Assembly (NCBI RefSeq): GCF_037198315.1
Contig: NZ_CP144913.1
Coordinates: 310,001 to 374,000 of the forward strand
Direction of reading: 5' to 3'
DNA length: 64,000 nucleotides
Source: Janibacter sp. A1S7
GTDB taxonomy: Bacteria > Actinomycetota > Actinomycetes > Actinomycetales > Dermatophilaceae
The translations under genes and the position numbers were made by a program. The notes under the pieces were generated by a model. The model was given only the letters and a program-made list of their open reading frames with translations. It searched no databases and was not told the origin of the DNA. Shown in pieces: positions 1 to 64,000 of this stretch; position 1 is the first letter of the stretch; each line of letters starts with the position of its first letter.

Positions 1-2
1 CC

Positions 3-884
3 GGGGCCATCGACCTCACCCGGGAGCTGCGGGCGCTCGCCGAGCGCGTCGACCGCGACCCGACCGCCTACCGGTGGAGCTACACCCGTGCCCTGGGCGA
101 CTCGCGCCTGATCGTGCTCGACTCGCGTGCGGCGCGGGTCCTGGAGCCCAACCGGCGGTCGATGCTGGACGCGAACGAGCTGGCCTGGCTCGACGAGCAG
201 CTCGCCGGCGGTGTGCAGCACCTCTTCATCGGTACGTCCGTGCCCTACCTGCTGCCGCCCGGCCTGCACGACGCCGAGGCGATCGGCGAGTCCTTCGCCG
301 CCCCCGGTCGCAGTGCCGTGGTCCGCAAGGGCGCCGAGGCGGTGCGTCAGGTCGTCGACCTCGAGCACTGGGCGGCCTTCCAGTCCGGCTTCCAGGAGGT
401 CTTCGACCTCGTGCTGTCGGTGGCGAAGGGGGAGCGGGGCCCGGCTCCGAGCACGGTCACCTTCCTCTCCGGGGACGTGCACCACTCCTACGTCGCCGAG
501 GTCGACACCTCCGACGGGGACGTCCGCAGTCGGATCGTGCAGGCGGTGTGCAGCCCGATCCGCAACCCGATGCCCCGTGGCATCCGCATCCTGATGTCGC
601 AGATGGCCAAGGGCCTGGTGCGTCCGATGCGGTGGCTGGCCCGCCGCACCTCCGGGGTCGATGCCCCGCCCTTCCCGTGGCAGCTGACCGCCGGGCCGTG
701 GTTCGACAACAACCTCGCCCTGGCCGAGGTCGGCGACGACGGGCGGATGCTGGTGCTGAGCTGGTTCACCGGTGACCTCGTCGAGGGCGGGGACCCGGTG
801 GTGCGCAAGGTCTCCTCGGTCCGGGTGGACGGGCCGGCCGTACCGGCCGACACCCGGGACCCGCAGGGGGCTTCCGGGGGCTGA
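3..884 (+). CDS. PhoD-like alkaline phosphatase family protein, 5' end cut off
   Basis: The reading frame is open from the left window edge, so this is the C-terminal 293 residues of a longer protein. The motif FLSGDVHHSY near the middle is the histidine-rich metal-binding block of the PhoD-like metallophosphatase fold, and the upstream stretch reading SRLIVLDSR matches the same fold. PhoD-family enzymes hydrolyse phosphomono- or diesters with metal ions; many actinobacterial members are exported, but the N-terminus that would show this is outside the window. It ends 73 bases before the ABC transporter operon and is probably a separate unit. Family assignment is solid; substrate is unknown. 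Confidence 0.8.
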   Translation, partial: GAIDLTRELRALAERVDRDPTAYRWSYTRALGDSRLIVLDSRAARVLEPNRRSMLDANELAWLDEQLAGGVQHLFIGTSVPYLLPPGLHDAEAIGESFAAPGRSAVVRKGAEAVRQVVDLEHWAAFQSGFQEVFDLVLSVAKGERGPAPSTVTFLSGDVHHSYVAEVDTSDGDVRSRIVQAVCSPIRNPMPRGIRILMSQMAKGLVRPMRWLARRTSGVDAPPFPWQLTAGPWFDNNLALAEVGDDGRMLVLSWFTGDLVEGGDPVVRKVSSVRVDGPAVPADTRDPQGASGG

Positions 885-957
885 CCCCAGTGACCGCTGC
901 CGCGCACGACCTCTAGATTTGTCCGCGACACACGGACACCACCAGGGGAGTTTCGCC

Positions 958-1698
958 ATGAGTACGCCGGTCGCTGCGAGTACGCACGCCCTCCGCAAGG
1001 TCTACGGCAGGGGGGAGGCCACGGTCGCCGCCCTGGACGGGATCGACCTCGACATCGGCGCCGGCCAGTTCACGGCGATCATGGGGCCCTCGGGCTCGGG
1101 CAAGTCGACGTTGATGCACTGCCTCGCCGGGCTGGACGAGGTCACCGACGGGCGCGTGGCCATCGGCGGGACCGACCTGACGCGGCTGAAGGAGAAGGCG
1201 CTCACCCGCCTGCGTCGCGACCGGGTGGGCTTCGTCTTCCAGGCCTTCAACCTCATCCCGACCCTGACGGCGAAGGAGAACATCCTGCTGCCGCTGGCGA
1301 TCGCCGGTCGGCGTCCCGACGACGAGTGGTTCGACCTGGTCATCGGCACCGTCGGGCTCGAGGACCGCCTCGCCCACCGTCCGAGCGAGCTCTCCGGCGG
1401 CCAGCAGCAGCGCGTCGCCTGTGCCCGCGCGCTGGTGTCGAAGCCCTCGATCATCTTCGCCGACGAGCCGACCGGCAACCTCGACTCCACCTCCGGCGCC
1501 GAGGTGCTCGGTTTCCTGAGGCGCTGCGTCGACGAGTTCGAGCAGACGATCGTCATGGTCACCCATGACGCGGTCGCGGCAGCGCACACCGACCGGGTCC
1601 TCTTCCTCGCGGACGGCCGGATCGTCGACGAGCTGTGGGAGCCGGACCGCGAGCTCGTCCTCGAGCGCATGCTCGCGCTGAGCGACGGGGTCCGCTGA
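958..1698 (+). CDS. MacB/LolD-type ABC transporter ATP-binding protein
   Basis: A 246-residue ATPase with all signature motifs: Walker A GPSGSGKST near residue 45, signature LSGGQQQR, and Walker B IIFADEPTGNLDS. The phrase DEPTGNLDS is typical of the MacB/LolD/FtsE group, which energise transport or mechanotransmission across the membrane rather than import. The ATG at 958 is preceded by a purine-rich AGGGGAG ribosome site. The stop codon overlaps the start of the large permease, so the two are translated together as one exporter. Substrate cannot be read from the sequence; related actinobacterial pairs are linked to peptide or antibiotic resistance, which is only inference here. Confidence 0.93.
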   Translation: MSTPVAASTHALRKVYGRGEATVAALDGIDLDIGAGQFTAIMGPSGSGKSTLMHCLAGLDEVTDGRVAIGGTDLTRLKEKALTRLRRDRVGFVFQAFNLIPTLTAKENILLPLAIAGRRPDDEWFDLVIGTVGLEDRLAHRPSELSGGQQQRVACARALVSKPSIIFADEPTGNLDSTSGAEVLGFLRRCVDEFEQTIVMVTHDAVAAAHTDRVLFLADGRIVDELWEPDRELVLERMLALSDGVR

Positions 1699-4229
1699 TG
1701 CTCAAGGCGAGCATCAAGAGCCTCCTGGCGCGCAAGGCGCGTCTGCTCATGTCCGCGATGGCGATCATCCTCGGCACGGCCTTCGTCGCCGGCTCACTCG
1801 TCTTCACCGACACCCTCGAGCGCACTTTCGACGGCATCTTCGCCGGCACCGTCGGGGACGTCGTCGTCCAGCCGGAGCAGGTCGACGAGTTCGGGGGCTC
1901 CACGGGCGCCTCGCTGACCGCCGAGGAGGTCGCGGACCTGGCCGACCTGCCCGGTGCAGCACGCGCGGACGGCAACCTCGAGGCCATGGGCGTCTTCGTC
2001 GTCGGCAAGAGCGGCAACGTCGTCGGCGGCCAGGGCGCCCCGGCGATGGCGCTCAACTACACCGACGCACCCAACCAGTTCGGGGATGCACCGATCACGG
2101 TCACCTCGGGTCGTGCCCCGACCTCCGAGGGGGAGGTCGCGGTCGACGAGACCACCCTCGAGCAGGCCGGGTACGAGATCGGTGACGAGATCACCCTGGT
2201 CACCGCCGGGGACCGCCCACGGATCACGGCCACGGTCGTGGGCGAGATGACCTTCGGCGAAGGGGGGATGGCCGGCGCCTCGATCAGCGTCTTCGACACG
2301 GAGACGATGCAGAGGTACTTCATGGACGGCAAGGACGAGTACACCAGCGCGTGGATCACGGCGAAGGAGGGAGTCGAGAGTGCGGAGCTGGTCGAGCAGG
2401 CCGAGCCGCTCACCCCGGACGCCTACGAGACCCTCACCGGTGCGCAGCTGTCGGACCGGAACGAGGACTCGCTCGAGCAGGCGCTGGGGTTCATCACGAC
2501 CTTCCTGCTCGTCTTCGCCGGCGTCGCCCTCTTCGTCGGGTCCTTCCTCATCGTCAACACCTTCGGCATCCTCGTCGCCCAGCGCGGACGTGAGCTGGCT
2601 CTGCTGCGGGCCATCGGTGCCAGCCGGCGACAGGTCACCCGCTCGGTCCTCGTCGAGGCCTTCGTCACCGGGATCATCGGGGCGACGCTCGGTCTGGCGC
2701 TGGGCGTGCTGCTCGCGATGGGGATCCGGAGCCTCTTCGCCACGATCGGCCTCGACCTCAGCGGGACCGGGCTGGTCTTCAAGCCGCGGACGGTCATCGC
2801 GACCTATGTCGTGGGGATCGCCGTGACCATGCTCGCGGCGTGGCTGCCGGCCCACCGCGCCGGGCGCGTGGCACCGGTGGCCGCCATGCGCGAGACGGTC
2901 GAGACGGCGCGGAGCCACCCGATCCGCGGCACGCTGGAGATCATGGTGCTGGTGGCCGGGCTGCTCGCCTTCCTCTACGGGCTCTTCGTCGCCGACTCGA
3001 GGCAGCTGTGGTGGATCGGCGGCGGCATCGTCGGCCTCGTCCTCGGCACGGCCTTCCTCGCCCCCTTCGTCGGACGCCCGGTGATCTCCGGTCTCGGGTG
3101 GATCTACCGGCGCCTCTTCGGCAGCGTCGGTCGGATGGCCGAGCAGAACACGGTGCGCAGCCCAGGCCGCACGGCCGCCACCGCGTCGGCGCTGATGATC
3201 GGGATGACACTCGTCGCCCTGATGGGCGTCATCGCCTCGAGTGCCAACGCGAGCATCGACAAGGAGATCGAGCAGAACTTCCGGGCGGACTACGTGCTGA
3301 GCAATGCCATCGGCCAGCCGTACTCGGCGCAGATCACCGACCAGGCCGCCCAGGTCGAGGGAGTCAGTGCGGTCTCCCCGATCCGCTACGTCCAGGCCAC
3401 CGTCGACGGTGGCCAGCTGTTCTCCGTCGCGATCGATCCGCAGACCTTCGCCGACGTCGAGCGGATCGAGGCAACGACCGGGTCGACCGGGCTCGACGAG
3501 GGCTCGGTGATGCTCTCGATGAACCACAAGACCGGCCGTGAGGTCGGCGACACCGTGGAGGTCACCATCGGGGAGAGCACCCGGGAGCTGACGGTCGTCG
3601 GGTTCTTCGAGGACCTGGGCACCATGGGCAACCCGGACGTGCTCTTCGACATCGCCACCATCGATGCGATGGGTGGGCAGGGATCGGACAACATGGCCTT
3701 CGTCTTCGTCGAGGAGGGCGCCGACAAGGAGGCCGTTTCGCAGGACATCGAGCAGCTGATCTCGGCCCAGCCCCTGGTGACCCTCAAGGACCAGGAGGCC
3801 TTCGCCGACGAGCAGCGCGGCTTCATCAACCAGCTGCTCTACCTCATCTACGCGCTCCTCGGCCTGGCGATCGTCATCGCCGTCCTGGGCATCGTCAACA
3901 CCCTCGGGCTCTCCGTCCTCGAGCGCACCCGTGAGGTCGGGCTGCTCCGCGCCGTCGGTCTCTCCCGCCGCCAGCTGCAGGGCATGATCTGGCTGGAGTC
4001 GATCGCCATCGCGCTCCTCGGTGCCCTGCTGGGCATCGGCCTGGGCGTGGTCTCCGGCGTGGCGATCCAGCAGGCCCTCGCCGAGGACGGCATCACCGAG
4101 CTGGCGATCCCGTGGGCGCAGCTGGTGCTCTTCGTCGGCCTGGCCGGGATCGTCGGGGTGCTGGCCGCGGTCGTCCCCGCCTGGCGGGCCTCCCGGATGG
4201 ACGTGCTCGAGGCCATCGCCGCCGAGTGA
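1698..4229 (+). CDS. FtsX/MacB-family ABC transporter permease, duplicated form
   Basis: An 843-residue membrane protein starting at an ATG that overlaps the ATPase stop. The first membrane segment lies at about residues 15 to 37, followed by an extracellular MacB-PCD-like domain, an FtsX core with several helices at about 265 to 400, two helices around 425 to 465, a second extracellular domain and a second FtsX core at about 725 to 835. Both cores carry the conserved RGRELALLRAIGAS / RTREVGLLRAVGLS loop, which couples FtsX permeases to their ATPase. The two-core layout of about 800 to 850 residues is normal for actinobacteria. It forms the membrane part of the exporter with the gene before it. 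Confidence 0.92.
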   Translation: MLKASIKSLLARKARLLMSAMAIILGTAFVAGSLVFTDTLERTFDGIFAGTVGDVVVQPEQVDEFGGSTGASLTAEEVADLADLPGAARADGNLEAMGVFVVGKSGNVVGGQGAPAMALNYTDAPNQFGDAPITVTSGRAPTSEGEVAVDETTLEQAGYEIGDEITLVTAGDRPRITATVVGEMTFGEGGMAGASISVFDTETMQRYFMDGKDEYTSAWITAKEGVESAELVEQAEPLTPDAYETLTGAQLSDRNEDSLEQALGFITTFLLVFAGVALFVGSFLIVNTFGILVAQRGRELALLRAIGASRRQVTRSVLVEAFVTGIIGATLGLALGVLLAMGIRSLFATIGLDLSGTGLVFKPRTVIATYVVGIAVTMLAAWLPAHRAGRVAPVAAMRETVETARSHPIRGTLEIMVLVAGLLAFLYGLFVADSRQLWWIGGGIVGLVLGTAFLAPFVGRPVISGLGWIYRRLFGSVGRMAEQNTVRSPGRTAATASALMIGMTLVALMGVIASSANASIDKEIEQNFRADYVLSNAIGQPYSAQITDQAAQVEGVSAVSPIRYVQATVDGGQLFSVAIDPQTFADVERIEATTGSTGLDEGSVMLSMNHKTGREVGDTVEVTIGESTRELTVVGFFEDLGTMGNPDVLFDIATIDAMGGQGSDNMAFVFVEEGADKEAVSQDIEQLISAQPLVTLKDQEAFADEQRGFINQLLYLIYALLGLAIVIAVLGIVNTLGLSVLERTREVGLLRAVGLSRRQLQGMIWLESIAIALLGALLGIGLGVVSGVAIQQALAEDGITELAIPWAQLVLFVGLAGIVGVLAAVVPAWRASRMDVLEAIAAE

Positions 4230-4235
4230 GGGTTG

Positions 4236-4269
4236 GCGCCGGTGCCGGGGCACGTGCCGGCACCGGCGC
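4236..4269 (+). terminator. Hairpin after the ABC exporter operon
   Basis: A perfect 13-bp GC-rich stem (arms 4236-4248 and 4257-4269) with an 8-base loop starts six bases after the permease stop. It lies between convergent genes and would serve both directions. There is no T-run, as is usual in high-GC actinobacteria. Confidence 0.75.
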
Positions 4270-4287
4270 GGTCGGTGCGCTCGCTGC

Positions 4288-4578
4288 TCAGCGCCCCATG
4301 GACGCCTTGACCCCGTCCTCGGTGGTCGCGTAGGTCTGACCGGCCTCGGCCAGGACACGGGAGATCTCGTCGAGGCTCTCCTTGACCGTGCGCTGCGTGG
4401 CGCGCCAGTCGCTGACCAGCTCCTGGAAGGAGCCCGAGGCCGCGCCGGTCCAGTCGCTCTGCAACTGGGTCAGGCGGGTCATCATCGCGGCGACGGAGCT
4501 CTCGACCTCCTCCGAGATCTGCGAGATGTCGGAGGCGCTGCCCGCGATGCGCTCGGTGTTGACGGTGAAGCTGCTCAT
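4288..4578 (-). CDS. WXG100-family (EsxA-like) protein
   Basis: A 96-residue helical protein with the WTG turn (SDWTGAASG) near residue 45, the expected length for WXG100 proteins, which fold as helical hairpins and are secreted by type VII (ESX) machines. The start ATG is preceded by GAAGGGGAG. No partner Esx gene, EccC ATPase or other secretion gene lies nearby, so it is either exported by a machine encoded elsewhere or serves another role. It stands alone upstream of the exporter's terminator, reading toward it. Confidence 0.88.
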   Translation of the reverse strand: MSSFTVNTERIAGSASDISQISEEVESSVAAMMTRLTQLQSDWTGAASGSFQELVSDWRATQRTVKESLDEISRVLAEAGQTYATTEDGVKASMGR

Positions 4579-4621
4579 GGTCTCCCCTTCGGTCGGTCGG
4601 GCCGGTCGATCCGGCCGTCCC

Positions 4622-6541
4622 TCAGACCGTATGAGGATCGCGCGAATCGTCCGCGGACTTGTCCACAGGACCGTGGTCCCGGCGTGAACGCTCGAGTGCT
4701 TGTGCATAACCGGTACCCATCCCGAGCACGATGAGTCCGCCGACGATGAAGCTGAGCACCCGGGGGATCCCGTCGAGGAAGGACAGGTCGAAGAAGAGCA
4801 ACTTGGCGACGCTCAGGGCCGTGATGGTCAGACCCGCCGGGACGGCCAGGGTGGAGCCGCGCAGACCCCGCAGCAGGAGCACGGCGGCCGTCGACAGCCA
4901 CAGGAGCGTCGCGCCGGCCTGGCCGGCCGTGAAACCACCCTGCGGGTCATCGACCAGACCGCCCACGAGGACGCCGGTGATGATGACGGTTCCGCCCGCG
5001 CCGAGGAGTGCCCCCGCGAGCAGTACCCCGCTCACGAGCCCGGCGCGCGGGTGGACCTCGGTGACGGTCCGGGCGAGGACGAGCAGGAGGATGACGGCGA
5101 GCGCGGCCGCCACGAGGTGGGCGGGCTCGACCTGGCTCGCCAAGGTGCGGTCGATCGCATAGGGCACCAGACCAACCGTCAGCAGCAGCGGCAGCACCGA
5201 CGTCAGCAGGCCGGTGCCCAGGACGGTGCTCTCACGGAGCGCGAGTGCGGCACCGGCCCACAGCACGCAGACCAGGAGCAGCGCGGGGGTGGTCCAGCCG
5301 GTCTCGTCCGCCAGGAGTGCCGCGGACACCAGGGACGTGACCCCCGCCGTGTACAGGCAGCACCCGGTGAGCAGCAGTGTGTCCGAGCCCGCACCCTCCC
5401 GCGGCCGAGTCCCCGCGGTGAGTGCTGCGACGATCAGGAGCGCGAGGGTCAGCCCGACCATCAGGGTGGCACCGGTCGCCCGCTCCGCCGCCAGGGCGGC
5501 GGAGAGGACCGGTACGGCGACGACCGGGACCGCGATCCCGGTCTGTGTCGGGGCCCTGTCGACCAGGACGCCCGCGAGACCGGTCGCGAGGACGAACCCG
5601 GCGAGCAGGGCGGCGAGCAGGATGACGGTGTCGACCGGCACGGCGAAGGCCGGAAGCAGGGCGATGACGATCGCGGTGGGGATGATCCGGATCAGCTCGA
5701 GCACGTGCCACCGGCGCGCGATCTGGGCCGGCCACGAGGCGATCGTCAGGACGAGCAGGAACTGCCCGACCAGTCGCATCTGGTCGTGCGCGATCACCGG
5801 GGCGAGCGCGGCCACGCCGAGGACGGCGATGCCGGCGAGCAGTTCGCTGTCCCAGGCCCGGGCGAGCAGCAGGCCGCCGATCGTGACCAGACCCGCGATG
5901 GCCAGGCCGACCGCCGCGGGGACCCACTCGTAGACGGCGGTGATGGCGATGACGTCGAGGTAGCCGGTGGCGATCCCGGTCGCGGCCAGGCCAAGCGCAC
6001 CAACGGTGCTGGCCTGGCGTCGACGCACGATGACGGCGGCGATGACGAGAGCGGTGGCCAGGACCGCCCCGCTGGCGACTCGGGCCAGAGGTCCGAAGAC
6101 GCCCATCTGGATCGCCAGCGCGAGCAGGAAGGCCACCCCGATGAGCGTGATGCCGGTGCCGACGACGGCCAGCAGGCGGGCGACGACACCATCACGCTGC
6201 CACCACGGGGTGGATGGCCGGTGCGGGGCCGGCGGGGGCTGGGCGATGGCGAAGGGGGATCGGGCCACCGGGGGCGCGGTCACCGCGCCGGGTGCACCAG
6301 CAGCGGCCACGGCCGGGCCGTCCGCGACGGGCGCCACCGGTGGGACGGAAGGGGGTGCCGCCCCGGTCGGCTCGTGGGCGTGCGGGGCAGACGCCCACTG
6401 CTGCGGTGGGACCTCGCGGTCGAGGCGAGCCCGCAGCCGGGCGAGGTCGTTGCCGACGACGTACATGCGCGACATCGCCTCGGCGAATTCGTCCTCGAGC
6501 TCGCGCACGGACTGCAGCGTCGGGTCCCCTGACATGCTCAT
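4622..6541 (-). CDS. DUF2339-type multi-spanning membrane protein
   Basis: A 639-residue protein. Residues 1 to about 115 are soluble and include a short predicted coiled coil (residues 9 to 45) and a Pro/Ala-rich linker; the rest is an almost unbroken series of about 16 or more hydrophobic helices. This layout, with a near-terminal FFDLSFLDGIPRVLSFIVGG stretch, is characteristic of DUF2339 proteins (predicted integral membrane proteins of unknown function). The ATG at 6541 follows CTGGGGGC; a second ATG six bases on is possible. The C-terminal tail is short and charged. No function is known and the neighbours give no hint. Confidence 0.82.
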   Translation of the reverse strand: MSMSGDPTLQSVRELEDEFAEAMSRMYVVGNDLARLRARLDREVPPQQWASAPHAHEPTGAAPPSVPPVAPVADGPAVAAAGAPGAVTAPPVARSPFAIAQPPPAPHRPSTPWWQRDGVVARLLAVVGTGITLIGVAFLLALAIQMGVFGPLARVASGAVLATALVIAAVIVRRRQASTVGALGLAATGIATGYLDVIAITAVYEWVPAAVGLAIAGLVTIGGLLLARAWDSELLAGIAVLGVAALAPVIAHDQMRLVGQFLLVLTIASWPAQIARRWHVLELIRIIPTAIVIALLPAFAVPVDTVILLAALLAGFVLATGLAGVLVDRAPTQTGIAVPVVAVPVLSAALAAERATGATLMVGLTLALLIVAALTAGTRPREGAGSDTLLLTGCCLYTAGVTSLVSAALLADETGWTTPALLLVCVLWAGAALALRESTVLGTGLLTSVLPLLLTVGLVPYAIDRTLASQVEPAHLVAAALAVILLLVLARTVTEVHPRAGLVSGVLLAGALLGAGGTVIITGVLVGGLVDDPQGGFTAGQAGATLLWLSTAAVLLLRGLRGSTLAVPAGLTITALSVAKLLFFDLSFLDGIPRVLSFIVGGLIVLGMGTGYAQALERSRRDHGPVDKSADDSRDPHTV

Positions 6542-6782
6542 GCCCCCAGTGTGCTCATCTCGCACACCGGGGGCATGAGTTCGGCTACTCAGCACCGCCT
6601 TCAGACGCCACACCCGAAGGCGGGGGTAGCACCCCTGTAGGAGCGAGGAAAGCCGGCCCCCGCATCGGGGGAGGGAACGATCTGGGTGGCCGTCGCTTCC
6701 CGTCTTCTGTGCTCCTGGGTCCTACTGTGCACCGTGGTTCTTGGGAGGTGCTGGTATCAGCCTGAGATTCCCCTGTGATTGC
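6542..6782. other. Intergenic region with two small hairpins
   Basis: These 241 bases separate the pepD-like stop from the DUF2339 start; both genes point left, so it must hold the terminator of one and the promoter of the other. I see two short stem-loops, one at 6623-6635 (4 bp) and one at 6657-6671 (6 bp with a 3-base loop). No reading frame with a plausible ribosome site is visible. Confidence 0.4.
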
Positions 6783-7997
6783 TCAGGCATCGCGCTCGGG
6801 AGCCGTCCCGAGCGTGACGTCGATCGTCGTCTTCTTGCCGTCGTGGATGACGGTCAGCGGGACCTGCGAGCCGATGGTGCGTGCGTGCACGAGACCGACG
6901 AGGGACTCGGCGCCGGTCACGGGGGAGTCGCCGATGGCGACCACGAGGTCGCCCTCGCTCAGGCCGGCCTCGTCGGCCGGGCTGCCGTCGCTCACCTTGC
7001 GGATCTCGGCGCCCCGGTGGGTGGCGGCGCCCTCCTTCGCGGTCCCGTCGGTGGGGACCACGCCGAGGAAGGCGTGCTGGGCCTCGCCGTCCTCGATCAG
7101 CTGCTCGGCGATCCACGTGGCCTCGTTGGCCGGGATGGCGAAGCCGATCCCGATGTTCCCGCTCTGGCCGGACCCGCCCATGGTGGCGATCGAGGAGTTG
7201 ATCCCGACCAGCCGACCGGAGGCGTCGACGAGGGCGCCGCCGGAGTTGCCCGGGTTGATCGCGGCGGAGGTCTGGATGGCAGCGGTGACCACCGGCTGCC
7301 CCTGCTGCGCGAAGGGGGAGCTCTGGCCCCCTTCGCTGCGGGCGGTGGAGACCGGACGGTCCAGGGCGCTGACGATGCCGGTGGTGACCGTGCCGGCGAG
7401 GCCGAGCGGGTTGCCGACGGCCATGACCGGATCCCCGACCTCGAGGTCCTTCGAGGACCCGACCGTGATCGGTGTGAGGTCCTTCGGGGGGTCGGCGATC
7501 GTCAGGACGGCCAGGTCGGTCGAGGGGTCGGTCCCCGCAACCGTCGCGTCGTAGGTCGCGCCGTCGGCCAGTGTGACGGTGATCTTCGGGCTCGGTCCGG
7601 CACCGGTGACGACGTGGTTGTTCGTCAGCACGTGGCCCTGCTCGTCGAGGATCACGCCGGACCCTTCGCCGCCGGCACTCTGCCCGCGGACCCCGATGGC
7701 GACGACGCTCGGGGTGACCGCGTCGGTGACGGCATTCCAGTTCGGGGACTCCTTCGCCCCGGTGCTGACCGGGATGGCCTGCGACGAGGACGCGGACGAG
7801 GTGGCGCCGGCCTCGGTGGTCGCCGTCGAGTCGGGGCGCTCGTCGGTTACCGAGATCACCCCCCAGGTGCCGCCGGCAGCCAGGGCGGCGGAGAGGAGGG
7901 AGATCGTGGCCAACTCGCCGATCCGCCGCCCGCGGCGACGCGAGCGTGGCGATCGTGGCTGGTGCGGCATCAGGGGCGTGGTCGGTTGCTGGTCCAT
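6783..7997 (-). CDS. pepD: HtrA/DegP-like S1C serine protease with PDZ domain (PepD-like)
   Basis: A 404-residue protein: cytoplasmic basic tail, one membrane segment at about 28-50, a Ser/Thr-rich linker, a trypsin-like domain and a C-terminal PDZ domain (about 305-395). The catalytic triad is His128 (TNNHVV), Asp161 (STDLAVL) and Ser252 (PGNSGGAL). Such membrane-anchored proteases degrade misfolded proteins outside the membrane. The start ATG follows AAGGAG. It lies 92 bases downstream of the histidine kinase gene, and the order regulator, kinase, protease is the same as mprA-mprB-pepD of mycobacteria, where the protease is part of the envelope-stress regulon. The symbol rests on this synteny and is inference. 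Confidence 0.88.
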   Translation of the reverse strand: MDQQPTTPLMPHQPRSPRSRRRGRRIGELATISLLSAALAAGGTWGVISVTDERPDSTATTEAGATSSASSSQAIPVSTGAKESPNWNAVTDAVTPSVVAIGVRGQSAGGEGSGVILDEQGHVLTNNHVVTGAGPSPKITVTLADGATYDATVAGTDPSTDLAVLTIADPPKDLTPITVGSSKDLEVGDPVMAVGNPLGLAGTVTTGIVSALDRPVSTARSEGGQSSPFAQQGQPVVTAAIQTSAAINPGNSGGALVDASGRLVGINSSIATMGGSGQSGNIGIGFAIPANEATWIAEQLIEDGEAQHAFLGVVPTDGTAKEGAATHRGAEIRKVSDGSPADEAGLSEGDLVVAIGDSPVTGAESLVGLVHARTIGSQVPLTVIHDGKKTTIDVTLGTAPERDA

Positions 7998-8089
7998 CGT
8001 GAACTCCTTGCTCGTGGCTTGCCTCCACAGTGCCTCGCGCAGTTCGGATGTCCCTTGACGTTGGCTGACAGGTCGCTGGGCGCGACGGC

Positions 8090-9553
8090 TCAGGAGCGGG
8101 TCGGGCGCGGTCCCGTCGCGGTGGGGATCTCGACGCGGAAGGTCGCACCGCCTCCGGGTGTGGTCCCTGCGCGCACGGTCCCGTCGTGCTGGTCGACGAT
8201 CGCCGCGACGATCGCGAGGCCGAGGCCACTGCCGCCCCGGGCCCGGGAGCGGGCCTTGTCGACGCGGTAGAAGCGCTCGAAGACCTTCTCGGCCACCGCC
8301 GGGTCGATGCCCGCGCCGTGGTCACGCACCTCGACGACCGCCGACCCGTCCTCGAGGCCGGTGGCCACCTCGACCGGGACGTCCTCGTCCGTGTGCATCA
8401 GGGCATTGGCCAGCAGGTTGCCGAGCACCTGACGCAGCCTGCTGTCGTCCCCGCAGAGGGTGACCGGCTCCAGCTCGTCGTGGAGGCCGACGAGGGAGAT
8501 CGAGCGCCCCGGCATGCGCACGCGTGCGTCGTGGACGGTCTCGGCGGCCAGCACGACCAGATCGATGTCGGTCCACTCCAGCGGCCGCTGGTCGTCCAGA
8601 CGGGCAAGGACCAGCAGGTCCTCGACGAGACCGCCCATCCGACGGGCCTCGCCCTCGATGCGGTCCATCGCCTGCTCGACGTGCTCCCGGTCCTGGACCG
8701 CGCCCTGTCGGTAGAGCTCGGCGTACCCGCGCACCGTCGCCAGCGGAGTGCGCAGCTCGTGGCTGGCGTCCGCGACGAACTGGCGCATCTTCAGCTCCGA
8801 GGCCTCCTGGACACCGAAGCTGCGCTCGATCTGCACGAGCATGGAGTTCAGCGATTCGCTGAGGCTGGCCACCTCGTCGTGACTGGACCGCACGGGGACG
8901 CGGCGGGCCAGGTCACCGGCGGCGATGGCAGCGGCGGTGTCCTCGATCCGACGAAGGGGGCGGAAGGCCCGTCGGGTCGCGTACCACCCGAGGACCCCAC
9001 CGGCCACGAGTGCGACGAGCCCGACCACGGTGGAGACGATCGCGAACCACCGCATCGTCTGGTTGACACCGGCGAGGGACATCCCGACGGCGAACGTGGA
9101 GTTGTCGGTGTAGCGCCCGGCGATGACCCGCCAGCGCATGTCGCCGTCGACGGAGTCGACGGTGAAGGGAGCCCCGGTCTGCACCAGCGGGCCGTCCGGC
9201 GACAGGGGTGGGACATCGGGATGGACGTGCACGCCGGTGGGGCCCTGGTACTCCCACGACGAGCCGTCCGCCGGCTGGTGGAGGAGGAAGAAGTTGGTCG
9301 GGCCGGACCGGGCCCTGCGCTCGTAGAAGGCGGGGTCGCGCGTGGAGGAGATGTTGTCCTCGGCGATGGGGATCGCGACCGCGCGCAGCTGCTCGTCGAC
9401 GTTCTGCTCGAGGTCGCGTTGGAGCAGGAAGGCCGTCACCACCGCCGTCGTCGTCAGGGCGGCCAGCAGGATGGCCAGCAGGATGGCGGTCAGCCGCCAG
9501 GTGAGGGGGATCCTCTCCAGGCGGCTGACGACCAGCTGGCTGATCCGGTGCAT
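8090..9553 (-). CDS. mprB: Sensor histidine kinase (MprB-like)
   Basis: A 487-residue two-pass membrane kinase: helix at about 18-43, extracytoplasmic sensor domain to about 155, second helix at about 160-185, HAMP domain, then HisKA with the phospho-acceptor box SHELRTPLATVRG near residue 265 and a HATPase domain containing N-box NLLANALMHT, G1 DHGAGID and G2 GGSGLGLAIV. It phosphorylates the regulator encoded 7 bases upstream. Overall build resembles MprB/TcrY-type kinases; which signal it reads is unknown. The family call is certain, the mprB label is inferred from gene order with the downstream PepD-like protease. Confidence 0.9.
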   Translation of the reverse strand: MHRISQLVVSRLERIPLTWRLTAILLAILLAALTTTAVVTAFLLQRDLEQNVDEQLRAVAIPIAEDNISSTRDPAFYERRARSGPTNFFLLHQPADGSSWEYQGPTGVHVHPDVPPLSPDGPLVQTGAPFTVDSVDGDMRWRVIAGRYTDNSTFAVGMSLAGVNQTMRWFAIVSTVVGLVALVAGGVLGWYATRRAFRPLRRIEDTAAAIAAGDLARRVPVRSSHDEVASLSESLNSMLVQIERSFGVQEASELKMRQFVADASHELRTPLATVRGYAELYRQGAVQDREHVEQAMDRIEGEARRMGGLVEDLLVLARLDDQRPLEWTDIDLVVLAAETVHDARVRMPGRSISLVGLHDELEPVTLCGDDSRLRQVLGNLLANALMHTDEDVPVEVATGLEDGSAVVEVRDHGAGIDPAVAEKVFERFYRVDKARSRARGGSGLGLAIVAAIVDQHDGTVRAGTTPGGGATFRVEIPTATGPRPTRS

Positions 9554-9560
9554 GGCGTCC

Positions 9561-10277
9561 TTACTCCGGGGGGAGACGCAGAACGTACCCGAAGCCGCGC
9601 TTGGTGTGGATCAGTGGCGGGAGGTCACCGGCGTCGATCTTGCGGCGCAGGTAGGAGATGTAGGACTCGACGATGCCGAGCTCGCCGCGGAAGTCGTAGT
9701 CCCACACGTGGTCGAGGATCTGGGTCTTGGACAGCACGCGGTTGGGATTGAGCATCAGGTACCGCAGCAGCTTGAACTCCGTCGGGGAGACGTCGATGGA
9801 GACGCCGGCCCGGCGCACCTCGTGGGCGTCGTCATCGAGCTCGAGGTCGGCGAAGCTCAGGACCGACTCGGAGGAGGGCACGTCGGTGGTTCGCCGCAGG
9901 ATCACCCGGATGCGGGCGATCACCTCCTCCAGGGAGAAGGGCTTGGTCACGTAGTCGTCACCACCGACGGTCAGACCCTTGAGCTTGTCGTCGAGGGAGT
10001 CGCGGGCGGTGAGGAAGAGGATCGGTTGGTGACGCTCGCTGGTGCGCAGGGTCGAGGCGATCTCGAAGCCGTCGGTGTCGGGCAGCATGACGTCGAGGAC
10101 GATCAGGTCAGGCTCCACCCGGTGCACGATGTCCAGCGCGGTGGCCCCGTCGCCGGCGACATCGACCTCGAAGCCGGCGAAGCGCAAGGAGGTCGCGAGG
10201 AGCTCGCGGATGTTCGGCTCGTCCTCCACGACGAGCAGTCGCGGAGTCTCTCCGGGGGCGGTCTCGTGGGTACTCAC
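9561..10277 (-). CDS. mprA: OmpR-family response regulator (MprA-like)
   Basis: A 238-residue regulator with a receiver domain (acidic pocket EDE near residue 18, phospho-acceptor Asp in LIVLDVMLPD, conserved Lys in YVTKPF) and a C-terminal winged-helix DNA-binding domain ending in HTKRGFGYVL. I chose the GTG at 10277 because it gives the expected N-terminal length and no ATG occurs before the receiver core. It is the first gene of the regulator-kinase-protease cluster and its promoter must lie in the divergent gap to ehuB. Function as transcription factor is secure; the regulon is inferred from the neighbours. Confidence 0.9.
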   Translation of the reverse strand: MSTHETAPGETPRLLVVEDEPNIRELLATSLRFAGFEVDVAGDGATALDIVHRVEPDLIVLDVMLPDTDGFEIASTLRTSERHQPILFLTARDSLDDKLKGLTVGGDDYVTKPFSLEEVIARIRVILRRTTDVPSSESVLSFADLELDDDAHEVRRAGVSIDVSPTEFKLLRYLMLNPNRVLSKTQILDHVWDYDFRGELGIVESYISYLRRKIDAGDLPPLIHTKRGFGYVLRLPPE

Positions 10278-10575
10278 AGCATCGAGTGTGCGCCTGGAGC
10301 CTGAGTGTCCGCTGACAGCGGCCTGTGACGGCGTCCTGCTGCGGACCACTCTTGGCAAGCAGGGAAACAGGTTGCAGTGCCGTAACGAAGGCTGTGATGC
10401 GGGCCGCGGTGCTTGTCGTGGCGAGGTCAGACCTGTTGAAGTCAGGAGAATGCCGAATCGGGGGCGGTCCTCGAGCAAGGTGCTCTGCCTTGATCGAGAG
10501 GTCGTGCCGACGCGGTGCAAGTTGCGTCGGGGCGGGGTTCCAGGACTCCGCGCCCACCTAGGAGGAGGAGAGCAC
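10278..10575. other. Divergent intergenic region between mprA-like and ehuB genes
   Basis: About 300 bases that must carry the promoters of both the leftward regulator operon and the rightward transporter operon. No convincing open frame is seen. It ends in the strong ribosome site GGAGGAGGAG ahead of ehuB. I could not identify an operator with confidence. Confidence 0.4.
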
Positions 10576-11508
10576 ATGCGCAGCACGCGAATGCTGGCCG
10601 GGACCGCCGCAGCGGCTCTGGCCCTGACGATGGCCGCCTGCGGCGACGGGGGATCCGAGGGATCGTCCGGCGACGGCAGCAGCAGCGGCGAGGGCGGCGA
10701 CACCCTGGCCAAGATCAAGGACGACGGCGTGATCACCGTCGGTATCGCCGGGGAGGAGCCCTACTCCTTCAAGAAGGATGGTGAGCTGACCGGCGCGACG
10801 ATCGCGATCCACAAGAAGGTCTTCGGTGAGATGGGCGTCGACGAGGTCAAGGGTGTGCAGACCGAGTGGGGCTCCCTCATCCCGGGGCTGAATGCCGGTC
10901 GCTTCGACATCATCTCGGCGGGCATGTCGATCCTGCCCGAGCGGTGCGAGCAGGCGGACTTCGGCCACCCGGAGATCATGTACACCACGGCCCTGATGAC
11001 GCCCAAGGGCAACCCGGAGGACGTCAACGACATGCATGACGTCGCGGACGCCGACCTGAAGCTCGCGGTCATGAGCGGTGCCATCGAGTCCGGCTACTCC
11101 GACAAGCTGGGGATCGACAAGATGGAGGTCGGCAGCCCGCAGGACGGCATGGACGCGGTCCTGCAGGAGCGCGCCGACGCCTTCGCCCTGACCGGCATCT
11201 CGCTGCGCACCATGGCGGAGAACAACCCGGATGCCGCGGTCGATGTGACCGAGCCGTTCACCGCCATCGTCGACGGCAAGAAGCAGATCGGTGCGGGCGC
11301 GACCGTCTTCCGCAAGGGTGACGACAAGCTGCGCGAGGCCTACAACAAGGAGATCGACAAGATCGTCGGCGACGAGCAGGCCTTCCTGGACGTCGTCGGT
11401 GAATTCGGCTTCACCGATGCCGAGCGCCCCAAGGGTGAGATCACCACTGAGGAGCTCTGCAAGGGGGAGCTGCCCGACGCCACGCAGTCCGAGGCCGTCC
11501 CGGACTGA
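10576..11508 (+). CDS. ehuB: Ectoine/hydroxyectoine-type ABC transporter binding lipoprotein (EhuB-like)
   Basis: A 310-residue solute-binding protein. The signal peptide ends in a lipobox (LTMAAC, Cys22), so the mature protein is anchored on the outer face of the membrane. The mature domain is a periplasmic-binding fold of the amino-acid class; the run EWGSLIPGLNAGRFDIIS followed by ERCEQADFG resembles EhuB rather than general glutamate or arginine binders. A strong ribosome site GGAGGAGGAG precedes it. It leads a four-gene operon with two permeases and an ATPase in the order seen for ehuBCDA. No ectoine breakdown genes are nearby, so uptake for osmoprotection is likelier than catabolism; substrate is inferred. 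Confidence 0.82.
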   Translation: MRSTRMLAGTAAAALALTMAACGDGGSEGSSGDGSSSGEGGDTLAKIKDDGVITVGIAGEEPYSFKKDGELTGATIAIHKKVFGEMGVDEVKGVQTEWGSLIPGLNAGRFDIISAGMSILPERCEQADFGHPEIMYTTALMTPKGNPEDVNDMHDVADADLKLAVMSGAIESGYSDKLGIDKMEVGSPQDGMDAVLQERADAFALTGISLRTMAENNPDAAVDVTEPFTAIVDGKKQIGAGATVFRKGDDKLREAYNKEIDKIVGDEQAFLDVVGEFGFTDAERPKGEITTEELCKGELPDATQSEAVPD

Positions 11509-11511
11509 TCT

Positions 11512-12216
11512 GTGGGTGACCAACTCGAGGCGCTGAAGGCTTTCCTGCCCGAGCTGACCGACGGTGTCATCACGACGCTGCAGCTCAGCTTGGGCGGGGC
11601 AGCCCTGGCCTTCCTCGTCTCCGTCACGCTCGGTCTGCTGAGCATCGCCCCCATCGGGTTCGTCCGGTGGGTCTCGACGGTCATCGTCGAGTTCTTCCGG
11701 GGCACCTCGCTCGTCGTCCAGCTGTTCTGGCTGTACTACGTGCTCCCGATCCTCTTCGACATCCGGTGGGACGCCGTCATCACCGGCATCGTCGCCCTGG
11801 GCCTGAACTACGGTGCCTACGGCGCCGAGATCGTCCGTGGATCGATCAACAACGTGGACAAGGGGCAGTGGGAGGGGGCGACCGCGCTGAACATGTCGCC
11901 CGCCACGAGGATGCGGCGCGTCATCTGGCCGCAGGCTTGGGCGCTCATGCTCTCCGGCTACAACAACCTGCTCGTGATGCTCATCAAGGGAACTGCCGTC
12001 GCACTCTTCATCTCCCTGCAGGACCTGGCCTTCCAGGTCGACGAGCTGCGCCGGGACTCGGGGTCGACCCTGTTCGCCTACGGGGTCGGGTTCCTCATCT
12101 ACTACCTGATTGCCCTGCTCGGTTCCCAAGGTGTGCGTGTCCTTGAGAAGCGGGCCCGGCGCAAGCTCGGGATGCCCGTGGGCAGTGCGCACGCCGGAGC
12201 GGGGGCGAGCCTGTGA
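11512..12216 (+). CDS. ehuC: Amino-acid/ectoine ABC transporter permease (EhuC-like)
   Basis: A 234-residue permease of the HisMQ type with about five membrane helices. The conserved coupling loop appears as EGATALNMSPATRMRRVIWP, which docks onto the ATPase. It starts at a GTG three bases after the ehuB stop, with no strong ribosome site of its own, indicating coupling to ehuB. With the next permease it forms the membrane channel. Its last four bases overlap the next gene. Confidence 0.85.
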   Translation: MGDQLEALKAFLPELTDGVITTLQLSLGGAALAFLVSVTLGLLSIAPIGFVRWVSTVIVEFFRGTSLVVQLFWLYYVLPILFDIRWDAVITGIVALGLNYGAYGAEIVRGSINNVDKGQWEGATALNMSPATRMRRVIWPQAWALMLSGYNNLLVMLIKGTAVALFISLQDLAFQVDELRRDSGSTLFAYGVGFLIYYLIALLGSQGVRVLEKRARRKLGMPVGSAHAGAGASL

Positions 12217-13133
12217 GTACCGCGACCTCCACCGCCGACACCACCCGCGAGTCGGTGCCGCTGACCCGCTCGCACATCACCCTGATCGTCTGCTCGGCCC
12301 TGCTGACGCTCGCGGCGGGGCTCGGCCTGCCGTCGCTCGTCGTTGCGGTCCTCGCCTGGCGCAAGAACGCCGAGGACCACCCTGCGGCCAAGCGACTGAC
12401 CCGGATCGGCTGGTACGTCTTCAGTGCCTTCGTCGTCATCGGGGCGCTCGTGGCCCTCCAGCTGTGGTCCATGACCGACTCGTTCGATCAGTTCTGGAGC
12501 TGGGACGCCGCCGCAGAGGTCTTCCCGGTCCTCCTGGAGACCTTCGTCAAGACGACCCTGCTCATCACCGTCGTCGGTACGGCCATCGCCGCGACCCTCG
12601 GTCTGGTGCTGGCGGTGGCCACCGACAGCCTCCCGCGGGTCTTGTCGATGCCGCTGCGGTGGCTCATGGACGTCATCCGGATGACGCCGCTGATCGTCCA
12701 GCTGGTCTTCGTCTACTACCTCGTGCCGGTCGAGTGGCCACTGTTGTGGGTGGGCACCTTCGTCATCGGCGTGCACTACGCGATGTACATGGCGGAGTCC
12801 TACATCGCCGGTATCGCCTCGGTGGATGTCGGTCAGTGGGAAGCTGCCAAGTCCCTCAGCCTGTCGACGGGTCGTACGTGGGGTGCCGTCGTGCTGCCGC
12901 AGGCGCTGCGGGCCACGCTGCCGTCCCTGGGTAACTGGGCCATCTCGATGTTCAAGGACACGCCCTACCTGTTCGCGATCGGCGTGGTGGAAATGGTCAC
13001 TGCGGCACAGCAGTACGGAGCGAGCACCTTCCGCTACAACGAGGCCTTCACCCTGGCTGGCCTGATCTTCCTCGTCGCGAGCCTCATCACGGCCGTCGCC
13101 GTTCGAAAGTTGGAGAAGTCCCTTGTCTACTGA
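12213..13133 (+). CDS. ehuD: Amino-acid/ectoine ABC transporter permease (EhuD-like)
   Basis: A 306-residue permease. The first about 75 residues contain an extra hydrophobic pair before the HisMQ-type core, longer than the usual about 220 residues for this family. The coupling loop reads WEAAKSLSLSTGRTWGAVVL. The GTG start overlaps the ehuC stop by four bases. It pairs with EhuC as a heterodimeric channel. Confidence 0.84.
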   Translation: MSTATSTADTTRESVPLTRSHITLIVCSALLTLAAGLGLPSLVVAVLAWRKNAEDHPAAKRLTRIGWYVFSAFVVIGALVALQLWSMTDSFDQFWSWDAAAEVFPVLLETFVKTTLLITVVGTAIAATLGLVLAVATDSLPRVLSMPLRWLMDVIRMTPLIVQLVFVYYLVPVEWPLLWVGTFVIGVHYAMYMAESYIAGIASVDVGQWEAAKSLSLSTGRTWGAVVLPQALRATLPSLGNWAISMFKDTPYLFAIGVVEMVTAAQQYGASTFRYNEAFTLAGLIFLVASLITAVAVRKLEKSLVY

Positions 13134-13935
13134 GACCAGCAATGCCCAGCCCTCCGCACCACAGTCGGGTGGCACACCGGTCATCCGTTTCGAGGACGTG
13201 GAGAAGAAGTTCGGCGAGACGACCGTGCTGTCCGACCTCAACTTCGACGTCGCCCCCGGCGAGCGGGTCACGCTCATCGGGCCGAGTGGCTCGGGCAAGA
13301 CGACGATCCTGCGTCTGGTCATGACCCTCGAGCACCTGACGGGTGGCTACATCTGGATCAACGGCCAGCCGTTGACCCACGACCGTCGCAACAACCAGCG
13401 GGTGGAGCTGCGTCCGAAGGAGGTCGCGAAGACCCGCAAGAAGATCGGCATGGTCTTCCAGCACTTCAACCTCTTCCCGAACATGACGGTCCTGGAGAAC
13501 ATCACCGAGGCCCCGATCCACGTGCTCGGCAGGGACAAGAAGCAGGCGAACGACCGGGCGCACGAGCTGCTCGACCAGGTCGGGCTGGGTGACCGCTCCG
13601 GGGCCCGCCCGAGCCAGCTCTCCGGAGGCCAGAAGCAGCGCGTGGCGATCGCCCGCGCGCTGGCGATGGACCCGGAGATCCTGCTGCTGGACGAGGTGAC
13701 CTCGGCCCTGGACCCCGAGCTCGTCGGTGAGGTCCTCGGCGTCCTGCGTAACGTCGCCGAGGACACCGACATCTCGATGCTCATCGTCACCCACGAGATG
13801 CAGTTCGCGCGCGACGTCTCGCACAAGGTGATGATGTTCGACGGCGGCCAGATCCTCGAGCAGGGCAAGCCCGATGACCTGCTGAGCAACCCGCAGCACA
13901 AGCGCACCCAGCGCTTCCTCGAGTCGATCCTCTGA
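13123..13935 (+). CDS. ehuA: Amino-acid/ectoine ABC transporter ATP-binding protein (EhuA-like)
   Basis: A 270-residue ATPase with Walker A GPSGSGKTT, signature LSGGQKQR and Walker B ILLLDEVTSALDP, the last typical of polar amino-acid importers. I took the TTG at 13123, which overlaps the ehuD stop by 11 bases, because GGAGA lies at good distance before it and the downstream codons include no better start before the conserved core. It powers uptake through EhuCD and ends the operon just before a strong terminator. Confidence 0.87.
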   Translation: MSTETSNAQPSAPQSGGTPVIRFEDVEKKFGETTVLSDLNFDVAPGERVTLIGPSGSGKTTILRLVMTLEHLTGGYIWINGQPLTHDRRNNQRVELRPKEVAKTRKKIGMVFQHFNLFPNMTVLENITEAPIHVLGRDKKQANDRAHELLDQVGLGDRSGARPSQLSGGQKQRVAIARALAMDPEILLLDEVTSALDPELVGEVLGVLRNVAEDTDISMLIVTHEMQFARDVSHKVMMFDGGQILEQGKPDDLLSNPQHKRTQRFLESIL

Positions 13936-13950
13936 CCCGACCACGACGAC

Positions 13951-13982
13951 GGGGCCGGTCACCACACATGGTGACCGGCCCC
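13951..13982 (+). terminator. Strong hairpin after the ehu operon
   Basis: A perfect 14-bp stem (13951-13964 with 13969-13982) closed by a 4-base loop lies 15 bases after the ehuA stop, between convergent genes. It is the clearest factor-independent-type hairpin in the window and probably stops transcription from both sides. Confidence 0.85.
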
Positions 13983-13984
13983 CT

Positions 13985-14007
13985 TCGCAACTGCGTGGGT
14001 TCCTGCG
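13985..14007. repeat. Dispersed 23-bp repeat, copy 1
   Basis: TCGCAACTGCGTGGGTTCCT and the next bases match the sequence at 28031-28053 in 21 of 23 positions. Both copies sit immediately downstream of the stop codon of a leftward gene (XPB helicase here, serC there) in the same orientation. It contains the small palindrome CGCAACTGCG. Confidence 0.6.
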
Positions 14008-14011
14008 GGTT

Positions 14012-15649
14012 TCAGACCGCGAGGTCGTCGGAGTCGACGATCCGGTAGGCGTAGCCCTGCTCGGCGAGGAAGCGCTGGCGGTGCGCGGCGAACTCAGCGT
14101 CCACCGTGTCCCGGGCGACGACGGTGTAGAAGTGCGCGGTGCGGCCGTCCTCCTTCGGGCGGAGGAGCCGACCGAGGCGCTGGGCCTCCTCCTGCCGCGA
14201 GCCGAAGGTCCCGCTGACCTGGATGGCCACGGTCGCCTCGGGCAGGTCGACGGAGAAGTTGGCCACCTTGGAGACGACGAGCAGGTTGGTGCGGCCCTCT
14301 CGGAAGTCGGCAAAGAGCTCCTGACGCACCTTGACCGGGGTCTCGCCGGTGATCAGGTCCGCGTCCAGCTGCTCGGACAACTCGTGCAACTGGTCGAGGT
14401 ACTGACCGATGACCAGGGTGGGTTCGCCCTCGTGCTGGTCGACGATCCGGCGCACCACCCGCGGCTTGGCCGGTGAGCACGAGGCCAACCGATAGCGGTC
14501 CTCGGCGTCGGCGGTGGCGTAGGCCATCCGCTCGGCGTCGCTGAGCGTCACCCGGACCTCGACGCAGTCGGCGGGGGCGATGTAGCCCTGCGCCTCGATG
14601 TCCTTCCACGGCGCGTCGAAACGCTTGGGCCCGATGAGCGAGAACACGTCCGCCTCGCGTCCGTCCTCACGCACCAGCGTCGCGGTCAGACCCAGGCGAC
14701 GGCGCGCCTGTAGGTCGGCGGTCATCCGGAAGATCGGCGCAGGCAGCAGGTGCACCTCGTCGTAGACGATCAACCCCCAGTCGCGGGCGTCGAGCAGGTC
14801 GAGGTGCGGGTAGGCACCCTTCCGCTTGAGCGTGAGCACCTGGTAGGTCGCGATCGTCACCGGGCGCACCTCCTTGCGCGCCCCCGAGTACTCGCCGATC
14901 TCGTCCTCGGTCAGGGTGGTGCGGGCGAGGAGCTCTTCCTTCCACTGCCGCGCGCTGACGGTGTTGGTGACGAGGATCAGGGTGGTCGCCTTGGCCGCGG
15001 ACATCGCGCCGGCGCCGACGAGCGTCTTGCCCGCGCCGCACGGCAGGACGACGACGCCGGAGCCGCCGTCCCAGAACCCGTCGACCGCGTGTTGCTGGTA
15101 GGGCCGCAGACTCCAGCCGTCCTCGGTGAGGGCGATCGGGTGCGCCTCGCCGCTGACGTAGCCGGCGCGGTCCTCGGCGGGCCACCCGACCTTGAGCAGT
15201 TCCTGCTTGAGGGTGCCGCGCTCGGAGGGATGGACGACGACCTCGTCGGGGGAGAGCTGCTCGCCGATCAGCGGCTTGATCTTCTTGTGCCGCAGCACCT
15301 CGGTGAGCACGGCGCGGTCCGTGGTGCGCAGCACGAGCTGGTCGCCGTCCTTCTCCAGCACCAGGCGCCCGTAGCGGTCCATCGTGTCGGCGATGTCGAC
15401 GAGCAGTGCCTGCGGGACCGGGTAGCGCGAGTGCGTGACCAGGGCATCGACCACCTGCTCGGCGTCGTGGCCGGCAGCGCGGGCGTTCCACAGGCCGAGG
15501 GGAGTGACCCGGTAGGTGTGGATGTGCTCCGGGGCGCGTTCGAGTTCGGCGAAGGGGGCGATGGCCCGGCGCGCAGCGGCGGCCTTGTCGTGGTCGACCT
15601 CGAGCAGGAGGGTCTTGTCGCTCTGGACGATGAGCGCGCCGTCGGTCAT
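14012..15649 (-). CDS. XPB-type DNA repair helicase
   Basis: A 545-residue SF2 helicase. After an N-terminal about 190-residue region it shows motif I LPCGAGKTL, motif II YDEVH (DEVH rather than DEAH), motif III LTATLVRED, and motif VI QRLGRLLRP, with the RED element characteristic of XPB. Bacterial XPB proteins are 3'-5' helicases linked to DNA repair or transcription. The ATG at 15649 overlaps the stop of the upstream small membrane protein (TGATG), showing translational coupling. The helicase-associated protein usually found near XPB in actinobacteria lies 1.5 kb away, across the HMG-CoA lyase gene. Confidence 0.92.
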   Translation of the reverse strand: MTDGALIVQSDKTLLLEVDHDKAAAARRAIAPFAELERAPEHIHTYRVTPLGLWNARAAGHDAEQVVDALVTHSRYPVPQALLVDIADTMDRYGRLVLEKDGDQLVLRTTDRAVLTEVLRHKKIKPLIGEQLSPDEVVVHPSERGTLKQELLKVGWPAEDRAGYVSGEAHPIALTEDGWSLRPYQQHAVDGFWDGGSGVVVLPCGAGKTLVGAGAMSAAKATTLILVTNTVSARQWKEELLARTTLTEDEIGEYSGARKEVRPVTIATYQVLTLKRKGAYPHLDLLDARDWGLIVYDEVHLLPAPIFRMTADLQARRRLGLTATLVREDGREADVFSLIGPKRFDAPWKDIEAQGYIAPADCVEVRVTLSDAERMAYATADAEDRYRLASCSPAKPRVVRRIVDQHEGEPTLVIGQYLDQLHELSEQLDADLITGETPVKVRQELFADFREGRTNLLVVSKVANFSVDLPEATVAIQVSGTFGSRQEEAQRLGRLLRPKEDGRTAHFYTVVARDTVDAEFAAHRQRFLAEQGYAYRIVDSDDLAV

Positions 15650-16065
15650 CACAGCGACACGTACCCGTCGACGGAGGGCCCCCCCACGGTCACGAAGACG
15701 ATGGCCACGATGATCGCGAGGACGACCAGCAGGCTGAGCAGCACGAGCACGATCCAGCCGATGCGGGTCATCTTCTTCGCGTGCTCGGGGTCGCTCGCGT
15801 TCTGGGTGATGCCCAGGATGCCGAAGATCAGCGGGATGAGACCGACGAGGCAGCAGATGCCCGAGAGCGTCAGGACTCCCGAGATCACGCTCAGCACGAC
15901 CGCGGAGGTGTTCGCCGGGGTCGGATTGCCGTACTGGCCGGTGCCGGGCACCTGCGCCGGGCCGCCGGTCGTGGCCGGCCGGTAGTCTGGCAGCTCTCCG
16001 CCGCCGGGGGGCTGCGCGGCGCCGTAGGGTGCCGGCGCTCCGCTCTGGTGGGGATCGTGGGTCAT
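15649..16065 (-). CDS. DUF4190-like small membrane protein
   Basis: A 138-residue protein with a Pro/Gly-rich cytoplasmic N-terminus (1-52) and two hydrophobic segments at about 55-82 and 102-128. This build is typical of DUF4190 proteins, which are widespread in actinobacteria and have no known function. Its stop codon overlaps the XPB helicase start, so the two are expressed together. The start codon lies about 65 bases from the divergent HMG-CoA lyase gene. Confidence 0.75.
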   Translation of the reverse strand: MTHDPHQSGAPAPYGAAQPPGGGELPDYRPATTGGPAQVPGTGQYGNPTPANTSAVVLSVISGVLTLSGICCLVGLIPLIFGILGITQNASDPEHAKKMTRIGWIVLVLLSLLVVLAIIVAIVFVTVGGPSVDGYVSL

Positions 16066-16129
16066 GTCATCGTGTCCTCTCGGTCAGCCCGGCACTGAGC
16101 CGTCAACCAACGGTACGGGATGCGCCACA

Positions 16130-17080
16130 ATGGACCCCATGTCGTCCACAGCACTGCCGCAGCCGGAGCCGATGACGGGTCTGCCGTCCCGCGTCACCGT
16201 GTACGAGGTCGGGCCACGGGACGGCCTGCAGAACGAGAAGAGCACGGTCCCCACGCAGGTCAAGGCCGAGTTCATCCGCCGCCTGATCGACGCGGGGCTG
16301 GAGACCGTGGAGACGACCTCATTCGTCCACCCGAAGTGGGTTCCGCAGCTCGCCGACGCGAGCGAGTTGCTGGCCGACCTCGACGAGGCGGGCCGCAGCC
16401 CCCTTCGCCCTGTCCTCGTGCCCAACGAGCGCGGGCTCGACCGTGCCATGGAGGCCGAGGTCGAGGCCGTGGCGATCTTCGGCAGCGCGACCGAGACCTT
16501 CGCCCAGAAGAATCTGGGTCGCTCCCGCGAGGAGTCGGTCGAGATGTTCGCGCCGGTCGTCAAGCGCGCCCAGGACGCCGGCATGTGGGTGCGGGCGTAC
16601 GTGTCGATGTGCTTCGGCGACCCGTGGGAGGGCCCCGTGCCGGTCGACCGGGTGGCCGACGCGTGCGCCGAGCTGATGGACCTGGGCTGCGACCAGCTCT
16701 CCGTCGGCGACACGATCGGCACCGGCACCCCCGGTCACGTCGAGGCACTGCTCGCCGCGCTCGAGAAGCGGGGGGTCGGGGTGGACCGGGTCGGGGTGCA
16801 CTTCCACGACACCTACGGCCAGGCGCTGTCCAACACGCTCACCGCCCTGCGCGCCGGGGTCGGCGTCGTCGACGCCTCCACCGGTGGCCTCGGCGGGTGC
16901 CCCTACGCGAAGTCAGCCACCGGCAACCTCGCGACCGAGGACCTCGTGTGGATGCTCAACGGCGCGGGCGTGGAGACCGGGCTCGACCTCGACAAGCTCG
17001 TCGCCACGAGCGTGTGGATGGCCGAGCAGCTCGGCAAGCCCTCCGCCTCACGGGTGGTCAAGGCACTCTCCGGGGCCTGA
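16130..17080 (+). CDS. Hydroxymethylglutaryl-CoA lyase
   Basis: A 316-residue TIM-barrel enzyme of the HMG-CoA lyase family, which splits HMG-CoA into acetoacetate and acetyl-CoA at the end of leucine breakdown. Signatures are YEVGPRDGLQNE at the N-terminus, the metal-binding VHFHDTYGQAL, and GLGGCPYAKSATGN, whose Cys is the conserved active-site residue. Two start codons, at 16130 and 16139, are possible; I took the first. No other leucine-degradation gene lies in the window. The gene is divergent from the DUF4190 gene. Confidence 0.9.
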   Translation: MDPMSSTALPQPEPMTGLPSRVTVYEVGPRDGLQNEKSTVPTQVKAEFIRRLIDAGLETVETTSFVHPKWVPQLADASELLADLDEAGRSPLRPVLVPNERGLDRAMEAEVEAVAIFGSATETFAQKNLGRSREESVEMFAPVVKRAQDAGMWVRAYVSMCFGDPWEGPVPVDRVADACAELMDLGCDQLSVGDTIGTGTPGHVEALLAALEKRGVGVDRVGVHFHDTYGQALSNTLTALRAGVGVVDASTGGLGGCPYAKSATGNLATEDLVWMLNGAGVETGLDLDKLVATSVWMAEQLGKPSASRVVKALSGA

Positions 17081-17094
17081 TCAGCAGCATCACC

Positions 17095-17178
17095 CGAGAA
17101 CCTCGGGCTTGACCCGAGTAGGTAACTCCGGCGACCCCGGGGAATACCGGGTGACCCGATACTCGAGTGGCAGGTGAG
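17095..17178 (-). repeat. Dispersed downstream palindromic repeat, copy 1
   Basis: Read on the minus strand, this stretch matches the plus strand at about 24580-24657: CACTCGAGTATCGGGT here against CACTCGAATATCGGGT there, followed by similar ACCCG and TTCCCCGG blocks and then GGAGTTACCTACT against GGAGTTTCCTACT. Each copy begins within about 25 bases of a stop codon in the same orientation and contains at least one hairpin. Here it lies between convergent genes and probably ends transcription. Confidence 0.6.
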
Positions 17179-17186
17179 GCTCGCAC

Positions 17187-19403
17187 TCACCCGTCGACGA
17201 CGACGCCGGTGATCCGGTGCAGCGAGTAGACCTGCGGCTTGGCGTCGACCTCGCCCATGACACGACCACCGTCGACGGCGACCGGGTGGAAGAGGAGGTG
17301 CTTGGTGGCGCCGACGGAGTCGGTGATGCCGATCCACGCCGGCAGGCGGTCCGCGGCGGCCTCCCGCAGCAGGGCCGAGGTGCTCGCCGGGTCGAGGGCG
17401 GGGATGACCGGTGACCCGTCGTCGGGCTGGGCGCGCCGGCGCTCGGCCGCGTCCTCGCCCGCGCGCAATCGGGCGAGGACGATGGGCGCGGGGTCGGGCC
17501 GGGCCTCGGTGACCGGGCGGTCCCGTCGCGGACTGACCCGGGAGGCGGCGGGGACGGTGGAGACGACGCCGCCGGAGCTCTCCAGGGCGGGTGACTGGCC
17601 GGCCTCGCGCAGGGCCTCGACGAGCACGGCCGGCCCGACGGGGGAGATAAGCACCGTGGGCGCGATCTGGCGCAGCTGGAGGTGGCCGAGGTCCCGGTGC
17701 GCGAGCAGCGCCTCGAGGTGGGTCGGGTCGTCGCCGCGCAGGTAGCTGCCCGCGGCCCCACCCCGCAGCTGGCCGTGTCGGCGGGCGACGTCGCGGACGA
17801 GGTAGTCGAGCGGTTGCGGGACCTCGGTCGCGCTGAACCGGGACAGTGACTCCAGCAGGTCATCGGCCGCCCAGCCCGAGTCCATCGCCGAGCGCAGGCT
17901 CGCCTCCGTGAATCGGTGCACCCCGGCGCCCCCGCGGGACTCGAGCACGGCGCTGCGCCGGAGCAGGGCGGCCAGCTCCGGGACAGGCGCGCCGGGCACG
18001 ATCGCGGTCAGGTCGGCCTGGAGCAGGATCCGGTCGACGGGGTCGGGCACGAAGTCGGCGAGGACTCCGGCCACCCCGTCCGAGCCCTCGAGGAGCGCTC
18101 GGCCCACCGTGCCCAGGGCGTGCCGCCCGGTGACGCCGAGGACCTCGCCCTCGCGCAGCAGCCCGGCGACGACCAGCTCGACGTCGTGGGGCATGCGTCG
18201 GGGGCGCCGTCGGCGCAGCAGCTCGACGACCCGGTCGGGCTCGGGGGCGGAGCCCTCGGGCAGCTCCGCGAGGATCGTGAGCACCTCGCGGCGCAGTGGG
18301 CGGATCGGCGGCCAGACGTGCCCGTCGGACAGGGCGTTGACGCGCCCTCCGTCGTCGGGAGCCGGGACGACGCAGGAGCGAAGGGAGGTCAGCCACGGCT
18401 TCGCAAGGTCCACCCAGCGGTGTGCCGGGTCGAGTGCCCGCCAGGCCTCCACCTCGGTCGTCAGGCGCCACGTGGGCTCCAGGGCCCGGTCGTCCGCGAC
18501 CAGTGCGGCGCCGAACGCCAGCTCGAGCAGGAGGGTCGCGCTCGCCTCGTCGAGGTCCATCCGGGAGGCGAGACCGCGCAGGTCGCGGACCGCGAGACCG
18601 CCGCTGCGCAGCACGCGGGGACGCATCGCCTCCACGCGGTCCAGCAGCTCGTCGACGAGGGCGACCAGCTCGGTGGCGGCTGCGGTGGCTGCCCGATCGA
18701 CGTCCTCGAGCTCACGGGCCGGGGCGGGGTCACCCCCTTCGTCCAGCGGGGCGTCGAGCAGGCGACCCCCGCGCACGGACAGGCCGACCTCCCGGGGAGC
18801 GATGACGTGCTCGGCATCCAGGGCGACGAGCAGCCCCGCGTCGAGGAGGCGCCCGACCGCCTGCCCGGTACGGCCGGTGGTGTCCGAGGGACGGGCTGCG
18901 GTGGGCCCGTGCCAGGCGATCCGGGTGAGGACTCGCTCCGCCTCGGCCCCGACGGACCCGATCGCGGCGGGGAGGTCATCGGGCACGGTGTGCTGCAGCG
19001 AGCTGGCGGGTGGGCCGAGGCCGGCCGGGTGCGGGCCGAGGACCTCAGCGACGCTGCCGGCGACCTGCCGTCCGGTGGACGACTCCCAGAGCAGGGCTGC
19101 CCGGGCGAGGTCGTCGATGAGCCCGGCGGCGCGCGACTGGTGGGTGTCGAGGAGGTCGGCGACGGCGCTGGTGTCGACGCCCGCCACGAGGCAGGCCTGC
19201 AGCGCGCTCAGGTGCGGCAGGTCGAGGTGGTCGATGGCCCGGGCGGTGCTCGCGCGGGTGCTGGCGCGGGCGGCGAGTGCGGTCAGGTCAGCCGGCTGCG
19301 GCCGGGCCAGGTCCGGACGCAGCTCCAGCAGCGCCACCAGCTCCTCGTCGGTGCGGCGGCGGATGTCCTCGGCGAGGGAGCGCACCGATCCACGGTAGTT
19401 CAC
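17187..19403 (-). CDS. Helicase-associated (XPB/Ssl2-like C-terminal) domain protein
   Basis: A 738-residue protein without helicase motifs. Its C-terminal third, with the segments HLEALLAHRDLGHLQLRQIA and ESLSRFSATEVPQPLDYLV, matches the family annotated as helicase-associated domain proteins found next to XPB in actinobacteria. The N-terminal part is rich in helical, winged-helix-like repeats. The GTG start was chosen because it gives the conserved N-terminus with the short segment RSLAEDIRRRTDEELVALLE. It probably works with the XPB helicase encoded at 14-15.6 kb; that partnership is inferred from the recurrent gene neighbourhood. Two Pro/Arg-rich linkers interrupt it. Confidence 0.82.
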   Translation of the reverse strand: MNYRGSVRSLAEDIRRRTDEELVALLELRPDLARPQPADLTALAARASTRASTARAIDHLDLPHLSALQACLVAGVDTSAVADLLDTHQSRAAGLIDDLARAALLWESSTGRQVAGSVAEVLGPHPAGLGPPASSLQHTVPDDLPAAIGSVGAEAERVLTRIAWHGPTAARPSDTTGRTGQAVGRLLDAGLLVALDAEHVIAPREVGLSVRGGRLLDAPLDEGGDPAPARELEDVDRAATAAATELVALVDELLDRVEAMRPRVLRSGGLAVRDLRGLASRMDLDEASATLLLELAFGAALVADDRALEPTWRLTTEVEAWRALDPAHRWVDLAKPWLTSLRSCVVPAPDDGGRVNALSDGHVWPPIRPLRREVLTILAELPEGSAPEPDRVVELLRRRRPRRMPHDVELVVAGLLREGEVLGVTGRHALGTVGRALLEGSDGVAGVLADFVPDPVDRILLQADLTAIVPGAPVPELAALLRRSAVLESRGGAGVHRFTEASLRSAMDSGWAADDLLESLSRFSATEVPQPLDYLVRDVARRHGQLRGGAAGSYLRGDDPTHLEALLAHRDLGHLQLRQIAPTVLISPVGPAVLVEALREAGQSPALESSGGVVSTVPAASRVSPRRDRPVTEARPDPAPIVLARLRAGEDAAERRRAQPDDGSPVIPALDPASTSALLREAAADRLPAWIGITDSVGATKHLLFHPVAVDGGRVMGEVDAKPQVYSLHRITGVVVDG

Positions 19404-19418
19404 CCCGCCGCCCCGGGC

Positions 19419-20742
19419 CTACGGGGTGGTGGGCGCGCTCGCCGGCTGCCGCTCCGTCGTGGCCGCGAGACCGTTCACCTCCGGGGAGACCAGGCGCTCC
19501 AGTCGCAGCATCAGCCAGGCGACGAGGAGGAGGCCCGCGATGATCACCGCGACGAAGGGCGCCGCGAGCCCGCGCTCGAGCAGCACACCGGCGACGACCG
19601 GCCCGATGACGCCACCGGACATGAAGGCCGCCGACTGGATGGCGTTGACCCGCCCGCGCAGGTGGTCGGGTGCCAGGTCGTTGGCCATGACGGGCAGGGT
19701 CGGCTGCAGCAGCGTCTCACCGAGACCGAAGAGTCCCAGGAAGGCGACCACGAGGACGGCTGCGGTCAGCGTGCCCGGCAGCAGGCCGCTGCCGCCCAGG
19801 GCCAGCCACGCGAGCAGCCAGATGCCGAGCATGACCAGGCCGACCCGGGTGCGGCGGTGGCCCTCGATCCGTTGGAGGACCCAGAACTGCAGCAGCACGA
19901 TGACGGCGGTGTTGACCGCGAAGGCGACCCCGATCGTCTCGGTGCTCACCTGCGAGACACCGCGGGCGAAGGCCGGGATGCCCGCCTCGAGCTGCCCGTA
20001 CCCGACGAAGCTCGTGACCAGGCCGATGAGCAGGATCCAGCGCATGCCGGGCAGCCGGAGCACGGTGCCGTAGCTCGCCGGCGAGGTGTCCTCGGCGGGC
20101 CGCTCGGATCGCGCGGTGACGTGGCGCAGCGGGCCGAGGAGCCAGATGCCCGGGATGAGGATGAGGACGGCGTCGACGAGGTAGATCGCCTCGAAGGTAA
20201 CCGGACGCGAAACCTCGACGAACATCCCGGCGATGAGTCCGCCGGCGCCGATGCCCAGGTTGAGCAGGGCGAAGTTGACCCCGAAGTAGCGCTGCCGCAG
20301 GGGCCCGCGCACGAGTGCCGCGATGAAGGTGTTGCCCGCGGCCCAGCCGATGCCGGCGGACAGGCCCATCAGGGCGGCGGCGAGGAGGGCCGCTGCCGCG
20401 CTCGTCGCGAAGGCCATGACGAGCGCACCCAGGCTCTGGCTGACCCCGGCGATGATGAGCATCCACCGGGCGCCGATCGTGTCGGTGAGGCTGCCCATGG
20501 GGCCGGAGAGGACCGCTGCCGTCAGCGCGAGGACGGCCATGACCGTGCCCGCGGTGTCGAGCGGGAGGTGGCGCACCTCGTTGAGGTAGATGACCGTGAA
20601 GGGCAGCGTCATCCCGCGTCCCAGGTGCTTGCAGGGCGACCGTCGACAGCAGGAACCGGCCCTCGCGTGGCAGCGCTCGCCAGAAGCCGCGCAGCCCGCG
20701 GCCGATCTCCTCTGCAGGAAGGTCACGGGGGAGTGAAGTCAC
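19419..20742 (-). pseudogene. MFS transporter broken by a one-base insertion
   Basis: Read from the GTG at 20742, the protein starts VTSLPRDLPAEEIGRGL and runs to STVALQ, then leaves frame. The continuation, HLGRGMTLPFTVIYLNEV, is in another frame. Removing one T from the TT at 20629-20630 (plus strand) restores STVALQHLGRGMTLPF, exactly what a 12-helix MFS permease needs in helix 1. The remaining frame encodes a complete set of MFS helices and the loop GSLTDTIGARWM. If real, translation could only restart at the ATG at 20612, giving 397 residues without the first half-helix. It may equally be a sequencing error, since everything else is intact. Confidence 0.8.
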
Positions 20743-20829
20743 CCGGCCGATCCTGCCCCAGGGGACCGACACGCGACGACTCGATTCGGCAGCGTCCGCG
20801 AGCACTCCCTTCGCCGTAACGTTGAAGGC

Positions 20830-21747
20830 ATGGTCATCCCCGCGACCGGAACCCAGTGGCAGCTGAGCAGCGGTGACGTCGAGGCCGTCGTCGTCGAGGC
20901 GGGCGGCGGGCTGCGCACGCTGACCGTCGCGGGGGTCGAGGTCGTCGCCGGGTACCCCGTGGCGGACATGGCCCCGTCCGGTCGCGGACAGCTGCTCGTG
21001 CCCTGGCCCAACCGGATCCGCGACGGGCGATACCGATTCGACGGGCGCGACCACGTGCTGCCGATCACCGAGCGCTCCACCGGCAACGCCAGCCACGGGC
21101 TGGTGCGGTGGGAGGCCTTCCGTCCGACCGAGCGCGACGACGACCGGATCGTGCTGGTGCACACGGTGCACCCGCGGCCGGGCTACCCCTTCGCCCTCGA
21201 GGTGCGGGTCGTCTGGCAGGTCGACCCACGCGGGCTGACCTGCGCCACGACCATCACCAACATCGGCCGGGACGTGGCGCCGGTCGGGTACGGCGCCCAT
21301 CCCTACCTCGCCCTCGGCGCCACCCCGGCAGCGCAGGCGCGCCTGACCGTCCCCGCAGACCGCGTCGTGCTCGTCGACCCCGACCGCAAGCTGCCGGTCG
21401 GGACGCACGAGGTGGCGGGTTCCCCCTTCGACCTGCGCGGTGGGGATCGGCTCGGCGACCGCGACATCGACAACGCGTACACCGGTCTGGAGCGTGGGCC
21501 GGACGGCTGCTGGACGGTCACTCTCGAGGGCGGGCGCACCACGCGCCTGTGGGGCGGGCCGGGGATGGACTGGGTGCAGGTCTTCACCGGGCGCTCCACC
21601 CCGGCGGGCCTCGGTGAGGGCCTGGCGACCGGCATCGCCGTCGAGCCGCTGTCGTGCCCGCCGGACGCCTTCAACTCGGGTGAGGGCCTCGTCGCACTGC
21701 AGCCCGGCACCACGTGGACCGGCCAGTGGGGCGTCGAGATCGGCTGA
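20830..21747 (+). CDS. Aldose 1-epimerase family protein
   Basis: A 305-residue beta-sandwich protein of the galactose mutarotase superfamily. Motifs include PWPNRIRDGRYRFDG, the catalytic-type His in NASHGLVR, the second His in GYGAHPYL and the acidic residue in AVEPLSCPPDAFN. These correspond to the substrate-binding and catalytic His/Glu positions of aldose epimerases. It starts 87 bases from the divergent MFS gene. Actual sugar substrate is unknown; the protein could act on glucose-6-phosphate or free aldoses. Confidence 0.87.
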   Translation: MVIPATGTQWQLSSGDVEAVVVEAGGGLRTLTVAGVEVVAGYPVADMAPSGRGQLLVPWPNRIRDGRYRFDGRDHVLPITERSTGNASHGLVRWEAFRPTERDDDRIVLVHTVHPRPGYPFALEVRVVWQVDPRGLTCATTITNIGRDVAPVGYGAHPYLALGATPAAQARLTVPADRVVLVDPDRKLPVGTHEVAGSPFDLRGGDRLGDRDIDNAYTGLERGPDGCWTVTLEGGRTTRLWGGPGMDWVQVFTGRSTPAGLGEGLATGIAVEPLSCPPDAFNSGEGLVALQPGTTWTGQWGVEIG

Positions 21748-21857
21748 GACCTTGCCGTTGGGGCCGGCCCGCCCCCACGGGTTAGCCTTGGGTGGGGCGT
21801 GCGGTGTCGCATGCCCATTTCACGAGTACGAGCAACTGTCGAGCAACGAGGTGCACG

Positions 21858-22253
21858 GTGCCCACTGGCAAGGTCAAGTGGTACGACGCGGAGAAGGGCT
21901 TCGGCTTCATCTCCGGGGACGACGGCGAGGACGTCTTCCTCCACGCCAACGCCCTGCCCGAGGGCGAGACGACCATCAAGGGCGGTACGCGCGTCGACTA
22001 CGGCATCGTCGAGGGACGCCGCGGCGCCCAGGCGCTGTCCGTGACGGTCATCGAGGCCCCCCCGAGCGTGGCCAAGAACCTGCGTCAGCGTGACCGCAAG
22101 CCCGCCGACGAGATGGTCGGCATCGTCGAGGACGTCATCAAGTTGCTCGACAACGTCTCCAACGGACTGCGTCGCGGTCGATACCCGGAGAAGGCCCAGG
22201 GCGCCCAGCTCGCCCAGGTCCTGCGCCGCGTCGCCGACGACCTGGAGGGCTGA
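21858..22253 (+). CDS. Cold-shock domain protein with C-terminal extension
   Basis: A 131-residue protein. Residues 1-65 are a cold-shock domain with RNP1 KGFGFI and RNP2 DVFLH, which bind single-stranded nucleic acids. The remaining 65 residues are a charged helical extension, longer than the usual 67-residue Csp proteins but typical of an actinobacterial subtype. The GTG at 21858 gives the standard N-terminus VPTGKVKWYD. It is two bases upstream of the DUF3027 gene and almost certainly in one operon with it. Confidence 0.92.
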   Translation: MPTGKVKWYDAEKGFGFISGDDGEDVFLHANALPEGETTIKGGTRVDYGIVEGRRGAQALSVTVIEAPPSVAKNLRQRDRKPADEMVGIVEDVIKLLDNVSNGLRRGRYPEKAQGAQLAQVLRRVADDLEG

Positions 22254-22255
22254 CC

Positions 22256-22996
22256 ATGCCACCCCGCACCAAGACCGATGCCGTCCTCGCGGCGGCCGTC
22301 GAGCCCGCTCGCCGTGAGCTCCTCGAGGCGACGAAGGGGGAGGGCGTCGGCGAGCACGTCGGCTTCACCCTCGAGGCCGACCGCCTGGGTACCCACTGGT
22401 TCGAGGCCACCCTGCCGGGGTACGGCGGCTGGCACTGGGCCGTCACCGTCACCCGGGTGCCGCGCGGCAAGGCCGCGACGGTGTGCGAGTCCCAGCTGCT
22501 GCCGGGCGAGGGCGCGATCCTCGCCCCCGCGTGGCTGCCGTGGTCCGAGCGGCTCGCCCCCGGTGACGTCGGTCCCGGCGACGTCACCCCCAAGGTCGAC
22601 GAGGACCCCTTCCTCGAGTGGGGTTTCGAGGCCACCGGCGAGGAGGACGTCGACTCGGTCGCGCTCTGGGAGCTCGGCCTGGGTCGCACCCGCGTGCTCT
22701 CCGCCGAGGGCCGCGACGCGGCCGCCCGGCGGTGGTACGACGGCAGCCACGGCCCGACGGCCGAGGTCGCGCTCAAGGCCCCCGCGCCGTGTGGCGAGTG
22801 CGGTTACTTCCTGCCGATGCCCGGCGAGCTGCGCCGGGTCTTCGGCGTCTGCGCCAACGAGTGGAGCCCGAGCGACGGCGGCGTCGTGAGCAAGGACCAC
22901 GGTTGCGGCGCGCACTCCGAGGTCGACATGCCGGCCCCCGAGCCGGAGAAGGTCGGGACCCCGATCCTCGACGACGGGGCCGTCGAGGCGCTCTGA
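22256..22996 (+). CDS. DUF3027 domain protein
   Basis: A 246-residue soluble protein. Its C-terminal half has a likely metal site, CGECGYFLP...FGVCANEWSP...HGCGAHSEV, with four Cys and two His, the hallmark of DUF3027. The family is nearly restricted to actinobacteria and commonly sits directly after a cold-shock gene, as here. Function is unknown; a role in RNA or DNA metabolism is suggested only by the neighbourhood. Confidence 0.88.
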   Translation: MPPRTKTDAVLAAAVEPARRELLEATKGEGVGEHVGFTLEADRLGTHWFEATLPGYGGWHWAVTVTRVPRGKAATVCESQLLPGEGAILAPAWLPWSERLAPGDVGPGDVTPKVDEDPFLEWGFEATGEEDVDSVALWELGLGRTRVLSAEGRDAAARRWYDGSHGPTAEVALKAPAPCGECGYFLPMPGELRRVFGVCANEWSPSDGGVVSKDHGCGAHSEVDMPAPEPEKVGTPILDDGAVEAL

Positions 22997-23096
22997 GGGC
23001 TGACCGGCACCGACCGGGCCGGTGACCGGGGGTGGGCGCTGGTGACCGGTAACCCGGCGCGCGCCGCGCTCGGGGCCGCGCTTACGATGGGCGCCC

Positions 23097-24578
23097 ATGA
23101 GCACCCCTGCGCGCCCTTCGACCGAGGGCTCCGTCCTCGAGCGCCACTTCAAGATCGCCGAACGCGGTTCCACCATCGGTCGCGAGATCCGCGGTGGCAT
23201 CGCGACGTTCTTCACGATGGCTTACATCGTGGTCCTCAACCCCCTGATCATCGGCACCCAGACCGACTCGACGGGCGGGTTCCTCGGCGGCGGTGACGGG
23301 CCGAACCTCGCGATGGTCGCCGCGACCACCGCCCTCGTCGCCGGTGCGATGACCCTGCTCATGGGGGTCGTCGCGAACTACCCGCTGGCACTGGCAGCCG
23401 GTCTGGGTCTGAACGCCTTCGTCGCCTTCGGTGTCGCCAAGCTGCCGGAGATGACCTGGGCCGACGCGATGGGTCTGGTGGTCCTCGAGGGCCTGATCAT
23501 CCTCGTGCTGGTGCTCACCGGCTTCCGCAAGGCGGTGCTGCACGCCGTGCCCGCGCCGCTGAAGACGGCGATCAGCGTCGGCATCGGCCTCTTCATCACC
23601 ATCGTCGGTCTGGTCGACGCCGGCTTCGTGCGCAAGGCCGAAGGGGGGCCCCTGGGGGAACTGGGCGTCGGCGGCTTCCTCGCCGGCTGGCCCCTGCTGG
23701 TGTTCGTCGTCGGCCTCTTCATCATCATCACGCTGCACGTGCGGGGCGTGCGTGGCGCGATCCTCTACGGGATCCTCGGCACGACGGTCCTGGCGATCGT
23801 CGTCGAGGCGATCTTCTCCGTCGGCAGCCAGACCAATGCCCAGGGCGAGATGGTCAACCCCACCGGCTGGGGCCTGAACGTCCCCGCCATCCCGACGAAC
23901 TTCGTCGACCCGCCGGACTTCGGGCTGCTGGGCGACTTCAGCCTGCTCGGGTCCTTCGACAAGATCGGCATCATCTCCGCCTCGCTGCTCGTCTTCACGA
24001 TCCTGCTGGCGGACTTCTTCGACACGATGGGCACGATGGTCGCCGTCGGTGCCGAGGGCGACCTGCTCGACGAGGAGGGCAATCCGCCCAACTCGCAGAA
24101 GATCCTCATCGTGGACTCGCTCGCCGCGGCGGCCGGTGGTGCCGCCTCGGTCAGCTCGAACACCAGCTACATCGAGTCGGCGTCCGGTGTCGGGGAGGGC
24201 GCCCGCACGGGTCTGGCGTCGGTCGTCACGGGCATCCTCTTCCTGCTCGCGACCTTCCTGTCGCCGCTCGTCGCGGTCGTGCCCTACGAGGCCGCGACGC
24301 CGGCGCTCGTGCTCGTGGGCTTCCTGATGATGCAGCAGGTCAGGGACATCGACTGGGACGATCTGGAGATCGCGATCCCGGCCTTCCTGACGATCATCCT
24401 CATGCCCTTCACGTACTCGATCACCGCCGGCATCGGCGCCGGCTTCGTCACCTACGTCTTCATCAAGGCCGTGCGCGGCAAGTTCTCCGCGATCCACCCG
24501 CTCATGTGGCTCGTCGGCGTGCTCTTCGTGCTGTACTTCGCGATCGACCCGATCAAGGGGATCCTGGGCGTCGGCTGA
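23097..24578 (+). CDS. NCS2/AzgA-type purine permease
   Basis: A 493-residue membrane protein with about 12 to 14 helices. The opening FKIAERGSTIGREIRGGIATFFTMAYIVVLNP and the central block LLADFFDTMGTMVAVGAEG and SSNTSYIESASGVGEGARTG are signatures of AzgA-type nucleobase permeases, which import adenine, guanine or hypoxanthine with protons. The ATG was chosen at the first methionine before this conserved start. It is monocistronic, followed by the dispersed palindromic repeat. Confidence 0.9.
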   Translation: MSTPARPSTEGSVLERHFKIAERGSTIGREIRGGIATFFTMAYIVVLNPLIIGTQTDSTGGFLGGGDGPNLAMVAATTALVAGAMTLLMGVVANYPLALAAGLGLNAFVAFGVAKLPEMTWADAMGLVVLEGLIILVLVLTGFRKAVLHAVPAPLKTAISVGIGLFITIVGLVDAGFVRKAEGGPLGELGVGGFLAGWPLLVFVVGLFIIITLHVRGVRGAILYGILGTTVLAIVVEAIFSVGSQTNAQGEMVNPTGWGLNVPAIPTNFVDPPDFGLLGDFSLLGSFDKIGIISASLLVFTILLADFFDTMGTMVAVGAEGDLLDEEGNPPNSQKILIVDSLAAAAGGAASVSSNTSYIESASGVGEGARTGLASVVTGILFLLATFLSPLVAVVPYEAATPALVLVGFLMMQQVRDIDWDDLEIAIPAFLTIILMPFTYSITAGIGAGFVTYVFIKAVRGKFSAIHPLMWLVGVLFVLYFAIDPIKGILGVG

Positions 24579-24579
24579 G

Positions 24580-24657
24580 TCACTCGAATATCGGGTGACC
24601 CGATGTTCCCCGGCTCCGCAGGAGTTTCCTACTGCTGCGGAGCCGGGGTTTCTCCAG
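24580..24657 (+). repeat. Dispersed downstream palindromic repeat, copy 2
   Basis: Starts two bases after the NCS2 permease stop. ATCGGGTGACCCGAT is nearly palindromic, and a second strong hairpin follows with arms CGGCTCCGCA and TGCGGAGCCG around a loop that contains GGAGTTTCCTACT. It matches copy 1 at about 17.1 kb in inverted orientation. It probably ends permease transcription. Confidence 0.65.
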
Positions 24658-24702
24658 TCGAGCGCCTCGTGGCGGCGGGGGACGGCACGGAGCGAAGGGG
24701 GC

Positions 24703-24797
24703 ATGGCCGCCGGATCCGGACGTGGCCGCCAGATCCGGACGTGGCCGGGAAATCTCACGATGGCCGGGAAGCCCGAGGTCGGCCACGACGTGTCCCG
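24703..24797. repeat. Array of about five 19-bp repeats, left of the DUF559 gene
   Basis: Four consecutive units start at 24703, 24722, 24741 and 24760, each exactly 19 bases long and each opening with ATGGCCG or GTGGCCG; units 1 and 2 share ATCCGGAC at their ends. A fifth, degenerate unit follows, and CGGCCATG near 24797 reads as the motif on the other strand. The rest of this 388-base gap holds further GTGCCGGCCCGG repeats (24897 and 24932 region) and no gene. Confidence 0.75.
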
Positions 24798-24966
24798 GCC
24801 ATGTCGAGGTGCGGCGGTCAGCGCGGGTGGACCCGGCCCGGACACCTCGAACCCGCGTCGGCAGCACGTGTCGGCCGGGCATGCGCCGATCCGTCAGGTG
24901 CCGGCCCGGCAGGGGGTAGTCGACCCGCCAAGTGCCGGCCCGGTGGGCGCACGCGAGCAGACCCGG

Positions 24967-25881
24967 TCAGGCCGCCTGGCGCATCGCGCGCTGGACGAGG
25001 TCGAACACCCGCTCCGGGTTGTCCAGGTCCGCCCAGACGAGGCGCACCACGAGGTAGCCCGCAGCGCGCAGCCGATCCTCGCGTGCCTTCTCCCGCTGGA
25101 GCGCCAACCGCCCATCCGCTCCCGCGTACTTGACCATCCCGTCGAACTCCACGACCACGCGATCGCCCACCAGGAAGTCGACCCGCCCGACGAACCCGTC
25201 CTCGTCCCGGATGTCGACCTGGCTGCGGACGTGCAGACCCAGATCGGTGAGGAGTACGCGCGTGCGGGTCTCACCGACCGACTCGCAGGTGGCGTCGGAG
25301 CCCTCGACGGCCAGCTCGAGTCGGCGGCGAGCACGTGGCCCCAGCGACAGGTCATCACCCGCCCTGACCACGGCATCGGTCGTGACGCTGCCTTCGTGCA
25401 GAGCGCGATCAAGGCACACCAGTCCCGGAACCACCCCGTGCTCGACGACCACCTGCGCGATCGCGACGGACGCAGGGACGACGGACCCGCCATCGACCAC
25501 GACGGGCGTGATGCCGGCGGGCCATGGGTGGAGAGCGATGCCCGATCGCAGGCGGCGGCGTGGGGTCGAGCACACGACATCGACCCGGCCAGCAGGTCCG
25601 CCCCACGCCGGCAGTCCGTGCAGGACCACCGCGCTCATGTGTGAGGCAGCCGCCCCGGGGCGGTCCGCGAGCACCGCCCGGGCGCACAGCCCCAGCCGCT
25701 GCTCGGGGTTGGCCTCTCGCCAGACCGACCCGGTGGCGAAGAGTCCACGGCGTATTCGGACCAGGATGCCCGCGCGGACCAACCGAGCCACCGTGAGCTC
25801 GTCCACGTCTGCGCCGCTCAGCTGACTCGTCGTGCAGATCTGGCCGTTGGCCGTCAACAGGGCTCGAATACGTGCGTCCAC
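24967..25881 (-). CDS. AbiEi-like / DUF559 endonuclease-domain protein
   Basis: A 304-residue protein. Residues 1 to about 80 resemble the winged-helix AbiEi antitoxin N-terminus (LLTANGQICTTSQL, then VRIRRGLFATG). The C-terminal about 100 residues form a DUF559, Vsr-like nuclease core, with GRVDFLVGDRVVVEFDG supplying the D and E-x-D/K acidic pair and YLVVRLVWADL the closing strand. Such proteins are numerous in actinobacterial genomes but have no settled function. There is no AbiEii toxin partner next to it. It stands alone between arrays of 19-bp repeats, which suggests that it travels or acts with them. The GTG at 25881 gives the usual N-terminus. Confidence 0.8.
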   Translation of the reverse strand: MDARIRALLTANGQICTTSQLSGADVDELTVARLVRAGILVRIRRGLFATGSVWREANPEQRLGLCARAVLADRPGAAASHMSAVVLHGLPAWGGPAGRVDVVCSTPRRRLRSGIALHPWPAGITPVVVDGGSVVPASVAIAQVVVEHGVVPGLVCLDRALHEGSVTTDAVVRAGDDLSLGPRARRRLELAVEGSDATCESVGETRTRVLLTDLGLHVRSQVDIRDEDGFVGRVDFLVGDRVVVEFDGMVKYAGADGRLALQREKAREDRLRAAGYLVVRLVWADLDNPERVFDLVQRAMRQAA

Positions 25882-25963
25882 CCCTCCATGGTGGCGCGAG
25901 ACCCCCTTCGCCCGCCGGGGTCATCCACAGGCTCGCGGCGGCGATCGGCAGGGGCGCGTCTCC

Positions 25964-26051
25964 GTGGCCGGGAGCCGCGGGCATGGCCGGGACATCTGAG
26001 GATGCCCTGCGCACGACCCGGCCATCACTGGACGACCCGGTCATCCTCGGG
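25964..26051. repeat. Array of four 19-bp repeats, right of the DUF559 gene
   Basis: Two direct units at 25964-25982 and 25983-26001 open with GTGGCCGGGA and ATGGCCGGGA. Two more at 26014-26032 and 26033-26051 open with CGACCCGGCCAT and CGACCCGGTCAT, which is the same motif on the opposite strand. Unit length is again 19 bases. This mirrors the array on the left side of the gene. The rest of the 329-base gap (25882-26210) holds a short CGCAGCC tandem run and the MarR operator. Confidence 0.75.
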
Positions 26052-26159
26052 CAGCGCGGTCCACGGGGGCGGGGCGGAGCCGATGCGAAGGGAGGGCCTC
26101 GGGACTCGCCCGCAGCCCGCAGCCCGCAGCTCGCGCCTTCTCCACCGCCCTGCGGAATA

Positions 26160-26187
26160 GTTAGCACACGTAATGAGTTGTGCTAAC
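26160..26187 (+). promoter_or_regulatory. Probable MarR operator
   Basis: A perfect 9-bp inverted repeat, GTTAGCACA, ten bases, TGTGCTAAC, lies 23 bases before the MarR start codon in an AT-richer patch. Its position suggests that the regulator binds here to control itself and the transporter behind it. Confidence 0.7.
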
Positions 26188-26210
26188 GTCATCCCCGCGA
26201 AAGGAGCCTC

Positions 26211-26657
26211 GTGACCCAGACCCCCACCAGAGCGCTCACCCCGAAGAAGATCGCCGCCCTCAGCGAGGACCTGCGCCTGGCGTGCATGCGCATCAGCCGA
26301 CGGATCCGCTTCGAGGGCGCCGACGAGATCGCGCCCCACCAGTTCAGCGTGCTGGCCCGCCTCGAGCGCGGCCCCCTGACACCACGTGCCCTCGCCGACA
26401 TCGAGAAGGTCTCGGCGCCGAGCATGACCCGCACCGTCGGCTGCCTCGTCGACGCTGGTCTGGTCGAGCGGCACGACGACCCCGAGGACGGCCGCCGCGT
26501 CCTCGTCGAGCTCACCGACGCCGGCCGCGCCTCCCTCCTGGAGGTCCGTCGCGAGCGTGGTCGCTGGATGTCCGAGCGCGTGCAGGAGCTGACCGCGCAC
26601 GAGCAGGCCACCCTCACCGAGGCCGCGGAGATCCTGACGAGGGTCGCCGCCCGATGA
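26211..26657 (+). CDS. MarR-family transcriptional regulator
   Basis: A 148-residue winged-helix regulator. The core FSVLARLERGPLTPRALADI is the helix-turn-helix and SAPSMTRTVGCLVDAGLVER the recognition helix, followed by the wing DDPEDGRRVLVELTDAG, all standard for MarR proteins, which usually repress and are released by small toxic ligands. The GTG start follows AAAGGAG. It overlaps the MFS transporter by four bases, and an inverted repeat lies just upstream, so autoregulated control of drug efflux is likely. Confidence 0.92.
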   Translation: MTQTPTRALTPKKIAALSEDLRLACMRISRRIRFEGADEIAPHQFSVLARLERGPLTPRALADIEKVSAPSMTRTVGCLVDAGLVERHDDPEDGRRVLVELTDAGRASLLEVRRERGRWMSERVQELTAHEQATLTEAAEILTRVAAR

Positions 26658-27940
26658 GCCCGACCTTCGCCTCCCTGTCCGTGCGCAACTACCGCGTCTA
26701 CGCCACCGGCGGCATCGTCTCCAACACCGGCACCTGGATGGGCCGCACCGCCCAGGACTGGGTCGTGCTCACCATGCTGACCGACCACTCCGCGACGGCC
26801 CTGGGCATCGTCACGGGTCTGCAGTTCCTGCCGATGCTGGCGCTCGCGCCATGGGCCGGCTCCGTCATCGACCGCGTGCCCAAGCGCACGCTGCTCATGG
26901 TCAGCCAGGCGATGCTCGGCCTCGCGGCGCTGGTCGGTGGCGTCCTCGTCGTCACCGGTGCCGCCCAGCTGTGGCACTTCTACCTCATCGCCCTCGCGAC
27001 CGGGTTGGCCACCGCCTTCGACAACCCGGCCCGCCAGTCCTTCGTCTCCGAGATGGTCCCGATGGACCGCCTGGCCAATGCCGTCGCGCTCAACAGCGCC
27101 TCCTTCAACCTCGGTCGCCTCGCCGGCCCGGGCGTTGCCGGCCTGGTCATCGCCGCGGTCGGCTCCGGGCCGGCGTTGCTGCTCAACGCCGCGTCCTTCG
27201 GTGCGGTGATCGTCGCGCTGACCCTCATGCGAACCAGTGAGCTGAGCCCCGCGCCCCGAGCCACCGGTCGCGGTGGTGTCCGAGAAGGGTTGCGCTACGT
27301 GCGTGGGCGCCCCGACATCATGCTCGTGCTGCTGCTCGTCTTCGTGCTGGGCACCTTCGGGCTGAACTTCCAGATGACCATCGCCCTCATGGCCACCGAG
27401 GTCTTCGACCGCGGCGCCCAGGGCTACGGGCTGCTCGGCACGATCCTGGCCGTCGGCTCACTGAGCGCGGCCCTCTACTCCGCCCGGCGCAACCAGCCCC
27501 GCTTGCGGGTGCTGCTGGCATCACTGACCGGCTTCACTGTCGCCGCAACCGCAGCCGCGCTCGCCCCCACCTACTGGACCTTCGCCATCGCGCTGGCCGC
27601 ATGCGGTGGGACGGCGCTCAGCGCGACGACCACCGCCAACGCGATGGTGCAGATGCGCAGCGACCCGTCGATGCGTGGGCGCGTCATGGCGCTGTACATG
27701 GCGCTCTTCGTCGGTGGTAAGCCCCTCGGTGCCCCGATCATCGGCGTCATCGGCGACGTCCTCGGTCCCCGCTGGACCGTCGGCGTCGGTGCGATCGCGG
27801 TGGGGATCACGCTGGCCGCCGTCGCCCGGTGGATGGTCAGGCACGAGAATGTCCGGGTGAGTTACTCCCACAGCCGACGGCCGCACCTGCGCGTCACCCG
27901 TCCGGCCCCCGAGGCCATGGCCGAGGTCGCGTCCCGATGA
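26654..27940 (+). CDS. MFS transporter (MFS_3/EntS-like)
   Basis: A 428-residue permease with about 12 helices. The opening FASLSVRNYRVYATGGIVSN and WMGRTAQDWVVLTM are typical of the EntS/MFS_3 group of exporters. A loop VIDRVPKRTLLMVSQ carries the conserved MFS charge motif. The start ATG overlaps the MarR stop. Efflux of a toxic compound under MarR control is the likely role; the substrate is unknown. Confidence 0.88.
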   Translation: MSPTFASLSVRNYRVYATGGIVSNTGTWMGRTAQDWVVLTMLTDHSATALGIVTGLQFLPMLALAPWAGSVIDRVPKRTLLMVSQAMLGLAALVGGVLVVTGAAQLWHFYLIALATGLATAFDNPARQSFVSEMVPMDRLANAVALNSASFNLGRLAGPGVAGLVIAAVGSGPALLLNAASFGAVIVALTLMRTSELSPAPRATGRGGVREGLRYVRGRPDIMLVLLLVFVLGTFGLNFQMTIALMATEVFDRGAQGYGLLGTILAVGSLSAALYSARRNQPRLRVLLASLTGFTVAATAAALAPTYWTFAIALAACGGTALSATTTANAMVQMRSDPSMRGRVMALYMALFVGGKPLGAPIIGVIGDVLGPRWTVGVGAIAVGITLAAVARWMVRHENVRVSYSHSRRPHLRVTRPAPEAMAEVASR

Positions 27941-28020
27941 CCCCGCGCTTCCGTCGGAACATGACGCTCTTCGTGCTCTTCGCGCTCGTCGTCGTCGCGG
28001 CCATCGCAGCGCTGGTCTAG
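27937..28020 (+). CDS. Tiny single-helix membrane peptide
   Basis: A 27-codon frame starting at an ATG that overlaps the MFS stop (ATGA). It encodes a basic N-terminus (MTPRFRRNM) and one hydrophobic helix of about 17 residues, rich in Val and Ala. The overlap suggests coupled translation with the transporter. It may be a small subunit or a chance frame; I give it moderate weight because of the overlap and the clean charge-then-helix layout. Confidence 0.45.
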   Translation: MTPRFRRNMTLFVLFALVVVAAIAALV

Positions 28021-28030
28021 AGTCCTGCGC

Positions 28031-28053
28031 TCGCAACTGCGTGGGCCCCTGCG
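28031..28053. repeat. Dispersed 23-bp repeat, copy 2
   Basis: TCGCAACTGCGTGGGCCCCT and the next bases match 13985-14007 in 21 of 23 positions, with the same orientation and the same place relative to a leftward gene's stop codon (serC, 25 bases away). Confidence 0.6.
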
Positions 28054-28077
28054 ATGTGGGGTGCTGGTGCGGGATGC

Positions 28078-30055
<1,978 letters not shown>

Positions 30056-30069
30056 GGTGTTCCTTCGGG

Positions 30070-31179
30070 TCAGGCCGTGGGCAGCTGGTCGTGCCCGGCC
30101 ACGTCCGTGACCGGGCGCGGGCCGTGTCCCACGTAGTTGCTGCTCGGGCGGATGAGGCGACCGGTGCGCTTCTGCTCCAGCACGTGTGCGGACCAGCCGG
30201 CGGTGCGCGCGCTGACGAAGAGCGGAGTCATCATGTGGCCGGGCACCTCGGCGAAGTCGAGCAGGACCGCGGCCCAGTAGTCGACATTCGTCTCCATCGT
30301 GCGGTCGGGGTAGCGCTCGGCCAGCTCGGCGATGGCGGCCTTCTCCAGCTCGAGGGCGACCTGGTAACGGGGTGCGCCCAGGCGCTTGCAGGTGTCGCGC
30401 AGGACGGCGGCGCGGGGGTCGTAGGCGCGGTAGACACGGTGGCCGAAGCCCATCAGGCGCTCCTTGTTGTCCAGTGCGTCCTTGACGTACTTCGTCGCGT
30501 CGCCGGTGCGCTCGACGCCCGCGATCATGTGCTGCGCACGTGAGGGGGCGCCGCCGTGCAGCGGCCCGGACATGGCGCCGACCGCTCCGGAGAGACAGGC
30601 TGCGGCGTCGGCGCCGGTGGAGGCGATGACCCGTGCGGTGAAGGTGGAGGCGTTCATCCCGTGCTCGGCGGCCGAGGTGAAGTAGGCGTCGATCGCCTCG
30701 ACGTGCTTCGGGTCCGGCTCGCCGCGCCACCGGATCATGAAGCGCTCGACGATGTTCCTCCCCTCGTCGACGCGGGCCTGCGGGACCATCGGCTCGTCCT
30801 GGCCGTGAGCGGACTGGGCGATGAAGGACAGCGCCATGACCGACGCGCGGGCCAGGTCGTCGCGCACCTGCGTGTCGTCGACGTCGAGGAGGGGGCGGAA
30901 ACCCCACAACGGTGCGAGCTGCGCGAGGGCGGACTGGACGTCGACGCGGATGTCGCCGCTGTGCACGGGAAGCGGGAAGGGCTCGGCGGGCGGCAGGCCC
31001 GGGTCGAAGGAGTCGTCGACGAGCAGGCCCCACACCCGCCCGAAGGAGACCTTGCCCACGAGGTCATTGATGTCGACCCCGCGGTACCGCAGGGCTCCAC
31101 CGGCCTTGTCGGGCTCGGCGATACGGGACTCGAAGGCGACGACGCCCTCGAGTCCGTGCTTGACATCGGTGTCGGACAT
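30070..31179 (-). CDS. citA: Citrate synthase (type II-like short form)
   Basis: A 369-residue enzyme condensing acetyl-CoA and oxaloacetate. The active-site His pair is visible in GPLHGGAPS and GFGHRVYRAYDPRA, and the catalytic Asp lies in the C-terminal LLDF region. Length fits the shorter CitA/CS2 form common in actinobacteria. The ATG start follows TGGAGGC. It is divergent from two acyltransferase genes. In many relatives this gene and pdxH are close neighbours, so the acyltransferases look inserted between them; that comparison is from memory. Confidence 0.9.
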   Translation of the reverse strand: MSDTDVKHGLEGVVAFESRIAEPDKAGGALRYRGVDINDLVGKVSFGRVWGLLVDDSFDPGLPPAEPFPLPVHSGDIRVDVQSALAQLAPLWGFRPLLDVDDTQVRDDLARASVMALSFIAQSAHGQDEPMVPQARVDEGRNIVERFMIRWRGEPDPKHVEAIDAYFTSAAEHGMNASTFTARVIASTGADAAACLSGAVGAMSGPLHGGAPSRAQHMIAGVERTGDATKYVKDALDNKERLMGFGHRVYRAYDPRAAVLRDTCKRLGAPRYQVALELEKAAIAELAERYPDRTMETNVDYWAAVLLDFAEVPGHMMTPLFVSARTAGWSAHVLEQKRTGRLIRPSSNYVGHGPRPVTDVAGHDQLPTA

Positions 31180-31346
31180 GGTTGTGCCTCCAGTTCAGCG
31201 TCTGCAGCGCCCATTGTGCACTCTCCACGCTGTGACGCACGCCCCCTGTCCCTCTCGGAACCGACGGGTAGCATTCCTCGAGGCCCACCCACGGCGTGCC
31301 GCGAGGACCGGCGAAGGCGCCGCACGAGAGAAACGACAGGAGCGCG

Positions 31347-33329
31347 GTGGCACGCTCACGCCTTGGCTACAGCCCGGCGCTCGACGGCGTCCGTGGCCTC
31401 TTCATGCTCTGCTTCATGGCCTACCACTTCGGGGTGGACCAGCTCGCGGGCATGTGGGTGTGCATCAACCTCTTCTTCGTCCTGTCCGCCTTCCTCATCA
31501 CCCGCATCCTCGTGGACGAGAAGGTCACCCGCGGGGACATCGACGCCATGGCCTTCTACAAGCGCCGTGCCCGTCGACTGCTGCCGGCGCTCTTCCTCGT
31601 CCTCGGTTTCATCGTCACCTATGTCTTCCTCTGGGCCGACGAGACCGTGCGCCGCACGATCGGCGGCGACGTGCTGGCGACGCTCGGCTACGTCATGAAC
31701 TGGCGTCTCATCGCCGAGGGCGACCAGTACTTCGGCACCCGGGGGGGAGCCTCCCCCCTTCGCCATGCCTGGACTCTGGCCATCGAGGAGCAGTTCTACG
31801 TCCTCGTGCCCTTCGTCATCCTCGGGCTGATGGTGCTCGCGCGCTCGCGCCGCCTGATCACCCTCGTGCTGCTCCTCGGCGCCGTGGCGAGCGCGGTGTG
31901 GACCGCGGTGCTCGGCTTCCACGACGCCAGCGACTTCCCCCGCGTCTACTACGGGACCGACACCCGCGCGCAGGCCCTCTTCATCGGCGCCGCCCTGGGC
32001 GTGTGGCTCGCCCCGGGGGCGAACGGCCGTGTCCCCACCTTCTCCGGGCCCGTGGTCCTCGCCGCCGGGATCGTCGGCGTGGTCTCCAGCGTCGGTTCCT
32101 TCCTCCTCGTCGGGCCGTACTCGGGGTGGATGTTCAACGCCGGCGGCATGTTCTTCTTCGCGCTCGGCTCGGCGCTGCTGGTCATCGCCTGCGTCGACGC
32201 GCGGCCCAGCTGGGTGCACACCGTCTTCGGGTGGCGGCCGCTGGCCCATGCCGGACGCATGTCCTACGGGCTGTACCTGTGGCACTGGCCGATCTGGCTG
32301 GCCATCGGCAACGGCCGTCTCAGCGACAGCGCGGTCGTGAACTTCGCGGTGAGTGCCGTGCTGACCGTGGGCATCGCCCACCTGTCCTACACCTACGTCG
32401 AGCGTCCCATCATCGCGAAGGGGGTGCGCGGCCTCTTCCCGTCCGTGCGGTCCGCGTCGGGCGTCGCCGCGGCCGTGGTGACGCCGATCGTCGTGCTGGC
32501 CGGCGCTGGTTTCGCCGTCGCACAGAGCGCGCCCGAGACCGCGGGCTCGCCGCCGATCGCGGCCGCCCCGGCCGGCCCGCCGCCGACGATCGTCGAGGAC
32601 CAGCCCGAGTACGTGCCGAAGGAGCCGGCCCGCGTCGGCGTGTACGGCGACTCCGTCCCCTTCTACCTCGCCGACCGCTTCCCGACGGGCGCCTTCCCCG
32701 GCGTGACCGTGCACAACTACGCCAAGGAGGGTTGCGACTTGCTCGCCGAGCCGATGAGCTGGGCGCCGGGCTTCCAGGTGGGCAACCAGCCCGAGTGCGT
32801 CGCGTTGAAGAAGGAGTGGCCCCAGCAGTTCGACCAGGCCGACGACGACGTCCTCCTCGTCTTCGCCTCGCCGCTGCTGGCCGTGCCGCACGTCGTCGAC
32901 GGCGAGCGGCTCTGGCTCGACGACGACGACTACCTCCAGCTGATCACCGACCGGCTCGACACGGTGCACGACGAGGCGATGGCCGCCGGCGCCGAGCAGG
33001 TGCAGCTGGTCAACGTCCCCTGCCGCAAGCCGGTCAAGGAGTCGATCCCCGAGGAGTTCCGCGTCGTCTTCGACTCCAGCCCGAAGATCGTGCAGGAGTA
33101 CAAGGAGCCGGTGAAGATCAACACCCTCGTCGAGGACTGGGCCGCCGAGTACGACGACGTCGAGCTGATCGACCTGCACCAGGCGCTGTGCTCCGACGGC
33201 TACCAGTCGACGATCGACGGCATCCGGGTCTTCAACGACTACCTGCACTTCTCGCCCGAGGCGACCCCGATGATCTGGAACTACCTCCTGGGCCGGGTCA
33301 GCGAGAACTACCAGCAGGCCGGTCCATGA
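31347..33329 (+). CDS. Membrane acyltransferase-3 with C-terminal SGNH domain, copy 1
   Basis: A 660-residue protein with an acyltransferase-3 membrane domain (about 10 helices, residues 1-385) and an extracellular SGNH-type domain. Motifs: YSPALDGVRGLF at the start, the catalytic-type His in CFMAYHFG, KRRARRLLPALF, LRHAWTLAIEEQFY, then a Pro-rich linker and VGVYGDSVPFYL, the SGNH block I. Such proteins move acyl groups, usually acetyl, onto cell-surface polymers. The GTG start follows CAGGAG. It overlaps the next gene by four bases. Target polymer is unknown. Confidence 0.9.
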   Translation: MARSRLGYSPALDGVRGLFMLCFMAYHFGVDQLAGMWVCINLFFVLSAFLITRILVDEKVTRGDIDAMAFYKRRARRLLPALFLVLGFIVTYVFLWADETVRRTIGGDVLATLGYVMNWRLIAEGDQYFGTRGGASPLRHAWTLAIEEQFYVLVPFVILGLMVLARSRRLITLVLLLGAVASAVWTAVLGFHDASDFPRVYYGTDTRAQALFIGAALGVWLAPGANGRVPTFSGPVVLAAGIVGVVSSVGSFLLVGPYSGWMFNAGGMFFFALGSALLVIACVDARPSWVHTVFGWRPLAHAGRMSYGLYLWHWPIWLAIGNGRLSDSAVVNFAVSAVLTVGIAHLSYTYVERPIIAKGVRGLFPSVRSASGVAAAVVTPIVVLAGAGFAVAQSAPETAGSPPIAAAPAGPPPTIVEDQPEYVPKEPARVGVYGDSVPFYLADRFPTGAFPGVTVHNYAKEGCDLLAEPMSWAPGFQVGNQPECVALKKEWPQQFDQADDDVLLVFASPLLAVPHVVDGERLWLDDDDYLQLITDRLDTVHDEAMAAGAEQVQLVNVPCRKPVKESIPEEFRVVFDSSPKIVQEYKEPVKINTLVEDWAAEYDDVELIDLHQALCSDGYQSTIDGIRVFNDYLHFSPEATPMIWNYLLGRVSENYQQAGP

Positions 33330-35353
33330 GCCTGACCCGCATCACCGGGGGGCTGACCACCTCCGCCGGCGCCCAGCGGCTCGCGGCCCTGGACGGGTAC
33401 CGCGGGCTGTTCGTCGTCCTCGTGCTGCTCTACCACTTCGGGGTCACGGCGCTCGTCGGCGGCTGGGTCGGCATCAACCACTTCTTCGCCTTCTCCGGGT
33501 ACCTGATCACGCGACTGCTCATCTCCGAGTTCGCCAAGAACGGCACCATCGACGTCCTGCGCTTCTACCGACGGCGGGCCGAGCGCCTGCTGCCCGCGCT
33601 GCTCGTGGCCTGCTCGGCGATCCTCGTCTCCGGTCTCTTCGCCGGGGCCGCCAACCGGCACCGCGACGCGGGGGACGTGCTCGCCACGCTGGCCTTCGTG
33701 CAGAACTGGCGTCTGGTCAGCCTGGAGGACGCGTACTTCGAGCAGGTCGGCAACCCATCGCCGCTGCGGCACGCCTGGACGCTCGGCGTGGAGGAGCAGT
33801 TCTACCTGCTCGTCCCGGCGCTCGTGGCGCTGCTCTTCCTGCTCTTCCGGCGCAGCCGCACCGGTCGCTTCGTCGTGGTCGCCGCGCTCGCCCTGGCCTC
33901 CGCCTGGTGGGCCGCCCACCTCGCCCGCTCCGGGGTCGACTTCTCGCGCCTCTACTACGGCACCGACACCCGTGCGCAAGCCCTCCTCGTCGGTGCGGGG
34001 ATGGCCGTGCTCCTCGGACGGGACCATCGTGGCCGACTGGGGCGGCGCCCTTCGCTCCCGGTGACGCAGGCGATCGGCCTGCTCGGGTTCGCCATCTCCC
34101 TGTCCGCCTTCTTCATCGTGGGCCCGCGCAGCGAGTGGCTCTTCACCAGCGGCGGGATGCTGCTCTTCGCGGTCGGCGCCGGGATGATGGGGATGACCGC
34201 GACGGACCCGCGCCCGATGCTGATCAACCGCATCGCCGGATGGTCGCCGGCCGTGCTGCTGGGCCAGATGACCTACGGGCTCTACCTCTACCACTGGCCG
34301 ATCCATCTCTGGCTGGGCCCGGTACTGGAGGGGCTGCCCCTCGCCGTCTCGGTGGTCGTCCAGCTCGCGGTGACGATCGGGGTCGCCTTCGTGTCGTTCC
34401 GGTGGCTCGAGGTTCCGGTGCTCCAGCACGGCTTCGGGGTGCTGCTGCCCGCCGGTCTGCGTCGGCGCCCGGCCGGTCCACGAGCCGCGCGCCGTGCCGG
34501 CGTTCCCGTGTGGGCGCTTCCGGTGGCCGCGACCGCCGTCGTGGCAGTGCTCGCGGCGTTCACCTTCACCCGGCCGGTGAGCACGGCCGACCTCGACGTG
34601 CCGCCGCTGATCGCCTCCGACGGGGAGTTCACCGACGCCGAGCCGCCGGTCGACGTCGCTCTGCTCGGCGACTCCGTGGGGGTCTCCCTGGCCAAGGGCT
34701 GGCGCGGCGAGGACTATCCCGGGGTGACCCTGAGCAACCAGGCCCGGATCGGCTGCGACCTCATCGACGCCCCACTCATCGCGGACGGTGAGCCGATGTC
34801 CGAGTTCGAGGGCTGCGAGCAGTGGCGCGACGACTGGCCCGCGCAGGTCGAGGAAGCCGGCTCGCAGAGCCTCCTGGTGCTCGCCGGCGTCCATTTCATC
34901 GGTGACCACGAGGTCGACGGCGAGCTCGTCGAGTCGCGCACCCCGCGGGCCGCCGCGCTGATCAAGCGCACTCTCACCGACATCGAGCAGCGGGCGAAGG
35001 ACGCCGGAGTCACCCACGTGCAGATCGCCACGATGCCCTGTCGGCAGGTCGACCCCAACAAGCTCGACCCCGCACTGCGGCAGTTCGCCGGCCCGATCTC
35101 CGATCCGGCCAACATCGCCTGGGTCAACGAGACCGTCTCCGCGTGGACGAAGGGGGAGGGAGAGGGCGCCGAGCCGATCGACGGCGTCGAGCGCGATCTC
35201 CTCGACCTGCACGGCGCGCTGTGCGCCGACGGCTACACCGACGAGGTCAACGGCATCCCGCTGTACGCGGACACGGTGCACTTCTCGCCGGCCGGTGCCG
35301 CCACGGTGTGGACCTGGTTGACGCCGCGTCTCGTCGAGGCCGCCCACCGCTGA
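33326..35353 (+). CDS. Membrane acyltransferase-3 with C-terminal SGNH domain, copy 2
   Basis: A 675-residue paralogue of the gene before it, with the same layout: acyltransferase-3 domain (LAALDGYRGLFVVLVLLYHF, YRRRAERLLPALL, RHAWTLGVEEQFY) and an SGNH domain starting at VALLGDSVGVSL. It begins at an ATG overlapping the preceding stop. The two differ throughout, so the duplication is old. Two enzymes in one transcript suggest different acyl acceptors, or that they act as a pair; this is inference. Confidence 0.9.
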   Translation: MSLTRITGGLTTSAGAQRLAALDGYRGLFVVLVLLYHFGVTALVGGWVGINHFFAFSGYLITRLLISEFAKNGTIDVLRFYRRRAERLLPALLVACSAILVSGLFAGAANRHRDAGDVLATLAFVQNWRLVSLEDAYFEQVGNPSPLRHAWTLGVEEQFYLLVPALVALLFLLFRRSRTGRFVVVAALALASAWWAAHLARSGVDFSRLYYGTDTRAQALLVGAGMAVLLGRDHRGRLGRRPSLPVTQAIGLLGFAISLSAFFIVGPRSEWLFTSGGMLLFAVGAGMMGMTATDPRPMLINRIAGWSPAVLLGQMTYGLYLYHWPIHLWLGPVLEGLPLAVSVVVQLAVTIGVAFVSFRWLEVPVLQHGFGVLLPAGLRRRPAGPRAARRAGVPVWALPVAATAVVAVLAAFTFTRPVSTADLDVPPLIASDGEFTDAEPPVDVALLGDSVGVSLAKGWRGEDYPGVTLSNQARIGCDLIDAPLIADGEPMSEFEGCEQWRDDWPAQVEEAGSQSLLVLAGVHFIGDHEVDGELVESRTPRAAALIKRTLTDIEQRAKDAGVTHVQIATMPCRQVDPNKLDPALRQFAGPISDPANIAWVNETVSAWTKGEGEGAEPIDGVERDLLDLHGALCADGYTDEVNGIPLYADTVHFSPAGAATVWTWLTPRLVEAAHR

Positions 35354-35369
35354 CGCCTACGCTGACGGG

Positions 35370-36074
35370 ATGAGCGCTTCCCCCGACGGGATCATCCCGC
35401 GCACCCCACCGAGCCCGGACCACGTCGACTACTCCGGGGAGGGCCTGGCCGAAGCAGAGGTGCCGGAGACCCCCTTCGCCCTGGTGACGACGTGGATCGA
35501 CGCCGCCCGCGCGCGGCAGGTGGATCGCGGGGACGTCCCGGAGCCGCTGTCCATCGCCGTCGCGACGGTGGACGCCGACGGTCGGCCGGACGTGCGCACC
35601 GTGCTCATGCGCTTCCTCGACCCCGCCGGGCCCGGCTTCGTCACCAACCTCGACTCGACCAAGTCCCGTCAGCTGCAGGCCGCGCCGGTCATCGCCGCGA
35701 CGCTGACCTGGCCGTCGATGTTCCGGGCGATCCGCTTCCGCGGGCGAGCCGAGCGCGTGGGGGAGAGCGAGGTCGACGCCTACTTCGCCGACCGCCCCCG
35801 CGGCTCCCAGCTGAGCGCGTGGGTCTCCCACCAGTCCGCGCCCATCGAGGGCCGGGAGCCGCTCGAGCAGGCGTGGGCCGAGATCGAGGCACGTTTCGAG
35901 GGGCAGGACGTGCCCCGGCCGCAGTTCTGGGGCGGGTGGCGGATCGTCGTCGACGAGCTCGAGGCGTGGGCCGGCCGCAGCAACCGCCTGCACGACCGCT
36001 TCCGCTGGACCCGCGTGGGTGACGGTGGTCTCGACGACGCGGGCGCCTGGCGGGTGCAGCGTCTCCAGCCCTGA
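35370..36074 (+). CDS. pdxH: Pyridoxamine 5'-phosphate oxidase
   Basis: A 234-residue FMN enzyme making PLP from pyridoxamine or pyridoxine phosphate. Evidence: VATVDADGRPDVRTVLMRF (FMN-binding strand), TNLDSTKSRQL, and the C-terminal signature PQFWGGWRIV with RLHDRFRWTR. Length agrees with the family. It is 16 bases after the acyltransferase stop and may share its transcript. Confidence 0.92.
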   Translation: MSASPDGIIPRTPPSPDHVDYSGEGLAEAEVPETPFALVTTWIDAARARQVDRGDVPEPLSIAVATVDADGRPDVRTVLMRFLDPAGPGFVTNLDSTKSRQLQAAPVIAATLTWPSMFRAIRFRGRAERVGESEVDAYFADRPRGSQLSAWVSHQSAPIEGREPLEQAWAEIEARFEGQDVPRPQFWGGWRIVVDELEAWAGRSNRLHDRFRWTRVGDGGLDDAGAWRVQRLQP

Positions 36075-36154
36075 TCGTGGGTCCGCGGGTGGCGGATCGC
36101 GCTCGTCCTTGGAGCCACCCTCATCCCGTTGTCCGCGAACCACCAGCGGACCCC

Positions 36155-37453
36155 TCACCAGTGGTGCATCGACGCCCGGATGACGTCGGCGATGTCCTCC
36201 TCGGTGACCTCGCGCGGGGCGGTGGCGAGCAGTCGCTGCTGCTGCATCGTCCCGGAGACGATCCCGTCGACGTCCGCGTCGGTGTAGCCGATCTCCGCCA
36301 GGCCGGAGGGTTGACCGATGTCGCGCATGAGCCGCCGCAGCACGGCCGACAGCCGCTGGGGAGCGGCGACGTGCGCATCCAGCCCCTGCGGGTCCAGCCA
36401 GGCAGCCGCCGTGAGGTGCCGCTCAGGGTCGGCGTCGAAGGTCATCTCGAAGGCCGCCGGTGCCGTCGACGCGACCGCCATCCCGTGCGGGACCATCGCC
36501 TCGCTCGCGTCGTAGTCCACGGGCCGGAAGTGAGAACCGATGTCGTGGACGCGCCCGGCGACGGGGTAGGCATTGGCGTGCGGCACGTGCACGCCCGCGT
36601 TGCCGAAGCCCATCCCCGCGAAGGTCGCCGCCAGCGCCATGTCGTCGCGTGCCGAGGCGTCACCGGCCACCGCACCCCGGAAGGCGCCGGCGAGCAGGCG
36701 CATCGCCCTCTCGGCGTACAGGTCCGAGATCGGGTTGGCCCCGCAGTAGGGCACCCGTTGCTCGGCGCTCTTGTGCTCATAGCTCGAGTACGGCCGGGCG
36801 GTCCACGACTCGAGCGCGTGGCACAGGATGTCCATCCCGGCCGAGGCGGTCACGCCCGGCGGCTGGGTCGCGGTGAGCTCGGGGTCGACGACCGCGAGGA
36901 CCGGGCGCATCCGCTCGTGGCTGATGCCGGTCTTGACCTTGGCGGCGAGCACGTCGAGGACGCAGATCGTCGTCGACTCGCTGCCCGTGCCCGTGGTGGT
37001 CGGGACCGCGACGACCGGCAGCACGGGGTGCTCGGGAGCACGCCCGCCGCCGACCGGCGCGTTGACGTAGTCCATCAGCTCGCCGGGATTGCTCAGCAGC
37101 AGGGACACCGCTTTGGCCGTGTCGATGCTCGACCCACCACCGACGGCGACGACGACGTCGGGGCGGGGTCCCCCCTTCGCCCTCTCGACCGCTGCTGCCA
37201 GGGACGCGTCGCTCGGCTCGACCGCGGCCGAGTCGTGCACCTGCGCCGCCAACCCGGCGGACCGCAGCGACTGCGCGACCCGCTCCGGGTGACCGGTCGC
37301 GACCAGCTGCGGGTCGGTGACCACGAGGACGGTGTGGGCGCCGAGTGCGGCGACGTCGTGGCCGATCTCGTCGACGGAGCCGGGACCGAACTTCAGTTTC
37401 GGTGCGGCGTAGGTGAAGACGGACTCGGGGACCTTCGGTGACGAGCGCTGCAT
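36155..37453 (-). CDS. Iron-type alcohol dehydrogenase, hydroxyacid-oxoacid transhydrogenase-like
   Basis: A 432-residue protein of the iron-containing alcohol dehydrogenase family. The nucleotide site GGGSSIDTAKAV and the metal-ligand region with CHALESW and later PHANAYPVAGRVHD are present. The segment ANPISDLYAERAM and the overall length resemble ADHFE1, which transfers hydride between 4-hydroxybutyrate and 2-oxoglutarate. The ATG start follows GAAGGAAC. It is the last gene of a three-gene operon, 12 bases after the SDR gene. The exact reaction is inferred from similarity. Confidence 0.83.
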   Translation of the reverse strand: MQRSSPKVPESVFTYAAPKLKFGPGSVDEIGHDVAALGAHTVLVVTDPQLVATGHPERVAQSLRSAGLAAQVHDSAAVEPSDASLAAAVERAKGGPRPDVVVAVGGGSSIDTAKAVSLLLSNPGELMDYVNAPVGGGRAPEHPVLPVVAVPTTTGTGSESTTICVLDVLAAKVKTGISHERMRPVLAVVDPELTATQPPGVTASAGMDILCHALESWTARPYSSYEHKSAEQRVPYCGANPISDLYAERAMRLLAGAFRGAVAGDASARDDMALAATFAGMGFGNAGVHVPHANAYPVAGRVHDIGSHFRPVDYDASEAMVPHGMAVASTAPAAFEMTFDADPERHLTAAAWLDPQGLDAHVAAPQRLSAVLRRLMRDIGQPSGLAEIGYTDADVDGIVSGTMQQQRLLATAPREVTEEDIADVIRASMHHW

Positions 37454-37465
37454 CTGCGTTCCTTC

Positions 37466-38203
37466 CTACTCCCGGTGGACCTTGTGCTGGGCGGCCTGCG
37501 CACGCGGCTTGATCACGAGCAGGTCGACGTTGACGTGCGGAGGGCGGGTGGCCATCCAGGCGATGGCGTCGGCGACGTCCTCCGCGACGAGTGGCTCGGC
37601 GACGCCGTCGTAGACCTGCTTCGCGCGCTCGGCGTCACCCTTGAACCGGGTGAGCGAGAAGCCCTCCGTGTGGACCATCCCCGGCGCGATCTCGGTGATC
37701 CGCACCGGCTGGTCGACCAGCTCCAGGCGCAGTGTCTCGGTCATCGTGGCCAGGCCGTGCTTGGCGGCGGTGTACCCCGCTCCGCCCTCGTAGGAGACGC
37801 GGCCGGCGGTGGAGCCGACGTTGACGATGATGCCCTCGCCGGTGACGAGCGCGGGCAGCAGCGCCTGGACCATGCGCAGGGTGCCGATGACATTGATCTC
37901 GTACATCGTGCGCCAGTCCTCGACGTCGGCCGTGGCGACCGGGTCCAGGCCGTACGCGCCGCCGGCGTTGTTGACCAGGACGTCGAGGCGGTCGCCGACC
38001 TCGGCGGCCAGCGCGGCCACCGAGGCGGGGTCGGTGACATCGCAGGTGACCGCACGACCGTCGATCTCGGCGGCGAGCTCGGTGATCCGGTCGGTGCGGC
38101 GGGCGGCGCAGACCACCTCGTGGCCGGCCGCGGCGAGGGCGCGGGCGGTGGCGGCGCCGATGCCGGAGCTGGCGCCGGTGACGAGGGCGAGCGGGCGGGT
38201 CAT
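37466..38203 (-). CDS. Short-chain dehydrogenase/reductase
   Basis: A 245-residue SDR with cofactor motif TGASSGIGAAT, structural NNAGG, and the catalytic Ser-Tyr-Lys as GSTAG...YTAAKHG. The Arg-rich segment after strand 2 (AARRTDR) suggests NADP preference. The closing region PPHVNVDLLVIKPRAQ is common in the YdfG/serine-dehydrogenase subgroup. The ATG start follows GAGGAGA. It is the middle gene between a thioesterase-like protein and the iron alcohol dehydrogenase. Confidence 0.9.
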   Translation of the reverse strand: MTRPLALVTGASSGIGAATARALAAAGHEVVCAARRTDRITELAAEIDGRAVTCDVTDPASVAALAAEVGDRLDVLVNNAGGAYGLDPVATADVEDWRTMYEINVIGTLRMVQALLPALVTGEGIIVNVGSTAGRVSYEGGAGYTAAKHGLATMTETLRLELVDQPVRITEIAPGMVHTEGFSLTRFKGDAERAKQVYDGVAEPLVAEDVADAIAWMATRPPHVNVDLLVIKPRAQAAQHKVHRE

Positions 38204-38229
38204 GGGTTCTCCTCGATGACGAAGGGGGT

Positions 38230-38970
38230 TCAGGCTGCGGGTGCGGTGCCCGGGATCAGGTCGCGGGGCACGGCGATCCACGTCGCGGCGGCGCTCGCCA
38301 GGAGCCGGTCGCCGTCGTAGAGGGCGGTGCCGGACCAGCGCTTGCGGCCCTCGCGGCCGGTCGACCAGGCGAGCACGACGAGCTCGCGACCCACCGGCAC
38401 CTCCTCGTGGACCGTCGCGACGAAGGTGCCCAGCAGCAACGGGTCCTCGTCGATCCCGGAGGCGAAGGCGCCCGGGCAGTCGAGCGCGGCGAGGACGGGA
38501 GGCAACCCCCCTTCGCCCAGCGTCACGGGTGCGGCGAGCAGACCGGGTCGCGAGTCGACCGGGCTGGCGTAGACGTGCAGGCCGTCCGGGGCATCGGGGC
38601 CGCAGACGTAGCAGCCCGGGAACGGGTGACCGGTGCGGTCGAAGGCCTCGGCAGCGGCGCGGGCCTCCTCGAGGGTGACCGGGGCAGGGACATCCAGACC
38701 GTGCCCGTCACTGCGGCGCGCGGTGCCGAGCAGGGTGTCCTCGTGGAGGAGGTGGACGGCGAGCGCATCGGGCTCGGCGACGGAACCGTCGACCTCCCAG
38801 CGCAGCGGACGGTTCAGCGGGGTGGGGGCGGTGAGGCGCACCGTCGCCGATGCCGCGCTCCCCTCGGCCGGGACGAGGTCGTCGAGGCGCTCCACGAGCA
38901 GCCCGCAGACCCACCCTCCGTTGCCGCACCCCGGAGGGCCGGCCCGGCGGTCGGAGACGGTCGTTGACAT
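38230..38970 (-). CDS. Hotdog-like thioesterase-family protein
   Basis: A 246-residue protein. The motif FPGCYVCGPDAPDGLHVY in the middle is a pattern I associate with hotdog-fold proteins of the thioesterase superfamily, with two halves of similar build on either side. No catalytic residue can be named with confidence. It leads an operon with the SDR (26 bases downstream) and the iron alcohol dehydrogenase, so an acyl-CoA or hydroxy-acid pathway is plausible. An alternative start lies 18 bases upstream at 38988. Confidence 0.6.
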   Translation of the reverse strand: MSTTVSDRRAGPPGCGNGGWVCGLLVERLDDLVPAEGSAASATVRLTAPTPLNRPLRWEVDGSVAEPDALAVHLLHEDTLLGTARRSDGHGLDVPAPVTLEEARAAAEAFDRTGHPFPGCYVCGPDAPDGLHVYASPVDSRPGLLAAPVTLGEGGLPPVLAALDCPGAFASGIDEDPLLLGTFVATVHEEVPVGRELVVLAWSTGREGRKRWSGTALYDGDRLLASAAATWIAVPRDLIPGTAPAA

Positions 38971-39122
38971 GGATGTGGTGTGCACCACGCCAACCTATCG
39001 ACCTGTCGCAGACGGTCCACGAGCCGGTGGCCGGCGCCGACTGTTTCGTCGTGGCCACGCGGATCGCCGCGGCGGCCTTCGGCCCGGTCCGCAGACTGGA
39101 CGGACAGGGCATGATGGGTCGT

Positions 39123-39836
39123 GTGAAGGATCTCATCGACACCACGGAGATGTACCTCCGCACGATCTTCGAGCTCGAGGAGGAGGGCATCCCTGCGATG
39201 CGTGCGCGCATCGCCGAGCGCCTCGGTCACTCGGGCCCGACCGTCTCGCAGACGATCGCCCGCATGGAGCGGGACGGACTCGTCAGCCTCGGGACCAACC
39301 GTCAGCTCGTGCTCTCGGAGGAGGGACAGCAGCTGGCCACCCGCGTGATGCGCAAGCACCGTCTGGCCGAGCGCCTGCTCGTCGACGTCATCGGCCTCGA
39401 CTGGGAGCACGTCCACGAGGAGGCCTGCCGGTGGGAGCACGTGATGAGCGAGCGGGTGGAGCGCAAGATCCTGGGGATCCTGCCCGACCACCGCGAGTCG
39501 CCCTACGGGACGCCGATCCCCGGACTGGACGAGCTGCTCAGCGGAGAGGACGAGGTCATCGACTACCGGGAGGGCCTGTCCAGCCTGAGCGAGATCGTGG
39601 AGCAGGACCACACGGGGGACTTCCGAGTGCGGCGCATCGGCGAGACCGCGCAGGTCGACACCGACGCCCTGTCCCTGCTCACCGCTGCCCAGCTGCACCC
39701 CGGAGTGGTCGTCCAGGTCTCGGTCGACGACGAGGAGCGGGTCGTCGTCCAGCGTGACGGAGCGGACCCCGCCGACGCGGTGTCGCTGCCCCGCGGCGTC
39801 GCCGACCACGTCTTCGTGGAGTCCGTGCACCGGTGA
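39123..39836 (+). CDS. ideR: Iron-dependent repressor of the DtxR/IdeR family
   Basis: A 237-residue regulator. The N-terminus KDLIDTTEMYLRTIFELEEEG and the helix-turn-helix GHSGPTVSQTIARMERDG are almost identical to IdeR. The metal-binding and dimer segment MRKHRLAERLLVDVIGL...HEEACRWEHVMSE holds the expected Met, Cys, His and Glu ligands. A C-terminal SH3-like domain follows. The GTG at 39123 gives the classic start; an ATG 12 bases upstream is possible. It should repress iron-uptake genes when iron is plentiful. It is divergent from the thioesterase operon. Confidence 0.92.
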   Translation: MKDLIDTTEMYLRTIFELEEEGIPAMRARIAERLGHSGPTVSQTIARMERDGLVSLGTNRQLVLSEEGQQLATRVMRKHRLAERLLVDVIGLDWEHVHEEACRWEHVMSERVERKILGILPDHRESPYGTPIPGLDELLSGEDEVIDYREGLSSLSEIVEQDHTGDFRVRRIGETAQVDTDALSLLTAAQLHPGVVVQVSVDDEERVVVQRDGADPADAVSLPRGVADHVFVESVHR

Positions 39837-39939
39837 GGTCGTGACCTTCCCCGGTGGCTTCCGTGACCTTGGCGTGACATCCCCGTGATCGCCATGTACC
39901 GTCGGGTCGTCCGCCTCCCCTGGGCGGATCCGTCGAGCG

Positions 39940-40130
39940 GCGCCGAGTCCTGCCACCGCGACTGACGGGTTTGGACGAACACCGCTTGGCAGGAGCGGGG
40001 GACCCACACCGGGCCATCGCAGATGCCCCTTGGGGTGAAGTCCCGCGGAGACAGGTCACCCCGGTGACGTGTCGCCACGGGACCGGGCCGCACCTCTGGC
40101 CCGAACCCGACAGCTGACCTCGTAGGCGGG
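39940..40130 (+). promoter_or_regulatory. Cyclic di-AMP riboswitch (ydaO-yuaA type)
   Basis: The stretch carries the conserved blocks of this riboswitch in order: GCCGAGTCCTGCCAC near 39945, GGCAGGAGCGGGGGACCCA near 39990, TTGGGGTGAAGTCC near 40030, and CCCGAACCCGACAGCTGACC followed by CGTAGGCG near 40100-40126. It sits directly before an NlpC/P60 hydrolase gene, the usual actinobacterial target; binding of c-di-AMP is expected to turn expression off. It fills most of the 308-base gap after ideR. Confidence 0.88.
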
Positions 40131-40144
40131 AGAGGTAGAAAACT

Positions 40145-41059
40145 GTGTCCCACAACGTCGGGCGCCACCGCGCCCCAGGCCGCTACAACCCGGCCACCGA
40201 GATCGGCCAGATCATCACCGAGGCCGGCACGCCGCTGGCCAAGGGCTCGGCCGTCCTGGCCGCCTCAGGTGGTCTCGTGGCCGCGATCGCCATCCCCGCG
40301 CAGGCCAGCCCCCTCGACACCACGGAGCCCACGCCGCAGGCCGCCAGCGCCCTGCAGGCCAGCGGGTCCGAGCGGGCCGTCGTGGCGCTGGAGCAGACCG
40401 CCGCCGTGACCGCGCCGGCGGCGAAGTCCTCCAAGAAGGCCGCGACGTCCTTCGGCAAGGTCGGCGTCGAGCCGGTCGCCAAGCCGACCGGCCCCACCGA
40501 GGCGGAGTTGCGTGAGCGCGCCGAGCGCGAGGCGGCCGAGCGTCAGGCCGCGCAGGAGGCTGCTGCCGAGCAGGCCGCCGACGAGCAGGCCGCCGATGAG
40601 CAGCAGGCCACCCAGGAGCAGACCGAGGAGCGCCAGGAGTCCGCGCCGAGCCGCTCGCAGGAGCGTCAGGCCCCCGCGCAGAGCAGCTCGTCCGGGTCGA
40701 GTGCCCCCGCGCCGGCGCCGGCGCCGTCCTCGGGCGGTGTCATCGGCATCGCCAAGCAGTACATCGGTACGCCCTACGTCTACGGCGGCACCAGCCCGTC
40801 CGGCTTCGACTGCTCGGGCTTCACCCAGTACGTCTTCGGCAAGGCAGGCGTCTCCCTGCCCCGTACGACGACCGCCCAGCAGGCGGCCACCACGCCCGTG
40901 TCCGACCCGCAGCCGGGTGACCTCGTCTTCTTCGGGTCGCCCGCCTACCACATGGGCATCTACCTCGGCGACGGCATGATGATCGACGCTCCCAGCAGCG
41001 GCAAGTCGGTCTCCATCCGTCCGGTCTTCAGCGGCGTCTCCGGCTACGGCCGCGTCTGA
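40145..41059 (+). CDS. NlpC/P60 cell-wall peptidase
   Basis: A 304-residue secreted hydrolase: signal-like hydrophobic segment at about 34-54, a long Ala/Glu/Gln-rich helical linker (115-180), then an NlpC/P60 domain with the nucleophile Cys223 (GFDCSGF) and catalytic His269 (AYHMGIYL). Such enzymes cut peptidoglycan stem peptides, typically D-Glu to diaminopimelate, and resemble RipA/resuscitation-associated proteins. The GTG start follows GGGAGAGG. It is preceded by a c-di-AMP riboswitch and followed by a strong terminator. Confidence 0.92.
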   Translation: MSHNVGRHRAPGRYNPATEIGQIITEAGTPLAKGSAVLAASGGLVAAIAIPAQASPLDTTEPTPQAASALQASGSERAVVALEQTAAVTAPAAKSSKKAATSFGKVGVEPVAKPTGPTEAELRERAEREAAERQAAQEAAAEQAADEQAADEQQATQEQTEERQESAPSRSQERQAPAQSSSSGSSAPAPAPAPSSGGVIGIAKQYIGTPYVYGGTSPSGFDCSGFTQYVFGKAGVSLPRTTTAQQAATTPVSDPQPGDLVFFGSPAYHMGIYLGDGMMIDAPSSGKSVSIRPVFSGVSGYGRV

Positions 41060-41068
41060 TCGACCTGC

Positions 41069-41112
41069 ACGAAGGGGGCGAAGGGAGACTCTCCCTTCGC
41101 CCCCTTCGTCGT
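41069..41112 (+). terminator. Long perfect hairpin after the NlpC/P60 gene
   Basis: Two arms read CACGAAGGGGGCGAAGGGAG and its exact complement, separated by only a few bases, starting ten bases after the stop codon. Arms contain one forward and one reverse copy of the over-represented GAAGGGGG word. It lies between convergent genes. Confidence 0.85.
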
Positions 41113-41184
41113 GTCTCGAGGTGACCGGACGGCGGCCTGAGTCGGGCGACCCCGCCCCTCCGTCCGCTCAGGCGGGGCAGCCGC

Positions 41185-41538
41185 TCATCGCTGCATGCGG
41201 CGGTAGGCCTCGCCCAGCTCGTCGATGTGCAGCAGGTCGTCCTCGGTGGTGCCGCTGCGGTAGCCGGCGCGACCGAGCATGTGGGCGGCGACCGGGGCGG
41301 TGAGGCCCTGGGCGCCGATGACGATGAGCAGCGTGGCCACGGCGCCCCAGGTGCGCACCGTCAGGGCCAGCCCCAGGAGGATGAGCAGCAGGCCGAGCGT
41401 CTGCGGCTTCGTGGCGGAGTGCATGCGGGCGAAGAGGTCGGGCAGGCGGACCAAGCCGACCGCCCCGATGAACGCGAGCAGGGCACCGAGCAGCAGCGAG
41501 AGCGCGCCGGCGATGTCCAGGAGGGCGGTCCAGCTCAT
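41185..41538 (-). CDS. mnhG: Na+/H+ antiporter subunit G
   Basis: A 117-residue protein with three membrane helices in the first 90 residues; the loop RLPDLFARMHSATKPQTLG is the family signature. The soluble tail is acidic. It is the last gene of the six-gene Mnh/Mrp operon, overlapping mnhF by four bases. The complex exports Na+ in exchange for protons. Confidence 0.92.
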   Translation of the reverse strand: MSWTALLDIAGALSLLLGALLAFIGAVGLVRLPDLFARMHSATKPQTLGLLLILLGLALTVRTWGAVATLLIVIGAQGLTAPVAAHMLGRAGYRSGTTEDDLLHIDELGEAYRRMQR

Positions 41539-41801
41539 TCCGGGTCCTCCTTCCGGCCCATGAAGCGGGCCACGGACACCGAGCCGACGAAGCCGGTGAG
41601 GCTGAAGACGACGAGGATCGGCAGCGAGGAGGCGTCCTCGGTGCGCACGATCTGGGTGGCGAGGATGCCGGTGATGATGACGATGATGACGTCCAGGCAC
41701 AGGGCCCGGTCGAGGTTGGTGGGGCCGAGGGCGACGCGGGTCAGGGCGAGGCCGGCGGCCCCCAGGAGCAGCCCCATGGCGAGACCGAGGATGATGCTCA
41801 T
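41535..41801 (-). CDS. mnhF: Na+/H+ antiporter subunit F
   Basis: An 88-residue protein with three helices and the family's RVALGPTNLDRALCLDVI segment. It overlaps mnhG and mnhE by four bases each, so stoichiometric translation is expected within the antiporter complex. Confidence 0.92.
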   Translation of the reverse strand: MSIILGLAMGLLLGAAGLALTRVALGPTNLDRALCLDVIIVIITGILATQIVRTEDASSLPILVVFSLTGFVGSVSVARFMGRKEDPE

Positions 41802-42376
41802 GCCGTCTCCTTCTCGGTGGCGCCCATGACGGCCTCGAGTTCCTCGTCGGACCCGAGCGCGCGCACGACGCGGGTCTCGACGGCGAGGACGTCCCGGCGC
41901 AGCTCCTCGAGCCCCTCGGGGGTGGTGACGTGGAAGCCGTGGACGTACAGGACGTTGGCCGTGCGACGGGCCTCGACGACGATCGACCCGGGCACCAGGG
42001 AGACGAGCGCGGAGATGATCGTCATGTACAGCTCATTGCGCACCCGCAGGTGCACCTCGACGATCGACCCGCCCTTGGGCGGATGGCGGTCGAGCGTGGC
42101 GATACTGACCTCGATCGCCGCGCTGACGAGGTCGACGAAGAAGCGAAGGGTGAGCACGAGGAGACGCCAGGGGTGGATCCGCCCGAAGTACTGGATCGAC
42201 GGCAGCGGGAAGATCTGGGTGATCACCGCACCGATGATCAGGCCGTTGACGGCGTTGCCGAGGGTGATCCGATCCCACAGCAGTACCCAGACGACGGCCA
42301 GCGCGATGATGGCCCGTGGCTGGAATCCACCACGGGTTCGCGCCGAGAGGCGCCGAGAGATCCGGCGGGCGCTCAT
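41798..42376 (-). CDS. mnhE: Na+/H+ antiporter subunit E
   Basis: A 192-residue protein with two or three helices in its first half and a soluble C-terminal half that includes VRNELYMTIISALVSLVPGS and VVEARRTANVLYVHGFH, typical of MnhE. The ATG start follows GAGGGAC and overlaps the mnhD stop. Confidence 0.92.
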   Translation of the reverse strand: MSARRISRRLSARTRGGFQPRAIIALAVVWVLLWDRITLGNAVNGLIIGAVITQIFPLPSIQYFGRIHPWRLLVLTLRFFVDLVSAAIEVSIATLDRHPPKGGSIVEVHLRVRNELYMTIISALVSLVPGSIVVEARRTANVLYVHGFHVTTPEGLEELRRDVLAVETRVVRALGSDEELEAVMGATEKETA

Positions 42377-44007
42377 CGTCCCTCCTCGATCGGCAGCACG
42401 ACCCGGACGTAGGCGTCGCGGGCGATCATCTGCTCGGCGGCCGCATCCGTGTAGCGGAAGAGCGGACCGGCGAAGAGGGAGAGGCCGATGCTGAAGGCGA
42501 CCACAGCGGTGGCCCCGCCGAACATCGCGGGTGGCATGTCGCGACGCACCGCGACCGGCCTGGTCGGGGGAGTGATCGGCGTCTGCGGGCGCTGCGCGGC
42601 GACCGTGGCCCCGATGGCATCGCTGAGGCGGCCCCAGGAGGGGGTGAGAGCCGGCATCTCGAGCGTCTGGTGCTCCGCGCCGTCCAGTCGTGGCCGCCAG
42701 AAGGCGTAGCTCCACGTCTTGGCGATGGCGTAGAGGGTCAGCAGGGAGGTGACGACCGAGCCGACGACGAGCAGCCACGCCGTCGGTCCACCGACCTCGA
42801 CACCGGCCTGGATGAGCGCGACCTTGCCGACGAAGCCGGAGAAGGGCGGGATGCCGGCGAGGTTCATCGCGGGCACGAAGAAGAGGAAGGCCAGGACCGG
42901 CGCACCGGCGGCCAGACCACCGAGCCGGTCGATGATCGTGGAGCCACCGGCACGCTCGATCAGGCCCGCGATGAGGAAGAGCGCCGTCTGCACGGTGATG
43001 TGGTGGGCGATGTAGAAGACGGCTGCCGACAGCCCCGCCTCGGTGGCCAGGCCGATGCCGAAGAGCATGTAGCCGATGTGGCTGACCAGGGTGAAGGAGA
43101 GCATCCTCTTGATGCCCGGCTGGGCCACCGCCCCGAGGATGCCGACGAGCATCGTCACCAGGCCGGCGCCCATGATGAGGTGCTCCAGCGGGGAGTCCGG
43201 GAAGAGCAGGAACTGGGTCCGGATGATCGCGTAGATACCGACCTTGGTCAGCAGGCCGGCGAAGACCGCGCTGACCGGGGCGGATGCCGAGGGGTAGCTG
43301 TCCGGAAGCCAGGCGGACATCGGGAAGATCGCGGCCTTGATCCCGAAGACGGTGAGCAGGAGCAGTTGCAGGGCCAGCGCGACGGTCGAGTCGATGTCCG
43401 GCAGGCGCATGGACAGCTGGGCGAGGTTGACCGTGCCGGCGGCCGCGTAGACGCCGGCGACGGCGACGAGGAAGAGGAAGGAGGAGACCATCGAGACGAT
43501 GACGTAGGTGGTCCCCGCGCGGATCCGCGTGCCGCTGCCGCCGAGCGTGAGCAGCACGAAGGAGGCGAAGAGCAGCATCTCGAAGCTGACGAAGAGGTTG
43601 AACAGGTCCCCGGCGAGGAAGGCGTTGGACACGCCTGCCGAGAGGACGAGGTAGGTGGGGAAGTAGATCGCCAGTGGAGAGCCCTCGTCACCGTCGGCCA
43701 CTCCCTGCCCGATGGCGAAGACCAGCACGCTGAGGATGACGAAGCTGCTCACCAGCAGCATCAGCGCCGAGAGCCGGTCGGCGACGAGGGCGATGCCCAG
43801 CGGTTCCCGCCACGCCCCGAGCCACAGTGCCATCGGCCCCTCGGTGTGCGTGTGCCACATCAGCAGGACGGCGACGGCGAGACTGGCGCTGAGGACGAGG
43901 AGGCTGATGGCCAGCTGGGCCCGTTGGGAGCGGCGGGCCACGAGGGTCAGGGCCGCGCCGAGCAGCGGGAGCAGCACGGGCAGGGGGAGGACGTTGACCA
44001 TGCTCAT
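42373..44007 (-). CDS. mnhD: Na+/H+ antiporter subunit D
   Basis: A 544-residue protein with about 14 helices, homologous to complex I subunits. SFEMLLFASFVLLTLGGSG and the proton-channel Lys regions in AGLLTKVGIYAI and SHIGYMLFGIGL are visible. A hydrophilic insertion around residues 450-500 is notable. It overlaps both neighbours by four bases. Confidence 0.93.
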   Translation of the reverse strand: MSMVNVLPLPVLLPLLGAALTLVARRSQRAQLAISLLVLSASLAVAVLLMWHTHTEGPMALWLGAWREPLGIALVADRLSALMLLVSSFVILSVLVFAIGQGVADGDEGSPLAIYFPTYLVLSAGVSNAFLAGDLFNLFVSFEMLLFASFVLLTLGGSGTRIRAGTTYVIVSMVSSFLFLVAVAGVYAAAGTVNLAQLSMRLPDIDSTVALALQLLLLTVFGIKAAIFPMSAWLPDSYPSASAPVSAVFAGLLTKVGIYAIIRTQFLLFPDSPLEHLIMGAGLVTMLVGILGAVAQPGIKRMLSFTLVSHIGYMLFGIGLATEAGLSAAVFYIAHHITVQTALFLIAGLIERAGGSTIIDRLGGLAAGAPVLAFLFFVPAMNLAGIPPFSGFVGKVALIQAGVEVGGPTAWLLVVGSVVTSLLTLYAIAKTWSYAFWRPRLDGAEHQTLEMPALTPSWGRLSDAIGATVAAQRPQTPITPPTRPVAVRRDMPPAMFGGATAVVAFSIGLSLFAGPLFRYTDAAAEQMIARDAYVRVVLPIEEGR

Positions 44008-44447
44008 GCGGTGGCGTCCTCCTCGTCTGCCTCGGTGGTGGACTGGGTGTCCGGGTCGTAGGTGCTCGACGTCTGGTCACGCTCGGCGAGCCGCTTGATC
44101 AGCTCGTCCTCGGCGTCGTCGGGCACGTCGTCGCTGCCGGTGATGCGCCACTGCCGGTAGGCCAGCGACAGCACGAAGGCGACCGATGCCAGCGCGATCA
44201 CGATCGCGGTGAGGACCATCGCCTGCGGCAGGGGATCACTCATCTCCTCAGGCGGTCGGGCGCCGACGAAGGCCGCCCCCTTCGCCGGGCCGGAGGCCAC
44301 GAGGTACAGGGCGGCGACGCCGTTGCTGGCCAGCACGATGCCGAGCAGCACCCGGGTCAGGGCGCGCTCCAGGAGGAGGTACGCCCCGGCGGCGACGAGC
44401 ACTCCGGCGACGATGACGAGGGTGAGGCTGGGTTCGATGGCATTCAT
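44004..44447 (-). CDS. mnhC: Na+/H+ antiporter subunit C
   Basis: A 147-residue protein with three helices like NuoK; GAYLLLERALTRVLLGIVLASNGV and DPLPQAMVLTAIVIALASVAF carry the family's conserved positions. The acidic C-terminal tail is longer than in bacilli. Overlaps mnhA and mnhD. Confidence 0.92.
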   Translation of the reverse strand: MNAIEPSLTLVIVAGVLVAAGAYLLLERALTRVLLGIVLASNGVAALYLVASGPAKGAAFVGARPPEEMSDPLPQAMVLTAIVIALASVAFVLSLAYRQWRITGSDDVPDDAEDELIKRLAERDQTSSTYDPDTQSTTEADEEDATA

Positions 44448-47266
44448 GCGGCGACCTGGTCCTCCTCTGCGTGTCGGTCCACGCCGGCGCCGAGGGAGCG
44501 CACCACGTCGAGCGCGAGCCCGGTGACGATGAGGTAGACGCCGATGTCGAAGACCAGCGCGGTGACGAACGTGACCTCGCCCCAGAGCGGCAGGGTGACG
44601 TCGAGGACGTAGGACTGCAGGACGGTCCCACCGAAGGCGAGGGGGAGCAGCGCGGAGATCGCCGACACGGCCAGGCCGGCCCCGAGGACGGCGCCGGCGT
44701 CGACGGGGGCGGCGTGGTCGAGCTCGTAGCGGCCCCCGGCGAGGTACCGGGCGAGCAGCGCGAGCCCCATGGTGAGGCCTCCGGCGAAACCACCGCCTGC
44801 CTGGTTGTGCCCGGCGAAGAGCAGGTAGAGCGAGAGCGCGATCATCACGTGGAAGACCAGTCGCGTGGCGGTCTCGAGGATGACCGAGCGGCGCTCGCGC
44901 GGCATGGTCGAGGCGACCGTCTTCTCGTAGTCACCGCGGCGGGTCCAGGTGCGCTCGATCTCGTGGGAGCGCAGGAAGACGAGGCTGGCGATGCCGGCCG
45001 CGGCCGCGACGAGGACGGTGATCTCGCCGAGGGTGTCCCAGGCGCGGATGTCGACGAGGGTGACGTTGACGACGTTGCGACCGTGACCGAACTCGTAGGC
45101 CTCCTCCGGGAAGGCCGTGGAGATCGGCGCCTCGCGCCGTGCGTTGGCGGCGACGACGGTCAGGATGCTCACCGCGGCGCCGAGGCTGCCGGCCAGCACC
45201 ATGCGCCAGTAGCGACGCCAGGGGCGGCGGGTCGTGCGGGGACGGTGGCGGAAGTCCGTGGGGAGCCTGCGCAGGACGAGGACGAAGAGCACGAGCGAGA
45301 AGGTCTCGACGAGGATCTGCGTCAGCGCCAGGTCAGGTGCGCCGTGCACCTGGAAGAGCAGCGCGAGACCGTACCCGGTGAGCCCGACGAACATCACCGA
45401 CTGCAGACGGTTGCGCGAGCGGACCGCGAGGATCGTGGCCGCGATGATGAAGAGGGCGACGGCGACCTGGGTGAGGTTGTCCCACAGCCGCACCGACGAC
45501 CCGGACAGGGCGGAGGCGGCGACGATGCCGGGTAGGACGATGACGACGGCGAAGATCGTGCCGAGGTAGGTCGGCAGCGACCCGCCCTGGGAGAGCGCGG
45601 TGATCTCGACGGCGAAGCGGTCGAGGGCGCGCATGAGCCGCTGGTAGACCCGCTCGGCATCGACCACGTGGGGGAGGGCGGCCTGCAGGCGGGCGAAGGG
45701 GGCCCGCCACACGAAGAGGAGCGCGCCACCGGCGATGGCCAGGGCGGACAGGCCGAGGGCAGGGGTGAACCCGTGCCACAGGGCCAGCTCCTCCGGCGTG
45801 CTGCCGGGCAGCGTCTCGACGTGGGGTGCGAAGGTCTCGGTCAACCACCCGCCCATGAAGCCCTCGACCACGGTGAGGACCGCCAGGCCCACCGGGGCGA
45901 TGAGCAGTGCGTTCGAGGCGGCGAAGGGGGTGGGGCCGGCGGAGGCACCCGTCGTCGACTTCGTCATGAACGCGCCCCAGATGAATCGGGCCGAGTACGC
46001 GGCGGTCAGGGTCGAGCCGAGACCGAGACCGACGACCAGGAAGGCCCCGCCCCAGGGGCCGAGCGGGGAGCCGATGGACTCGACGGCCGCCGTCAGGGAC
46101 GACTCCTTGGCCACGAAACCGATGAAGGGGGGCAGCCCGGCCATCGAGGCGGCCGAGATCGTGGCGGCGGTCGCCAGGACCGGGAGGCGTCGGCCGAGTC
46201 CGTGCAGCTCGGTCAGGTCGCGGGTGCCGGTCCCCTTGTCGATGATGCCGACGGTGAAGAAGAGGGTGGACTTGAAGAGCGCGTGCGAGAGGACGAGCGC
46301 GAGCGCGGCCAGCGCCGCGGCCTTGGTGCCGACACCGGCCAGCGCCGTCATCATGCCCAGCTGGCTGACCGTGCCGTAGGCGAGCAGCAGCTTGATGTCG
46401 TCCTGCCGCAGGGCGCGCCAGCCGCCGATGAGCATCGTGCCGATGCCCAGCCCGATGGTCAGGATGCGCCAGCCGGGGGTGGTGGCGAAGATCGGAGCCA
46501 GCAGGAGGATCAGGTAGATGCCTGCCTTGACCATCGAGGCCGCGTGCAGGTAGGCGCTGACCGGGGTCGGTGCGGCCATCGCACCGGGCAGCCAGAAGTG
46601 GAAGGGGATCTGCGCGGACTTCGTCAGGGCGCCGACGAGGACGAGCACGACCGCGATGGTCGTCAGGGTCCCGGCCGGCGGCGGGTCGGCGAGCATGGCA
46701 CTGATCGTGTAGCTGGAGGTCTCGCCGAGGACGACCGTGCCCACGAGCATGGCCAAGCCGCCGAAGGTGGTCACCAGGAGTGCCTGTGTGGCCGAGCGGC
46801 GGTTGGCCGAGCGCACCGGGTTGTGGCCGATGAGGGTGTAGCTGAAGATCGTCGTCAGCTCCCAGAAGACGTACAGCGCCAGCAGGTTGTCGGCCAGGAC
46901 GAGGCCGAACATCGCGCCCGCGAAGGCGACGAAGACGCCCGTGAAGCGCCAGAGGCTGGGGTCGTCACGCCGGAAGTACCAGGCGCAGTAGACCAGGGCG
47001 AGGGCACCGACCCCGGTGACGAGGAGGCCCAGCAGCCACTGCAGGGCCCCGAGCTGGAGGGTGAAGTCCATACCGAGTGAGGGCACCCACTCGACGTTCT
47101 CGCTGATCACCCCACCGCCGGAGACGGCCGAGGTCTGGGCCAGCAGCCACACGAACGCCGCACCCGGCACGAGCGCCAGGACCAGGAAGGAGCGCCGGTC
47201 GAGGACTCTGGTCAATCCGGGCGCCACGGCTGCTGCCACGAAGTGGGCGAGCAGCAGCAGGGTCAC
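44444..47266 (-). CDS. mnhA: Na+/H+ antiporter fused A and B subunits
   Basis: A 940-residue protein. Residues 1 to about 780 form the MnhA part (about 20 helices; WELTTIFSYTLIGH, PTPVSAYLHAASMVKAGIYL, LLLAYGTVSQLGM), and about 795 to 930 form an MnhB-like domain (LVFHVMIALSLYLLFAGHNQ, GGGFAGGLTMGLALL). The fused form is common in actinobacteria and explains the absence of a separate mnhB. The GTG start was chosen for the hydrophobic N-terminus. It leads the operon A/B-C-D-E-F-G, which gives salt and alkali tolerance. Confidence 0.92.
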   Translation of the reverse strand: MTLLLLAHFVAAAVAPGLTRVLDRRSFLVLALVPGAAFVWLLAQTSAVSGGGVISENVEWVPSLGMDFTLQLGALQWLLGLLVTGVGALALVYCAWYFRRDDPSLWRFTGVFVAFAGAMFGLVLADNLLALYVFWELTTIFSYTLIGHNPVRSANRRSATQALLVTTFGGLAMLVGTVVLGETSSYTISAMLADPPPAGTLTTIAVVLVLVGALTKSAQIPFHFWLPGAMAAPTPVSAYLHAASMVKAGIYLILLLAPIFATTPGWRILTIGLGIGTMLIGGWRALRQDDIKLLLAYGTVSQLGMMTALAGVGTKAAALAALALVLSHALFKSTLFFTVGIIDKGTGTRDLTELHGLGRRLPVLATAATISAASMAGLPPFIGFVAKESSLTAAVESIGSPLGPWGGAFLVVGLGLGSTLTAAYSARFIWGAFMTKSTTGASAGPTPFAASNALLIAPVGLAVLTVVEGFMGGWLTETFAPHVETLPGSTPEELALWHGFTPALGLSALAIAGGALLFVWRAPFARLQAALPHVVDAERVYQRLMRALDRFAVEITALSQGGSLPTYLGTIFAVVIVLPGIVAASALSGSSVRLWDNLTQVAVALFIIAATILAVRSRNRLQSVMFVGLTGYGLALLFQVHGAPDLALTQILVETFSLVLFVLVLRRLPTDFRHRPRTTRRPWRRYWRMVLAGSLGAAVSILTVVAANARREAPISTAFPEEAYEFGHGRNVVNVTLVDIRAWDTLGEITVLVAAAAGIASLVFLRSHEIERTWTRRGDYEKTVASTMPRERRSVILETATRLVFHVMIALSLYLLFAGHNQAGGGFAGGLTMGLALLARYLAGGRYELDHAAPVDAGAVLGAGLAVSAISALLPLAFGGTVLQSYVLDVTLPLWGEVTFVTALVFDIGVYLIVTGLALDVVRSLGAGVDRHAEEDQVAA

Positions 47267-47365
47267 GAGGGCCTCTCGACGTGGTCCGGGGGACGGGACC
47301 ACAGGTTACCGGCTGACCGTCGGCGGCTCATGCGATCCCGCATCGAGGGTAGCCCGGTCCACGAG

Positions 47366-47410
47366 TGCCCCCGGCTGGATTCGAACCAGCGACACCTTCT
47401 TTAGGAGAGC
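47366..47410 (-). other. tRNA-Arg(CCU) 3' fragment, likely attachment site
   Basis: Read on the minus strand this gives anticodon loop CTCCTAA, half an anticodon stem AGAAG, a complete T-arm GCTGGTTCGAATCCAGC, the acceptor strand CGGGGGC and discriminator A. The 5' half of the tRNA is missing: upstream bases do not form the D-arm or the acceptor partner GCCCCCG. This is what remains when an element integrates into a tRNA 3' end. Confidence 0.7.
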
Positions 47411-47599
47411 AGGCTGGGACCTAGATGTCTGGCTTCCCTCCCGGATCTACCGGGGTAACCGTGAGAACTGGACATGGTCGCGCGGGTCGATCTGGGCGGA
47501 CATGTGCCCATTCTGTGCCCGCCCTGGCGGCCAGACCACGTTGACGGACAGAGAGAGGCGCCGACCCGATAGCGGAGCAACGGAGGCCGAAGCTGCTGG

Positions 47600-47685
47600 C
47601 GATCAAGCGGTCGTATGCGGGAAACCGGTACACCACATGTGCGGGAGCACATACCTGAAGCGGTTCACCAGTTACCGCTTGATCG
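47600..47685. repeat. Nested inverted repeats near the attachment site
   Basis: A perfect 12-bp pair, CGATCAAGCGGT at 47600-47611 and its complement at 47674-47685, encloses a smaller hairpin ATGTGCGGGAGCACAT at about 47637-47652. This gene-free stretch (47411-47894) is a candidate for recombination-protein binding or a transfer origin. Confidence 0.55.
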
Positions 47686-48094
47686 GCAGCCGTGAAGGCC
47701 GCACTGTGTAGCGGCGGGTCGTCGACTCGAAGGTGGGGCACTGACCAAGGTGGTTGGTGCCCTTTCGTCGTGTCCGCCGGGCAACGGAGGGCGCGTAGGC
47801 GGGGGTGCGCGGAGGGCGAGGAACGAGCCCGGAGCGCGGGGGTCCCTGCCGGAGCGGCCGGAGGACGACCGGCGGACGCGGGCCGGAGGCCCGCCTTGAG
47901 TCAGTAGGGAAAGTCATCACACGGACGTTCGAAGAATTGCTGTCCTGTCCCGGTAGGTGCTTGACGCTCGTGTGTCAGTAGGTGGTTGACACTCGAGCCA
48001 TTTGATGCTGGATCGGTCCTTGGGGTGGACTTTTCGGCCATTTCTAGGGGTATTGGTGGGCTGAGTGACCCACCTCGGTGGCACGAGTCAGGTC

Positions 48095-49132
48095 TCACGG
48101 GCAACCCGAGTGGTCGGAGTTAGCCGGTGCGTGATCCCGTTGCGGCGGCAGAACTTGTCGAACAACAGGGTCTCCGTCGAAGTCAACGCGGAGTAGGATC
48201 TGGAGGTCTCCCACTGCCTTCTCGGACCACTCCGCTGACGCTCCTCCATGGAAGCCAAGGGTGGCCTGCAACTTCACGCCCAGGGTCACGTTTCGGCTGG
48301 CTTCCTCAGTCAGGTTAAGGCGCAGGGTCTGACTCTTCTTCTGCACTCCGTCACGAACTGTCCCAAGCAGGTGGCTCATAGCGGGGTCGTGGCTCAGTCG
48401 CTTTTCGATGACCAGAGCTTCCGCCTTGGCAAGATTTGCTTCGGCTGGAACGTTATGTGAGCCAACCTCAAGAAGACGACGAAACTTTCTCGATGCCTGG
48501 CGGTCGAACGAGGCTTCAGCGTCCACAAGTGAGTGTTTTCCGTCCGCTCGGATTGTAAACTCGTCATCGCCTTGATGGACCAGCAGCTCCTCTACCGAGA
48601 ACGATGACGCACCGAGAATTCCCGCGACACGGTCATAGATGAGCAGCTTGTCTAGTGCGAAGACTTCTCGGGCTCTCTCAACAGGCTCGTAGTGCTCAGG
48701 GTCAAACGGGCTTTGAATCAAAATGGCCTCCACCTCGAGCAGGCCGCGCTCATATAGTTGCCGGTCTAAGACCCCTGAGGGTCGGCGGCTAGGAGGAGTG
48801 ACCGATGCGACGTGATTGCACCGCGCGCGGGGGGCATCGTTCCGTGGAAGAACTGCGACAACTCTTCGGCGATGTTCGGGCGTTGCTTGCAGGCTCTTGC
48901 TTCGAGTGGCTTTGGATGCAGCCGCCTCAGGTGAAGCTTCTACTTCCCTCGCGGCACGGGCGACGTCTGCATTGGTGAAGGCATCGCGAACCTTTCTCAC
49001 CACGGGGCCCTCCAGGGTCGAAGAGGCACTCTTCACGAACTCACCTTGGTCGCCCAGGAAGGTGAGCAACTCTTTCGATGAGAGCCCCAGCTCCCTCGCC
49101 AGTTCATGAACTCTCACTTTGGCTTTGGCCAT
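48095..49132 (-). CDS. IF2_N-domain protein of unknown function
   Basis: A 345-residue protein starting at an ATG with a very strong AGGAGGAATC ribosome site. Residues 1-45 ([19 protein letters not shown], then [12 protein letters not shown]) match the small IF2 N-terminal domain normally found on translation initiation factor 2. After a basic linker, about 220 residues form an alpha/beta region I do not recognise, with segments such as [19 protein letters not shown] and [14 protein letters not shown]. The gene lies within IS481 remnants, beside AbiTii, in AT-richer DNA, so a transferred accessory or defence role is plausible but unproven. Confidence 0.7.
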
Positions 49133-49279
49133 GATTCCTCCTGTGCTAGTCATTAACTGTCACTCGTGAGAACCGACTCGCATGCCGTCCACGTTCCATT
49201 CTGATGGCGCAGATGGCGCAGGGGTGCTCCCAGTGACTGTCCATCTCCGCGAATGCTCTGGCCGAGACTTCCTCTGTGG

Positions 49280-49490
49280 ACGAGTCGGCGAGGTCCTGAT
49301 GGTGGCCCGACAGAAGGTCGCGGTCGGCCGTCAGTACGTCCAAGCGACGGCGACGATCCACGTCTCCGAGACGAACCTGGCCATCCTGCTGCCCGACGGA
49401 GACACCAAGGTCGTGCGCCGGACCAACGAGCAGGCCGTGCGTAGCATCAAGGGACAGCGGCCGCAGACCGCTGACACCCCAATTTCCTAG
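49280..49490 (+). pseudogene. IS481-family transposase, C-terminal fragment
   Basis: The last about 70 codons of an IS481 transposase remain: VARQKVAVGRQYVQATATIH and NEQAVRSIKGQRP are the usual end of this family, after the DDE domain. The DDE catalytic core and the N-terminal helix-turn-helix are missing. No ribosome site precedes it, so it is not expected to be translated. A terminal inverted repeat follows 40 bases later. Confidence 0.7.
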
Positions 49491-49584
49491 GCCGAACGTC
49501 AAGGACGTGGTGACACAGATCCGTCAAGGCCCTACTGACTCAAGACACGTTCGAAGAATTGCTCGGTCGTCCGATAGGCCGGAT

Positions 49585-50526
49585 TTAGCCGCCGAGCGGG
49601 GGGAGGGTCGCGCTGATTAGGCTCTGCAGAGCGTCGTACGCCGCGTTGGTGGTCATGCCCGCCGCGAGCGTATAACCCCCCTGCCGGACTTTCTCAAGCC
49701 AAGAGGAGACCTCGGGTCCCTGCGTGCCACCGTCCTGGTCGATAGCCCGTTGCAGGTCTTGCGTCGCTGCGTCGTCAACGATGTCGTTCACTTCACGGAG
49801 TAGCGTCTTCACGTCTCCTGCAGCGACGGTGGCTTGATTGCCCGTTCCGCTGGCTAGTGCATTGCCACTTCCTAGGACGAGGGAGGCATGATCGCCTGTT
49901 AGATGGATCGTCACGTTCTCGACTGCAGCGGCGACCTCGGGGCTTGTTTTCACTGTAGGTCCGCCCAAGGTGCCGGCGTCGGTGGATGCGCCTTCGAGGG
50001 CCAACACCAGCCGCAACGCTGTTGTTTGCACCTGATCCATCACGGTGGTCAATCGAGAGCGTGGTACGAGCAATTCTGCTGTGTCGAGAAGCATGAGTTC
50101 GACAGTCCCCATCTTGCCTTCCTCGATCGCCTTTCGAGCCTCATGCACCCAGAAGTGAGGGAGCGGCATTCGAGGGTCGTTGTCCGCGCTCTGAAGGGCG
50201 GCGAGTTCGGCGACGGACTGCCTGAGGTCGCCCCACCCCTGTTCCATGGTGGGGCGCAGGCCCTCTGCTAGGTCCCACGGGCCGACGATGATGCTGCGCG
50301 AACTTCCCATGGGTCCTGCGAAGTTTAGGCGAATTGTGGGCGTGGCCCTTCGGTACTCCGGCACAGGGTCGTTGGGCCCATAGCCATCCAGCTCGGACGT
50401 TAGCCATTGAGACAACTCATCTGCCTGGATTCGAGATGCCACAACCATGAGTCGACGAAGTGCACCTGGCAGTTCAGTCGTTGATCCACTCAACTCGTCG
50501 ATCGCCTTGGTCAGCGGATTTGTCAC
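49585..50526 (-). CDS. AbiTii-domain protein
   Basis: A 313-residue protein whose first about 180 residues match the AbiTii domain: PGALRRLMVVASRIQADELS, SELDGYGPNDPVPEYRR and AEGLRPTMEQGWGDLRQSVA are its conserved blocks. AbiTii proteins are linked to abortive phage infection, with no defined mechanism. The C-terminal third includes a Gly/Ala/Asn-rich repeat-like stretch and ends in a helical segment. The GTG at 50526 follows GGAGGGG. It is transcribed away from the conjugation operon and seems to be a single-gene cargo. Confidence 0.78.
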   Translation of the reverse strand: MTNPLTKAIDELSGSTTELPGALRRLMVVASRIQADELSQWLTSELDGYGPNDPVPEYRRATPTIRLNFAGPMGSSRSIIVGPWDLAEGLRPTMEQGWGDLRQSVAELAALQSADNDPRMPLPHFWVHEARKAIEEGKMGTVELMLLDTAELLVPRSRLTTVMDQVQTTALRLVLALEGASTDAGTLGGPTVKTSPEVAAAVENVTIHLTGDHASLVLGSGNALASGTGNQATVAAGDVKTLLREVNDIVDDAATQDLQRAIDQDGGTQGPEVSSWLEKVRQGGYTLAAGMTTNAAYDALQSLISATLPPLGG

Positions 50527-50825
50527 TTTACCCCTCCGGTAATCAGCCAATGGGCGCACGCCACGTGGTCCAAGAGTGCCTCGTTCTAGCCCAACTGTGC
50601 CATCAACACTGATATTGCCCCGCGAGGACCGACAAGGCCGCTCCTTGCCTGTGGATAAAGATCCGCGGCCAGGGCTTGTCTCTGGTGTGCTGGGTTGCAG
50701 GCAGGGGTCCTCGAGACGGGCGGCACCTCCTGCCGCGTGAAAGATGCGTAGTGCGCTGTGCGCTGCGTACTGTTGTTGATGGGGCAGGTGGTCCCGCAAC
50801 TGATCTGGAAGAGGGAGTGCTTCTC
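50527..50825. other. Divergent regulatory region before the conjugation operon
   Basis: About 300 bases between the leftward AbiTii gene and the rightward conjugation operon, so promoters for both must be here. A tandem GTGCGCTGTGCGCTG is seen at about 50748-50762, before the final ribosome site GAGGGAG. I identify no gene in it. Confidence 0.4.
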
Positions 50826-51101
50826 ATGATGGGTTTCACCGTTTCGTCGCTGGTCGCCGCGGTGTCGGCGGACATCGTCAACACGGACGGGCTGAAGGGA
50901 GAGCTCTTCGGCCTCCTGGGAATTGGAATCATCGCGGTTGGTCTGGTCGCGCTGTTCGCGTTCGGGACGAAGAAGTCTGGCGTCCGGGATCTGCTTTCGA
51001 CGCTCGGTGGCGTCCTGATCGTGTTCCTGATCGTGGGCCTTGCCGGGCTGGTCGGAACGTCGACCGGTCGCGACATGGTCTCGGCGATCTTCAACTTCTG
51101 A
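50826..51101 (+). CDS. VirB2/TcpD-like small membrane protein
   Basis: A 91-residue protein with two hydrophobic helices (about 27-45 and 56-78) and a short polar N-terminus. Size, helix pair and position as first gene of a conjugation operon fit a VirB2 pilin-like or TcpD-like subunit. The ATG follows GAGGGAG at good spacing. Sequence similarity is low in this class, so the label rests on context. Confidence 0.6.
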   Translation: MMGFTVSSLVAAVSADIVNTDGLKGELFGLLGIGIIAVGLVALFAFGTKKSGVRDLLSTLGGVLIVFLIVGLAGLVGTSTGRDMVSAIFNF

Positions 51102-51109
51102 GGTCGACC

Positions 51110-51448
51110 GTGCGACTGACCACAGATGACCGCGTGTGGCGCTTTCAGGGGCGCCTCGTCGAGGTGGACGGGATCGAGATCCCCATGCATCCGCGCTACG
51201 TGGCGGTGTTCATCTTCCTTGTGGCTGCGCCGGTTCTGGCGCTGCTCTTCTCGCCGCTCGGCTGGTTCCTGGCCAGTGTCTCTGGTGCTGTCTTCGGCGG
51301 CATCGTCGCGTGGGTCCTCGCCGACTTTGTAACAGGCGAAGTGCCGGTCGGGGCATGGCTGCGGATCATCCGCTCCGAAGTGGAGGCACAGCGGCGGTTT
51401 CGACGTGACCGACTCAATCACGACGCGAAGGTGGGTGACCTGCGGTGA
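51110..51448 (+). CDS. TcpE/VirB3-like conjugation membrane protein
   Basis: A 112-residue protein starting at GTG. After about 30 polar residues it has two closely spaced helices (about 29-66) and a basic, Arg-rich C-terminus that would remain in the cytoplasm near the VirB4 ATPase. TcpE-like proteins of this build precede VirB4-type genes in Gram-positive conjugation operons. The stop overlaps the next start. Confidence 0.62.
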   Translation: MRLTTDDRVWRFQGRLVEVDGIEIPMHPRYVAVFIFLVAAPVLALLFSPLGWFLASVSGAVFGGIVAWVLADFVTGEVPVGAWLRIIRSEVEAQRRFRRDRLNHDAKVGDLR

Positions 51449-54081
51449 TGTTTGGCAAGGCAAAGAAGTCCCCGCCCAAGAGGCAGGGACTGGATGTGTC
51501 GCTACCGAAGTCCTACGACTGGCAGCTGACCGGACTCTCTGGCCACGTGACGACGGCCCGGGGCGAGGTGCGTGCGTGGTACGTCCTCCGTGAGGTCGAC
51601 TGGGAGTTCCTCTCCACTGACCAGCGCGAAGCACACATCCACAACGCTGCACGAGTGCTGACGGGACTGGCGGGACGCAGTGTCCACGAGCGGGTTTCGT
51701 CGATGCCGTTCGCGGCTTCGATGTGGGCAGCAGCTCTTGACGCCTCGACGCCGAAACCTGTCGACGAGGCCGCATGGCGGGAGTACTTGGCCGGAGGCCA
51801 GCGGGTCCTCACTTCTCGTTCGCTTTCCGCGACTCCGGTGCTCTGGGGCATTTCTGTGGGCAACGAGTCGACCGTGGCTCGGGTCCTGGGCGGTCTTCGC
51901 GCGGAGGACCGGGCTGGCCGAGCCTCGGCGCGGTTGAGTGCCGACATCGAGAACCTTGACGCCCTTATGGAGTCGATCGGGCGTCCCGCGACGCAACGCG
52001 AGGTGGAGTGGCTGGTTTCGCGGTCCCGAGGCCTCGGCCTGCCGAACCCGTCGCCATCGTGGGCCGCCGGCGCAGAGCCGGTCGACGTCTTCGACCTGGC
52101 AGGCGTGATGGACCAGGTCGAGGTTCATCCCGGACCTGTTGGGTCGCGCACGGTGCGTTTGGTCGGGTCGCCCGACCGTTCAAAGACCGTCGACCCGGTG
52201 GAGACACACGTGGCGGTGTTGTCGATGGCCCGCATGGAGGACCGCTCGATCCCTGAGACCTCACCGCCCTGGGCGGCCTACGCGCGCCGCTTCGGCGGGT
52301 TCGAGATGTCGTCGCACTTCCTTGTCCGCGAGGGGCGGTCGGCCGCCAAGGACGTCGAGAAGCGCTTGCAGCTGATCCACGACCAGAAGGACCAGTTCCA
52401 GCGTGCCGGCTCGCGCATGGAGCCGCCGATGCTCGGCCAGGCGCACAAGGCGGCTCGTGCGATGAAGCATGAGATGGAAGAGGGTTACGGGACGGAGTCG
52501 ACCCGCATCTACGCGTACGTGCGGTTTGCCGTCGCGGGGCCAACGAGCAAGCAGGCGCTCGAGCGGGCTCAAGGCCTGATCAAGCATTACGAGGCCGAGC
52601 GGATCGACCTGAAGTACATGCGCAACGTCGAAGGTGCCTACCGGGAGTTCGTGCCGGGAGAAGGGATCTCGACGACTGCCCACCTTCGTCACATGCCCGT
52701 GGCTACCTACGCGGCCGGGCTGCCGAACGTGTCCAGCCGTCTCGGTGACCGTGAGGGGCACCTGATCGGCTCGACCGTCGGCGCCGGTGGCCACCCCTTC
52801 ATCTGGGACATGCACCAGGGCATGGAACAGTCCTCCCGTTCGGGCCTGACGCCACTCGTCTCAGGCTTGGGAGGGGGGAAGTCCACCCTCATGGGCCTGC
52901 TCGCAGCGCTCGAAACGCTGTCGAACGTATCCACGACGATCTTCGACCCGTCCGGCCCCTTGGCTCGACTGACGAAGTGGGAGCCCATCGCATCCGTCTC
53001 GAGCGCGTTGAACCTGCTCGATGCCGCCGAGGGGACGTTGTCCCCCTTCGGTGTGGTCGTGGACCCGACGGCGGAGTCGGTCGAGGCAGATGAAGCCGTG
53101 CAGGAGAAGCTGCGGACGCTCGCCACCCGAAGGGAGCGGAACGAGTACCTCGAGCAGAAGTGGCGGGACGCGCGGCAGGTGGCGCGAATGGAGCGCTCGG
53201 CGCTGGCCCTGGACGCGATGCGCAGCATCCTCCCCGAAGGGGTGATGTCCGGGGCCATGACGGAGGTTCTGCTCTCTCGGGCTCTGTCTCAGCAGGAGAG
53301 CAGCCAGGACGGATCCTTGGCGGACGTTGTCGAGCTGCTCGCGGATCGGGCGCTCTTTCCTGAGGAGTTGGCGCGCACCCTGTACGAGAGCCTGCGCCAG
53401 ATGATGGAGCACCCGCGCACGCGACTGTTCTTCAACCCTGGCACGCAAGCGCAGTCATCGTCGCGCCTGCTGGTCATCACTCTTCCGGGCATGAGCCTGC
53501 CGAAGCAGGAGGCGGAGCGCTCCTCGTGGTCCGTGGATGAACGCTTGTCGGTCGCCGTGCTCAACCTTGCCGCGCAGTTTGCCTCGTCGCGGATCTACTC
53601 CGGCGGGATGAACGAGCGGAAGTTCGTCGGCTTGGACGAGGCTCACCGTCTCTCCCAGTGGGCATCGGGACGTAACCTCTTCGCCCGTCTCGAACGGGAC
53701 AGCCGGAAGTGGAACGCGCGGATCGTGACTAGCTCCCAGGACCGCCACACGGCCTTGTCGGCGCAGTCCGCGTCGAAGGCGCTGATCAGCGACGCTTTCA
53801 TCGGAGCACTGGACGACCCGGACCAACAGGAGGACGCCCTTCGCCTCATCGGGGTGAAGACCGGGGTCGGCTATGAGCGCACCTTGGGCAATCTGCGATC
53901 ACCCGAGGGGACGCCCGAGAGTGCCGCATATCGCGACTTCGTGGCCCGGATCAACGGCAAGGTCGGTCGATTCCGAGTGAATCGGGATGTGCTGCCGGGC
54001 CTGTGGGAGCTGCTCGACACTCGCCCGAAGGGGCAGGAGCGCCGCAACGTCGGCGTCGCCAGCGAGCTGGAGTGGGTCTGA
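51448..54081 (+). CDS. VirB4-type conjugation ATPase
   Basis: An 877-residue ATPase. Walker A is GLGGGKST (residues 473-480) and Walker B is VGLDEAH with Asp730/Glu731; the usual VirB4 signature region TSSQD...and a C-terminal RFRVNRDVLPGLWELL follow. The N-terminal 450 residues match the domain by which VirB4 docks to the inner-membrane channel. It energises pilus or channel assembly. The ATG overlaps the preceding stop, and its own stop overlaps the next start. Related proteins are known from actinobacterial integrative elements. Confidence 0.85.
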   Translation: MFGKAKKSPPKRQGLDVSLPKSYDWQLTGLSGHVTTARGEVRAWYVLREVDWEFLSTDQREAHIHNAARVLTGLAGRSVHERVSSMPFAASMWAAALDASTPKPVDEAAWREYLAGGQRVLTSRSLSATPVLWGISVGNESTVARVLGGLRAEDRAGRASARLSADIENLDALMESIGRPATQREVEWLVSRSRGLGLPNPSPSWAAGAEPVDVFDLAGVMDQVEVHPGPVGSRTVRLVGSPDRSKTVDPVETHVAVLSMARMEDRSIPETSPPWAAYARRFGGFEMSSHFLVREGRSAAKDVEKRLQLIHDQKDQFQRAGSRMEPPMLGQAHKAARAMKHEMEEGYGTESTRIYAYVRFAVAGPTSKQALERAQGLIKHYEAERIDLKYMRNVEGAYREFVPGEGISTTAHLRHMPVATYAAGLPNVSSRLGDREGHLIGSTVGAGGHPFIWDMHQGMEQSSRSGLTPLVSGLGGGKSTLMGLLAALETLSNVSTTIFDPSGPLARLTKWEPIASVSSALNLLDAAEGTLSPFGVVVDPTAESVEADEAVQEKLRTLATRRERNEYLEQKWRDARQVARMERSALALDAMRSILPEGVMSGAMTEVLLSRALSQQESSQDGSLADVVELLADRALFPEELARTLYESLRQMMEHPRTRLFFNPGTQAQSSSRLLVITLPGMSLPKQEAERSSWSVDERLSVAVLNLAAQFASSRIYSGGMNERKFVGLDEAHRLSQWASGRNLFARLERDSRKWNARIVTSSQDRHTALSAQSASKALISDAFIGALDDPDQQEDALRLIGVKTGVGYERTLGNLRSPEGTPESAAYRDFVARINGKVGRFRVNRDVLPGLWELLDTRPKGQERRNVGVASELEWV

Positions 54082-56111
54082 TGCGCACCGCGTGCCGAGT
54101 GCTGCTGTCCCTCGTCGTCGCTGGGCTGTGTGCCCTGACCGTCGGGGCAGTGCCGGCCACTGCTGCACCGGACCCCTTCGGGTGCGAAACGGCACCGGTT
54201 GCTGACGCACCTACGGACGGACTCGCCGGCTGGCTGCTGCCTGCACCCAATACTCCGCCGACGAAGGTCAACCCGACCTCAGGTGCGAGCCTGCTGCAGA
54301 ACCATGGGATTGCTGGCCTGTCCTGGTTCTCCTTCGACGACGACTGCGACTTCGGCGTCGGGGATGTGACCGATAAACCAGGCGAGGTCATGAACGGGAT
54401 CGCGTCATCCATCTTCCTGCCTGCAGTCCTGTCGGCGGGCGCGACGGTTTCGGCTGGCAACGCTTTCGGCAATCCCGATTGGCTCGACTTCCTCGATCCC
54501 GTCTTGCGGCACACCTCGACCGCGATGGCCCAGGCATTCGCGGAACCACTCATGCCGCTGTTCATCCTTGTAGCGGCACTGTCGGGGCTCGTCTTCGCGG
54601 CCCGCCGGGAGGTGAGCAAGACCCTGAAGGTACTCGCCTTCGTCCTGATCGGGTTCTGCGTCGTCGGGCTGACCGTGGGCTGGCCGGTCAAGGCCGCCAA
54701 GGCAACCGACGACACGGTGTCCGCGGTCGTGCTGACTGGGCAGAAGAACATCATCAGCGGCGTGGACGAACCGCCCTCCGTCGCCGACCGTGAGCAGCCA
54801 GGAGCCGTCTTCATCGGTCCGCTGTACAAGGCGCTGGTGTGGGACGTGTGGTTGCGCGGACAACTCGGCTCCGACGACTCCGCGGTGGCGCAGAAGTACG
54901 GCTATCAGCTCTACGCCTCGCGCACCCTCACCTACACAGAGCAGGCGCAGGTCAACCGCGACCCCAGCGGCGCGGGGAAGAGGATCTACGAGCAGAAGAA
55001 GGAGGCCTTCAAGGAGGTCGCGGAGAAGATCAAGAAGGAGGACCCCGGGGCCTACCATCACCTGACGAACGCCAACTTCGGGCAGCGCATGGGCCTTGCC
55101 ATTGGGGGCTCACTGATTGCCCCCATGGCGTTTTCTCTGCCGTTCCTCGCCTTCGTGCTGCTCCTGCTGTGCTTCCTCTACTGGCGCTTCACGGTGATTT
55201 TGGGGCCGATGCTCGGTGCGGTGATGGCGATGATGCCCTCGGTTGCACGGTCGGTCGCGCGCAAGCTTTGTGCGGTCGTCCTCAACACGGTGATTTTCGG
55301 CCTCGGCGCGGCGGTCTACATCGCCTTGGCGCGCTTCATCACAGAAGCCCACGAGATCCCCTTCGGGTGGCAGTGCCTGTCCATCGCCGTCCTGACGCTC
55401 GTGGGATGGATCGTGCTCCATCCCGTCCGAGCCCTGACCCGGTTCACCGCGCTCAACATGCCGGGCGCCGACGGCCAAGCAGCCAGCGGCGCGTTGAGCA
55501 TCGCCAAGACCGTGTTCACGGTTGCCGCAGGTACAGCGCTGGGTGAACGAGCTGCAGACGACGACGACGAGGAGGACGGCGGAGAACAGAAGTCGTCCAA
55601 GCGCCCAGACCGGCGGATCACCCACCAGTGGAAGGAAGGCGAGCAGGCCACCGGGGATCTGGGTACCGCTAACGAGCCGAGCCTCGACATGGCGCCGCTC
55701 GAGCCGGAGACCTCAGCGCCCTTCACGGACGGCATCCCAACTCAGCGCGAAATCATTGAACGGGAAAGGGACGACTCGGCAGAGACGCTCGTGGTGGCCC
55801 AGGTTGACGCATCCTCCATCGAGACGCCCGAGGGGACCGACGATCACACTGCGTCGGACTCGGAAGCGGTGACAGTCGCCAAACCTCCACCACCTGTGGT
55901 GCTCATCGAGGAAGGCACGGGTGAGCCGGTGGAGCAGGTCGAGCCGGTCGCTGTGGTCGCGCCCGCATCCGAATCGGTTCCGGTTCGATACGACGACGGC
56001 ATACCCGCCCAAGCGAATCCTGAGGAGGCCGGTTGGGTCTTCTACGACGCCTCGACGAAGGAGTTCGTGACCAGCAATGGCAACGACGAGGTGGAGCGGG
56101 GTGAAGCGTGA
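54081..56111 (+). CDS. VirB6-like multi-spanning conjugation protein
   Basis: A 676-residue protein with a signal peptide (cleavage after about ATAA), an extracellular loop with two Cys, then about six to seven membrane helices between residues 145 and 480 and a long acidic cytoplasmic tail rich in Glu, Pro and Val. This layout corresponds to VirB6/TcpY-type channel subunits of actinobacterial conjugation systems. A charged loop at about 270-340 follows the second helix group. The family call is structural and by position. Confidence 0.72.
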   Translation: MRTACRVLLSLVVAGLCALTVGAVPATAAPDPFGCETAPVADAPTDGLAGWLLPAPNTPPTKVNPTSGASLLQNHGIAGLSWFSFDDDCDFGVGDVTDKPGEVMNGIASSIFLPAVLSAGATVSAGNAFGNPDWLDFLDPVLRHTSTAMAQAFAEPLMPLFILVAALSGLVFAARREVSKTLKVLAFVLIGFCVVGLTVGWPVKAAKATDDTVSAVVLTGQKNIISGVDEPPSVADREQPGAVFIGPLYKALVWDVWLRGQLGSDDSAVAQKYGYQLYASRTLTYTEQAQVNRDPSGAGKRIYEQKKEAFKEVAEKIKKEDPGAYHHLTNANFGQRMGLAIGGSLIAPMAFSLPFLAFVLLLLCFLYWRFTVILGPMLGAVMAMMPSVARSVARKLCAVVLNTVIFGLGAAVYIALARFITEAHEIPFGWQCLSIAVLTLVGWIVLHPVRALTRFTALNMPGADGQAASGALSIAKTVFTVAAGTALGERAADDDDEEDGGEQKSSKRPDRRITHQWKEGEQATGDLGTANEPSLDMAPLEPETSAPFTDGIPTQREIIERERDDSAETLVVAQVDASSIETPEGTDDHTASDSEAVTVAKPPPPVVLIEEGTGEPVEQVEPVAVVAPASESVPVRYDDGIPAQANPEEAGWVFYDASTKEFVTSNGNDEVERGEA

Positions 56112-56635
56112 TGAGGAGCATGGGGCAGGTCGTGAGAGTCGTCCTCGCCGTCGTTGCGCTTGTTGCCGCGGCTGTCGTTATCAAAGTCGCGCCGGATCCT
56201 GATCGTGGAGTTGCGACACCCCCAGAGCCGGTGGCTGCGTACCCGAGCACGGGAGTAGCCCCGGAGGAGGAACAGGTCGCGTCACCGTCATCAAGCGAGG
56301 CGAGCGAGGAGGTTCGCTGGGAAAGGACCGCTCGCTCGTTCATCAGTCGATACGACAACACGAAGGGAGGGCGCGCCGCGTGGTTGCGTCGCCTGCGCCC
56401 CGTCGTCAGCCAGGACGTTTACTCAGGGCTGCAGACCGTCCGTCTGGCGAATCTCCCTTCGGGGACGTTTACGGCAGGTGAGGTCCTGTGGAGGGCTGAG
56501 GTCGGCGGGACGATGCGATTCCCCCTTCGTGGCGGTCCACTTCGCGGGCTCGACGTCACGGTCTCCGCCAGCGATGAAGGGACCTTACGCGTGACGGGGT
56601 TCGTCCCAGTGCCAGACCAGCAGCAGGTGGCGTGA
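56111..56635 (+). CDS. VirB8/TcpC-like bitopic conjugation protein
   Basis: A 174-residue protein with one N-terminal membrane helix (about 6-25), a Pro/Ser/Glu linker, and an extracytoplasmic domain of about 100 residues that starts SFISRYDNTKGGRAAWLRRL, similar to the NTF2-like fold of VirB8 and TcpC. It probably bridges the membrane channel and the outside. The start overlaps the VirB6-like stop. Short for TcpC, which usually has two such domains. Confidence 0.6.
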   Translation: MRSMGQVVRVVLAVVALVAAAVVIKVAPDPDRGVATPPEPVAAYPSTGVAPEEEQVASPSSSEASEEVRWERTARSFISRYDNTKGGRAAWLRRLRPVVSQDVYSGLQTVRLANLPSGTFTAGEVLWRAEVGGTMRFPLRGGPLRGLDVTVSASDEGTLRVTGFVPVPDQQQVA

Positions 56636-57702
56636 TGGATCCGTGGATCGCCGGAGCGCAGCTGGCGTGGCGGTATCGACGCATCGTGCTGGCCGCACTG
56701 GTCGTGTTTGCCGTGGCCACGTGGCTGTTCCTCCTCACGGTCGTCGCTGCTGCTACCGGCGGTTTCTCCGCTCCTGAGGAGGGAGCGACTGGTCGGGATG
56801 CGTCGATCACGTGCGTGGGGGCGCCCTCGAAGGAGCTCAGCCTGTCGCAGGAGCAGGCGGCCAACGCAGCGAAGATCATCGCCGTGGCGCAGCGGTTGAA
56901 GGTCTCTCCGCGCGGTCAGGTCGTGGCCATCGCCACCGCCCTGCAGGAGAGCTCTTTGCTCAACCTGAACCACGGTGACCGGGACTCGCTCGGGCTGTTC
57001 CAGCAGCGACCCAGCCAGGGCTGGGGGTCACCTGCCCAAGTGCGCGACGTCGTGAAGTCCACCGAAGCGTTCTTCGGTCGCGCCACACACACGGACAACC
57101 GAGGCCTGCTCGACGTCCAGGGTTGGGAGTCCATGCCAGTGACCGTGGCCGCGCAGACCGTGCAGGCTTCCGCGTTTCCCGAGGCGTACGCACGGCATGA
57201 AGCAACCTCGGTGGCCATCGTCGAGACTGCCAGCGGTGAAACCGGACTCTGCGAAGACGTGTCTGTGGGCGGATCTGGCAAATGGAGGGCACCCCTCCCT
57301 GCTGATGCTCTGGTGCCTGGGTCTCCCTTCGGCATCCGCCTCCACCCGATCACAGGGGTTGCGCGCATGCACGAGGGGACGGACTTCGCCGCGCCCCTGG
57401 GCACGCCACTCCATGCCATGAGCAGCGGCAAGGTCGTGCACGCCGGCCCGATGGGGGGCTACGGAAACCTCGTCATCGTCGACCACGACGGAGGCATAAC
57501 GACGCGGTACGCGCACATGAGCCAGGTCGACGTGAGGCCGGGGCAGACGGTCAAGGCTGGGCAACGGATCGGGGCAGTCGGGAGCACAGGTCAATCCACT
57601 GGGGCGCACCTCCACCTCGAGGTCCGTGTGCGCGAGGAAGCCGTGAACCCGCTGCCGTGGTTGCAGGGCAAGGGGCTCGACCTGAACGGAAAGGGATCCT
57701 GA
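56635..57702 (+). CDS. Conjugation-associated cell-wall hydrolase (lysozyme-like plus M23 peptidase)
   Basis: A 355-residue bitopic protein: membrane helix at about 16-40, a transglycosylase/lysozyme-like domain with AIATALQESSLLNLNHGDRD (catalytic-type Glu) at about 105-190, then an M23 endopeptidase domain at about 235-345 with zinc ligands in MHEGTDFAAP and HLHLEV. It would open the thick peptidoglycan so that the conjugation channel can pass, like VirB1 or TcpG. The start overlaps the previous stop. Confidence 0.85.
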   Translation: MDPWIAGAQLAWRYRRIVLAALVVFAVATWLFLLTVVAAATGGFSAPEEGATGRDASITCVGAPSKELSLSQEQAANAAKIIAVAQRLKVSPRGQVVAIATALQESSLLNLNHGDRDSLGLFQQRPSQGWGSPAQVRDVVKSTEAFFGRATHTDNRGLLDVQGWESMPVTVAAQTVQASAFPEAYARHEATSVAIVETASGETGLCEDVSVGGSGKWRAPLPADALVPGSPFGIRLHPITGVARMHEGTDFAAPLGTPLHAMSSGKVVHAGPMGGYGNLVIVDHDGGITTRYAHMSQVDVRPGQTVKAGQRIGAVGSTGQSTGAHLHLEVRVREEAVNPLPWLQGKGLDLNGKGS

Positions 57703-57959
57703 TGTGGAAGGAAATCCGGCGATACGCTGGCGCAATGACGGGCGAAGTGGCTGACCTCTTGAGACGCGCACGCTCTGCCTCCGCCGAGGTCGAGGAGTTG
57801 GAAGCGTCATTGTCTGCCGCCCTAGAACGTCGCAACGACTTGTTCCTCGAGATCGCCGGCACCGGCATGTCCGCAAGCCAGATCAGTGAAGCCGTGGGGG
57901 GAAAGATCGGCACGAGCGGCGTCCGGTACGGCATCCTGAAAGCTCGCCAGTCTCGCTGA
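57702..57959 (+). CDS. Small coiled-coil protein with HTH-like C-terminus
   Basis: An 85-residue protein with a helical, heptad-like segment (LLRRARSASAEVEELEASLS) and a C-terminal helix-turn-helix-like stretch (GMSASQISEAVGGKIGTSGV). The ATG overlaps the stop of the hydrolase gene, placing it in the conjugation transcript. A small DNA-binding regulator or accessory protein is possible; I do not recognise the family. Confidence 0.55.
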   Translation: MWKEIRRYAGAMTGEVADLLRRARSASAEVEELEASLSAALERRNDLFLEIAGTGMSASQISEAVGGKIGTSGVRYGILKARQSR

Positions 57960-57972
57960 GGAGGGGATGGGC

Positions 57973-58305
57973 ATGCGGAGCATCGCGAGGTATCCCGAGG
58001 TCCGGGGAGACGGCTCGCTGTGGGTTCCGCTTGCTCCGCCGCCCGCGCCGACGTATCGGCAGCTCTCGCCCCAAGACTCTGGCATTGCCGGTGCACGGGC
58101 GGTGGTGTCGTACTCGACAGAGTGGCTCACGGAGTTGCGGGTTCTCACGGATCCCTACGAGCAGAGGGAAGACGGCTCGCGGTGGGTGGTTCAGCTGTGT
58201 GATGAGGGTGCATGGCACGACTTCGATCGGCACGGTATCGATCCGATCAGCGCTGAGCGGTTGGTCGCCTCCGTAAGACTTGTCTTCGTCTTGGACTCAG
58301 TGTGA
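57973..58305 (+). CDS. Hypothetical protein, 110 residues
   Basis: A soluble, Trp- and acidic-rich protein starting at an ATG 8 bases after GAGGAGGGG; an ATG six bases earlier is too close to that site. The N-terminus contains a Pro-rich segment WVPLAPPPAPTYRQ. No motif is recognised. It ends the conjugation operon, before a 69-base gap and the restriction-modification operon. Confidence 0.5.
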   Translation: MRSIARYPEVRGDGSLWVPLAPPPAPTYRQLSPQDSGIAGARAVVSYSTEWLTELRVLTDPYEQREDGSRWVVQLCDEGAWHDFDRHGIDPISAERLVASVRLVFVLDSV

Positions 58306-58374
58306 CCACACGGGCTGTCGGCCCCGAAGGCTAGAGTCTGCCTCAACTTGGTGATTTGGCAATGGGGGTGTGGA

Positions 58375-59016
58375 GTGACGCTGGCCGTCGAGGAGTTGGT
58401 TGTGAGGTCACGCGAACGAGTGAAGGCCCACGGCGAGGTCTTTACGCCCCGCTACATGGTCGACCAGATGCTCGACCTGGTGAGCGAGGACTTGGAATCC
58501 AGCCCCGACTTCGTTGACAAGACCTTCCTCGAACCGTCGGCCGGGGGCGGCAACTTCCTCGTGGCGATCCTGCGACGCAAACTGCAGGCGATCGAGAAGC
58601 GCTTTCCGGCCAATGAGTGGGCGCAGGAGTCGCTGTTCGCGCTGGCGTCCATCTACGGCATTGAGTTGCTAGAGGACAACCACCAAGAGGCAAAGGCGAT
58701 CATGCTCGCGGAGTTTCTCGGCTTTCACCGCGACCACGGCACCCCGTGCAGCAATCGCACCAACCTGCACCGCGCTGCAGCCTTCCTCATCGACACCAAC
58801 ATCGTCCACGGGAACACTCTGACCAGTCAGGACTGGCGCGGCCAGGAGATCCAGTTCTCGTGGTGGCATAGGTCTCTGGAACAGCCGGGCATCGTTGAAC
58901 GTGAGCCCTTTTCATTCCGATCCCTTCGCGACAACGGGGCGCTCGACTTCGCGGTATATGAGGTCTACGCACCGTGTCCCATCAACCGTGTCCACCAGGA
59001 GGTGACGGCCTCGTGA
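58375..59016 (+). CDS. DNA adenine methyltransferase, SAM-binding half only
   Basis: A 213-residue protein with the N-terminal half of a gamma-type N6-adenine methyltransferase: motif X GEVFTPRYMVDQML (about 20-33), motif I FLEPSAGGGNFL (about 52-63) and an acidic motif II IELLEDN (about 101-107). The catalytic NPPY and target-recognition region are absent. The C-terminus (VYEVYAPCPINRVHQE) continues as in related RM proteins. The NPPY half is encoded 3.3 kb downstream. The GTG at 58375 was chosen for good spacing after GGGGGTG. It overlaps the next start by four bases. Confidence 0.8.
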   Translation: MTLAVEELVVRSRERVKAHGEVFTPRYMVDQMLDLVSEDLESSPDFVDKTFLEPSAGGGNFLVAILRRKLQAIEKRFPANEWAQESLFALASIYGIELLEDNHQEAKAIMLAEFLGFHRDHGTPCSNRTNLHRAAAFLIDTNIVHGNTLTSQDWRGQEIQFSWWHRSLEQPGIVEREPFSFRSLRDNGALDFAVYEVYAPCPINRVHQEVTAS

Positions 59017-62000
59017 CGAGCCCCAAGATCGCTACCTTCCGCCAGATCAATCCGATGGTCTACTCATGGCGAACCCCAGACGTGCCCAAGTACGACGGCT
59101 GGGAGAAGATCGGCTACACAGCTCTCCAGACCGTCGACGACCGGATCGCACAGCAGGCGTCCCAGATGTCGGTGAAGAAGGAGAAGGTTTGGGCGCGGCG
59201 AGCCGTGTTCACGTCCGAGACCGGTGGCCAGTTCACCGACACGGACTTCCATGCCTACCTGAAGCAGCACGGTGTCAAGCGCGAGTTCGCCCCTGATGCA
59301 CAGCCCCAGCAGACGGAGTGGCACCACTTCACCCCTGCGCCGAAGTCGTCCCTCGACTACTTCAACGCCTTCGCCGGCCAGGACTACAGCGACCTTCAAA
59401 CCGGCAGCGAGGACGACTACGTCCTGAGGCCCGAGCAGCAGGATGCTGTCGCCCAGGCCATGGCGGCCTTCGTCCGTGGCTCCGAAGAGGTGCTGTGGAA
59501 CGCCAAGCCTCGGTTCGGAAAGACGCTGACGACATACCACCTCATGCGCGAGCTGGACGCGGTCCGCGTTTTGATTGTTACCAACCGACCGGCCATCGCC
59601 AACTCGTGGTTCGACGACTTCACTCGCTTTATCGGCCACCAGACGACATTTAAGTTCGTCTCGGAGTCGCCATCGCTGGCACACCGCTCACCGATGACCC
59701 GGGCCCAGTGGATCGCCTACTCCAACGAACACATGGACAAGGACCCCCGCGTCGTCGAGTTCCTCTCGCTTCAAGACTTGAAGGGGTCGCAGTACTTCGG
59801 TGGGACGCACAATAAACTGAAACACATCGCCGACTTCCAGTGGGACCTTCTCGTCATCGACGAGGCCCACGAAGGCGTCGACACCACCAAGACGGATATC
59901 GCTTTCGACCAGATCAAGCGCAAGCACACGCTCCACCTGTCAGGCACACCGTTCAAGGCGCTGTCTGCAGGCCGCTTCACCGACGACGAGATCTTCAACT
60001 GGACGTACGAGGACGAGCAGCAGGCTCGCACGGATTGGGACGACAGGACCCAGGAGAATCCCTACGCTGCGCTGCCCACCCTCAACCTGCTCACTTACCA
60101 GCTCTCTCGCATGATCACCGACCGCCTAGCCGAGGGCGTAGCGATCGACGAGGACGAGGCGAGCGTGGACTTTACGTTCGATCTCAACCAGTTCTTCGCC
60201 ACCAAGGACAACGGATTCTTCGTGTACGAAGCTGAGGTCACCAAGTTTCTCGACACCCTCACGACCAACGACAAGTACCCGTATTCCACCCCCGAGCTAC
60301 GCGACGAGATCCGCCACTCCTTCTGGTTGCTCAACCGTGTGGCCTCCGCGAAGGCGCTGGAGAAGCTCCTCAAGGTGCACCCAGTGTTCAAGGACTACAC
60401 CGTTGTCCTCGCAGCCGGTGATGGGCGAACCGAAGAGGACGACCCGGTCGCCATTGGCAAGTCCCTAGGCAAAGTGCGCGAGGCGATCGGTGACGCAGAA
60501 GCCTCAGGTGGCAAGACCATCACCCTGTCGGTTGGACAGTTGACTACGGGTGTCACGGTCCCCGAGTGGACCGCAGTCATCATGCTGTCCAACATGTCAT
60601 CCCCGGCTCAATACATGCAGGCGGCCTTCCGGGCTCAGAATCCGCATACCTTCGAGCGAGACGGCGACGTCTACCAGAAGACCAACTCATATATCTTCGA
60701 CTTCGCCCCAGAACGCACGCTGACCATCGTCGATACATTCGCGAATAACCTGAGCCCAAACCCACCGTTGAGCGCAGAGATCCGACGGGACAACATCCGA
60801 CGGCTCCTCAATTTCTTCCCGGTGCTGGGCGAGGACTCCGAGGGGCGCATGATCGAGCTCGATGCCTCGCAGGTCCTCACCTTCCCGCAGGTTTTCAAAG
60901 CCCGCGAGGTCGTCCGACGCGGTTTTCTGTCAAACCTGCTGTTTGACAACGTGGCCGGCATCTTCCGTTACTCCGAACACGTCAAAGAGATCTTGGACAA
61001 GTTGCCGACGGCCAAGGGGGGCAAGGTCAAGAAGGGCGAGACCCTAGAGATCCCGCAGCCGCCGCCCACGACGGACCCTAACGGCAACGTGCAGGTCGAC
61101 GAGACCGTCATCAACCCCAAGGTCGCCGAGCTCGGTCCCCCGGTGTGGGCGGTCGAGGAGATCCCCGTCATCGACCCCGCCACTCCTGTGGCCAAGGCCG
61201 TGGCCGAGGTCGCCAAGTTCGTGACGGGCCAGACCGGCACTAAGCGCGAGGAGTTGAAGGACGCTTATCAGCTGACCAAGAAGCAGGTCGAGCGAGACGT
61301 CAAGCGGACCGAGCAGCTCGTGGCCGACAAGGTTGAGCGTGCACTGACCGATCACCAGATCGCCCAGAAGCACCTCCAGGATGAGTTCGAGGCCGCGGCT
61401 ACCGAGACCGAAGCCGACGAGGTCAAGTCTCGGCAAGCGGGCGAGACGGAAGCGTTCAAGACGGATCTGGCGGCGATCGTGGAGGACGTGATGGAGGCCA
61501 TCGTCCCCGAGGTGGTCAAGAGGGAGGAGACAAAGTCGGAGCAGAAGCGCGCCGACCAGACGATGGAGGACGCCCGGTCCCACCTTCGGGGCTTCGCCCG
61601 CACGATCCCGATGTTCCTCATGGCCTACGGTGACCGCGGCCTGGTTCTGTCGAACTTCGACGACTACACCCCGGACGACGTGTTCGAGGAGATCACCGGT
61701 ATCACCGAGGACGAGTTCCGACTGCTGCGCGACGGGCAGGACGTCACTGAGGAGGACGGCACCGTTGTGAAGATTCCCGGCCTGTTCGACGAGGCGGTCT
61801 TCAACCAGTCCGTCCAAGAGTTCCTCGATAAGAAGGAAGCCCTGGCCGACTACTTCAACGACTCCCAGACTGAGAGCATCTTCGCCTACATCCCGCAGCA
61901 GAAGACCTCTCTCGTCTTTACCCCGCAACCGGTAGTGAAGAAGATGGTCGACCTCCTTGAGGTCGAAAACCCGGGCATCTTCACGGACCCGGACAAGACG

Positions 62001-62306
62001 TTCGCCGACCTGTTCTCTACCGCCGGGCTGTTCCTAATGGAGCTCGTGCGCCGCCTCGATACCGGTCTGACTGAGGTCATCCCCGACCAAGAGGACAGGC
62101 TGCGGCATATCCTCACGTCGCAGATATTCGAGATGAGTCACAGCGAGATCCTGCACCGCATTACCATCGAAGCTGTGTCTGGTGGCCTGCCTGAGCGTCG
62201 CGAGTGGATGGAGAGCTCGGGGCACTTTGTGTATGGCGATATCGCTCGCATGAGCACCGAGCAACGACGCCAGATCGTTGACGGAATGTTGACGGAAGGA
62301 AGCTGA
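59013..62306 (+). CDS. GIY-YIG nuclease-SF2 helicase protein with degenerate methyltransferase region
   Basis: A 1097-residue protein. Residues 15-106 resemble a GIY-YIG (T5orf172-type) nuclease: VYSW (Tyr17), KIGYT (32-36), Arg44 and TEWHHF (Glu102). A SF2 helicase follows: motif I AKPRFGKT (about 163), motif II DEAH (about 283), motif III LSGTPF, motif V TTGVTVPEW and motif VI QAAFRAQNP. Residues 723-850 form a long charged coiled coil. The end holds a second, degenerate methyltransferase N-half: motif X VFTPQPVVKKM (969) and motif I FADLFSTAG (997). It should be the restriction and translocation subunit. GTG start overlaps the previous gene by four bases. Confidence 0.82.
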   Translation: MTSPKIATFRQINPMVYSWRTPDVPKYDGWEKIGYTALQTVDDRIAQQASQMSVKKEKVWARRAVFTSETGGQFTDTDFHAYLKQHGVKREFAPDAQPQQTEWHHFTPAPKSSLDYFNAFAGQDYSDLQTGSEDDYVLRPEQQDAVAQAMAAFVRGSEEVLWNAKPRFGKTLTTYHLMRELDAVRVLIVTNRPAIANSWFDDFTRFIGHQTTFKFVSESPSLAHRSPMTRAQWIAYSNEHMDKDPRVVEFLSLQDLKGSQYFGGTHNKLKHIADFQWDLLVIDEAHEGVDTTKTDIAFDQIKRKHTLHLSGTPFKALSAGRFTDDEIFNWTYEDEQQARTDWDDRTQENPYAALPTLNLLTYQLSRMITDRLAEGVAIDEDEASVDFTFDLNQFFATKDNGFFVYEAEVTKFLDTLTTNDKYPYSTPELRDEIRHSFWLLNRVASAKALEKLLKVHPVFKDYTVVLAAGDGRTEEDDPVAIGKSLGKVREAIGDAEASGGKTITLSVGQLTTGVTVPEWTAVIMLSNMSSPAQYMQAAFRAQNPHTFERDGDVYQKTNSYIFDFAPERTLTIVDTFANNLSPNPPLSAEIRRDNIRRLLNFFPVLGEDSEGRMIELDASQVLTFPQVFKAREVVRRGFLSNLLFDNVAGIFRYSEHVKEILDKLPTAKGGKVKKGETLEIPQPPPTTDPNGNVQVDETVINPKVAELGPPVWAVEEIPVIDPATPVAKAVAEVAKFVTGQTGTKREELKDAYQLTKKQVERDVKRTEQLVADKVERALTDHQIAQKHLQDEFEAAATETEADEVKSRQAGETEAFKTDLAAIVEDVMEAIVPEVVKREETKSEQKRADQTMEDARSHLRGFARTIPMFLMAYGDRGLVLSNFDDYTPDDVFEEITGITEDEFRLLRDGQDVTEEDGTVVKIPGLFDEAVFNQSVQEFLDKKEALADYFNDSQTESIFAYIPQQKTSLVFTPQPVVKKMVDLLEVENPGIFTDPDKTFADLFSTAGLFLMELVRRLDTGLTEVIPDQEDRLRHILTSQIFEMSHSEILHRITIEAVSGGLPERREWMESSGHFVYGDIARMSTEQRRQIVDGMLTEGS

Positions 62307-63355
62307 TGATGGGAAAGAAGTTTGACGTCGTGATCGGCAACCCGCCGTATCAGAGTGAGGCCGTTCGTGAGGGTGGTCGAAGCGAGCCGCTCTACCACCT
62401 CTTCTTGGATGCCGCATACGAGGTCGGTCAACAGGCGGTCATCATCACGCCCGCACGATTCCTATCCAATGCAGGCCAGACGCCGAAGGCGTGGAACTCC
62501 AAGATGCTCGCGGACAAACATCTTCGAGTCGCATACTTCGAACCGGACTCGGGCAAACTCTTTCCTGAAATTACCGACACGATCAAGGGCGGCATCGTCG
62601 TCACCCACCGCGACTCGGAACGGATCCTCGGGCCGATCGGTACATTCGCCCGTCACACTGCCCTTGGCGGAGTACTACATAAAGTCGACCGTGCGAGCGT
62701 CGCGTCGCTCATGACGGTTGTCTCTGCAAAGGGCGCGTTTCGATATACAAACAAGATGTTCGAAGACTACCCAGATGCATCGGAGATGATCCCAAACGGG
62801 AGCAGCAACATGGTTGTTGGCTTCAACACCCTTCCATCTATATGGCATACCGATAGGCCGAACGACGGCCATGTCTACGCGGTCGTGCATGGCCTTGATT
62901 CGACGAGGCGTACGTCGCGATACATTCGACGGGACTACATCACTGGACCGGATTCGTTCGACAAGTGGAAGGTAGCAATCGCGAAGGTAAACGGCACGGG
63001 TTCGACCACTGACTTCTTCGGGCTGCCCCTGACGAACCCGTTCGTGCTCAACCCAGGTGTGGGTGTGACGCTTACGTTCATGACGATCGGCGCGTTCGAT
63101 TCGGAGATGGAGGCGAACGCGTGCCTCAAGTATCTAAAGACGAAGTTCGCGCGTGCGATGCTGGGCGTGTTGAAGGTGACTCAGGACAACGCGCGCGGGA
63201 CTTGGAAGCACGTCCCCCTCCAAGACTTCACCAGTAGCTCCGACATTGCTTGGGCGAAGTCGATCCCCGAGATCGACCAGCAGCTCTACGCCAAGTATGG
63301 ACTCGATGCGGACGAGATTTCCTTCATTGAAGAAGAGGTAAAGCCGATGGCATGA
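62306..63355 (+). CDS. Eco57I-type methyltransferase catalytic half with target-recognition region
   Basis: A 349-residue protein that begins abruptly at the catalytic core: FDVVIGNPPYQ (NPPY at residues 12-15) and QAVIITPARFLSNAG, with no SAM-binding motif I. The rest, with TPKAWNSKMLADKHLRV and FPEITDTIKGGIVV, matches Eco57I-class RM methyltransferases, and the variable second half is the likely target-recognition region. It must borrow the SAM-binding half from the first gene or from the helicase protein's C-terminus. The ATG overlaps the previous stop and follows GGAAGGAAG. Codon use is more AT-rich than in the neighbours. Confidence 0.82.
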   Translation: MMGKKFDVVIGNPPYQSEAVREGGRSEPLYHLFLDAAYEVGQQAVIITPARFLSNAGQTPKAWNSKMLADKHLRVAYFEPDSGKLFPEITDTIKGGIVVTHRDSERILGPIGTFARHTALGGVLHKVDRASVASLMTVVSAKGAFRYTNKMFEDYPDASEMIPNGSSNMVVGFNTLPSIWHTDRPNDGHVYAVVHGLDSTRRTSRYIRRDYITGPDSFDKWKVAIAKVNGTGSTTDFFGLPLTNPFVLNPGVGVTLTFMTIGAFDSEMEANACLKYLKTKFARAMLGVLKVTQDNARGTWKHVPLQDFTSSSDIAWAKSIPEIDQQLYAKYGLDADEISFIEEEVKPMA

Positions 63356-63398
63356 CTCAAAAGGACCTTGATGGCCACCTGCACCTAACGGGTTGATG

Positions 63399-63436
63399 CC
63401 TCGGAGGGGCGTCGCGCATGGCGCTACCCTCCGAGG
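63399..63436. terminator. Hairpin between restriction operon and phosphatase gene
   Basis: A perfect 10-bp stem (63399-63408 with 63427-63436) with an 18-base loop lies between two convergent genes, 43 bases after the last restriction-modification stop codon. It probably ends both transcripts. Confidence 0.7.
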
Positions 63437-63454
63437 AATGCTGCATGGATCAAT

Positions 63455-64000
63455 TTAATCGCCTGAGAGATCAATCACGATTGCCGTCTTGTCGTCATGT
63501 GGCTTGCTGCGTGGCCATTGAGATGCGTTTGAGTCCGCTGCTTCGATCGCATGCGTCGCATGAACGGCGTTATGTGGGCCAATTGCTGCGAAACGGCCCC
63601 ATGTAGGGACGGTCTTGTAGGTGACGCAGGACGCCGCTCCGTCGCTGGCTAACACAATGGCAGTGAGCGTATCTCGCTGGACGGCGATCAGATCCGCCTT
63701 GTTGGCGGCCTTTGGTTCGGCGCCAGCGATCCAGTAGCCCCCGGGCCTGTTCCGCGCCATGGCTTGATGCTCTTGAAGATCCTGCAGGAGAGCTCGGTGT
63801 TCTTCATCGAAGCCGTGTCCCTGGCGGAGCCGCGATCGGTACTCCTTCCGCAGCGACGGGGCGACATCCGCTACCCGTGTGTTGGTGAGGACGGTCTCGT
63901 CTCCCTCGCCGATGAGAGCGACGGTGCTGTCGCCGAGGACGTACGCCTCGACTGTCTCGCTTGACCACCGGGCCAAGGCGATCGTGCTCGTAGGGCAGGT
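63455..64000 (-). CDS. PP2C-family protein phosphatase, N-terminus cut off
   Basis: The frame is open to the right window edge, giving 181 residues of the C-terminal part. The stretch VEAYVLGDSTVALIG, TAIVLASDGAASCV (the metal-binding Asp-Gly of the domain) and the end DDKTAIVID (the closing metal Asp) are PP2C signatures. The N-terminal metal motifs are outside the window. PP2C proteins remove phosphate from Ser/Thr. It lies on the mobile region next to the restriction operon; a link to it is possible but not shown. Confidence 0.72.
   Translation of the reverse strand, partial: TCPTSTIALARWSSETVEAYVLGDSTVALIGEGDETVLTNTRVADVAPSLRKEYRSRLRQGHGFDEEHRALLQDLQEHQAMARNRPGGYWIAGAEPKAANKADLIAVQRDTLTAIVLASDGAASCVTYKTVPTWGRFAAIGPHNAVHATHAIEAADSNASQWPRSKPHDDKTAIVIDLSGD

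What the first reader, a model, noticed from the sequence alone, without database searches (positions are those of the whole stretch)
58375..63355. Restriction-modification operon with its methyltransferase split around a GIY-YIG helicase
Three overlapping genes encode a SAM-binding methyltransferase half, a GIY-YIG/SF2 helicase protein and an NPPY half. No single protein has both methyltransferase parts, so active enzyme must form between subunits. Nuclease, motor, coiled coil and a second methyltransferase N-half in one polypeptide differ from standard Type I, III and ISP layouts. I recall NPPY proteins of this length beside helicases elsewhere, so the class may be widespread but not characterised.
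Basis: partly seen in the sequence, partly recalled or inferred. Interest (0 to 1): 0.75.

Follow-up and report, generated by a model that had tools for sequence, protein, structure and literature searches.

The report
Split methyltransferase with a nuclease-motor subunit
Three overlapping bacterial genes look like a DNA restriction-modification machine whose DNA-marking enzyme is cut into two proteins, while the cutting-and-pulling protein carries a second, worn-out copy of one half; related bacteria join the same parts in other ways, and how they work together has not been tested.

Summary
Gene 1 (58375-59016) is a SAM-binding methyltransferase half. Gene 2 (59013-62306) carries a GIY-YIG-like nuclease domain, an SF2 motor, a long coiled coil and a second methyltransferase N-half. 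Gene 3 (62306-63355) is the NPPY/target-recognition half. The split recurs in other genomes, and relatives number in the thousands.

Genes 1 and 3 belong together: in a Peptococcaceae relative one 586-residue protein is a gene 1 homologue (41% identity) followed by a gene 3 homologue (45%). A related fusion is predicted to fold as one complete adenine methyltransferase. The N-half on gene 2 is degenerate: the first motif I glycine is Thr in the 120 best gene 2 sequences and Lys in most distant ones, and the motif II acid is gone. The same residues are intact in the 120 best gene 1 sequences.

Among 85 loci with enough flanking sequence, 83 have all four modules (intact half, degenerate half, catalytic half, nuclease-motor) in five clear arrangements. 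The likely working is ATP-dependent, Type ISP-like restriction with a methyltransferase assembled in trans. Activity is untested. This is a new variant of a known kind; pieces already sit in a defence-model library as unlinked Type II/IIG entries.

The parts
58375..59016 (+). Gene 1: SAM-binding methyltransferase half (motifs X, I, II, III), 213 aa
   Evidence: ORF; MmeI_Mtase E 2e-5 (below cut-off); intact motif I/II residues in 120 of 120 listed sequences; homologue fused to a gene 3 homologue in L120
58435..58449 (+). Motif X (EVFTP) of gene 1
   Evidence: sequence; conserved
58525..58560 (+). Motif I (FLEPSAGGGNFL) of gene 1
   Evidence: E, G, G identical in 120 of 120 listed sequences
58997..59002 (+). 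Shine-Dalgarno-like AGGAGG of gene 2
   Evidence: sequence printed
59013..62306 (+). Gene 2: GIY-YIG nuclease - SF2 motor - coiled coil - degenerate methyltransferase N-half, 1097 aa
59037..59327 (+). GIY-YIG (T5orf172-type) domain, residues 9-105
   Evidence: T5orf172 matches in the 8 other members of a 9-member alignment, not in the window protein; Y17, G34, R44, E102 in 63 of 63; predicted strands and helices
59409..60767 (+). SF2 helicase-like motor, residues 133-585
61278..61598 (+). Long coiled coil, residues 756-862
   Evidence: long helices 756-794 and 798-862 in the model
61860..62303 (+). Degenerate methyltransferase N-half (T2), residues 950-1097
   Evidence: FTP kept, motif I Gly to Thr and motif II acid to Ser in 120 of 120 listed sequences; three strands at the motif I, II and III positions of the model
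62306..63355 (+). Gene 3: catalytic NPPY half plus target recognition region, 349 aa
   Evidence: Eco57I Pfam E 1.1e-14; homologous to the C-halves of fusions
62339..62350 (+). NPPY (motif IV)
   Evidence: sequence; N, P, P, Y invariant in the 67 rows of A3
62681..63055 (+). Variable, presumed target-recognition region of gene 3 (residues 126-250)
   Evidence: mean pairwise identity 0.39-0.56 per 25-residue block against 0.73-0.81 in residues 1-75 and 276-349 among 11 sequences

Best explanation
The operon encodes an ATP-dependent restriction-modification machine related in layout to Type ISP enzymes. Gene 3 (target recognition plus NPPY) pairs with gene 1 (SAM binding) to make one adenine methyltransferase in trans. 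Gene 2 is the restriction arm: a GIY-YIG nuclease on an SF2 DNA motor, tied by a coiled coil to a degenerate methyltransferase N-half (T2) that lacks normal SAM-site residues and is best seen as the docking piece joining the motor to the methyltransferase. Unmethylated sites would be recognised through gene 3, the motor would move DNA, and the GIY-YIG domain would cut. Shown here: the genes, domains, conservation, fusions, module co-occurrence, and the predicted fold of a fusion relative. Inferred: complex formation, methylation, translocation, cleavage, and the docking role of T2.
Against: T2 is fused to the NPPY half in 18 of the 85 loci (T1|T2N|R 14, T1|RT2N 4), so T2 may pair with gene 3 at least part of the time. 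No complex was modelled. A search for a shared tail between gene 1 and the 650-aa fusions just before NPPY was negative by profile comparison, although L120 aligns through that stretch. The whole-length Foldseek match to LlaBIII has rmsd 27.6 and TM 0.23, so it supports domain order and not one superposable structure. Pfam does not call the GIY-YIG domain on the window protein. In a comparable gene set, DnmA-YeeB-YeeC, no phage protection was seen in B. subtilis (PMC9973331, passages).
Confidence: 0.68

Rival explanations
1. The working methyltransferase is the gene 2 C-terminal half plus gene 3, as in a Type ISP chain cut in two, and gene 1 is an accessory or regulatory SAM sensor.
For: T2 lies directly upstream of NPPY in the window, and T2-NPPY fusions exist in T1|RT2N loci and in the T1|T2N|R clade (18 of 85 loci; also L082, where an in-frame stop separates the motor part). 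T2 keeps the FTP of motif X and the second motif I glycine.
Against: The first motif I glycine and the motif II acid are absent in every T2 aligned (120 of 120 listed close sequences, 78 of 78 segments of the named loci with a letter there, 14 of 14 of the T1|T2N|R clade). A gene 1 homologue is fused to an NPPY half in L120, and related SAM halves in the T1N loci.
Confidence: 0.15
2. A methylating or regulatory relic without restriction, as concluded for DnmA-YeeB-YeeC of Bacillus subtilis.
For: That gene set (methyltransferase, SF2 helicase, T5orf172/GIY-YIG) gave no protection against three phages in B. subtilis (passages of PMC9973331).
Against: GIY-YIG and helicase catalytic-type residues are invariant in 63 of 63 aligned sequences, H80 in 62, which a dead restriction arm would not be expected to keep. 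The operon lies between the repeats of a likely integrative element and gene 2 relatives are on 83 of 72,556 plasmid records. The same paper cites phage protection by homologues in Vibrio crassostreae.
Confidence: 0.12
3. A frameshift or assembly artefact, or a programmed frameshift, of one long gene.
For: One-chain relatives of gene 2 plus gene 3 exist (L088, L100, L114, L121, L141, L154).
Against: The same three-gene split is in 14 of 85 loci (13 genomes, as L024 and L075 are one genome), and the window's clade of 13 rows is well supported. Over 14 split loci, window included, the gene 2/gene 3 frame relation is -1 in 8, +1 in 5 and the same frame in 1, which argues against a conserved programmed frameshift.
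Confidence: 0.02

Closest known systems
Type ISP restriction enzymes (LlaGI, LlaBIII)
   Same: Order nuclease - SF2 motor - gamma methyltransferase - target recognition (passages of PMC3874165); best whole-model Foldseek match of gene 2 and a strong match of the methyltransferase fusion.
   Different: GIY-YIG type domain instead of Mrr; three chains instead of one; a degenerate methyltransferase N-half on the motor chain with the intact half supplied by another protein.
DnmA-YeeB-YeeC cluster (B. subtilis, V. crassostreae)
   Same: Adenine methyltransferase, SF2 helicase and T5orf172/GIY-YIG protein in one gene cluster (PMC9973331, passages).
   Different: There the methyltransferase is whole (MmeI-like) and motor and nuclease are separate proteins; sequence homology to gene 2 was not tested.
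Two-subunit C5 methyltransferases M.AquI and M.EcoHK31I
   Same: Naturally split DNA methyltransferases of two polypeptides (PMC3404938, passages).
   Different: Cytosine-C5 enzymes split within the variable region or at motif IX; the passage seen mentions no spare N-half, motor or nuclease chain.
PADLOC models PDLC03626 (Type IIG, 1359 aa), PDLC03375 (348 aa) and PDLC03390 (327 aa)
   Same: Match the motor plus C-half, the NPPY half, and the fused-type SAM half.
   Different: Named only as Type IIG or Type II entries; the library's names do not link them into one system.
'New class of split DNA methyltransferases' (remark, PMC4335053)
   Same: A remark, with a personal communication from R. 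J. Roberts, that split enzymes of 2 or 3 subunits exist and also have unsplit members (passage).
   Different: The passage gives no gene content, motor, nuclease or mechanism; the example there is a Type II RM protein of Campylobacter not compared here.

Membership tests
Type ISP restriction-modification | Single polypeptide with all functions | tested here: not met
   Three ORFs; in relatives with a motor-T2-NPPY chain of 1415-1457 aa the SAM half is a second gene wherever the upstream sequence is held (L088, L100, L114, L141, L154; L121 is cut there)
Type ISP restriction-modification | N-terminal Mrr-family nuclease | tested here: not met
   N-terminal domain is T5orf172 type in the 8 other members of a 9-member alignment, and no Mrr family is listed at E 0.1; GIY-YIG residues conserved
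Type ISP restriction-modification | SF2 helicase-like motor in the same chain as the nuclease | tested here: met
Type ISP restriction-modification | ATP-driven translocation and collision-dependent cleavage | not testable with these tools
   needs biochemistry
GIY-YIG nuclease superfamily | Conserved GIY/YIG-region Tyr and Gly, Arg and catalytic Glu | tested here: met
   Y17, G34, R44, E102 in 63 of 63; T5orf172 matches in 8 of 9 members, not in the window protein itself
Gamma-class N6-adenine methyltransferase | Motif order X, I-III, then NPPY, then recognition domain, in one fold | tested here: met
   Order holds across gene 1 then gene 3 (L120); a fusion relative is predicted to fold as one unit. 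The gene 1-gene 3 pair itself was not co-folded
Gamma-class N6-adenine methyltransferase | N6-adenine methylation activity | not testable with these tools
   no long-read methylation data available
Type I restriction-modification | Separate specificity subunit HsdS | tested here: not met
   No specificity-subunit Pfam hit among the 7 proteins scanned in and beside the operon; the variable region lies in gene 3. The rest of the genome was not searched
Type III restriction-modification | Beta-class Mod (catalytic motif before SAM motif; recalled) with separate Res | tested here: not met
   NPPY follows the SAM motifs; only the ResIII helicase domain is shared
DnmA-YeeB-YeeC cluster | Whole MmeI-like methyltransferase with helicase and GIY-YIG as separate genes | tested here: not met
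   Methyltransferase split and nuclease fused to motor; direct homology to YeeB/YeeC not tested

The most novel reading that the evidence does not exclude
One NPPY/recognition half is shared between two Rossmann half-domains and works as a switch. Paired with the SAM-competent half (gene 1) it methylates; paired with the SAM-blind half on the motor (gene 2 C-terminus) it cannot methylate and instead licenses translocation and cutting. The choice between marking and cutting would then be a physical exchange of half a methyltransferase fold.
Probability: 0.2. Interest if true: 0.88.

Novelty: new variant of a known kind. Interest (0 to 1): 0.62.

Why it matters
Restriction enzymes with motors must couple site recognition, methylation and cutting. 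Here the parts are naturally taken apart and joined in several ways, so subunit roles can be tested one gene at a time. Thousands of relatives (at least 7,997 gene 2 homologues, a capped count) now stand under names such as 'Eco57I restriction-modification methylase domain-containing protein', 'DEAD/DEAH box helicase', 'GIY-YIG nuclease family protein' and 'hypothetical protein'. Annotation that treats each NPPY protein as a whole methyltransferase, or each SAM half as a separate enzyme, would miscount methyltransferases. The constantly SAM-blind half is a clean case for asking what a pseudo-methyltransferase domain does in DNA restriction.

Tried and rejected
Tail test: I expected gene 1's C-terminal element (IQFSWW...REPFSFRSL) to match the stretch just before NPPY in the 650-aa fusions. 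A regular expression matched only 4 of 44 fusion tails, 29 of 120 and 5 of 15 gene 1 tails, and profile comparison found nothing useful. I dropped that argument; only L120 aligns through the stretch.

A sixth arrangement, T1|R|T2N (L082), was given up: its two ORFs lie in one frame with a single in-frame stop between them, so it may be an interrupted T1|RT2N chain.

Solved-structure sequence searches with single sequences found nothing relevant. NCBIfam gave no match at cut-off. Regular-expression motif counts for the SAM halves missed 8 of 67 ORFs for motif I and 7 for motif II; aligned-column counts were used instead. The structural search of the gene 2 model was filled by helicases, so no statement on the GIY-YIG domain or the T2 half rests on it.

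Rows dropped or doubled: 30 stretches were fetched and 27 of them classified; L022 and L023 (T2 fragment plus NPPY without motor) and L025 (motor fragment) were left out. Weak or cut matches (such as L014, L015, L041-L043) were not extended. Of the 107 classified loci 22 lay near a locus or contig end and were not counted. Exceptions to four-module completeness: L081 lacks T2 and NPPY, and L101 begins at a contig end and lacks the SAM half. Loci were chosen by motor similarity, so the count says nothing on modules that live without the motor.

None of the listed titles and abstract openings, nor the passages I looked at, describes this gene set; most listed papers were not opened. REBASE itself could not be searched. 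Twelve papers were seen as passages found by term (PMC1564403, PMC12707154, PMC3874165, PMC9973331, PMC5737866, PMC8709438, PMC8432527, PMC12602166, PMC4335053, PMC3404938, PMC3936762, PMC3526280), plus abstract, outline and part 1 of the reference list of PMC4335053.
Full report
The three genes are real. Gene 1 occupies 58375-59016, gene 2 runs to 62306, and gene 3 is 62306-63355, all on the + strand. The likely start of gene 2 is GTG at 59013, behind AGGAGG at 58997-59002 and overlapping the gene 1 stop by four bases (sequence); 119 of the 120 listed homologues have 1091-1104 residues, one 1081. Gene 2 and gene 3 share one base. I used the longer 58974 start in several searches; it adds 13 residues at the N-terminus.

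The family is very common. At least 7,997 gene 2 homologues were found, which is all that the search scored before its cap; 3,189 of 3,361 scored candidates match gene 1, and 7,862 of 7,998 scored candidates match a related fused methyltransferase. Matches to gene 2, some of them weak or partial, occur in 15 of 186 genomes of the same family, own genome included, 19 of 396 of the phylum, own included, 83 of 72,556 plasmid records, 31 of them with 80% or more of the protein, and 20 of 50,697 phage records, one with 80% or more.

The main evidence came from gene order in relatives. I call the intact SAM half T1 (gene 1), the N-half on gene 2 T2, the NPPY half N (gene 3) and the nuclease-motor R. 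I classified 107 loci by profile (27 of 30 stretches fetched from genome searches, and the 80 named loci, themselves the best of 588 or more); 85 had the operon away from a contig or locus end. Of these 85, 83 carry T1, T2, N and R. The arrangements are T1N|RT2 27, T1|N|RT2 15, T1|T2N|R 14, T1|RT2|N 14 (the window's; 13 genomes), T1|RT2N 4, and 11 odd or broken ones, among them L082 (one in-frame stop between R and T2N) and the two exceptions L081 and L101 (first drawn). On a 90-row tree of the motor domain the arrangements need at least 15 changes, L082 counted as its own state; T1N|RT2 alone needs 12, of which well-supported branches force 6. The window falls in a starred clade of 13 rows with its own arrangement. 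That tree was made by the quick method and carries a long-branch warning about the T1|T2N|R clade.

T2 is degenerate in a constant way. In the 120 listed gene 1 sequences (the window's own included) motif I Glu, both glycines and the motif II Glu are identical in 120 of 120; in 120 listed T1N fusions the motif I Glu and first Gly and the motif II Glu are 120 of 120, the third position being Ala in 114. In the T2 of the 120 listed gene 2 sequences the first motif I glycine is Thr in 120 of 120 and the motif II acid is Ser in 120 of 120; in the T1|T2N|R clade it is Lys in 14 of 14 with no acid. In the named loci T2 has Lys in 72 and Thr in 6 of 78 segments with a letter there (79 matches), with Ala 72 or Ser 6 at the acidic position. 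SAM binding by T2 is therefore unlikely, yet the half is kept in nearly all complete loci, which argues for a structural or switching role. This is inference.

Gene 3 carries the likely specificity: among 11 close sequences mean identity per block is 0.39-0.56 for residues 126-250 against 0.73-0.81 for residues 1-75 and 276-349.

Mechanism proposed: gene 1 and gene 3 assemble into an adenine methyltransferase; the motor-nuclease gene 2 docks on it through T2; on unmodified DNA the motor moves DNA and the GIY-YIG domain cuts. The assembly, both activities and the docking role are inferred. The boldest reading left open is that gene 3 swaps between the two half-folds, methylating with T1 and licensing restriction with T2.

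Comparison with known systems. Type ISP enzymes are described as one chain of Mrr-like nuclease, translocase, gamma methyltransferase and recognition domain (passage of PMC3874165); here the nuclease differs, the chain is split and the motor-linked N-half is degenerate, so it is not a Type ISP enzyme although it probably works like one. DnmA-YeeB-YeeC has the same activities in three whole proteins and gave no protection against three phages in B. subtilis, while the paper cites phage protection by homologues in Vibrio crassostreae (passages of PMC9973331). Split C5 methyltransferases are known (PMC3404938, passages). PMC4335053 remarks on a new class of split DNA methyltransferases of 2 or 3 subunits, by personal communication; it may be the same or a related class, and REBASE could not be searched here. 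PADLOC holds pieces as separate Type II/IIG models; that these models come from REBASE entries is recalled, not checked.

Setting: the operon lies in a likely integrative element. A 21-base repeat at window 47389 recurs at 72406 (outside the window) inside a tRNA-Arg gene, and an ORF whose start reads like a tyrosine integrase (by eye, not scanned) lies about 1.5 kb inside the right repeat. An AAA_10 ATPase, an AbiTii protein and an M23 peptidase lie upstream within it.

Noticed in passing
window 47389-47409 and genome position equal to window 72406-72426: Exact 21-base direct repeat, the right copy inside a tRNA-Arg(CCT) gene (72381-72454, minus strand): likely attachment sites of a roughly 25 kb integrative element that carries the operon.
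   Followed up: partly
L155:6749-7861 (window about 69748-70860): ORF of 371 aa whose start reads like a tyrosine integrase, about 1.5 kb inside the right repeat (by eye; not scanned against families).
   Followed up: no
L155:8074-9276 (window about 71073-72275): ORF of 401 aa whose start resembles an IS481-type transposase, between the integrase-like ORF and the tRNA gene (by eye).
   Followed up: no
window 49585-50799: Protein with an AbiTii domain (E 1.6e-22), a possible second defence gene in the same element.
   Followed up: no
window 48095-49153: 352-aa protein with an IF2_N domain (E 3e-12) near the left end of the element.
   Followed up: no
L155:459-1277 (minus strand, window about 63458-64276): Gene next to the operon whose start resembles a PP2C-type phosphatase (by eye); the part inside the window had no Pfam hit.
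   Followed up: no
L022:5940-9748 and L023:5443-9251 against L024:7623-11431: A relative genome (contig length as Tetrasphaera australiensis Ben110) has two further 3.8 kb copies, 99.9% identical, holding the end of gene 2 plus gene 3 but no motor.
   Followed up: partly
L124:861-6079: Operon with a second, partial T1-NPPY gene behind the motor gene.
   Followed up: no
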